IMG/VR virus record: IMGVR_UViG_3300038696_000259
Location: 1-30,622 of that record
Reading direction: 5' to 3' (one strand)
Length of the DNA: 30,622 bases
Origin: a virus
Position 1 is the first letter of the stretch. The number at the start of each line of letters is the position of its first letter. The notes below the pieces were generated by a model, which saw nothing but the letters and a program-made list of their open reading frames with translations, did no database searches and had not been told where the DNA came from. The position numbers and the translations under genes were made by a program. Shown here one piece after another: positions 1 through 30,622 of this stretch.

Positions 1-995
1 TTCAAGATTTAATGATGAGTGGCGTTTGTCAAATGACAATGAGTGAGGCGCTTGATAAAGTGGAGCAGCGTGTGGAATTTTTAAGTAAACAAGATGAGGG
101 TGCTATCACCGGTGTTACCTGCGGGCTCACTAAAGTAGATAAGTTTACCTCTGGGTGGCAGCCTGGTAGTTATGTGACGATAGGTGCTCGACCAGGAATG
201 GGAAAGACTTCCTTGCTTGTTGGTAACATGGTTGGCGCATCAAAGCAAAATGTTGCGACTGGTTTCATCTCTTTGGAGATGAACACTGTGGAGCTGGTAG
301 GTAGAGCAGTTGCAGTAGATAGTCATTTTCATTTATCCCAACTTCTTACTAAAGGATTTGAAAAGGGAGATTACTTCATACAGCTTCGTCAAGTAACCGA
401 ACGAATGAAAACTTATAATTGCCACTTTAATGATCAAGTCAGTGATATAACAGACATCATTGCAACAGCTCGCAAATGGAAAAGAGATAATAACATTGGC
501 ATATTATTTATCGATTACCTACAGCTCATAGGTGATAGAAGTTATAAAGGATCCATGCGTGAGCAGGAGTTGTCTAGGATTACACGTAAGATCAAATTAC
601 TAGCAAAAGAGTTAATGATACCAGTAATTGTTCCTGCACAGTTATCGCGTAAGGTAGAGGATAGAGGTGGTGCAAAGAGGCCATTACTTTCTGATCTAAG
701 AGAGTCGGGAGCAATAGAGCAGGATAGTGACATAGTTGCATTCCTTTATCGTCCAGAGGTATATGGGATAGATACAGATGATGATCAGGACATGGTCGCT
801 GAGAACTGCAACACGGAATTCATATTTTCTAAATTTAGAGCAGGTGGTACAGGCACTGTATTAATTTATTGGAAAGGAGACAAAACTAAATTCTATAACC
901 ACGCCTACATTGAGCAATCACATCAAGACATATCACAACATGCAAAGGGAACCGATGAAGCCTTTGGAATTAATAATGATGATTTACCTTACTAA
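1..995 (+). CDS. dnaB: Replicative DNA helicase DnaB, C-terminal part (continues from window end)
   Basis: Hexameric helicase that unwinds phage DNA ahead of the fork. This piece holds the RecA-like ATPase domain: Walker A GARPGMGKTS about 58-67 residues after the ATG at base 12, and Walker B ILFIDYLQL about 100 residues later. The ATG at 12 is not the real start. The frame is open to base 1, and the 49-bp terminal repeat joins it in frame to the N-terminal part at 30069-30622, giving about 499 residues, a normal DnaB length. It is the last early gene; an HNH gene starts 2 bp downstream. A phage-encoded DnaB suggests the phage loads its own helicase at its origin. Confidence 0.95.
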   Translation, partial: QDLMMSGVCQMTMSEALDKVEQRVEFLSKQDEGAITGVTCGLTKVDKFTSGWQPGSYVTIGARPGMGKTSLLVGNMVGASKQNVATGFISLEMNTVELVGRAVAVDSHFHLSQLLTKGFEKGDYFIQLRQVTERMKTYNCHFNDQVSDITDIIATARKWKRDNNIGILFIDYLQLIGDRSYKGSMREQELSRITRKIKLLAKELMIPVIVPAQLSRKVEDRGGAKRPLLSDLRESGAIEQDSDIVAFLYRPEVYGIDTDDDQDMVAENCNTEFIFSKFRAGGTGTVLIYWKGDKTKFYNHAYIEQSHQDISQHAKGTDEAFGINNDDLPY

Positions 996-997
996 TT

Positions 998-1360
998 ATG
1001 GCAGTAAACAGACCTTGGATAACACCACGAGTAGCACACCAGCGCACTAAAGATAACTCTAAGTTCTACAACAGTAGAGCATGGCGCAAGATACGTGCAG
1101 CATTCCTTCAAGAATATCCTGATTGCGTGCAGTGCAAAAGGGATGATATAGTAACACCGGGCAATGTAGTAGATCACATCAAGCCTATCACCGAGGGCGG
1201 CCACAAGACAGATAGAACCAACCTTCAAACAATGTGTAAGGCTTGCCACGATAAAAAAAGTGCTTATGAAGGTGGTAAACAGAGGGGTATGGGTAATAAA
1301 GTAATTACGGTAAAAGCTTGTACATCGCATTATAGTCAGATTTTTACACACAATAAATAA
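998..1360 (+). CDS. HNH endonuclease, packaging-associated
   Basis: A 120-residue HNH nuclease. Visible motif: zinc-type Cys43 and Cys46, then VVDHIKP (Asp59-His60), Asn75 in the NLQ segment, and Cys80, Cys83, His84. This is the intact ββα-metal fold pattern of HNH proteins that sit next to terminase genes in HK97-like phages, where several are needed for cos cleavage together with the terminase. It starts 2 bp after dnaB and lies just upstream of the terminase small subunit, which fits a packaging role. Target site and partner are inferred from position only. Confidence 0.88.
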   Translation: MAVNRPWITPRVAHQRTKDNSKFYNSRAWRKIRAAFLQEYPDCVQCKRDDIVTPGNVVDHIKPITEGGHKTDRTNLQTMCKACHDKKSAYEGGKQRGMGNKVITVKACTSHYSQIFTHNK

Positions 1361-1386
1361 ATGAGGGGGGACCTTAACGATTGATT

Positions 1387-1836
1387 ATGAAAGCAATAAA
1401 AAACAATATCAAGTCACTGCCTAAAAACCAGCTGATTAAAAAAGTGCCTGCATGTCCAGTGTACTTGGCGACAGATGCAAAGGTCCACTGGAAAAAATCT
1501 GCGCAGGCATTGATAGATGCAGAAGTTTTAAAGCCTATTCACTTGGTTGGCCTTGGCGTTTTATGTACAGAATTGGCTCAATTTCAATTTGCAAATAAAG
1601 AAATAGCTGCAGCAAATCGCAAAAAATCAGGCAGTGGATATATCCAGTCTTTTAAAACTGGAGCAAAAAATATCAGTGTAGAGGTAACACTTAAGAATGC
1701 TGCTATTAAAAACATCATGCAATGTTTAAAGCAGTTCGGACTAGATCCTAAATCTGAAAAAGAATTGAACCTGGAGCCATCTAATCAGTTGGATATGTTT
1801 GATCAAGTATTTAACAAGCTCACAAAAACTTCATGA
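1387..1836 (+). CDS. terS: Phage terminase small subunit, P27 family-like
   Basis: DNA-recognition subunit of the packaging motor. The roughly 149-residue protein is mostly helical and resembles the P27 small-subunit family in its middle (W-K-K-S-A-Q-A-L-I-D-A then helices) and in its place directly before the large subunit. A TTG six bases upstream could also serve, but the ATG at 1387 is preferred. A purine-rich stretch (GAGGGGGGA) lies about 20 bp upstream, too far for an ordinary Shine-Dalgarno site. The stop overlaps the next start (ATGA), so the two terminase genes are probably co-translated. The family call is by general resemblance and position. Confidence 0.78.
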   Translation: MKAIKNNIKSLPKNQLIKKVPACPVYLATDAKVHWKKSAQALIDAEVLKPIHLVGLGVLCTELAQFQFANKEIAAANRKKSGSGYIQSFKTGAKNISVEVTLKNAAIKNIMQCLKQFGLDPKSEKELNLEPSNQLDMFDQVFNKLTKTS

Positions 1837-3542
1837 GAATAACATCTACCATAAAAAAAAGCGTGCCTTATGCCTACGCATCATCCATCCAGTCAGGAGA
1901 ATTACCTACTGGACAAATGATGAAGCTCACAGCTGCACGTTTTTTTACTTGGATTAAAGATGCAGATAAAGATGGTTACTACCTGGACCACAAAGCAGGG
2001 ATGATGATCATCAATTTTTTTGAAACCTGCATAAATCATACGCAGGGAAAACTAGCGGGCCAGCCATTTATACTGGCACCATTCCAGCAGTTTTGTTTGT
2101 ACAATGTATTTGCATGGAAAAATAAAAAAACAAATCTGAGAAGGATCTCCACTATCTACGATAAAAGAGCAAAGAAAAATGGCAAGACTGCAGAGATGGC
2201 TGGCCTTGCACTATACATGATGAGCTTTGAGAATGAATCATCTAGTCAGGTTTATGTAGGAGCAACCAGACAAGAGCAAGCAAAGATTTGCTGGGAGCAG
2301 GCAAAAGACTTTATTGATCACAACAGATCAAATCCTATTCTTAGAACTTTAGGATTCCAATGCTTACAATCAAAAATTGAGTTTCCAAAACTAGGCTCTA
2401 AAATGATGGCCTTATCAAAAGACTCAAAGACACAAGATGGAATTTCTGCTCACCTATCCATCATCGATGAGTACCATGCGCATAAGGATGACACTGTAAA
2501 AGAGAATCTGGAGTCTTCCAGTGTAATGCGTGCGCAGCCTATTACTTATCACATCACTACAGCAGGTGCTGCAATTGGTAGTGTATGTTTTGAGTATGAG
2601 ATGGTGTGTAAGGATATTTTAAGAGGTATCAAAAAAGATGACCACACATGGATCATGATTCATGATCTAGATGAAGATGATGACTGGGAAAATGAAAGTA
2701 ACTGGTACAAAGCAAATCCATTACTAGGGCAAGGCCTATCTATCAAGAATATCAGATCAGAATTTACTAAGGCAAAAAACCAACCTAGTAAAGTTCCTAA
2801 CTTCAAGACAAAGCATCTTAACATGTGGGTGAACTCACTAGAGACTTACATAGATGACCACATCTGGATGCTTGATGGTAACAAAGAAAAAGTAAAAGAC
2901 CAGGATATCATCGATAATGGCTGTGTGCTCGCACTAGATTTATCATCAGTAAAAGATTTAACAGCACTTTCTGTAGTATCTCATCCAGATAGTAATGGCG
3001 TGGTTCACACAAGGACCATTCACTTTTGTCCACAAACAACAATCATTGCAAGATCTAAAGAAGATGCAGTGCCTTACCAGTCATTTGTAGAGCAAGGACT
3101 TTTGATTGCTACACCAGGCAGCTCTGTAGATTATGCAATAGTGGAAAAATATGCGCGTGAATGGTACTCATTTTATAATGCAGAAGCTCTTGAAATTGAT
3201 AAGTGGAATGCTAACAGTATAGAGAATAACTTGATCAACGCTGGTTTAAATGTGAGAAAGTTTACTCAAAACATCACACACTTCACAGCTCCTACAAAGC
3301 AATTTGAGACTTTGGTCGTTAATGGAAAACTACGACATGGCGGCAATCCATTATTGAGATGGCAAGTAGGTGGCCTAGTCGCAATATCAGATCCTAACGA
3401 AAACCTGAGACTAGACAAGTCCAGATCTACTAGGCGTATAGATGGACTCATAACTATAGTGATGGCTATAGGTGGCACCATGACACCACTAGAAGATAAT
3501 AATGAGAGCAGTTACAACAACCCAGAAAATATAGTTTTTTAA
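1833..3542 (+). CDS. terL: Phage terminase large subunit (ATPase and nuclease)
   Basis: Packaging motor that pumps DNA into the prohead and cuts the concatemer. 569 residues. The N-terminal ATPase domain has a Walker-A-like RAKKNGKT at residues 112-119 and Walker B LSIIDEYHAH at about 208-217; the C-terminal RNase-H-like nuclease domain begins around CVLALDLSS with its likely metal-binding Asp. Organisation is that of the Terminase_1 (HK97-type) family. It overlaps terS by 4 bp, and its stop TAA shares a base with the next ATG. High confidence in function; cos versus pac packaging cannot be decided, although the neighbouring HNH gene favours cos. Confidence 0.95.
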   Translation: MRITSTIKKSVPYAYASSIQSGELPTGQMMKLTAARFFTWIKDADKDGYYLDHKAGMMIINFFETCINHTQGKLAGQPFILAPFQQFCLYNVFAWKNKKTNLRRISTIYDKRAKKNGKTAEMAGLALYMMSFENESSSQVYVGATRQEQAKICWEQAKDFIDHNRSNPILRTLGFQCLQSKIEFPKLGSKMMALSKDSKTQDGISAHLSIIDEYHAHKDDTVKENLESSSVMRAQPITYHITTAGAAIGSVCFEYEMVCKDILRGIKKDDHTWIMIHDLDEDDDWENESNWYKANPLLGQGLSIKNIRSEFTKAKNQPSKVPNFKTKHLNMWVNSLETYIDDHIWMLDGNKEKVKDQDIIDNGCVLALDLSSVKDLTALSVVSHPDSNGVVHTRTIHFCPQTTIIARSKEDAVPYQSFVEQGLLIATPGSSVDYAIVEKYAREWYSFYNAEALEIDKWNANSIENNLINAGLNVRKFTQNITHFTAPTKQFETLVVNGKLRHGGNPLLRWQVGGLVAISDPNENLRLDKSRSTRRIDGLITIVMAIGGTMTPLEDNNESSYNNPENIVF

Positions 3543-3781
3543 TGAGCCAACTTAAAGACATACCCTACGAAAAGTATAAGAGAGCCTGCCAGCTTGCAAC
3601 TGACTCTGGATTCTTCCAGGCTTACTTTGATGCACTACCGGTTAACCGTACCATCATAGAAACCTTCCTTGCAGTAAATGAAGAATATCTCGAGCACTTT
3701 GGAGAAGATAGGTATGTCTCTTATGATGCATTTAGAATGCACTTAAGCAGGTACCTCAAAAAGCGAAAATCAAAAAAATAA
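3542..3781 (+). CDS. Hypothetical protein, 79 residues
   Basis: Not recognised. A small protein rich in aromatic and charged residues, with a basic C-terminal tail (KKRKSKK) that could bind nucleic acid. It is translationally linked to the terminase large subunit (TAATG junction) and followed 6 bp later by a DNA-binding HNH-like gene, so it is expressed with the packaging genes. No domain is claimed. Confidence 0.8.
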   Translation: MSQLKDIPYEKYKRACQLATDSGFFQAYFDALPVNRTIIETFLAVNEEYLEHFGEDRYVSYDAFRMHLSRYLKKRKSKK

Positions 3782-3787
3782 CAAACC

Positions 3788-4579
3788 ATGCACAGTCACG
3801 ATCAATACATAAAAGCAAACCACTTAAAAATATCTGCAAACGATATTGCAAAGGAGATCTCAAAGTCACCTACCTACGTGCGCAACAGGTATAAAGTTCT
3901 AGGCATTAAGATTCCTGCAGCGCTTTCGCAAGAATTTAGATCACGCAAAGCAGCATTGAGATCATTATTTACAAAAGAAGATGATCAGTACTTAAGAGAT
4001 AACTACCTCACAACTCCTATAAAAGCGATCTCCAGAGAATTAGGCCACAGCAGTTATGCCACATTTAATAGACTTAAAAGATTAGGGTTAGAAGTGCCTA
4101 AAGAAATTGCGCTTTCGCGAAAGCGGAACAACCTATTCAAACCAGGACACATTCCTAAAAATAAAGGCAAGGCTGCAAAAGACTGGATGACACCAGAGCA
4201 GCTTAAGAACTTTAAAAAAACACAATTCAAAAAAGGGAATGAGCCGCATAATACCCTAGCAGATGGAGACATTAGATATCGAGAAGATAAGACCGGTGCC
4301 GTTTATCAATACATAAGAATATCAAAGGGAAACTGGGAACTCCTGCAGCGCGAGGTGTACCGCAAAGAGATAGGGCCGCTTAAGGATAATGAAGTAGTCA
4401 CCTTTAAAGATTGCAATACCTTGAACTGCATCCCAGAGAACCTAGAAAAAATCACAAATAAAGAATTAATGCTACGTAATTCCATCCATAGATATGGGCC
4501 AGAGATATCAAAAGCACAATTCTTATTTAAGAAAATAGAACGTAAAATAAGCAGTAAACCACAACCTACTAATAAATAA
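3788..4579 (+). CDS. HTH plus HNH_3-like protein with degenerate nuclease motif
   Basis: 263 residues. The N-terminal half has two tandem helix-turn-helix-like modules (about residues 5-42 and 58-97, both built as QY[IL]..N.L...I..I...L). A F-PGH-P-NKGK stretch follows, like the DNA-binding modules of homing HNH enzymes, then an HNH_3-like domain (about 165-235: W..L.REVYRKEIGPL, then N...NCIPENLEKI). The histidines expected in that family (HR.V...GP and V-V-H-H-K-D-G-N) read Q-R-E-V and V-V-T-F-K-D-C-N here, so the catalytic site looks lost. It may act only as a DNA-binding protein. A copy of the 16-bp palindrome lies in frame at 4110-4125 and encodes ALSRKR. The first HTH resembles the gene at 5237. 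Confidence 0.75.
   Translation: MHSHDQYIKANHLKISANDIAKEISKSPTYVRNRYKVLGIKIPAALSQEFRSRKAALRSLFTKEDDQYLRDNYLTTPIKAISRELGHSSYATFNRLKRLGLEVPKEIALSRKRNNLFKPGHIPKNKGKAAKDWMTPEQLKNFKKTQFKKGNEPHNTLADGDIRYREDKTGAVYQYIRISKGNWELLQREVYRKEIGPLKDNEVVTFKDCNTLNCIPENLEKITNKELMLRNSIHRYGPEISKAQFLFKKIERKISSKPQPTNK
4110..4125. repeat. Dispersed palindrome copy 1, in coding sequence
   Basis: CGCTTTCGCGAAAGCG, a perfect 16-bp palindrome, in frame in the HNH_3-like gene (ALSRKR). A partial copy, CGCTTTCGCA, lies at 3921-3930 in the same gene. Confidence 0.9.
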
Positions 4580-4592
4580 GAAATAAAACACC

Positions 4593-5000
4593 ATGAGCAA
4601 CCTCACACAATTAAACAGCAACCTTTTTGATCTATTTGAAAGAGTAAAGTCTGGAAATGTAGATCTAGAAAAAGCAAAAGTATTGAACATCACTGCAGGC
4701 AATATCATTAAGAATGCAAAAACCCAACTCGATGCACTGCGCTTGTCTGATAATTTAGGAATTAAGATTTCAGAGATAATCCCTGCAGTAGACAGAGTAG
4801 AGCTACCAGCAAAGCAAGAGAAGCCAGCGCAAAAACCAACAGAATCAAAAAAGAAACCAGAGAGTAAAAGCATGCGCCAGCTGCTTATTGAGATGGATGA
4901 CTTTGCGGTGCAGATAGGTTATAGAGATAGACTGGATGCAATAGTCTCACTCAAGGAAAAAGGCTTTAAGGAGTTATTTGATAATAGAAATAATAGTTAA
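4593..5000 (+). CDS. Hypothetical protein, 135 residues, helical with charged linker
   Basis: Not recognised. Residues 1-50 form a predicted helical domain (ERVKSGNVDLEKAKVLNITAGN), followed by a Lys/Pro/Glu-rich linker (about 70-93) and a second helical C-terminal domain. The first domain resembles small proteins often seen beside HTH genes in Bacteroidota phages and may be a regulatory or DNA-associated factor; this is a guess from composition. It follows the HTH/HNH-like gene by 13 bp in the same operon. Confidence 0.7.
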   Translation: MSNLTQLNSNLFDLFERVKSGNVDLEKAKVLNITAGNIIKNAKTQLDALRLSDNLGIKISEIIPAVDRVELPAKQEKPAQKPTESKKKPESKSMRQLLIEMDDFAVQIGYRDRLDAIVSLKEKGFKELFDNRNNS

Positions 5001-5001
5001 G

Positions 5002-5202
5002 ATGAATTTAATAAACGCACTCATCGTTCTCATAGCCACAATTGTTATTTGTGCAGCACTCACATTGCTACTGGACTGGTCATGGATTGCAGCACACTGG
5101 CTGCGACAGTTACTAGTGGCGGTCCTAACTATATCAGTTTTACTACTAGGCCTATGGATAGCAATAAGAAACCTCACAAAAATAGACAGTGCAGGAGCAT
5201 AA
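5002..5202 (+). CDS. Small membrane protein, two transmembrane segments
   Basis: 66 residues with two hydrophobic helices (about residues 3-25 and 34-55) separated by a short loop containing W-S-W and H-W-L-R, and a charged C-terminal tail. The ATG at 5002 is 1 bp after the previous stop; a further upstream in-frame ATG would run into the preceding gene. It could be an accessory inner-membrane or holin-like protein, but it is far from the lysis module, so no function is assigned. Confidence 0.6.
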   Translation: MNLINALIVLIATIVICAALTLLLDWSWIAAHWLRQLLVAVLTISVLLLGLWIAIRNLTKIDSAGA

Positions 5203-5236
5203 CAACCACACCACAACCTACTAACACCTAGAAATT

Positions 5237-5518
5237 ATGACAAATAGAGATAAGCAATACATTAGGAATAACAGGCTTAACTGTTCAATGCTTGATATGG
5301 CAGCTCATTTAGACCTTCCATATAATAGAGTTCGCAACTTCATGATTGAGAACAATATACAAGTTGATAAGGCAACAGTAATGGCGATCAAATCAAAGAA
5401 GATAAAATCTGTTAATAGAGATCGCAACTTCATCAGAGAAAATAATCCACTGGATGATAAATCAAAGAAAGTAAAATCTAAGTTGCCACGCTGCACTTAC
5501 GGCAGGCATATTTTTTAA
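5237..5518 (+). CDS. Small HTH protein related to the gene at 3788
   Basis: 93 residues. The N-terminus (KQYIRNN.L....LDMAAHLDLPYNRVRNFM) aligns by eye with the HTH modules of the protein at 3788-4579, including the QYI.NN/QYIKAN entry and the V-R-N-[RF] recognition-helix region. A second, shorter copy of the pattern (RDRNFIRENNPLDD) follows, and the C-terminus is basic. It looks like a shortened paralogue. A 14-bp sequence, CCACAACCTACTAA, occurs both at the end of the 3788 gene and just upstream of this one. The stop codon is 2 bp before the R'' box of the first attC-like site. Confidence 0.65.
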   Translation: MTNRDKQYIRNNRLNCSMLDMAAHLDLPYNRVRNFMIENNIQVDKATVMAIKSKKIKSVNRDRNFIRENNPLDDKSKKVKSKLPRCTYGRHIF

Positions 5519-5520
5519 TT

Positions 5521-5647
5521 ACAACGGTTTGTATATGAAATGGGCGGGATGTAAAAGCATTATTTTGGGTTAGGAAATTACCAAAATTGAAACTCGAAGG
5601 CTAAAGTAGAATGACATAACCCGCCTTTTTTATATACTGTGTTATCT
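5521..5647 (+). repeat. attC-like recombination site 1 (integron-type)
   Basis: R''-type box ACAAC at 5521-5525. L'' GTATATGAAATGGGCGGG (5531-5548) pairs with L' CCCGCCTTTTTTATATAC (5620-5637): 17 of 18 positions, two of them G-U. A 71-base loop lies between the arms. A 3-base spacer is followed by R' GTTATCT (5641-5647). This order (R''-L''-loop-L'-R') is that of integron attC sites. It sits immediately after an upstream stop codon, as cassette sites do. The match to attC is structural, not by known sequence identity. Confidence 0.72.
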
Positions 5648-5729
5648 ATCTGTTTTAAAAGAAAAAAAAGGAATGCAAATGCCGATAGGCAAATATTTAC
5701 AATACTAATAACATAATAATTATAAGAAT

Positions 5730-5876
5730 ATGAATTTTGATAACGAAATAGAAGATTTTGCAACCCGATTTAGATTAGTAAGAGCAATGACCGAAGATGA
5801 TATGGACACTCTAAAATTTAGACTAAAAATGTTTGCAAACGATATTAGACGTAAATCACAAAACCAAAAACGATGA
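5730..5876 (+). CDS. Cassette ORF, hypothetical 48-residue protein
   Basis: Small charged protein beginning MNFDNEIEDFATRFR, predicted helical with no membrane segment; no family recognised. It lies in the first attC-delimited cassette (5641 to about 6344) and points the same way as the cassette, as usual for integron cassettes. Its stop overlaps the next start (ATGA), which supports real co-translation of the two ORFs. Confidence 0.5.
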   Translation: MNFDNEIEDFATRFRLVRAMTEDDMDTLKFRLKMFANDIRRKSQNQKR

Positions 5877-6052
5877 TTATGAAAAATTACTTAGTAAAAG
5901 AATTAAGAATTATTGGTGACGATACCGAGGTTAGAGAATTTAAAAAAGAAGCAATGACAGTTGATGATTTGCTTTATGAATTACAAGGCTCGATTACTAA
6001 AAATAAATCTAAATCAACAACAGAAATTAGAATAACTATAAAAGAAATGTAA
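5873..6052 (+). CDS. Cassette ORF, hypothetical 59-residue protein
   Basis: Unrecognised protein with alternating strand-like segments (YLVKELRIIG, TEIRITIKEM) and a charged middle, suggesting a small α/β fold. Start may be ATG 5873, which overlaps the previous stop by 4 bp, or ATG 5879. The pair 5730/5873 has the overlap and size of a two-gene module such as a toxin-antitoxin pair, but no toxin family is recognised, so this is speculation. Confidence 0.5.
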   Translation: MIMKNYLVKELRIIGDDTEVREFKKEAMTVDDLLYELQGSITKNKSKSTTEIRITIKEM

Positions 6053-6054
6053 TT

Positions 6055-6132
6055 ATGGCAATGACTGAATTAACAGAAGAAGAATTGTATGAACAAGGTT
6101 GGGCTTATAGAGATTGGGGTGATGAAGAATAG
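6055..6132 (+). CDS. Cassette ORF, acidic 25-residue peptide
   Basis: Very short acidic ORF (MAMTELTEEELYEQGW then YRDWGDEE) starting 2 bp after the previous stop. The position directly downstream and the absence of other coding signal make it plausible, but at 25 codons chance cannot be excluded. No function recognised. Confidence 0.3.
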   Translation: MAMTELTEEELYEQGWAYRDWGDEE

Positions 6133-6153
6133 TGCTTAATGGGTTATATACTT

Positions 6154-6165
6154 GTATATGAAACG
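6154..6165 (+). repeat. Orphan attC left-arm motif
   Basis: GTATATGAAACG matches the start of the L'' arm of attC-like site 3 exactly (6544-6555) and of site 1 over its first 10 bases (5531-5540). No matching L' arm (CGTTTTATATAC-like) follows before the next site. It looks like the relic of a further attC left behind by a deletion. Confidence 0.45.
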
Positions 6166-6218
6166 TTGAGTACCCACACAGCCGTACAGTTTGGTGGCTT
6201 TTTTTCTTTTAAAATTGT

Positions 6219-6351
6219 AGATAACGTTAATTGTATGGTTAGTAGCCGACAATAAACACAGAATTCAGTAGGTAAACAACAAATTAATTAAACAGTAATA
6301 GCCTTTAAAAAGACACCTTAACTAGGCTATTAATTATACAAAGTGTTAGGG
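6219..6351 (+). repeat. attC-like recombination site 2 (integron-type)
   Basis: R'' AGATAAC at 6219-6225 is the exact reverse complement of GTTATCT at 5641-5647, the start of the same cassette; that relation defines an integron cassette. L'' TTGTATGGTTAGTAGCC (6231-6247) pairs with L' GGCTATTAATTATACAA (6325-6341) at all 17 positions (three G-U). R' is GTTAGGG (6345-6351). The loop is about 77 bases and contains TAATAGCCT (6296-6304), which can pair perfectly with AGGCTATTA (6324-6332) and would compete with the L''/L' pairing. Confidence 0.75.
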
Positions 6352-6365
6352 TGCGTTTTTTAATT

Positions 6366-6524
6366 ATGGAAAAAGAAATTAGAATAAATGTAGTTGCTCC
6401 AGTAGAGTGTACAGACGAACAATTCCAAGAATGGTGTGAATACTGTTTAGGTTATAGAGGTGGTATAAGTGTAGAAAACCCATTACACGAATACGATTTA
6501 GAAGCTACCTATGTGGACATATAG
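6366..6524 (+). CDS. Cassette ORF, hypothetical 52-residue protein
   Basis: Sole ORF of the second cassette (6345 to about 6582), starting 21 bases after the cassette boundary and ending 5 bases before its R'' box, which is the tight packing typical of integron cassettes. The protein is acidic, with two cysteines (CTDEQFQEWCEYC region) and a VVAPVEC strand at the start; no family recognised. Confidence 0.6.
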   Translation: MEKEIRINVVAPVECTDEQFQEWCEYCLGYRGGISVENPLHEYDLEATYVDI

Positions 6525-6529
6525 CTAAT

Positions 6530-6589
6530 GCACCCTAACAAAGGTATATGAAACGGCTTTTTCTAGCTGTTTTATATACAAAGTTGTAA
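6530..6589 (+). repeat. attC-like recombination site 3 (integron-type)
   Basis: R'' GCACCCTAAC (6530-6539) is a 10/10 reverse complement of GTTAGGGTGC (6345-6354), the start of its own cassette. L'' GTATATGAAACGGCT (6544-6558) pairs with L' AGCTGTTTTATATAC (6565-6579) at all 15 positions (two G-U), closing a 6-base loop. Spacer AAA, then R' GTTGTAA (6583-6589). Compact, about 60 bp, the size of classic short attC sites. Confidence 0.78.
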
Positions 6590-6603
6590 AAAAAACTCAC
6601 ACC

Positions 6604-6813
6604 ATGCAAAGCAAAAAACAATCCTTTATTGAATCCCTGATTAATACGGCAGTGGGTTTCTCGATATCCTTAGCAGCTACGTTTGTGATATTTCCACTCG
6701 TAGGAATAGCAAGCACAACCGGTAAGAATGTAGTGATCACCTTATTTTTTACAGCGATCTCCATAGCAAGAGGTTATTTTATAAGAAGGTTTTTCAATAA
6801 AAAAACCAGATAA
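6604..6813 (+). CDS. Small membrane protein, DUF7220-like
   Basis: 69 residues with two hydrophobic segments (about 11-32 and 42-58) and a basic tail (RRFFNKKTR). The pattern ESLINTAVGFSISLAA-x-VIFP-GI and then FTAISIARGYFIRRFF resembles the DUF7220 family of small membrane proteins found in phages and prophages. Function of the family is not known to me. It begins 14 bp after the last attC-like site, so it may be the next cassette-like neighbour or an old phage gene displaced by insertion. Confidence 0.65.
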   Translation: MQSKKQSFIESLINTAVGFSISLAATFVIFPLVGIASTTGKNVVITLFFTAISIARGYFIRRFFNKKTR

Positions 6814-6834
6814 CAACCACTAACAAATACAACC

Positions 6835-7143
6835 ATGAAACAAGAACAAATCAATTATAGAAAAATAATGGACTTAGGATTTGATGAAGAATTTATCCAT
6901 GATAAAGTCTATGAAGATCAAAACGGATTTCAATACACATTCATTTCAAAAGAGTTAACTAAAAAATTATACCTGCAGTGGGATAAAGAAACTAAACTTT
7001 GTAAAATGGTGAGATTGTCAAAACCAAAGACAGGAGATATAGGTGCTGAATTGCCTATCACAGACTTGCAGCATTTAAAAGATATGATTTGTTTTTTCTT
7101 AAATGATAATAAAAAAGACTTTGAACATTTCACAGGAGCTTAG
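6835..7143 (+). CDS. Hypothetical protein, 102 residues
   Basis: Not recognised. Soluble, charged protein with strand-rich segments (FQYTFISKELTKKLYLQWDKETKLCKMVRL) and a C-terminal helix. It ends tail-to-tail with the SieB-like gene: the two stop codons overlap by 2 bases (7140-7143). Expressed rightward with the preceding small membrane protein. Confidence 0.7.
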   Translation: MKQEQINYRKIMDLGFDEEFIHDKVYEDQNGFQYTFISKELTKKLYLQWDKETKLCKMVRLSKPKTGDIGAELPITDLQHLKDMICFFLNDNKKDFEHFTGA

Positions 7144-7703
7144 TACTGTTTACTATATAGAAAATGAGGTCGATCAAGTTCAATCTCATCCTTATTCATA
7201 TTTTTTAAACCAAAATAATCACTTTTATCTATAATGGAACGCATGTATTTATTGATTGCATAAGTTGTATCTCCACCAGGCTTCACTATAAAACTACTAC
7301 CTAATGAAGAAAATCTATAAATAACCTCTTTGCGCATTAAACTTGTGATAACTGGATGATCAAAAGGAAGGTCCATTGCAAGTCTATCAAATAAAGTGAA
7401 CTCTCTAATTACAAGACGTTCATCATCATTTAAACCTTCAAGAGTTTCTCGATATTGTTTTTCGGCTTTTTTGGTATAATAGTATTCCTTAATTTTTATG
7501 ATAAAGTAATTTAAAAACTTAATAATAAGTAACACACAGCCTAGTAGCCAGATAATGTATGTGCAAAATCCTAGGGTAGATTTTGGATCTACTTCAATAA
7601 TAACATAGTCACCACCATAAAAAACGAAGGCGCCTACTAAAGATATTAAAATTAAAATCTGTGTAGGTAGTTGATCAATTTTAAAAAGATATTTTATGTT
7701 CAT
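7140..7703 (-). CDS. Superinfection exclusion protein B-like membrane protein
   Basis: 187 residues on the minus strand inside a plus-strand late region, the usual signature of an independently expressed moron. Two membrane helices (about residues 14-30 and 46-68) are followed by a basic segment, then a cytoplasmic domain with the family-like run LNDDERLVIREF, ...LPFDHPVI..LMRKEVIYR-SSLGS. This layout matches SieB-type superinfection exclusion proteins (PF14163), which abort development of a superinfecting phage. Its promoter candidate lies at 7738-7745. Name given from recalled family pattern; the target phage is unknown. Confidence 0.72.
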   Translation of the reverse strand: MNIKYLFKIDQLPTQILILISLVGAFVFYGGDYVIIEVDPKSTLGFCTYIIWLLGCVLLIIKFLNYFIIKIKEYYYTKKAEKQYRETLEGLNDDERLVIREFTLFDRLAMDLPFDHPVITSLMRKEVIYRFSSLGSSFIVKPGGDTTYAINKYMRSIIDKSDYFGLKNMNKDEIELDRPHFLYSKQY

Positions 7704-7737
7704 AATAAATAATTTAATAGTTAAGTAATTAGTTCTA

Positions 7738-7745
7738 CAAAACTA
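7738..7745 (-). promoter_or_regulatory. Candidate -7 box for the SieB-like gene
   Basis: On the minus strand this reads TAGTTTTG, a perfect match to the Bacteroidota -7 box TAnnTTTG, placed about 35 bp upstream of the start codon. No clear TTG is seen at the expected 17-23 bp further upstream, so only the -7 element is supported. Confidence 0.4.
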
Positions 7746-7824
7746 CAGCAATCACTTATTATTTAAAGTATTAGATATTAACAAGTTATGACCAGAAATT
7801 AACAACAACTTATAAATAGTATTT

Positions 7825-8172
7825 ATGAAAAATCAAGACCTAGAAAAAGTCACAGCCAGTATTGTATATAGTTACCTGGCACTGCATCACAATGAGCAAG
7901 TAAAGCACACAGGTTACTACAAGAGCAAGCTCAAAGAAACTTTAAGGCCTGCACTTATACAACTGCAAAAGATAGAGCGCAAAGAATTTGATAAGATGGA
8001 ATCTGTAGAAAGCAATGTCACTCATCAGATATCCAGTAATATCATAACCTACATGGAGCAAATGATTAAAGGCTCCTTCACAGATACGCTACTACTAGCA
8101 AACATGCAAATCGCCTATAAAAAGAATCCAGCAGCAATAGAAGGAATTATTAATAAAGTACTAAATAACTAA
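7825..8172 (+). CDS. Hypothetical protein, 115 residues
   Basis: Not recognised. Predicted all-helical, lysine-rich soluble protein (KVTASIVYSYLALHHN, KLKETLRPALIQLQKIERKE). It follows a 121-bp AT-rich divergent intergenic region, so a rightward promoter may lie there, although I could not find a TAnnTTTG box for it. Four bases separate it from the DUF3127-like gene, indicating co-transcription. Confidence 0.72.
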   Translation: MKNQDLEKVTASIVYSYLALHHNEQVKHTGYYKSKLKETLRPALIQLQKIERKEFDKMESVESNVTHQISSNIITYMEQMIKGSFTDTLLLANMQIAYKKNPAAIEGIINKVLNN

Positions 8173-8175
8173 AGC

Positions 8176-8457
8176 ATGAAAATTACAGGAACACTTAAGC
8201 AAGTAGGATCAACAGCATCTTATGGAACAAACAATTTTGAAAAAAGAGAAATTGTAGTCACCACCGTAGAGCAATATCCACAACATATCCTTATAGAATT
8301 ACAAGGTGACAGAGTGGATCTTATTGATCCTTATCAAATAGGAGATAATATATCTGTGAGTTATAACCTGCGTGGCCGCGAGTGGGAAAATGAGCAGGGA
8401 GAAAAAAAGCACTACAATACAATAGTAGGCTGGCGCATTGAAAAGTTCAATTCATAA
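8176..8457 (+). CDS. DUF3127 family protein, OB-fold single-stranded DNA-binding-like
   Basis: 93 residues with the DUF3127 (PF11325) pattern: MKITGTLKQV, FEKREIVVTTVEQYPQ, then GD..S.SYNLRGREW, and a closing YNTIVGWRIE. The family adopts an OB-fold and is thought to be related to single-stranded DNA-binding proteins; in Bacteroidota phages it often stands in for SSB. It probably coats single-stranded phage DNA during replication or recombination. It is followed by an approximately 90-bp gap before the portal gene. Confidence 0.85.
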   Translation: MKITGTLKQVGSTASYGTNNFEKREIVVTTVEQYPQHILIELQGDRVDLIDPYQIGDNISVSYNLRGREWENEQGEKKHYNTIVGWRIEKFNS

Positions 8458-8550
8458 AAAGGCTTAATAATCAAATGAACAAAGCGTTCACAAAATAACC
8501 TGCATCCCCTGTCATCTTTGTAACTCATAATAGTAATTTATTTGAGTTCA

Positions 8551-9768
8551 ATGATTTTAGCACAAGCCTTTAATTTTCAATCTCAAAGCCGAGCAGCCAC
8601 TTCTATTACTAGTAGTGAGTTCTTCGGCTCTTTGTTTAGAGCTAACGGCATCTCCAATGTAAATCAGGTTAATTCTTCTAGAGCACTTACTGTAAGTGCC
8701 TATTACAACGCCGTGGACCAGATATCTAACGACATTGCAAAGACCCCATTTAAAGTTTATCGCGCCACAGGAGAAGGTGTAGAAACAGACAGCAGCCATC
8801 CAGTGGCTAGACTCATAGGTAAAGAGCCATCACCGCTCATGACCTCATTCACATTTAGAAAAATGCTCGTGCAAAGCGCCATTCATAAAGGCGATGGCTT
8901 TGCATACATTGTGCGCAATAATGCGGGCACTCCAGTAGAATTAGCCTATATAGATTACTATGATGTTTCTGATATTAAGAAATATGAAAACCAGCTTTAT
9001 TATTCCATTAAAGGATTTGTAAACATGATACCAGGCAGTGACATGCTGCATGTCATGGGTTATTCAGATAATGGATTGCGGGGTATTTCTGTGGTAAACT
9101 TCATGGCACAAACACTAGGCATCTCTATAAATGCACAAGAGTTTGCTGCGAGTTCTTATGAAAATAAAGCCATTACGTCTGGAGTTTTAGAAACAGATAA
9201 AAATATAAATAAGGATAATAAGCCATTAATATCTAATGCGTTTAATGATCACATGACTTCTACTAAGAAGCACCGCACTGCGGTCCTTGACGATGGCATG
9301 AAATATAAAAGAATCACACTTACTCCTGCAGAGCTGGAGTACTTAGGCACTATAAAAAATGGTGTAGTAGAGGTTGCACGATTCTTAAACATTGCACCAC
9401 ACAAATTAAAAGACATGGCAAATGCAAATTATTCTTCTTTGGAATATTTAGGCATCGAGCACCAGCAAGATTGTGCGATGCCATGGCAGTTAAAAATAGA
9501 AAGTGAATGTGATCGCAAGCTTTTCACTGATAGCGAAAAACAAGATCGCTTTACAAGATTTCAAAACAACGCTATTCTGCGTGCAGACATCAAGTCGCGT
9601 GCAGATTATTATACCAAAGCAATTTTTAGCGGTTACATGTCCCAAAATGAAGTGCGTAAACTAGAAAACTTACCACGCATAGATGGCCATGATAATTTAC
9701 TCACTCCGGTTAATGCACAAACACTAGCACAAATAGACGCTATAATAGAATCAAAAGATGGAAAATAA
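8551..9768 (+). CDS. Phage portal protein, HK97 family
   Basis: About 405 residues. Forms the dodecameric ring at the capsid vertex through which DNA enters and to which the tail attaches. Family-like segments: AYYNAVDQISNDIAKTPFKVYR near the N-terminus, LIGKEPSP.MTSFTFRKM, GDGFAYI, and the C-terminal YTKAIFSGYMSQNEVRKLENLP typical of HK97 portals. The ATG at 8551 is preferred over a TTG nine bases upstream. It overlaps the protease gene by 11 bp, opening the standard portal-protease-capsid module. Confidence 0.93.
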   Translation: MILAQAFNFQSQSRAATSITSSEFFGSLFRANGISNVNQVNSSRALTVSAYYNAVDQISNDIAKTPFKVYRATGEGVETDSSHPVARLIGKEPSPLMTSFTFRKMLVQSAIHKGDGFAYIVRNNAGTPVELAYIDYYDVSDIKKYENQLYYSIKGFVNMIPGSDMLHVMGYSDNGLRGISVVNFMAQTLGISINAQEFAASSYENKAITSGVLETDKNINKDNKPLISNAFNDHMTSTKKHRTAVLDDGMKYKRITLTPAELEYLGTIKNGVVEVARFLNIAPHKLKDMANANYSSLEYLGIEHQQDCAMPWQLKIESECDRKLFTDSEKQDRFTRFQNNAILRADIKSRADYYTKAIFSGYMSQNEVRKLENLPRIDGHDNLLTPVNAQTLAQIDAIIESKDGK

Positions 9769-10378
9769 TATCATAACTAGAACGGCACAATTACGTGCAC
9801 CAGGTGAAGCAGATCCTGCAAATCGCACCTATGAATTTGTGATTTCTAGCGAGACCCCAGATACTTATGGCACCGTTTTCTTAAGTGCAGGATGGGATTT
9901 AGAACGTTACCAGCGCAACCCTGTTGTGCTGTACAATCATCGCTCTTTTTCAGATAATCCAGATACAACCATAGGCACAAGTCAGGTGCGTGTAGAAGGT
10001 ACCAATCTAGTAGCCACTTTAAATCTAGAAGAAGGAAACGAAATTGCTGACAAGGTAAAGAGACAGCTAGATAATGGCACATTGCGTATGGCATCCATCG
10101 GTGCAGATATTCATGAGTACAGACGTGGTGTTTTTGAAGAAGGGGAAAATCCAGAAAACATTTACTTCACGCGTATGGAGTTACTAGAATGGTCCATCAC
10201 TCCAGTGGGCTCTAATCCAGATGCCTTAAAGAGAAATGCAGACTTTCTTAATACCGCTTTCGCGAAAGCAAAAAGAAAAGATAATAACGTACCAGGCAAC
10301 GAGTCTGGACAACAAAGAGACACAGCAAAGCTCGATGAGTTTCAAGCTGAGTATATGTATAATTTAAATAATCAGTAA
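9758..10378 (+). CDS. HK97 family prohead protease
   Basis: 206-residue maturation protease (U35 family) that cleaves the capsid delta domain and itself. His61 in LYNHRSF and Ser113 in RMASIGA are the expected catalytic His and Ser; LEWSITPVGSNPDA near residues 145-160 is the conserved family segment. The C-terminal tail carries an in-frame copy of the 16-bp palindrome (10255-10269, encoding TAFAKA), beyond the catalytic core where an insertion would be tolerated. Confidence 0.93.
   Translation: MENNIITRTAQLRAPGEADPANRTYEFVISSETPDTYGTVFLSAGWDLERYQRNPVVLYNHRSFSDNPDTTIGTSQVRVEGTNLVATLNLEEGNEIADKVKRQLDNGTLRMASIGADIHEYRRGVFEEGENPENIYFTRMELLEWSITPVGSNPDALKRNADFLNTAFAKAKRKDNNVPGNESGQQRDTAKLDEFQAEYMYNLNNQ
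10255..10269. repeat. Dispersed palindrome copy 2, in protease gene
   Basis: CGCTTTCGCGAAAGC followed by A in place of G, in the tail of the protease gene, read in a different frame (TAFAKA). Confidence 0.88.
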
Positions 10379-10379
10379 C

Positions 10380-11687
10380 ATGAACAAGTTAACACAGCTT
10401 AAAGCAGATCGTGCAGCAAAGATAGCAGCACAAAAAGCACTCATCGACACAAGAAACACAGCAAATCGTGATTTCACAGAAGATGAAACAACACAATTTA
10501 GAGCACTCACAACAGAGATAGAAGCATTTCAAAGCTCTATTGATTTGGAGCAGGAAGTAGTAGAAGCGCAAGCTCGTGCTGCATCTTCTCAAGGAGTATC
10601 TGTACCTGGTGGCACAAAGCCTAAAGGTGAAGAAGCAGAAAAGTCAGAGATCCATGCGCGTGCAAGCATCCTCGGTGCTATACGTAATGCAAAAAAAGGA
10701 GCGCCACTAGAGGGAGCTACAAAAGAACTGGACGAAATAGGTCGTGAGCAAAATCGTCTTGCTGGTATCACAACTAATGATAATGCTGTGATCGTTATTC
10801 CTATGGCGACTCGTGCAGACCAGCAGTCTGTTACTTTAGATAGTGGGGAATATGGTGGCCAGTTGGTACAGAATCAAGCGCCACGTGTGCAGGATCCTTT
10901 TACGCCTAAATTGTTCCTAGAAGAATTAGGAGCGACATTATTGACAGGATTAACTGGTGGAAGTATTCCTATGCCTAATGCAAATAATTTTGATTTTGCG
11001 TGGTTGGCCGAAGGTGCTGAAGCTGCAAAGCAAAAGCAAAAATTTGTTGGTCCTAGTTTGGTTCAGAAACGTGCCAGTACAGTAGTGGAGATTACCAACA
11101 CTTTGATAAATCAATCATCCATAGGTGTGGAGCAATTGATTAGAAATTTATTAATGCAAGGAGCTTCCAGAATTTTGAACTCTGCTGCCATTAATGGACC
11201 AGGTACTAATGCGCCTACAGGTATTTTGAACACAACAGGAATCAGCACCGGTAGTTCTACTGCAGCTACTGCAGCTACTTATGCTCTGATTGCTGAGCTA
11301 GAAGCATTGATTGACACAGATGATGTGTCAGATGTGAGTCGTGGTTGGTTAATGCATCCTAAAGTAAAGGCAGCTTTACGCACCATTAAATTGGATACCG
11401 GCTCTGGATTGTTTTTGTTAAATAGCAATGAAGAATTTCAAGGGTATAAGTACGCAAGTACCAACTTGATCCCAACATTAGATGCTGGTGGTACAGATGT
11501 ATATCCATTAATCTTTGGAGACTTCTCTCAGTTGTTTGTGGGTCAGTTCGGGGCTATGTCCTTAGTTGTAGATCCTTATTCCTTAGCGGGTGCAGGGTCT
11601 GTAAGAATTATCCCAGAAATGTTTGCAGGTGTAGCAATTCCTAAGCCTAATGCTTTTGCAGCAAACAGCTTTATCACTGGAGTTTAA
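10380..11687 (+). CDS. Major capsid protein, HK97 fold
   Basis: 435 residues. An N-terminal charged, coiled-coil scaffold (delta) domain of about 70 residues is followed by an Ala/Gly-rich linker and the HK97-fold body, with segments such as FAWLAEGAEAAKQKQKF, LVQKRASTVVEITNTL.NQSS and INGPGTNAPTGILNTTG, which are typical of this family. The presence of a protease just upstream fits removal of the delta domain during maturation. The gene starts 1 bp after the protease stop. A strong hairpin follows the stop codon. Confidence 0.95.
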   Translation: MNKLTQLKADRAAKIAAQKALIDTRNTANRDFTEDETTQFRALTTEIEAFQSSIDLEQEVVEAQARAASSQGVSVPGGTKPKGEEAEKSEIHARASILGAIRNAKKGAPLEGATKELDEIGREQNRLAGITTNDNAVIVIPMATRADQQSVTLDSGEYGGQLVQNQAPRVQDPFTPKLFLEELGATLLTGLTGGSIPMPNANNFDFAWLAEGAEAAKQKQKFVGPSLVQKRASTVVEITNTLINQSSIGVEQLIRNLLMQGASRILNSAAINGPGTNAPTGILNTTGISTGSSTAATAATYALIAELEALIDTDDVSDVSRGWLMHPKVKAALRTIKLDTGSGLFLLNSNEEFQGYKYASTNLIPTLDAGGTDVYPLIFGDFSQLFVGQFGAMSLVVDPYSLAGAGSVRIIPEMFAGVAIPKPNAFAANSFITGV

Positions 11688-11705
11688 TATTTATTTGGTT
11701 GGTTA

Positions 11706-11740
11706 GGTAAGGACATCTCATGACTGTGCATGTCCTTACC
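11706..11740 (+). terminator. Hairpin after the capsid gene (terminator-like, no U-tract)
   Basis: GGTAAGGACAT (11706-11716) and ATGTCCTTACC (11730-11740) form a perfect 11-bp stem with a 13-base loop, 18 bp after the capsid stop. No T-run follows, so it may act as a transcript-stabilising or processing hairpin rather than a full terminator. Confidence 0.6.
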
Positions 11741-11768
11741 ACAATCAATCATACTTAAAACCATAACA

Positions 11769-12110
11769 ATGGCAAATAAAAATCCAACTACAGCAGCTGC
11801 CAAGAAGAAGGTAGTTCTGTTAAAAAATAAAATTCCTACTGCAATGGCTGCTCAAGTAGCAACATCAAAGGAAAATGCAAAAGTTGCTAAAGATAAAAAA
11901 GCAGCTTATTCCAACCAGGATAAAACTCTAGTCAAGATTGAAGAACCAATTTGCGGCAAGTTCAACTTGCCTTATAAAGTAGGTCAAGAAGTAGAAATGG
12001 AAACAAAGCAAGCATATGAATTGGTTGTTTTAAAATTTGCAAGCCTTGTCAGTGAAGGTGATACAATTTCTAGTCTACAAAAGAAACTAGGAATCAAAAA
12101 CGAAGATTAA
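11769..12110 (+). CDS. Hypothetical head protein, 113 residues, Ala/Lys-rich N-terminus
   Basis: Not recognised as a named family. The N-terminal 50 residues are Ala/Lys-rich and probably disordered or helical; the C-terminal part (EEPICGKFNLPYKVGQEVEME) looks like a small β-barrel. The ATG at 11769 is chosen because earlier in-frame starts fall in the hairpin at 11730-11740. Position between capsid and head-tail connectors suggests a decoration or minor head protein. Confidence 0.7.
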   Translation: MANKNPTTAAAKKKVVLLKNKIPTAMAAQVATSKENAKVAKDKKAAYSNQDKTLVKIEEPICGKFNLPYKVGQEVEMETKQAYELVVLKFASLVSEGDTISSLQKKLGIKNED

Positions 12111-12120
12111 AACCAGCATC

Positions 12121-12669
12121 ATGAACTACACCATCACACCACTAGCAGCAGACAGTTATTGCACCATAGCAATGGCAAAGAAGCAATTGCGTATAGATGC
12201 AGATCAAGACTTTGATAATGATCTTATAGAAGATTATCGAGGTAGTGCTATTGATCAAGTGGAAAATATGTGTGCAGTTGTTTTTGGTAGTAGAGTAATG
12301 CTAGCTTCTTATGAGAAATTTGAAAAGAAGATGACCATACCGGTATGGCCAGTCAACTCTATTACTAGCATAACGTACAAAGATACTGCGGGACAAGAGC
12401 AAACCTTACCAGAAAGTGATTATGTACTATTTGCTTATAAAGAAACTCATGACGTACATGTGACCATAAAAGTAAATCTTCCAGAAATCGAAAAGGATCA
12501 GCCAGCCGCTGTAGTAATTACCGCAGCAGTAGGAACGCCTACGGTGCCCAAAGATGTAAAGCAAGCCATTAAATTGCTCATCTCAGATTCAGATACCTAT
12601 CGGGAAGATAAACCTATGCCAGGCACAGATAGATCTGTAAACATAAAATTAAGACCTTATAAATATTAA
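12121..12669 (+). CDS. Head-tail connector protein, gp6-like
   Basis: 182 residues. The opening (TIAMAKKQLRIDADQDFDNDLIEDYRGSAID) matches the helical connector fold of the phage gp6-like/phiE125 gp8 family: short acidic AKKQLRID entry, then a long helix. The middle (IPVWPVNSITSITYKD...LPESDYVLF) is the inserted β-domain common in this family. It docks under the portal to start the neck. It stands first in a run of tightly packed neck and tail genes. Confidence 0.82.
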   Translation: MNYTITPLAADSYCTIAMAKKQLRIDADQDFDNDLIEDYRGSAIDQVENMCAVVFGSRVMLASYEKFEKKMTIPVWPVNSITSITYKDTAGQEQTLPESDYVLFAYKETHDVHVTIKVNLPEIEKDQPAAVVITAAVGTPTVPKDVKQAIKLLISDSDTYREDKPMPGTDRSVNIKLRPYKY

Positions 12670-12671
12670 AA

Positions 12672-13001
12672 ATGGAACGCACATTTATAGGCCAATTTAA
12701 CCGCAGGATAACACTCAGTTATAATGATGAGACTACTAGTAGCACTGGTGCTGTTAATAATGTCCTGGTGGAAATAGGTGTGGTAAGTGCTAAGTACATG
12801 GATAAGAGTGGCACAATGGAGCAAGAAGAAAAACTGCTGCACACCAACACTCGAGAATATTTAATAAGATACCGCAAAGATGTATGGGCGCAAAGAAATG
12901 AGTTAACCATTACAGATAACGGTGTGAATTATAGAGTATACCACACGGCTGAGATGGATAGAAATAAATTTCTAAAGTTAACGGCAACTGTTTATGAGTA
13001 A
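12672..13001 (+). CDS. Head closure / head-tail joining protein
   Basis: 109 residues with the β-barrel pattern of the phage head-tail joining family (PF05521): N-terminal GQFNRRITL, a middle AKYMDKSGTMEQEEKLLHTNTREYLIRYRKDV and the C-terminal NGVNYRVYHTAEMDRNKFLKLTATVYE. It seals the neck after packaging. It overlaps the next gene by 8 bp. Confidence 0.82.
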   Translation: MERTFIGQFNRRITLSYNDETTSSTGAVNNVLVEIGVVSAKYMDKSGTMEQEEKLLHTNTREYLIRYRKDVWAQRNELTITDNGVNYRVYHTAEMDRNKFLKLTATVYE

Positions 13002-13461
13002 GAACTTGACAGAAATAACAGGCTTTAAAGAATTGAGCCAGCAATTAAAAAGGTTGGGAAATGATCGATTAAAACGCAATGAAATTCTTAAAGTTTTAAG
13101 ACAGGCAAGTAAAGCCACAGTAAATGCTGCACGTAGTGAGGCACCAGTTTCAAAAAAACCGCACCTCATAAGTGGTAGAAGAACCAGAATGATTATAAAC
13201 CCTGGGAATCTTAGAAAAAGTATAGGGAACATAACCGGTAAAAGTAAAAGCATACCTACCATTTATGTAGGACCTAGAGTAAAGGGAAAGAATATGGGCT
13301 TTTATGCCGCATTTGTACATGGTGGTACAAAGAATGGAATCAAGCCTAATCAATTTATGACTAGAGCTTATTCAAAAACTAGAGGTCAAGTAACTGCAGA
13401 TGTAGAAAAAGGAGTCGCAAAATACCTGCAAAAACAAATAAATAAATTAAGCAATGCTTAA
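12994..13461 (+). CDS. HK97 gp10-like neck/tail-completion protein
   Basis: 155 residues. Start G-F-K-E-L-S-Q-Q-L-K, then NAARSEAPV, GNLRKSI, and YAAFVHGGTKNG-KPNQFMTRAYSKTR are the diagnostic order of the HK97 gp10 family (PF04883). It links head and tail with the following gene. Overlaps both neighbours by 8 bp, indicating strong translational coupling. Confidence 0.88.
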   Translation: MSKNLTEITGFKELSQQLKRLGNDRLKRNEILKVLRQASKATVNAARSEAPVSKKPHLISGRRTRMIINPGNLRKSIGNITGKSKSIPTIYVGPRVKGKNMGFYAAFVHGGTKNGIKPNQFMTRAYSKTRGQVTADVEKGVAKYLQKQINKLSNA

Positions 13462-13816
13462 ACAGGATAGTGAATATGTACATGGAGTGCTGGTAGCAAT
13501 GAATGCTACTACAGCAGTTAATGGTTTCTTTACAGCGTTTTTCCCGCTGGTAGGAGATGCAAAAGCGGTGCAGCCTTTTTGTAATTATACGCTTTCCCAA
13601 CTAAGTAAACCAACAAAGGACAGGCTGCGAGCCTATAACATATCCTTTGATATCGTTGGAAAAAATTACGATCAAGTTACTCAAGGAGCAGATTTGCTAC
13701 AGGAGTACTTTGAAAAAAATCAAGACACATTTAGATTCGCTGGCAGCGATTCCTCTTTTGTAAACGAGATGGACAGCTGCGTGGTGACTACCAATTATAA
13801 TTTTAAAATAAGTTAA
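13454..13816 (+). CDS. Tail terminator/completion protein, DUF3168-like
   Basis: 120 residues. Position between gp10-like protein and tail tube, and an αβ pattern (YTLSQLSKPTKDRLRAYNISFDIVGKNYDQVTQGADLLQEYF), fit the gp17/DUF3168 tail-terminator group that caps the tail tube and sets its end. Sequence match is only by general pattern, so the name is mostly positional. Confidence 0.65.
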   Translation: MLKQDSEYVHGVLVAMNATTAVNGFFTAFFPLVGDAKAVQPFCNYTLSQLSKPTKDRLRAYNISFDIVGKNYDQVTQGADLLQEYFEKNQDTFRFAGSDSSFVNEMDSCVVTTNYNFKIS

Positions 13817-13818
13817 TT

Positions 13819-14241
13819 ATGTCTGTTATATCCGGAAGCGCGAGGTTCACCCTCGATGGCAAAACAATTTTTCACAGCACAAGTTCCTCGCTATCATTGG
13901 CAAGGGCTCTCAAGGAGCGTGCAACAAAAGACACTAACGGCACTGAGGTGGCAAAAGGGATCAAGTCCTGGAGCGCAAGTGGTGAGCAGTTGGGAGTTCT
14001 AGAATTACCACCTGGTGTCACAGATTCAGAGGCCTTTGCAGGTCTTTTTGAAATCTACAATGATGACACTGACACCTTGATTGATTGGGAATTTGTTCCT
14101 AAAGACACTGCTGGTCTTTTCAAGTATAGTGGTAAGTGCATCTTGACCGCTCTAGAAATCTCACTTCCTAATGAAGAAGATGCCACATCTACTTATGCCG
14201 TTACTGGTAGTGGAGTGATTGAGAAAACAACAATAGCCTAA
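13819..14241 (+). CDS. Major tail tube protein
   Basis: 140 residues. Pattern of the phage tail tube (TP901-1-like) fold: GSARFTLDGKTIFHSTSSSLSLARALKERATKDTNG.E.AKGIKSWSASGEQ near the start and a C-terminal YTALEISLPNEE-type segment (ILTALEISLPNEEDATSTYAVTGSGVIE). The protein polymerises into the tail tube; no sheath gene is present, so the virion should have a non-contractile tail. Confidence 0.88.
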   Translation: MSVISGSARFTLDGKTIFHSTSSSLSLARALKERATKDTNGTEVAKGIKSWSASGEQLGVLELPPGVTDSEAFAGLFEIYNDDTDTLIDWEFVPKDTAGLFKYSGKCILTALEISLPNEEDATSTYAVTGSGVIEKTTIA

Positions 14242-14246
14242 TCACT

Positions 14247-14633
14247 ATGGAATCCGGGACGATGAAAATAGTGATCAATGAAGTTTCTTATCCAATAAAA
14301 TTTGGCTATGGAGCGCTCAGAATATTAGGAAGAACTTGGGGTTGTGATGATCTTCAAGAAGTGTTTTCACGTCTCGGCAAGCTGGGCGATCTCGTAAATG
14401 GGAAGCTCGGCTTCGAGTCGATGGATATGCTAGGTGATATCACACTCGCAGGAATCAGATCACAGAATAGTGATGTGGATCTTACTGCAGATGATGTAGT
14501 TAATGCCTTTTTGTACGCGCCAGATCAGATGGCTAGAGTAATGCAAGAATTTACTGCATCACTACCTAAAACTGAGCCTGCAAAAAAAAAGAAGATTCCA
14601 GTGAAGAAAGCTCCACCAAAGAAGAAACGCTAA
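14247..14633 (+). CDS. Tail assembly chaperone, G-like (zero-frame product)
   Basis: 128 residues. Binds the tape measure protein and recruits tube subunits. N-terminal β-strands (MKIVINEVSYPIKFGYGALRILGR) and helices fit the gpG-like chaperone group found after tail tube genes. The C-terminus is a Lys-rich tail (AKKKKIPVKKAPPKKKR) that starts at a run of nine A, the slippery site for a longer product. ATG 14262 is an alternative start. Confidence 0.78.
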   Translation: MESGTMKIVINEVSYPIKFGYGALRILGRTWGCDDLQEVFSRLGKLGDLVNGKLGFESMDMLGDITLAGIRSQNSDVDLTADDVVNAFLYAPDQMARVMQEFTASLPKTEPAKKKKIPVKKAPPKKKR

Positions 14634-14980
14634 CCTGGGATAAACTAGAGGAGATATGTGGTGAGATATCCTTGCCACTGCATCTCTTTTATGAGCACAC
14701 TCCTAGACAGTTTTTAAACTATTTAAAAGGAGTACGCTTTCGCGAAAGCGAGAACCACAAAGCAACAATGGAGCAAACAAGATGGCTCGCAATGTACAGC
14801 ATCTTACCGCACCACGATGCAAAAAAACACGGTAAGCTCAAGCCTACTGATATTTTTCAGTTCCCTTGGGATGAGAATAAACCGCATGCAAAAGAGATAC
14901 CTCAAAAGCAGCAAATAGAGGAAGCAAAAAAACGATGGGCCAAAATAGGTTCCATGAGAAAAAAAGAATTAAATGGCTAG
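14247..14980 (+). CDS. Tail assembly chaperone GT fusion made by -1 frameshift
   Basis: A -1 slip at A_AAA_AAG (14585-14591) leaves the zero frame just before the Lys tail and enters a frame that is open without a stop to 14980. The extension starts EDSSEESSTKEETLTWDKLEEI and ends KIGSMRKKELNG, adding about 130 residues. This is the conserved G/GT scheme of long-tailed phages, in which the T part binds the tape measure protein. The T frame has no good independent start before LPLHLFYEH, supporting expression by frameshift. The T part holds an in-frame copy of the palindrome (14735-14750, encoding VRFRESE) and overlaps the tape measure start by 8 bp. Confidence 0.85.
14585..14591 (+). promoter_or_regulatory. 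Programmed -1 frameshift slippery heptamer A_AAA_AAG
   Basis: The heptamer is in the canonical X_XXY_YYZ phase of the upstream gene (codons AAA at 14586-14588 and AAG at 14589-14591). It is the same heptamer used by E. coli dnaX. No clear downstream pseudoknot was found by eye. Confidence 0.82.
14735..14750. repeat. Dispersed palindrome copy 3, in tail chaperone T region
   Basis: Perfect 16-bp copy read in the third frame (RFRES) in the frameshifted part of the tail chaperone. Confidence 0.9.
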
Positions 14981-17309
14981 TCTTGCTCAAATAAATGTAA
15001 AATTCGCTGCTGATTTAAAGCAGTTTTCTACCCAGATGCAAAATGCCACTAGGCAAGTGGAGAAGGTAGGTAAGAAGATGACTAAGGTAGGTAAAAATCT
15101 TAGTGTAGGACTCACAGCTCCCATCATAGCATTAGGTGCAGCCAGTGTTATAGCATTTGACAAGCAAGCAAAAGCCATTGCACAAGTAGAGGCTGGTCTT
15201 AAATCTACAGGTGGCACAGCTGGCAAAACAAGTGAAGAACTTCAAAAGTTAGCAAGTTCACTACAAGGCAATTCTTTATTTGGTGATGAAGAAATTCTAA
15301 AAGATGTCACTGCTCAATTACTAACATTCACAAATATTGCAGGCAATCAATTTGATCGCACGCAATTAGCTGCTCTGGATCTTGCAACTCGTCTTGATGG
15401 AGATTTAAAAAGTGCTTCTATTCAATTAGGTAAAGCGCTTAATGATCCTGTGGCAAACTTGAGTGCATTATCTAGATCTGGTATTCAGTTTAGTGAAGAT
15501 CAAAAGAAAGTAATAAGCGCACTCACAAAAAGTGGCAGACTTGCAGAGGCACAGACTATCATATTAGATGAATTAGAAAAGCAATATGGTGGTGCTGCAG
15601 AGGCAGCTGCAAAGGCTGGACTAGGACCATTCAAACAATTGTCTAATTCTATAGGAGATCTGACTGAGGATTTTGGTAAAATTATAACTGAGGCATTAAT
15701 CCCATTTATCGATTACATCAAAGATGTAGTTGATAGGTTTAAAGATCTGGATGATAGCACAAAAAGAATCATTGCTATTGTGGCAGCACTTCTTGCAGCT
15801 ATAGGTCCTTTATTAATAGCAATAGGACTTCTAGCTACGACAGTAATCCCTGGACTGATAGCGGCTTTTAAGGCCTTATCCTTAGTGATTGCTTCTAATC
15901 CTATAGGACTTGCAGTCATAGCGATTACTGCATTAAGTGTGGCTATTGCTGCAGCCAGTGGTGTTTTTAGAGAGTACACAGATGCTGCAATGGAGTTCAA
16001 TGATATTACAAAAGCGGCAACTGGTAACATTGCAAAAGAAAAAGTTGCTATTGACAAGTTGGTTTTAACAGCAATCAATGAAAAAGTAAGTAAAGAAGAA
16101 CGCTCCACAGCTTTAAAGAAGTTACAAGAACAATATCCTGCTTATTTTAAGAACTTAAGTATTGAAAAATCTAGTACTAACGACATAACAACAGCCACAA
16201 AAAAGCTCACACAGGCCTTACTTCAAAAAGCAAAAGTACAAGCTGCAGAAGAAAAGCTGGTGGATGTACAAAAAAGACTTTTAGATGTACAGCTTAAGCA
16301 AGCCGATAATATCCAGCCTACACTTACAGACACTTATGCAAGTGCCGGAACTGGTCTTGCCAAAGTGTTTACAGGAGCTTATGATAGGGTAGTATCTGGA
16401 CAAGATCCTACTAGTGGAGTAGCTCTGGATTTTTTAACCGGTTCTTTAGGAAAAAGAGCAAAAGTAATTAGTGACAACGCTGCAAAAGAGACTAGTGAGC
16501 TTAAAAAGCTACAAGATCAATTGCTTGAGTTTATAAGCAGTAATCAAGGTGTAGTAGAATCACTTGAGCCTGTAGCTCCAAAAGTTGAAGAAGTTACTCA
16601 GTCAGTAAAGGATTTAGAAACTACAGCAAAAAAATTCAATGTAACTGGAATACAGATTCAAGCTCCAGAATTTAAACCAGGTGCAGACTTTCAATTGATA
16701 CCGCCAGATGCAGTAGATGACTTTGATGATAAACTGGCTCGAATGAGGCTTAATGCACTGGAATTTAATGAGGCTATAGGTCCTATTATGGAGGGCGCTG
16801 CAGAAGGTTTTGCCGTAGGATTTGGTCAGCTAATAGGAAGTGCTGCACAAGGTGGTAACTTCTTAGAAGGATTTTTTAAGCTGTTTATAGGAACACTTGC
16901 AGACATGGCCATACAAGTAGGGAAAACTGCTATAGGTATAGGGATCGCTGTTTTAGGAATAAAAGAGGCTCTTAAATCTCTGAATCCTGCAATAGCCATT
17001 GCAGCAGGTATAGCACTTATAGCTCTGGGAACTGTTGCAAAAAGCGCTTTGAGTAACATAGGAGATACTGGCGGTGCCACTCCATTTGCAAATGGTGGTA
17101 TAGTATCTGGTCCAGTGAATGCACTGGTAGGAGAATATGCTGGAGCAAAAAATAACCCAGAAGTAATTGCACCTCTTTCTAAATTAAAAGCCATGCTTAA
17201 TGATACCGGTGGGGGTAATATTAATCTTACTGGTCGCTTTGAAATTGAGGGTAATACTTTAGTACGTGTCATTGATAGGACTAATCAAACTAATAGCCGT
17301 AAAAGATGA
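14973..17309 (+). CDS. Tape measure protein
   Basis: 778 residues. Sets tail length and is ejected to help DNA cross the envelope. N-terminus QFSTQMQNATRQVEKVGKKMTKVGKNLS.GLTAPI is the TP901-type tape measure start; a long coiled, Ala-rich body follows, with membrane-like helices at about residues 265-335 and in the Gly/Ala/Ile-rich region near 610-690. The C-terminal FANGGIVSGPVNALVGEYAG segment (near residue 710) is common in siphovirus tape measures. By the usual rule of about 0.15 nm per residue the tail would be near 115 nm, an inference. Confidence 0.93.
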   Translation: MASLAQINVKFAADLKQFSTQMQNATRQVEKVGKKMTKVGKNLSVGLTAPIIALGAASVIAFDKQAKAIAQVEAGLKSTGGTAGKTSEELQKLASSLQGNSLFGDEEILKDVTAQLLTFTNIAGNQFDRTQLAALDLATRLDGDLKSASIQLGKALNDPVANLSALSRSGIQFSEDQKKVISALTKSGRLAEAQTIILDELEKQYGGAAEAAAKAGLGPFKQLSNSIGDLTEDFGKIITEALIPFIDYIKDVVDRFKDLDDSTKRIIAIVAALLAAIGPLLIAIGLLATTVIPGLIAAFKALSLVIASNPIGLAVIAITALSVAIAAASGVFREYTDAAMEFNDITKAATGNIAKEKVAIDKLVLTAINEKVSKEERSTALKKLQEQYPAYFKNLSIEKSSTNDITTATKKLTQALLQKAKVQAAEEKLVDVQKRLLDVQLKQADNIQPTLTDTYASAGTGLAKVFTGAYDRVVSGQDPTSGVALDFLTGSLGKRAKVISDNAAKETSELKKLQDQLLEFISSNQGVVESLEPVAPKVEEVTQSVKDLETTAKKFNVTGIQIQAPEFKPGADFQLIPPDAVDDFDDKLARMRLNALEFNEAIGPIMEGAAEGFAVGFGQLIGSAAQGGNFLEGFFKLFIGTLADMAIQVGKTAIGIGIAVLGIKEALKSLNPAIAIAAGIALIALGTVAKSALSNIGDTGGATPFANGGIVSGPVNALVGEYAGAKNNPEVIAPLSKLKAMLNDTGGGNINLTGRFEIEGNTLVRVIDRTNQTNSRKR

Positions 17310-19639
17310 TACCAGCACAAAACTTAACACTATCTATAGTAAACACTCAAGAGAATAGCATGCCTATTGATGAGGAGTTTGCTAAGCGCGGTACCTTGCA
17401 ATTAAAGTATAACGGTGGCGATGAACGCGGCCAGTACATGATGCCTAGTGAGCTTAATTTTTCTATGGAAGTAAGTGATGCCAGGGATCTTGCATTCCAG
17501 CATTTATTTACCGGCAATGAAACAAATTATGAGGTGATCCTCACAAATGAAAATGATATAGTTATATGGCGCGGCTTTTTATTGCCAGAGCAATATGAAG
17601 AACCTTATGAGCACAAATTGCTTTATGTAAATTTTACCGCTACAGATGGACTTGCCAGATTAAAAGGCAAGTACTTACCAGAGGCTTTTTATACACAGCG
17701 TCACAGTGTAATCACTGTACTGCATCGCTGTCTTGCACTTACTAATCTGGCGCTACCTATACGATTTGCACCAGCGTTAAAAAACGACAGTCCAGATATA
17801 GGGTCCAATTGGAATAAAATATTTATAGACATGGCCACTTATAAAAGTAGCAGTGATAAATTAGATGATTGCTATAAAATTATAAGTGCTATTCTCGAAA
17901 CATTAGGCTGCAGTTTATTTGCTTACTTAGACACCTGGTATATTACAGGGCATAATAGATATGGAACACCAGCAGGAACGACGCCTATTTTGCAGTACTA
18001 TAAATACACAGCAACTGGTCAGCCAGATGGTCTTGTTGACATGCCTATTGAGCCAGAAGTTGTACAGCTAGAAGCTACGCCACAAATTAGCTTATTGCCT
18101 CCCTTCCAAATGGTCACTTCTACCTGGGATATAGATGAGCGGGAAGATGTACTACCTGATGATATTATACAGCAACCTTATCAAAGATTTTTACCTTTTA
18201 GTCCTGTGCCGTCTGTAATTTATTGGGAAACTAGCCTACCGGGTATATACACTTCGCGTGAAATATTTGGAAGGCGCAGGCTTGGTACTACTTATAGCTT
18301 TATTGGTGGTGTTGCTCTTTCTGAAGACGAGATTGCCAGAAGGCAGAATTTAATAAGCGATCTAGAATTTATATCCATGGAATATCCTGCCCTTACTTTG
18401 GCAAATAATACTGGGTATTATATGGAATTGCAAGAGCCTATTTATTTAAAAAGTGATCCAGATTTTATCGATGTAGATATTACCATGGTAGGGCTTTTTA
18501 CCTACATAGATAGTTCTGGACCATTTCCACCACTAGATGAAGATGATTATGGCAATCAAAATTTTAACTATGAAATTCTATATAATGGAGTTACCATAAT
18601 AAGCAACTTGCCAGGCTATGTAAATCGCGAGGGATATCTTTTAGATATTACGTATGAAGGAGGACCTAGCTTTAGGGGAGAAAATCAAAAAAGAATAGTA
18701 GGAAAGCTTTCTCTTAAAGAGATGCAACTTCCTACACCAGGAGGGTATTTTCAATTACGCATTTATGCGTTATCAGGATTTCAAAATAATATAAAAAGTA
18801 ATGCTGTAGGGTTTACACAGTTGAATATAAAATACAGCGCACAAGAAGAAGAAATTAATGAAGTTACCAGGCCTATTGATTGGACGACACAACAGGAGCT
18901 AGAGTTATCTCACGGTGGTAGTTTAAATGATTTAAGCGTGAGTCATTTTACCTTAAATAATACAGATAATGAAGCATCAAATTATACGGAGCATTTAGCT
19001 CTCGCAAAAACGCCTTTATATTATGGATTTGTGCCGCCTTATAGCACCGTGAATTACATAGAAGTAAGCAGTGCTAGTTATACAGCACTGCAAACAGCAG
19101 TAACAAATGGGGAAGCGCTTTATGGTATAAAGAATGGCAGTAATGTATATGAAGCTATAAGAGTTAATTACCCGCCAAATTACCAGTCTAACTTTAATTT
19201 TCAAATGTTTAGAGAAGATCAAGGTAAGTACTACGTATATCTGGAATATGAAGACGGAACAGATTTCCAGTACTATACTCTTTTTGCCCAACTGGTAAAG
19301 GATCGCTTGTTTGTTTATGCGCTTACAGTAGTGGCTCCTGTAGATAGATCATTCAGAGTTTTGTGGAGTAGAGTAGATGCGCCAGTTTTAACTGAGAATG
19401 CTATCTATGGAGAATTAAGAGCGCAAATAGTGCATGATATTACACCAGAGGTGTTAGTAAAATTTGATCTAAGCGTTTTTGGATTGCTAGATCCATGGTC
19501 CTTAAAGCAATTTAATATTAAAGGAATTAAAAATTTTATAATCACTGATTTGACTTTGCAACTTGATACCGGTATGAGCACCACAACGCTTGTGCAGTCA
19601 TTGCATGATGATCTGGTATTGACTAGTTATAACGAATAG
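17306..19639 (+). CDS. Large tail-tip/baseplate protein
   Basis: 777 residues, β-rich throughout. The first 170 residues (LQLKYNGGDERGQYMMPSELNFSMEV...YEVILTNENDIVIWRGFLLPEQYEEPY...VNFTATDGLARLKG) resemble the tail-hub or Dit-like start of baseplate proteins in Bacteroidota siphoviruses; the remainder is probably made of repeated β-domains. It overlaps the tape measure gene by 4 bp, where distal tail genes lie. Exact role (Dit, Tal or a fusion) is not resolved. Confidence 0.72.
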   Translation: MIPAQNLTLSIVNTQENSMPIDEEFAKRGTLQLKYNGGDERGQYMMPSELNFSMEVSDARDLAFQHLFTGNETNYEVILTNENDIVIWRGFLLPEQYEEPYEHKLLYVNFTATDGLARLKGKYLPEAFYTQRHSVITVLHRCLALTNLALPIRFAPALKNDSPDIGSNWNKIFIDMATYKSSSDKLDDCYKIISAILETLGCSLFAYLDTWYITGHNRYGTPAGTTPILQYYKYTATGQPDGLVDMPIEPEVVQLEATPQISLLPPFQMVTSTWDIDEREDVLPDDIIQQPYQRFLPFSPVPSVIYWETSLPGIYTSREIFGRRRLGTTYSFIGGVALSEDEIARRQNLISDLEFISMEYPALTLANNTGYYMELQEPIYLKSDPDFIDVDITMVGLFTYIDSSGPFPPLDEDDYGNQNFNYEILYNGVTIISNLPGYVNREGYLLDITYEGGPSFRGENQKRIVGKLSLKEMQLPTPGGYFQLRIYALSGFQNNIKSNAVGFTQLNIKYSAQEEEINEVTRPIDWTTQQELELSHGGSLNDLSVSHFTLNNTDNEASNYTEHLALAKTPLYYGFVPPYSTVNYIEVSSASYTALQTAVTNGEALYGIKNGSNVYEAIRVNYPPNYQSNFNFQMFREDQGKYYVYLEYEDGTDFQYYTLFAQLVKDRLFVYALTVVAPVDRSFRVLWSRVDAPVLTENAIYGELRAQIVHDITPEVLVKFDLSVFGLLDPWSLKQFNIKGIKNFIITDLTLQLDTGMSTTTLVQSLHDDLVLTSYNE

Positions 19640-19655
19640 GTTTATTTAGAAATCC

Positions 19656-19670
19656 CGCTTTTGCGAAAGC
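19656..19670. repeat. Dispersed palindrome copy 4, intergenic
   Basis: CGCTTTTGCGAAAGC, one mismatch, between the large tail gene and the next gene. Confidence 0.8.
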
Positions 19671-19686
19671 AAAATAAATAACAATA

Positions 19687-20271
19687 ATGGCAAATATTAA
19701 AATAGCAACGATTACAAATCATGTAAGGATAGACCAGGTGTATCTAGATGCTGCAGCTGCGGCTGGTGATGTGCTGCAAATTGAGGTTGTTAATTCCTAT
19801 ATAAATGCAACGCCACAACTTGCGGTATATGGAGACATTCCTACAGCTTATAAAACAGCGATGAAAGAAGCCATTGATTATACCACCTATCTTAATGAAG
19901 ATCCAGCACTGGTTTTTCATGTGGCATTTGATGGCACAACACACACGATGACCGGTTATGACCGTACAGGAATACCTAGCACAGGTACTGCGATAGATGA
20001 AAATGATGTCCTTATAGCAGTATTTCAAATAGCCTGGCTAAATGGAAAAGCAGATCGCCTAGAATTACCGCTCACGCTTAAAGAAGGAGTTGCACTTGAT
20101 ACCACTGAGGTAAGCGACCTAGCAGATAAAGGCATCACTGTAAGTGGTAATGGACAGAGCTTTACCATAAGCAACGACACGCCTTATTTATTGCAATGTG
20201 TGCGACCACCAGGAGAAACACAAACCTATATCATAAATCACAGTTATGATATCAACACCATAAGAAGCTAA
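19687..20271 (+). CDS. Hypothetical tail-tip/fibre protein, 194 residues
   Basis: Not recognised. β-rich protein with a helical middle (AYKTAMKEAIDYTTYLNE) and a strand-rich C-terminus. It follows the large tail protein after a 47-bp gap that contains a one-mismatch copy of the palindrome (19656-19670). It ends in a TAATG junction with the following small ORF, so it belongs to the tail appendage operon. Confidence 0.7.
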   Translation: MANIKIATITNHVRIDQVYLDAAAAAGDVLQIEVVNSYINATPQLAVYGDIPTAYKTAMKEAIDYTTYLNEDPALVFHVAFDGTTHTMTGYDRTGIPSTGTAIDENDVLIAVFQIAWLNGKADRLELPLTLKEGVALDTTEVSDLADKGITVSGNGQSFTISNDTPYLLQCVRPPGETQTYIINHSYDINTIRS

Positions 20272-20390
20272 TGGCAATTGATAATACCATACATTTTATA
20301 GGATTTAAAGTGCAGCAGTATGGTCTGGACACCAATGATTTTAACAACTATGTAGCGGCAAGCTACGTACAAAATGACTACGTAGAATGA
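20271..20390 (+). CDS. Small structural-region ORF, 39 residues
   Basis: Short ORF linked at both ends: it shares a base with the upstream stop (TAATG) and its TGA overlaps the next ATG (ATGA). The peptide (MAIDNTIHFIGFKVQQYGLD, then NDFNNYVAASYVQNDYVE) has no recognised domain. The double overlap is good evidence for translation. Confidence 0.6.
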   Translation: MAIDNTIHFIGFKVQQYGLDTNDFNNYVAASYVQNDYVE

Positions 20391-20836
20391 GTTTAGCATT
20401 AACACTTAGATTAGTAAAGGGAAGTAAGTTAACACTTGCAGAGTTGGATGACAATTTTAAATTCCTAGAGGCTTTAAAACCCCGCATCCTAAACAGCACC
20501 ATAGGAGCTTCTTACACCTTACAAGAAAGCTTGCACCTTGCGGCTATTTCTTACACGGGTAGTAACGCTATTGTAGTAACGCTACAAGATGATCCTAATT
20601 TAATGAAAAGCGGCTTTACCAGCGATCATTTCATTGACGGTACTTGTGCGGTAACTTTTGCTTACGATGATACAAAGGTGACGGTTAAAAATCACGTCAC
20701 TGCAGACGGTGTCATCACATTAAGAAAAGCAAGCGACGAGCCATCAAAGGGTGGTTGTGTGGTGCGCTATATAGGTTTTGACATAGGTACATTGAGAATG
20801 GTGTATAGAATTTTTGGAGCCATCGATTATGTTTAG
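20387..20836 (+). CDS. Hypothetical tail appendage protein, 149 residues
   Basis: Begins LTLRLVKGSKLTLAELDDNFKFLEAL, an entry motif (G..LT..E.D.NF..L) seen at the N-terminus of many phage tail-fibre or appendage proteins, followed by a β-rich body. Overlaps the preceding ORF by 4 bp and the LamG gene by 8 bp. Likely an adaptor or small fibre; function inferred from motif and place. Confidence 0.65.
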   Translation: MSLALTLRLVKGSKLTLAELDDNFKFLEALKPRILNSTIGASYTLQESLHLAAISYTGSNAIVVTLQDDPNLMKSGFTSDHFIDGTCAVTFAYDDTKVTVKNHVTADGVITLRKASDEPSKGGCVVRYIGFDIGTLRMVYRIFGAIDYV

Positions 20837-21575
20837 TTGCATGCCTGCAAGTGCAGCGAATGCTAACATTATTCCTTTAGATAAACTTTTTACTTACTAT
20901 CGTTTTGATAACAATTTTTTAGATCAAAGAGCTGCAAACAATGCGAGCGGTACAAATGTAGCTTTTCAAACTAGCCCTAAAAGAGCTGGGACACATTCAG
21001 CAAAATTTAATAGCGGAACGGGTAACCCTAGCTATGGTACTATCCCTTATTCAACTGATTTTGATTTTGGCAACGGCACTAATGACAGACCTTTTAGTAT
21101 TTCTTTTTGGATTTATCCAACAACAGAAAATGACTTTAATTTCTTTATAAGTAAAAGAGATCAAGCTGATAACGCTGAATTTCAAATTTCTTACGGTTCT
21201 ACTGATGGTTATAGATTTTTAATTTTTAATGATGATAGACCATCAGGAGGCGTTACAAGATTCTTAACAGCTGCTAATACAGCAGCTTATAACCTTAACA
21301 CTTGGCAAATGGTAACAGCAACATATGATGGAAATCTAGGAATTAATATTTACGTTAATGAAGCAGCGACAACTTCAGTTGTAAACACAAATTCTTTTAC
21401 TATAATGAAAACATATCCCCAAGATATAACTATTGGATTGGCTGGATTTACGACAAACAGCAACTTTGCTTTTAAGGGAAACATGGACTGTTTAGGTTTT
21501 TGGAATGCAAAATTGACACCTGATCAAATCGGATTAATGTACCAAAAAGGACTTAATAATTTAGAACTAATATAA
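20829..21575 (+). CDS. LamG-like (concanavalin A-type) tail appendage, putative receptor binding
   Basis: 248 residues. Carries the LamG/pentraxin-type jelly roll: YYRFDNNFLDQ, FSISFWIYPT, NTWQMVTATYDGN..INIYVNEA, and a final MDCLGFWNAKLTPDQIGLMYQKG. Such domains bind glycans, so this is the best candidate in the window for host cell recognition. The ATG at 20829 overlaps the previous gene by 8 bp. It has higher T content and simpler codon use than its neighbours to my eye, compatible with exchange of the receptor-binding gene. Confidence 0.85.
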   Translation: MFSCMPASAANANIIPLDKLFTYYRFDNNFLDQRAANNASGTNVAFQTSPKRAGTHSAKFNSGTGNPSYGTIPYSTDFDFGNGTNDRPFSISFWIYPTTENDFNFFISKRDQADNAEFQISYGSTDGYRFLIFNDDRPSGGVTRFLTAANTAAYNLNTWQMVTATYDGNLGINIYVNEAATTSVVNTNSFTIMKTYPQDITIGLAGFTTNSNFAFKGNMDCLGFWNAKLTPDQIGLMYQKGLNNLELI

Positions 21576-21580
21576 AAATC

Positions 21581-22084
21581 ATGGCACAAATTAAAATAAA
21601 AACTACAGAACCAATAAGTTACAGTCAGTGGATCGCACAGGCTGGACGATTTAATAAACCAGGAGAACGCTTTTTAAATAATCCCATGCCTATAAAGGTA
21701 GCAGATACAAATGACGACCGCTTTGCGACTATTGAGATCGCTTGGGATAAGCCTTTAGAAGATGGTTTTCGCGGGGTAATCACTTACCGCCAGCATTATG
21801 CAGTTATTGAAAGTGTACAAGACTATGGCGATGACTTGGTTACTCCTATAGGGGATCCTTATGAAAAAGAGGTGATCAAGTCGCATCAAATGGTTAAATA
21901 TAATATGGCAATGAGTGCCGCTCAAATGAATTCTTTAATAGGTGCTGCGATGCCTAATGTACCTGTAGAGATCACTGGGTTTTTTGATAGACTTATTTAC
22001 TGTATAGGCATTATAGCTATTGCAGATGCAGAAAGTTACAACACTTTTGAACTGGGCTCTGGAAAATTAATAATAGCCCCATGA
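21581..22084 (+). CDS. Hypothetical protein, 167 residues
   Basis: Not recognised. Mixed α/β protein beginning MAQIKIKTTEPISYSQWIAQAGRFNKPGERF, with an alanine/methionine-rich helix around 105-125 and a hydrophobic C-terminal third. It lies between the LamG appendage and a membrane protein and overlaps the latter by 4 bp. It may be a tail tip or pre-lysis protein. Confidence 0.7.
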   Translation: MAQIKIKTTEPISYSQWIAQAGRFNKPGERFLNNPMPIKVADTNDDRFATIEIAWDKPLEDGFRGVITYRQHYAVIESVQDYGDDLVTPIGDPYEKEVIKSHQMVKYNMAMSAAQMNSLIGAAMPNVPVEITGFFDRLIYCIGIIAIADAESYNTFELGSGKLIIAP

Positions 22085-22716
22085 TATCGATCCTAAAATA
22101 CATAGCGTCCAAGATCTCTATAGGTGGATTTACCAATAAAGATGCCTGGACAAAGCAGCCGTTTGCACATCTGGATTCTGCTACACTGGAGGAGCATAAA
22201 AAACTTCTTATAGATAAAATGGTTACTGCTGGAATGGAAGGTTTTATCATCAGGTTAATGAATGATGCCTTTATATATTTTAGTAAACACCCGGAGCAAT
22301 ACTACGGCGCGAGCGGTGACGTAGAGCTGCATAAAGTAGGTGATTTTTATTATGATATCTCTGGTGTATTGCACGACTATTTGGACGCGATAAATTACAC
22401 CTACACCTTGAAAAATTTGAAGTTGGCTGATCTATTACTTTCTAAAGTGATGATGGAATTAGGAGATCCTAGAGTGCATCATGATAAGCGCGTGAGTTTG
22501 CTTAGAATTATAAGGCCAGTGAGGTACTTGTTATCAAAAAAAAGAAGGACATCAAGCGAGAGGCCGCGTCTTGCTACTATTATACAGATTGATTCTTATG
22601 CTTTTGGGCATGTCATTAGCTATTTACCGCTGTACAAATATGGTGCAATAGCAGTTGTATTACTTGCCATCATTCTATCGCATCCACTGTTATGGATGGT
22701 TATAAAACTGTTTTAA
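22081..22716 (+). CDS. Hypothetical protein with C-terminal membrane anchor, 211 residues
   Basis: Helical, charged cytoplasmic-looking domain (residues 1-150) with an Arg/Lys-rich stretch (RYLLSKKRRTSSERPR) before a membrane segment at about 187-208 (YGAIAVVLLAIILSHPLLWMVI). No family recognised. It is immediately upstream of the holin candidate and overlaps the preceding gene by 4 bp, so a lysis or membrane-associated role is possible. A palindrome copy (22720-22735) lies between it and the next start. Confidence 0.7.
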   Translation: MISILKYIASKISIGGFTNKDAWTKQPFAHLDSATLEEHKKLLIDKMVTAGMEGFIIRLMNDAFIYFSKHPEQYYGASGDVELHKVGDFYYDISGVLHDYLDAINYTYTLKNLKLADLLLSKVMMELGDPRVHHDKRVSLLRIIRPVRYLLSKKRRTSSERPRLATIIQIDSYAFGHVISYLPLYKYGAIAVVLLAIILSHPLLWMVIKLF

Positions 22717-22719
22717 ATC

Positions 22720-22735
22720 CGCTTTCGCGAAAGCG
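22720..22735. repeat. Dispersed palindrome copy 5, intergenic
   Basis: Perfect 16-bp copy 4 bp after the membrane-anchored gene stop and before the holin candidate. Confidence 0.9.
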
Positions 22736-22748
22736 TAACTATAACAAA

Positions 22749-23087
22749 ATGAAAGAAATGATAAGCTCAGACAACAGTATTTTAATAGGAGTGCTAGGTG
22801 GAGTGGCGGCAATCATTACATCTTTCAAATGGATAGCTGACTCACTTAAGGAATGGCGCATGGGTCGGGAAATTAAGCTCGAAGAAATCATGAAGAAACT
22901 GGAGATAGAAAGGGAAAGGAATAAGAGTAATGAAATGGAGCTGCAAGTGATAAAGAATGATTTGCAGCGGATTAAAATAACGATGAGCGCGGTATTGCCC
23001 CTACTTAGAAAAATGAATGCCGGGGATATCGAGACATTGAATTTGCTGAGCTTGTTTGAAGAGGAGCGAAAACAAAGCGACACTTAA
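22749..23087 (+). CDS. Holin candidate: one membrane helix plus coiled coil
   Basis: 112 residues. One hydrophobic segment near the N-terminus (ILIGVLGGVAAIITSFKWI, about residues 10-28), then a long Lys/Glu-rich coiled coil (REIKLEEIMKKLEIERERNKSNEMELQVIKND). Small proteins of this form precede the endolysin in many phages and are called holins or phage coiled-coil membrane proteins. The ATG at 22749 is preferred; an upstream start would translate the palindrome repeat. Placed 34 bp before the amidase. Confidence 0.6.
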   Translation: MKEMISSDNSILIGVLGGVAAIITSFKWIADSLKEWRMGREIKLEEIMKKLEIERERNKSNEMELQVIKNDLQRIKITMSAVLPLLRKMNAGDIETLNLLSLFEEERKQSDT

Positions 23088-23121
23088 ACCTATCAAAATA
23101 CTAATCATTAAATAAAAGCAG

Positions 23122-23643
23122 ATGAATATAGCAATAGTTATCGGACACGACTCCAAGTCGCCAGGCGCTTTCTCCAAATATTTAGGGATGAGCGAATACA
23201 TTTATCACTGTGAAGTTGCAGCAAGCCTTTCTATGGTCGCTGATATTTACAAGCGTCCAAACGCCAGAGGTTACACTGCCCAGATGCAAGATTTACAAGA
23301 AATGGTAAAGCCTTGTGATTATGATTTGATTGTGGAACTGCATTTTAATTCCTTTAATGGAACTGCAAATGGAACCGAAACGGTGACATTCCATGGAAAC
23401 GCCAGATCTTTAGGATATGGAAAGGTATTTAATGAAATTATAAGTAAAAAATATAAGGTAAAAAATAGAGGTGAAAAGACAGTTACAAAAGGTGGTCGTG
23501 GTTTTGGATTCCTTTCTTTAATGCCTTGTGACGCTATTATTCTGGAGCCGTTTTTTGGAGATAATGGCGAGTCTTTAAATTTTAAGGATGCTAAAGAATA
23601 TGCCATGGCGATCAAAGAGTGGCTTTTAAAAATACAAGAATAA
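23122..23643 (+). CDS. N-acetylmuramoyl-L-alanine amidase endolysin (Amidase_3)
   Basis: 173 residues, only the catalytic domain. Cleaves the amide bond between MurNAc and L-Ala in peptidoglycan. Zinc and catalytic residues by pattern: His9 in VIGHD, Glu25 in MSEYIY, His74 in VELHFNS, and Glu142 in AIILEPFFGDN. No signal peptide, so it needs a holin to reach the wall. Its stop shares a base with the spanin start. Confidence 0.9.
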   Translation: MNIAIVIGHDSKSPGAFSKYLGMSEYIYHCEVAASLSMVADIYKRPNARGYTAQMQDLQEMVKPCDYDLIVELHFNSFNGTANGTETVTFHGNARSLGYGKVFNEIISKKYKVKNRGEKTVTKGGRGFGFLSLMPCDAIILEPFFGDNGESLNFKDAKEYAMAIKEWLLKIQE

Positions 23644-24203
23644 TGATGAAAAAAATAATCTTATTATTTGCCGTTTTCCTAATCTTAGGATGTGGCACCA
23701 GAAAAAAGGCACTTCAAAAAACTGTTGTAAAAGAAGAAGTGTCCGTAAAAAAAGACCTTAAACTGTCCGTAAAAAGTGACGTAAAAAAAACAGTTGTAAA
23801 GGATTACTTTACAACTGAATTAACAAGTGATATAAGCGCCACCTTTGAAGGAAAAGTATCTGATAGCACTAAGCCAGCAAGTATAGAAGAACGTATTACT
23901 AATGGCAGCAAAACGATAATTTTCACCAATTTTAAAGAGGTCAAGACTTCTGACAAAGCAGCTGCAGCAAAAAAAACAGCAGCTATTAAAGATAGCTTGT
24001 CAATAATTGACTTGTCTAAAAAAGACATTGATCATCAGGAATCAGCAAATCAAAATCTTTCTATTGATCAAAAGGATCTCGCAGTCGAAAGTGAAAAACC
24101 TAACGGATGGAGCAGCCTAGCATGGTCCTTAATTGGCATAGCAGTAGTTGCCATAGGTGGGCTAATATTTTATTTTTGGAATTATAGGAAGAGACGTATT
24201 TAA
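23643..24203 (+). CDS. Unimolecular spanin candidate: lipoprotein with C-terminal membrane helix
   Basis: 186 residues. Signal peptide with lipobox LILGC (Cys17), then a Lys-rich periplasmic segment predicted to be β and coiled, and a C-terminal membrane helix at about 158-179 (WSLIGIAVVAIGGLIFYFW) with a basic cytoplasmic end (RKRRI). An outer-membrane lipid anchor and an inner-membrane anchor on one chain is the definition of a u-spanin (as in phage T1), which fuses the two membranes in the last step of lysis. It follows the endolysin directly. Within its end lies the promoter for the tmRNA. Confidence 0.78.
   Translation: MMKKIILLFAVFLILGCGTRKKALQKTVVKEEVSVKKDLKLSVKSDVKKTVVKDYFTTELTSDISATFEGKVSDSTKPASIEERITNGSKTIIFTNFKEVKTSDKAAAAKKTAAIKDSLSIIDLSKKDIDHQESANQNLSIDQKDLAVESEKPNGWSSLAWSLIGIAVVAIGGLIFYFWNYRKRRI
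24148..24178 (+). promoter_or_regulatory. Bacteroidota-type promoter for the tmRNA gene
   Basis: TTG (24148-24150), a 20-base gap, then TATTTTTG (24171-24178), matching the Flavobacterium consensus TTG-N17-23-TAnnTTTG exactly. It lies inside the end of the spanin gene; transcription would begin near 24184, just upstream of the tmRNA acceptor half. Confidence 0.6.
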
Positions 24204-24204
24204 A

Positions 24205-24451
24205 ATTTCACACGCTGCTAGGCTTTTGATGGCAGCACTTTGGACGGCGGTTCGATTCCGCCCGACTCCACAAGCACTCGCCGTGCATTAAGTGATGCAG
24301 CACTATACCTGCAAATGGGGTCGAACGGTATTGACAGGTGCAAAGTCGCAAAATATAGGCGTGAGAAGATGATAACAGGCAACTGGAATCAAGAATTGAA
24401 AGCCGCAGCGTAAGACGCAAAGCAATCACGGGTAACTACGATAAAGTTTTG
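24205..24451 (+). ncRNA. ssrA: Circularly permuted (two-piece) tmRNA
   Basis: Rescues stalled ribosomes by adding a degradation tag. The 3' half comes first: T stem-loop GGCGG-TTCGATT-CCGCC (24246-24262), acceptor strand CGACTCC (24263-24269), discriminator A24270; CCA is not encoded. After a 46-nt intervening segment (24271-24316) with a hairpin, the 5' half starts GGGGTCG (24317-24323). The two acceptor strands pair at all 7 positions, including G3-U70, the alanine identity pair. A D-domain-like AACGGTATTGACAGG follows. CAAAGT (24341-24346) pairs with ACTTTG (24237-24242) as helix P2. The tag frame ends GNWNQELKAAA-TAA (stop 24411-24413), and hairpin GCGT-AAG-ACGC spans the stop, as P5 does. 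The exact ends, resume codon and a first pseudoknot are not settled. Confidence 0.82.
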
Positions 24452-24480
24452 AAAACCACTTCTAACGAGGTGGTTTTTTT
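24452..24480 (+). terminator. Rho-independent terminator of the tmRNA gene
   Basis: AAAACCAC (24452-24459) pairs with GTGGTTTT (24470-24477), with two further pairs inside the loop, followed by more T. It lies 38 bases after the tag stop codon, closing the tmRNA transcript. Confidence 0.8.
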
Positions 24481-24525
24481 ATGGCCTAAAAATAAAAGTG
24501 TTAAAGTTTGCTTTTTATAGTTCGA

Positions 24526-24559
24526 GATATCTAAGTAGTGCGTATATTTGGATATCTAA
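24526..24559 (+). promoter_or_regulatory. Promoter with flanking GATATCTAA direct repeats
   Basis: TATATTTG (24543-24550) matches the -7 box TAnnTTTG. Two copies of GATATCTAA (24526-24534 and 24551-24559), 25 bp apart, flank it, as operator half-sites would. No TTG is seen at the proper -33 distance. It precedes the small gene at 24589. Confidence 0.45.
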
Positions 24560-24588
24560 TTAAAACAATAACATTTAAATCAAGCATT

Positions 24589-24864
24589 ATGAAAACTCAA
24601 ATCAACATCTGGAATCAAAACACTGGTAACGAAATAGTAACTCTTAGTCAGTTAAGAACAAGAATTTCACAAAGAAGAATGGATGCTTTAAATCCGTTAA
24701 GTAAAAATTCTGTTAAAAAAGAAATTACAGTGATGACTACAAATAAAGAATTACAGCAAGTAGCTGCTCATTATAAAAGTTTTGAAATTAGAACATTTAG
24801 TCATGCAAAAGCAATCGAAATTTATAACGCTGGTGGTGGTCAAAAAGCTTCTTTAATTAACTAA
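24589..24864 (+). CDS. Hypothetical protein, 91 residues
   Basis: Not recognised. Basic protein starting MKTQINIWNQNTGNEIVTLSQLRTRISQRRMDAL with a C-terminal αβ segment ending YNAGGGQKASLIN. ATG 24589 is chosen because it lies a normal distance after the -7 box at 24543-24550. It has its own promoter with a repeat pair and its own terminator, so it is a single-gene unit that could be expressed from the prophage. It sits between the tmRNA and the attachment region. Confidence 0.68.
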   Translation: MKTQINIWNQNTGNEIVTLSQLRTRISQRRMDALNPLSKNSVKKEITVMTTNKELQQVAAHYKSFEIRTFSHAKAIEIYNAGGGQKASLIN

Positions 24865-24866
24865 TC

Positions 24867-24897
24867 AAAAACGCCAGTGCTACAACACTGGCGTTTT
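24867..24897 (+). terminator. Rho-independent terminator
   Basis: A perfect 12-bp stem, AAAACGCCAGTG (24868-24879) with CACTGGCGTTTT (24886-24897), and a 6-base loop. The T-rich 3' strand is mirrored by A-rich 5' sequence, so it could act in both directions. Confidence 0.88.
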
Positions 24898-24933
24898 ATC
24901 GTCTAATTAAAACGCAATTTAAAATTACATTTC

Positions 24934-25209
24934 ATGGGTAAAAATACAAATTATCTAGCAGCTGCAAAACAGTCTCAAAAAATAACTATCAAGTACTGGC
25001 AAGAATGTCTTGATGAAGATGGACACACCAGATACTGGCTTGCTAAGAAGTCTGGAGTATCGCAATCGATGCTTTCTGATTACTGGAGTGGTAAGGTAGA
25101 CATGTCACTAATTAACTATTACCGCATTTGTGGCGCACTGGAATTAAGGCCTTACTTAATACCAAAAGAGCTGGATGATAATGATATTACTAATGTTGGT
25201 TTTAATTAA
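24934..25209 (+). CDS. Small HTH (XRE-like) DNA-binding protein near attP
   Basis: 91 residues. Central helix-turn-helix TRYWLAKKSGVSQSMLSDYWSGK (about 31-54) in the lambda-repressor-like style: WLAKKSGVS-QSMLSDY as helices 2 and 3. Its place directly before attP and the integrase suggests a regulator of excision or integrase expression (an excisionase-like role), an inference from position. The stop lies 3 bp before the first phased TGCAA repeat. Confidence 0.7.
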   Translation: MGKNTNYLAAAKQSQKITIKYWQECLDEDGHTRYWLAKKSGVSQSMLSDYWSGKVDMSLINYYRICGALELRPYLIPKELDDNDITNVGFN

Positions 25210-25211
25210 AA

Positions 25212-25227
25212 TGCAAATAAAATGCAA
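25212..25227 (+). repeat. Left arm-type repeats of attP (two TGCAA boxes, 11 bp apart)
   Basis: TGCAA at 25212-25216 and 25223-25227, each preceded by A, starting 11 bp apart, i.e. on the same DNA face. Together with the right-hand group they flank the core, as integrase arm sites do in lambda-type attP regions. Confidence 0.5.
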
Positions 25228-25293
25228 CTTTTATTGATGTCTTTTTTTTGCATCTACACTATAGCATAGGCTACGCAAAAATATAACTTCTTT

Positions 25294-25338
25294 CTTCTAA
25301 GGAGGCGGTCACAGGTTCGAATCCTGTCGGGCTCACAA
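25294..25338 (+). other. attP: attP core: 3' half of tRNA-Arg(TCT)
   Basis: The sequence from the anticodon loop (CTTCTAA, anticodon TCT at 25296-25298) to the 3' end of a tRNA: GGAGG anticodon-stem strand, CGGTC variable loop, T stem-loop ACAGG-TTCGAAT-CCTGT (25311-25327), acceptor CGGGCTC (25328-25334) and A. CCA is not encoded. The 5' half (GAGCCCG strand and D arm) is absent, so this is not a working tRNA gene but the piece that restores the host tRNA gene on integration. It lies 150 bp before the integrase. Confidence 0.82.
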
Positions 25339-25352
25339 GAGCTTAATTAATT

Positions 25353-25382
25353 GAAAACCATCTATTTATATAGATGGTTTTC
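25353..25382 (+). terminator. Terminator behind the attP tRNA fragment
   Basis: A 13-bp perfect stem, GAAAACCATCTAT (25353-25365) with ATAGATGGTTTTC (25370-25382), and a TTAT loop, followed by TTGTTTT. It would end transcripts of the host tRNA gene after integration and shields the integrase gene. Confidence 0.82.
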
Positions 25383-25405
25383 TTGTTTTATAGCGTTTAA
25401 TTAGG

Positions 25406-25483
25406 TGCAAATAGTTATATCTTTATACCTTTATATAGCTATTATATAACTATAAATGCAACCTTTGTGCAACTTTAATGCAA
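25406..25483 (+). repeat. Right arm-type repeats of attP (phased TGCAA boxes)
   Basis: TGCAA boxes at 25406-25410, 25457-25461, 25468-25472 and 25479-25483. The last three start exactly 11 bp apart and end 8 bp before the integrase start. The same sequence and spacing occur left of the core. Confidence 0.52.
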
Positions 25484-25490
25484 CCTATAA

Positions 25491-26687
25491 ATGAAGATTA
25501 GATTTAAATATATCAAGCCTAAAAAGGCAGTGGTCCTTCATGTAGGGCACTTGCAAGATAGAAAACAAACTAAAATTTGTGATGCTACTCCTGCACAGTG
25601 GAATGAAGAAGCGCAAATGATAAGCAGCTCACACCCGCAATTTAGTACATTATATCCATACATGAATGACATCATGATTAAAGCGCGGCAAGTGAAGCTG
25701 GAGCGCATAAATGATGTTAATAGAGTACTCAATTTCCTATTGCAGGAACAGGATAAGGATCCAGAACTGATAGAATGGCTAGAGAATTACATCTCAAAAA
25801 AGGAATTGGTCCAGAAAAACCATGAGCGCAAAGGAGATCTTATGGAACGTAATCGTGTGGCTGGCCATATAAAAAGATATTATACTGTACTGGTAAAATT
25901 AAAGCAGTATTACAAAGAAGTGAATTATAGCAGCGTGACTAAATGGTGGGTAAGACAATTGCAAGAGAAGCTGCTGGAAGATCCACTTCTTAAAGAGGCC
26001 ACTGCGATGGGTTATATGTCACGTATTAAAACGGTCTATTTTAAAATGATCATGGACCATGACCTTCCAGATTCTAATGCATTTAAGCAGCCATTGCATA
26101 AGGTAAGCACGCGATCTTTTGAAGCTCGTAAAAAGAGACTGGATCAACAAGCAATGAAAAAGCTGGACCAGGTAGAACTTACCGGCATTAAAAAACGTGC
26201 TAGAGATACCTTCATGGTATTGTTTGAACTAGGTGGTTGTGATCTCACTGATCTTTATTTCCTTAAAAAATCGCAAGTGATAAAAGGCCGCTTGTATCTG
26301 GAGCGATCTAAGATAAGAGGTAGTGACATGGATTTGCTAGTGACTCCTAGGCTCAAGGCTTTTATAAAGGAGTATGGCAGTAAGAATGGCACCTACTTAT
26401 TCCCCTGGCGTAAAGATGTGGATGGATATAGAACTTGGAGAGATAATGCAAGGCGCGATCTGAGAAAAGCCGCAAAAATGGTGAAGGTTACAGATGTGAC
26501 TGGTCAGGATATATCTATGAAATGTGCCAGGCATACCTTTGCAAGTGCTGCAAAGGATAAAGGCGTAGATGGAGACTTACTGCGTGAGCTTATGGGGCAT
26601 AGGCGTAATGATGTGGACAATTACTATAAAGAAGCCTATCCTGAGAAAATGAGAGATAAGGCGCAGTTAAAAGTTATTAAAATATAG
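25491..26687 (+). CDS. int: Tyrosine recombinase integrase, Bacteroidota phage type
   Basis: 398 residues. Catalyses attP/attB recombination at a tRNA-Arg gene. N-terminal arm-binding region, SAM-like core-binding domain (about 105-200), then the catalytic domain. Visible active-site elements: Arg347 in CARHTFAS, His370 in LMGHRRND, and Tyr378/379 in VDNYYKE as nucleophile. The position three residues before Arg347 is Lys rather than His, and the box I region reads FELGGCDLTDLYFL, lacking the usual Arg; both are departures from the textbook set, though Bacteroidota enzymes often vary here. The gene is convergent with a leftward secreted-protein gene; the palindrome at 26693-26706 separates them. 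Confidence 0.9.
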   Translation: MKIRFKYIKPKKAVVLHVGHLQDRKQTKICDATPAQWNEEAQMISSSHPQFSTLYPYMNDIMIKARQVKLERINDVNRVLNFLLQEQDKDPELIEWLENYISKKELVQKNHERKGDLMERNRVAGHIKRYYTVLVKLKQYYKEVNYSSVTKWWVRQLQEKLLEDPLLKEATAMGYMSRIKTVYFKMIMDHDLPDSNAFKQPLHKVSTRSFEARKKRLDQQAMKKLDQVELTGIKKRARDTFMVLFELGGCDLTDLYFLKKSQVIKGRLYLERSKIRGSDMDLLVTPRLKAFIKEYGSKNGTYLFPWRKDVDGYRTWRDNARRDLRKAAKMVKVTDVTGQDISMKCARHTFASAAKDKGVDGDLLRELMGHRRNDVDNYYKEAYPEKMRDKAQLKVIKI

Positions 26688-26692
26688 AATTC

Positions 26693-26706
26693 CGCTTTCG
26701 CGAAAA
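26693..26706. repeat. Dispersed palindrome copy 6, between convergent genes
   Basis: CGCTTTCGCGAAAA, last bases diverged, between the integrase and the leftward secreted-protein gene, where it could form a shared transcript-end hairpin. Confidence 0.8.
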
Positions 26707-26714
26707 CTATATAA

Positions 26715-27197
26715 TTACCAGCCATCGGGTGTTTTATAGGTGAAGATTTTTGTAAGTTCAAGATCTAAGGCTTTCAAATATTTTTGATATTTATTTGCGC
26801 CTCTTATAGTTCCATCTCTTTTTTTTAAAAGTAATTCTTCAAAATTAGTGGTATCATTAAAATCTGTAGAATCCCATACTAAATCTGTTATAGTGACACG
26901 ATACTTATCTACTTTAAATTCTATTTTATAAGTAAGTTGGATGTCATATCTGGCAAATATTACCATTCCTGAATGATCTTTTATAATATCAATAAAAGGT
27001 GTTGTTCCATATAAAATATCGCCGTCATAATTGCAGTCTATAAAATTCTTTTTTGTCTTTACACTGTTAAAAAAATCAGCGGAGCTTAAACTTGTTTCAT
27101 AAACATTTTGCCAGGATAGTTTATTAGAATTTGATGCAAAATTATTTTGTGATAAAACTAAAAAAGGCAATAATAATAAAAGATAAATCGTTTTCAT
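26715..27197 (-). CDS. Secreted or periplasmic hypothetical protein (lysogenic conversion candidate)
   Basis: 160 residues on the minus strand. N-terminal signal peptide (MKTIYLLLLLPFLVLSQNN) with a cleavage site expected after about residue 17. The mature part alternates strands (IQLTYKIEFKVDKYRVTITDLVW) and resembles small periplasmic DUF4468-like proteins of Bacteroidota, a weak resemblance. It lies directly downstream of the repressor in the same direction, so it is probably transcribed in the lysogen and may alter the host surface. Confidence 0.72.
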   Translation of the reverse strand: MKTIYLLLLLPFLVLSQNNFASNSNKLSWQNVYETSLSSADFFNSVKTKKNFIDCNYDGDILYGTTPFIDIIKDHSGMVIFARYDIQLTYKIEFKVDKYRVTITDLVWDSTDFNDTTNFEELLLKKRDGTIRGANKYQKYLKALDLELTKIFTYKTPDGW

Positions 27198-27275
27198 TTT
27201 TTTTTATATTTTTTATGCATTTCAAAAGTAACAGATATAATTATTACATCTTCAGTTATTTTTATAAATAAGTTA

Positions 27276-27701
27276 TTATCTGTTTGATGCATCAAAAGTA
27301 ACCTTTTTCAAATTTTCTATGTCCAAATCTTTTGTATAAGAGATTATTTCTGTTGTATTATCATAAGTTTTAATTAGTAAACTGGTGGTTGTTTTAGCAT
27401 TTTCAATTAAGGCGTTTCCAATTTCTTTAAGCGCGGTCATTAGATCTTTATTGGAAATATTATTCCCATATAATTGTATTGGTTCATTTACAATATTTTC
27501 CTTGAACTGATTAATACCTAACATATTTTTTTGATGTTCCTGTAGAAAGCTAATCAAGTTATCTATGGTTGATCTCCTAGGTTTTCTTTTGCCTTCTATC
27601 AAGTCGTTTATTGTGTTTATAGATATCCCCGTTTCTTTATTTACATGGTAAGCCGTTATATTGTTGTTTTCTAGGTAGTTAATAATTTCTATTGTATCCA
27701 T
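27276..27701 (-). CDS. XRE-family phage repressor
   Basis: 141 residues. N-terminal helix-turn-helix (IINYLENNNITAYHVNKETGISINTINDLIEGKRKPRRSTIDNL, about 3-48) of the XRE/CI type, then a linker and a helical C-terminal region with polar, Thr/Asn-rich sequence that may oligomerise. No peptidase (LexA-like) domain is visible. ATG 27701 is preferred over a TTG 24 bp upstream. It is divergent from the early operon, with the operator candidates in the shared upstream region; it is the likely CI-like lysogeny regulator. Confidence 0.82.
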   Translation of the reverse strand: MDTIEIINYLENNNITAYHVNKETGISINTINDLIEGKRKPRRSTIDNLISFLQEHQKNMLGINQFKENIVNEPIQLYGNNISNKDLMTALKEIGNALIENAKTTTSLLIKTYDNTTEIISYTKDLDIENLKKVTFDASNR

Positions 27702-27722
27702 TTTATATCCATTTACTATTAA

Positions 27723-27807
27723 CAAAGGTACTTTAATTTAATTTATATGAATAAAGTGTCAATTATATGTCAATTATATATATATTTGTATTGTAAAACA
27801 AATACAA
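27723..27807. promoter_or_regulatory. Divergent repressor/early promoters with tandem operator repeats
   Basis: Minus strand: TACCTTTG (27730-27723), a perfect -7 box for the repressor. Plus strand: TATATTTG (27781-27788), a perfect -7 box for the early operon. Between them TGTCAATTATA occurs twice in exact tandem (27757-27767, 27768-27778). A dyad TTGTATT...AATACAA (27786-27792, 27801-27807) overlaps the rightward start region. These are candidate repressor and anti-repressor sites. Confidence 0.6.
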
Positions 27808-27816
27808 TGCCACAAA

Positions 27817-28128
27817 ATGAGCGATTTTAGAAAGATAGAATTTGTGCCGCAAAATGAGATTTTATATCATAATGGCCGCAATCTTGAATTGAGAAATGAA
27901 TTTTTAAAGCTAGGAGTTTTAAAGCGCAGAGACTTTATTGCTATATGCCAGCGGTCTAATAATTATTTTAGAGAATGGGAAATGGCGCAAACTTTACAAT
28001 TCTTCTGGGTGGGTAATAACCATAAAGAAGAGGTGATTGATGAAGTGCAAAAAGCACTAGAATTTTATAAATCTAATCTACCCCAGGAAACTGAGGTAAA
28101 AAATCTCGCGCAAGATGGAAAGTATTAA
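27817..28128 (+). CDS. First early gene, hypothetical 103-residue protein
   Basis: Not recognised. Charged, helical protein (LRNEFLKLGVLKRRDFIAICQRSNNYFREWEMAQ) that could contain a DNA-binding helix pair. As the first gene after the rightward promoter it occupies the place where a Cro-like or early regulator is often found. It overlaps the next gene by 14 bp. Confidence 0.65.
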   Translation: MSDFRKIEFVPQNEILYHNGRNLELRNEFLKLGVLKRRDFIAICQRSNNYFREWEMAQTLQFFWVGNNHKEEVIDEVQKALEFYKSNLPQETEVKNLAQDGKY

Positions 28129-28303
28129 CACCATTCAAAAAGTAGTGTTGCTAGTAAATGAACGCAATTCTATAAATGCTAGAATAGATCATCTTATAAA
28201 TAGTCATTTATGGACAGATGATGAAACGGATAAACTACTTGCCGTATATCAAGATAAACTTAAAGAGATAAATAATTCTCTACCACTAAATCCATTTAAA
28301 TGA
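28115..28303 (+). CDS. Hypothetical early protein, 62 residues
   Basis: Small, helical, coiled-coil-like protein (INTIQKVVLLVNERNSINARIDHLINSHLW...LLAVYQDKLKEINNSL). No family recognised. Overlaps the gene on either side (14 and 4 bp), so it is co-translated in the early operon. Confidence 0.65.
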   Translation: MESINTIQKVVLLVNERNSINARIDHLINSHLWTDDETDKLLAVYQDKLKEINNSLPLNPFK

Positions 28304-28497
28304 AGATCGATATAGAAATGCTAGTCACTGTAATCATTGTCCTTTTTATTTTATATGGAGCTTACCTGGTGCAGTCAGGCCATGAGATTATTGGTGCTTG
28401 CTTGCTAGGTGCTGCAGTGTTGTTTATACTTATTCTCATAGGACGAGTGATCCAGGAGGATAGACGCTTTGATAAAGAAAATAACGATCTGGATTAA
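28300..28497 (+). CDS. Early small membrane protein, two transmembrane helices
   Basis: 65 residues: two membrane segments (about 8-25 and 30-49) and a charged C-terminus (RVIQEDRRFDKENNDLD). Early membrane proteins in phages often affect host physiology or exclusion, but no family is recognised here. Overlaps the preceding gene by 4 bp and shares one base with the next start. Confidence 0.65.
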   Translation: MKIDIEMLVTVIIVLFILYGAYLVQSGHEIIGACLLGAAVLFILILIGRVIQEDRRFDKENNDLD

Positions 28498-28814
28498 TGG
28501 ATGGTTATGTACACATAAAAGATCTTATCTCACACTTACAGTCTCATGGCCTAGTAATTACTAGGCGTGAATTGGTAATGAGTGATGATCAACTGGAACA
28601 AGAACTCTTGCGCCGTGATCAAAACGTGGTACTTAAAAAACGATGGTTGTCCTATAAAGAAATTATCGATAATAAACTACTAGGTTACAGCAGTAGGACT
28701 GGTCTTATCACTGCGCTTAAAAAGCGAGGTGACTTTGATCAGGTAGTTAAAGAAATTAATAAAGTAACAAAAGTGCTTACCAGCACTGTAAAACAAATGC
28801 GAGATGAATGCTAG
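28497..28814 (+). CDS. Hypothetical early protein, 105 residues
   Basis: Not recognised. Basic, helical protein (DGYVHIKDLISHLQSHGLVITRRELVM, RWLSYKEIIDNKLLGYSS); the segment YKEIIDNKLLGYSSRTGLITALKKRG is similar in style to small DNA-binding helices. It overlaps by 11 bp the small cysteine-rich ORF downstream. Confidence 0.68.
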   Translation: MDGYVHIKDLISHLQSHGLVITRRELVMSDDQLEQELLRRDQNVVLKKRWLSYKEIIDNKLLGYSSRTGLITALKKRGDFDQVVKEINKVTKVLTSTVKQMRDEC

Positions 28815-28962
28815 TAAACACTATTGCCGTGTGGTAAGGAAAGTCATGAATAGATTAGAATTAGAACGTAAAACATGCCCACCAGGTAACTGTGTATTAG
28901 ATGCCGGACCATTTGTAGATGAATGTGTAAAATGTGGGGCGCTTGCTCCAGTAATATCTTAA
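28804..28962 (+). CDS. Cysteine-rich small protein, 52 residues, zinc-finger-like
   Basis: Five cysteines in the pattern HYC..., then T-C-PPGN-C, and C-VK-C-GAL near the C-terminus, so two pairs could bind zinc. ATG 28804 overlaps the preceding gene by 11 bp, a junction like others in this operon; a second in-frame ATG at 28846 gives 38 residues and still keeps four Cys. Probably a small regulatory or DNA-associated protein. Confidence 0.55.
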   Translation: MNASKHYCRVVRKVMNRLELERKTCPPGNCVLDAGPFVDECVKCGALAPVIS

Positions 28963-28964
28963 AT

Positions 28965-29333
28965 ATGAGCTATCTATATACCTTAGAAATTCCTAAATAC
29001 GAGCATGTATGTGCAGAGACATTACACCAGGCTAATAAGATAAAAGTAATTCCTAATGCAACACAAAATAGTATTGCAAATATGTATGGTGTAGATCCTT
29101 TTTTACTTACAGACGTGGAGACTGTTTGTGATGCTAAGTATGTTTATGCTTATGTATTGATGTCGTGCACTGATTTAAGCATCTACGATTGTGGGGATGA
29201 AGCAGGAGTAATTTATGGACCACTTATGTGTAATAAGATTGTTCTGGATATCGAGCGGCAGCATGGAACTACTTTTGGTCGTCAGTTGGATGTTATTGTT
29301 AGTAATCATAAAAAAACATCTTATCATGTCTAG
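28965..29333 (+). CDS. Hypothetical early protein, 122 residues
   Basis: Not recognised. Mixed α/β protein with several cysteines (residues 16, 55, 68, 76, 89) and no membrane segment. ATG 28965 follows the zinc-finger-like ORF by 2 bp. It overlaps by 8 bp the replication gene downstream and so belongs to the early operon. Confidence 0.7.
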   Translation: MSYLYTLEIPKYEHVCAETLHQANKIKVIPNATQNSIANMYGVDPFLLTDVETVCDAKYVYAYVLMSCTDLSIYDCGDEAGVIYGPLMCNKIVLDIERQHGTTFGRQLDVIVSNHKKTSYHV

Positions 29334-30072
29334 TGTTGTAAAAATGAACTTTGATGTAGAGATCGCAAAAAAGGTAGGTGCTGATGCTGCCATTATGCTT
29401 TCTAACATTCAGTTTTGGGTGTTTAAAAATGCAGCAAATAATAAGCATTTGCATGAGGATAAGTACTGGACTTACAATTCTGTTACGGCTTGGACAGACA
29501 TATTTGAATGGCTATCTATTAAACAAGTGCGCACCTGTTTAAACAAGTTAGTTCAAGGTGGTTATATACTTGAGGGTGAACATAATAATGACAATAGAGA
29601 TCGTACTAAATGGTACACCCCAACGGCGCAATATTGCAAATTACCAAATGGTAAGCAGCATTTGCCCAAAGGGGCAAGTGCACTTGCCCATATGGGCAAC
29701 TCATATAAGGAACATATTATAAACACAGATAATAAACTATATGCAGACACAGAAAATTCTTCTTTGAATAATATTGAAGTAAACAACCCAGAAACGGTAG
29801 AACCAAAAAGCGCCATTCCAGATCTTGCCAGCGCACATCTACTTAACAACTTTCCAACCTTATGGGAAAGCGCATGGATGAAAGCTCCTAAGTATGTAAA
29901 GCAGCAAGAAAAGAAAGTTATAGATCACTTTGATGCGGCAGTGTTAAAAGAAGGCATTGATTACGATGGTAAGAAGCTATATGGACGTTTACTGGGATTA
30001 ATCAATAATTGGAAACCTAGCAATGATGCAGCTATTGAAAAGCAAACTGCTAGAAAATTAATGACATTATGA
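29326..30072 (+). CDS. Replisome-organiser-like replication protein carrying the candidate origin
   Basis: 248 residues. The N-terminal 90 residues form a winged-helix-like domain (AKKVGADAAIMLSNIQFWV, WTYNSVTAWTDIFEWLSIKQVRTCLNKLVQGGYI.EGEHN) of the type found in phage replication initiation proteins of Bacteroidota. A polar linker follows, then a helical C-terminal domain (about 170-240) that would contact DnaB. The linker-encoding DNA holds a 38-bp dyad at 29662-29699, the usual place of a phage origin inside its initiator gene. Overlaps dnaB by 4 bp (ATGA). Likely loads the phage DnaB. Confidence 0.78.
   Translation: MSSVVKMNFDVEIAKKVGADAAIMLSNIQFWVFKNAANNKHLHEDKYWTYNSVTAWTDIFEWLSIKQVRTCLNKLVQGGYILEGEHNNDNRDRTKWYTPTAQYCKLPNGKQHLPKGASALAHMGNSYKEHIINTDNKLYADTENSSLNNIEVNNPETVEPKSAIPDLASAHLLNNFPTLWESAWMKAPKYVKQQEKKVIDHFDAAVLKEGIDYDGKKLYGRLLGLINNWKPSNDAAIEKQTARKLMTL
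29662..29699. other. Candidate phage origin: four alternating TTGCCC boxes in a 38-bp dyad
   Basis: TTGCCC at 29662-29667 and 29684-29689, with GGGCAA at 29672-29677 and 29694-29699. They alternate in orientation with 10-, 12- and 10-bp spacing around a perfect 18-bp palindrome centred on GTGCAC. It sits within the replication-initiator gene, as lambda-type origins do. Confidence 0.5.
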
Positions 30073-30622
30073 TGGATGCCGTAGATAATAAAGCTTTTAA
30101 TAAAGCAAATAGTAACTCAAAATTAATAAAGTTGGAAACAGGTCAGCTGCCACCACAAGCGTTAGATCTTGAGCAGGTAGTGCTAGGCGCATTAATGATT
30201 GATACAGATGTAGTCAGTGATATTACAACTCTTTTATCTACTCAGGATGTTTTTTATTCTAAGCAGCATCAGGCTATCTACGAAGCAATAACAATGCTGG
30301 CAATAGATATGAAACCTGTTGATTTACTTACTGTATGCGAGCAGTTAAGATTTAATGGTAAGCTAGAGGTATCTGGTGGAATGCATTACATAGTTGAGTT
30401 GACTCAATTAGTTAGTAGCACTGCACACACCCACTTTCACAGCAGGATACTAATGCAAAAGTATATAGGTCGTCAAGTGATTAAGATGGCCAGTAATCTA
30501 ATTGGTAGGGCATATGATGATGACACAGATGTAATTGAACTACTTGCAGAAAGTTCTAATGAATTAAGTGCTATTCAAGATTTAATGATGAGTGGCGTTC
30601 GTCAAATGACAATGAGTGAGGC
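30069..30622 (+). CDS. dnaB: Replicative DNA helicase DnaB, N-terminal part (continues at window start)
   Basis: N-terminal domain with the DnaB signature LPPQALDLEQVVLGALMIDTD near residue 28 and the helical bundle that binds primase. ATG 30069 overlaps the previous stop (ATGA). The frame runs into the window end and rejoins the C-terminal part at 1-995 across the 49-bp terminal repeat, with one residue (Arg or Cys) differing between the two copies. Confidence 0.95.
   Translation, partial: MMDAVDNKAFNKANSNSKLIKLETGQLPPQALDLEQVVLGALMIDTDVVSDITTLLSTQDVFYSKQHQAIYEAITMLAIDMKPVDLLTVCEQLRFNGKLEVSGGMHYIVELTQLVSSTAHTHFHSRILMQKYIGRQVIKMASNLIGRAYDDDTDVIELLAESSNELSAIQDLMMSGVRQMTMSE
30574..30622 (+). 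repeat. Terminal redundancy: circular overlap with bases 1-49
   Basis: Bases 30574-30622 equal bases 1-49 except base 27 (T at the start, C at the matching base 30600), which changes Cys to Arg in DnaB. The gene reads in frame across the join, so the molecule is circular or circularly permuted with a unit length of 30,573 bp. Confidence 0.9.

Follow-up and report, generated by a model that had tools for sequence, protein, structure and literature searches.

The window, by which we mean the whole 30,622-base IMG/VR virus record analysed here, contains at positions 24205–24480 a complete circularly permuted (two-piece) tmRNA gene of a temperate, most likely flavobacterial, phage. Model matches and comparative analysis confirm, at the level of sequence, that the locus is a real permuted tmRNA gene, and its anatomy supports a model, to which we assign a probability of roughly 0.85, whereby it is a working ssrA gene that serves the phage as an accessory. 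This model draws on the architecture of the locus, its conserved and covarying helices, its conserved tag frame, its presence or absence as a unit, and the lack of a phage SmpB; it has to accommodate a host-unlike KAAA tag end, hosts that already have a tmRNA of their own, and the fact that no older lineage model scores above its cut-off.

Results

Phage genome and model matches

The window genome is probably complete and circular because a 49-nt direct repeat, with one mismatch, is found at both ends (1–49 and 30574–30622). It encodes a terminase, portal, protease, HK97-type capsid, tape measure, amidase, DnaB helicase, replication initiator, and tyrosine integrase, while no SmpB gene was found in it. 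The closest cultured relative is Cellulophaga phage phi39:1 (46% in the terminase), which is similar across most structural and replication genes, and a flavobacterium is therefore the most likely host. ARAGORN detected no tmRNA in phi39:1. Searching for the host with the attP tRNA described below gave at best two of 396 genomes, each with two mismatches, and identified no host; a terminase search matched none of 401 genomes.

The Rfam model RF04321 (tmRNA_permuted) matches 24211–24489 with 59.8 bits (E 2.2e-9, cut-off 47), and ARAGORN, run on linear input, independently called a permuted tmRNA with the tag GNWNQELKAAA. At gathering thresholds, RF04321 is the sole Rfam tmRNA model listed in the window. 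The one-piece model RF00023 reaches 20.9 bits, below its cut-off of 47, and beta_tmRNA, the best of the older lineage models (RF01849–RF01851), reaches 39 bits against a cut-off of 84 over the tRNA-like part; alpha_tmRNA and cyano_tmRNA are absent from an E-value scan of the window that omits lower-scoring overlapping matches of the same clan. Membership of the RF04321 class is supported by the score, the order of the halves and their spacer, the acceptor stem with its G3–U70 pair and covariation, P2, and the tag frame with its stop. The original prediction of a permuted tmRNA gene in a Bacteroidota phage, with a 3' half, a 46-nt spacer, and a 5' half, is thus borne out by RF04321 and ARAGORN, and in the Rfam comparison proposed with it none of the three older lineage models rose above its cut-off.

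Anatomy of the gene

The features of the locus are collected in Table 1. The two acceptor strands, predicted to pair fully, form seven standard pairs including G3–U70, with A as the discriminator, and CCA is not encoded (A-CAA). The P2-like helix expected to join the halves is found and can be refined into two segments, P2a and P2b, and the frame expected to end in KAAA-stop is the one read by ARAGORN. The 5' half brings together the acceptor 5' strand, the D-like loop, the P2 strands, the tag frame, and the terminal hairpin, the last of which does not match a terminator consensus pattern. Of the proposed P5-like hairpin over the stop codon, the hairpin itself is present, but it has only 3 bp in the window and is longer in most relatives.

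Table 1 Features in and around the permuted tmRNA gene of the window
Feature	Position	Strand	Basis or remark
Promoter-like element of Bacteroidota type, TTG-N20-TAnnTTTG	24148–24178	+	Pattern match
Unit present in window, absent from sibling phage G397	24195–24446	+	Alignment with locus L189; ~35 unrelated nt instead
tmRNA 3' (acceptor) half, first in gene	24205–24270	+	RF04321 match from 24211; ARAGORN; putative start
P2b 3' strand CACGC	24211–24215	+	Pairs with 24359–24363; outer helix of RF04321 alignment
Conserved CTAGG downstream of P2b 3' strand	24218–24222	+	
P2a 3' strand GCACTT	24235–24240	+	Pairs with 24336–24341; covariation
T arm GGCGG-TTCGATT-CCGCC	24246–24262	+	Pairing in 99.2% of cells across 25 sequences, with covariation at 3 pairs
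Acceptor 3' strand CGACTCC and discriminator A	24263–24269; 24270	+	7/7 pairs with 24317–24323 in all 25 sequences
Spacer between halves, 46 nt	24271–24316	+	Removal by tRNA end processing expected
tmRNA 5' (mRNA-like) half	24317–24480	+	RF04321 match to 24489; ARAGORN
Acceptor 5' strand GGGGTCG	24317–24323	+	
D-like GGTATTGAC	24327–24335	+	
P2a 5' strand AGGTGC	24336–24341	+	Covariation
P2b 5' strand GCGTG	24359–24363	+	Overlaps conserved ATAGG 24355–24359; RF04321 alignment, cis versus trans duplexes
Tag frame GNWNQELKAAA and stop TAA	24378–24413	+	ARAGORN; resume codon GGC preceded by ATAACA; 11 codons
Small stop-codon hairpin GCG-TAAGA-CGC	24408–24418	+	Segment fold; 3 bp
Terminator-like hairpin AAAACCAC...GTGGTTTT and T run	24452–24480	+	Sequence; present also in sibling without tmRNA

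Duplex and two-strand free folds recover native structure unreliably, and a free fold of the window's two pieces did not recover the native T arm. A pairing of about 17 pairs between the leader of the 3' half (24212–24231) and the end of the tag frame (24398–24414) was set aside, as it barely beats trans pairs across the family (818/20000).

Relatives in phages and genomes

Scanning IMG/VR and 84,980 GTDB genomes with an IUPAC pattern that describes a permuted gene having a short spacer and TTGAC gave 26 IMG/VR contigs and a single GTDB genome, a Bacteroidales MAG. An RF04321 search of 396 Bacteroidota genomes gave matches only in this MAG and in genome G235. As we read the translations, the contig of the MAG gene also carries a tape-measure-like gene, and the G235 gene lies beside phage-type helicase and DNA polymerase genes; each genome also has a one-piece tmRNA. 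Similarity searches of named phages revealed permuted tmRNA genes in the crAss-like phages cr10_1, cr50_1, cr60_1, cr114_1, and cr125_1 and in two cultured phages, Chryseobacterium phage MA9V-3 and Maribacter phage Panino, all labeled plain SsrA in public records. These records contradict the statement made with the original prediction that none was known in a Bacteroidota phage.

Spacers measure 37–57 nt in the short-spacer relatives and 60–214 nt in three others (L178, L169, and L174). The permuted gene adjoins tRNA genes in L119, L122, L140, L155, L128, and L234, and stands alone in the window. In the locus of crAssphage cr114_1 (L175, 1516–1722), a tRNA-His gene (1554–1626) lies inside the spacer between the halves, and RAGATH-9, RAGATH-20, or RAGATH-22 motifs (Rfam) occur near the permuted tmRNA of the crAss-like loci L174, L175, L176, and L177.

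Covariation between the halves

Covariation was assessed for the acceptor, T, and P2a helices in 25 aligned sequences. Paired cells amount to 91.1%, against 75.3% with shuffled partners and at most 63.4% in slid controls; 72 cells are changed on both sides, against 20 when shuffled; and covariation scores 0.432, where shuffling gives 0.128 and sliding no more than 0.145. The shuffle significance is overstated because the sequences are related, but the slid controls preserve this relatedness and agree. The acceptor stem has seven of seven pairs in every sequence, two positions showing 3–4 pair types. The search pattern had fixed acceptor positions 1–4 and 7 and left positions 5 and 6 free, and the free positions are Watson–Crick in 25/25 sequences, compared to 36% with shuffled partners. 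The P2a register is paired at 0.76 versus 0.59 when shuffled (0/5000), with five of the six pairs changed on both sides, 74% pairing overall, and a shifted register in a few members. For the P2b regions, cis duplexes are stronger than trans duplexes (26/20000 permutations as low). Judged by these tests, the architecture of the window gene is not due to chance, and the acceptor and P2a helices covary among related phages, as the original prediction required, with P2b supported by the comparison of cis and trans duplexes.

The same conservation bears on the idea that the locus is a decaying pseudogene acquired by chance. The gene is absent from a sibling phage and its D-like loop is 1 nucleotide shorter than the RF04321 consensus; against this, the acceptor pairs, T arm, P2, and frame are all intact, and a contig from another metagenome (L114) carries a near-identical copy (99.8%, one difference in 420 nt) even though the gene preceding the tmRNA (window 23649–24203) is only 65% identical there. 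We consider decay very improbable. The next nearest sequence after L114 is L147 (79% over 103 nt).

A discrete accessory unit beside an integrase

The sibling phage G397 is closely related to the window phage (integrase 84%, portal and capsid 99%). The two genomes are near-identical downstream, but a stretch of about 250 nt that lies in the window between the preceding gene and the common terminal hairpin is missing from G397, and ARAGORN found no tmRNA at this locus (L189). Because a sibling with near-identical flanks lacks exactly this stretch, the alignment identifies the window tmRNA as a discrete accessory gene that is acquired or lost as one block. The small ORF after the tmRNA (24538–24864) is almost identical at the DNA level in the tmRNA-less sibling and has no PHROG match.

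The integrase gene lies 1 kb downstream of the tmRNA, and ssrA is a common integration target. The 3' half could accordingly be pictured as an attP derived from the 3' end of a host ssrA, its permuted look being incidental. A role of this kind has been suggested for phage Panino (PMC11590407). In the window, however, a separate tRNA 3' half at 25294–25335 adjoins the integrase gene and is kept in the tmRNA-less sibling; it is the likely attP and derives probably from tRNA-Arg(TCT), judging by its anticodon loop CTTCTAA. A 5' half, a tag frame, and a covarying partner would, moreover, not be expected of an attP, and the same arrangement of halves recurs in crAss-like phages. With the apparent attP located elsewhere, we rejected the attachment-site explanation, which retains next to no likelihood.

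Upstream of the tmRNA, the promoter-like element is the single match to its pattern on both strands of the whole window; since 1.05 matches are expected by chance, it is the position of this match that is notable. Elements resembling the -7 motif occur upstream of about ten relatives, and the tmRNA-less sibling lacks the -33 TTG at this position. A role of the element as promoter for the tmRNA is suggestive only.

Tags and the stop-codon helix

Almost all relatives have a readable tag frame, and the tags end mostly in Ala or Ala-Ala. Examples are GKVIQMFAQPVRLAA, GKVVNLFNAPLRATA, and GKLISLNNAPLRAVA, with GNFYVTDYTRIAA and similar tags in crAss-like members. Phage tags often follow the form GKVIxxxxxPLRxAA; the window tag shares its ELKAAA end with L116. 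The lead into the resume codon and its spacing of 38–46 nt from the GAC motif recur among relatives, and in most of them the tag end overlaps a helix around the stop codon. The host one-piece tags sampled are GExNYALAA (e.g., GEDNYALAA), ANDYSYAMAA, and kin. As the window tag ends in KAAA rather than in host-like ALAA or AMAA, proteolysis of tagged proteins may be weaker.

Origin of the permuted form

In line with the expectation that Bacteroidota chromosomes carry the ordinary form, 40 of the 41 Bacteroidota genomes sampled have a one-piece tmRNA. Part of these one-piece RNAs share GGTTTTGACAGC with the phage RNAs. Over 30 non-helical columns, excluding the T/C column, at which the search had been selective, the phage RNAs differ on average by 4.65 from TTGAC-type Bacteroidota one-piece tmRNAs, by 7.59 from other one-piece tmRNAs, and by 6.77 from other permuted ones. 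Nearest neighbours, again without the T/C column, are TTGAC-type one-piece in eight cases, other one-piece in one, and other permuted in six, with ten ties. In a weakly resolved 55-column tree, the phage rows are intermixed with Bacteroidota one-piece rows and do not form one group (9 changes).

It follows that an independent, fourth permuted lineage in Bacteroidota phages, perhaps permuted more than once, is favoured but short of proof, because the mean distances favour it while the neighbour counts are equivocal and the 55-column tree is weak. The further independent lineage raised by the original prediction therefore stands on mean distance and falls short on neighbours and tree. Alternatively, the phages could have taken up the gene in permuted form, from a two-piece tmRNA of Alphaproteobacteria, Betaproteobacteria, or Cyanobacteria, which would fit the six neighbours and ten ties, the beta_tmRNA score over the tRNA-like part, and the few phage rows that group with other permuted sequences in the weakly resolved tree. 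We hold this to be rather unlikely given the smaller mean distance to TTGAC-type one-piece RNAs, the encoding of CCA in only one of the 25 phage permuted sequences, the grouping of the window in the same tree with one-piece L223 (100/87), and the likeness between L147 and the one-piece L216/L218, which are exactly alike over 25 nt at the 5' end and have GGGGTCGACTGGTTTTGACAGCAAG in common.

Discussion

In two-piece tmRNAs, such as that of Caulobacter, tRNA-processing enzymes cleave the precursor, CCA is added, and the acceptor stem and P2 hold the pieces together; AlaRS charges the RNA, which then works with SmpB in trans-translation. In our model of the window gene, transcription, driven probably by the promoter-like element at 24148 and/or continuing from the late genes, would yield a single precursor that terminates at the hairpin near 24480. 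Host tRNA-processing enzymes would cut the acceptor ends, the spacer would be discarded, CCA would be added, and the two pieces would stay joined through the acceptor stem and P2. With AlaRS, EF-Tu, and SmpB of the host, SmpB being assumed to come from the host because the window encodes none, the phage RNA would gain entry to ribosomes that stall on broken mRNAs in the infected cell, and addition of Ala-GNWNQELKAAA to the unfinished protein would mark it for proteolysis and free the ribosome. Transcription, processing, charging, tagging, and benefit to the phage are all inferred here from the anatomy of the locus.

The main functional rival to this model is a decoy, i.e., a phage RNA that is charged or bound by SmpB but inhibits trans-translation by the host. 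A precedent exists in mycobacteriophage DS6A, in which a tmRNA consisting only of the tRNA-like domain inhibits the host tmRNA (PMC4131195; PMC11915505), and the lack of a SmpB of the phage's own is compatible with such a role. Yet the DS6A RNA is without a tag frame, whereas the frame, the lead into the resume codon, and the stop hairpin are kept here across diverse phages, making a decoy improbable compared to a working tmRNA.

Going further, and tentatively, since we put the odds of the whole somewhat below even, we propose that the working phage tmRNA represents a fourth lineage that was permuted at least once within phages from a host one-piece tmRNA, that two forms of tmRNA, each with its own kind of tag, coexist in infected cells, and that the phage tag directs proteins to a fate suited to infection. 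If this is true, viruses are a setting where permutation can originate or be maintained, and a single cell can harbour two forms of tmRNA whose tags differ. The cultured members Panino and MA9V-3 make the question why phages carry tmRNA directly testable. Our results also indicate that a permuted gene can go unrecognised in phage records that call it simply SsrA.

The presence of tmRNA in Bacteroidota phages was already known from annotation; the permuted form there was previously unremarked. RF04321 was introduced in the tmRNA database paper, which distinguishes three main permuted clades and includes 79 sequences from phages (PMC11915505), and 53 two-piece tmRNAs have been found among 18,146 phages, mostly aquatic (PMC9004378). 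A tmRNA is reported in Cellulophaga phage Calle and in Maribacter phage Panino, its form being unstated in the available parts of these sources (PMC8776804, PMC11590407). Our literature search, which covered main texts, found no paper on permuted tmRNA in Bacteroidota phages.

The window gene shares with the permuted two-piece tmRNAs of Alphaproteobacteria, Betaproteobacteria, and Cyanobacteria (RF04321; RF01849–RF01851) the order 3' half, spacer, 5' half, the tRNA-like core with G3–U70, a P2 that joins the pieces, and a tag frame in the 5' half. The Bacteroidota-phage group differs from them in having mostly GGNNTTGAC instead of GGNNTCGAC, in rarely encoding CCA, and in its tags; its carriers are phages of Bacteroidota, and the window exceeds no lineage-specific Rfam cut-off. 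Phage-borne permuted tmRNAs that use host machinery are also found in Methylophilales phage Melnitz and Pelagibacter phage Mosig (PMC9004378), but such marine phage tmRNAs are assigned to alphaproteobacterial, cyanobacterial, or gammaproteobacterial lineages. The five crAss-like phages, MA9V-3, and Panino agree with the window in host phylum and gene order, while these phages are larger and the crAss-like spacers are long; the Panino tag GKVMNVSFAPTVRQFA resembles the consensus of the phage group. Among phages of Flavobacteriia, Cellulophaga phages Calle_1, phi38:1, and phi14:2 likewise carry a tmRNA, but in the standard one-piece form (ARAGORN). Finally, the one-piece tmRNA of Bacteroidota chromosomes (RF00023) resembles the phage RNAs in the motif shared by part of the phylum and in a CCA that is often unencoded, and differs from them in being unpermuted and in its tags of the GExNYALAA or ANDYSYAMAA type.
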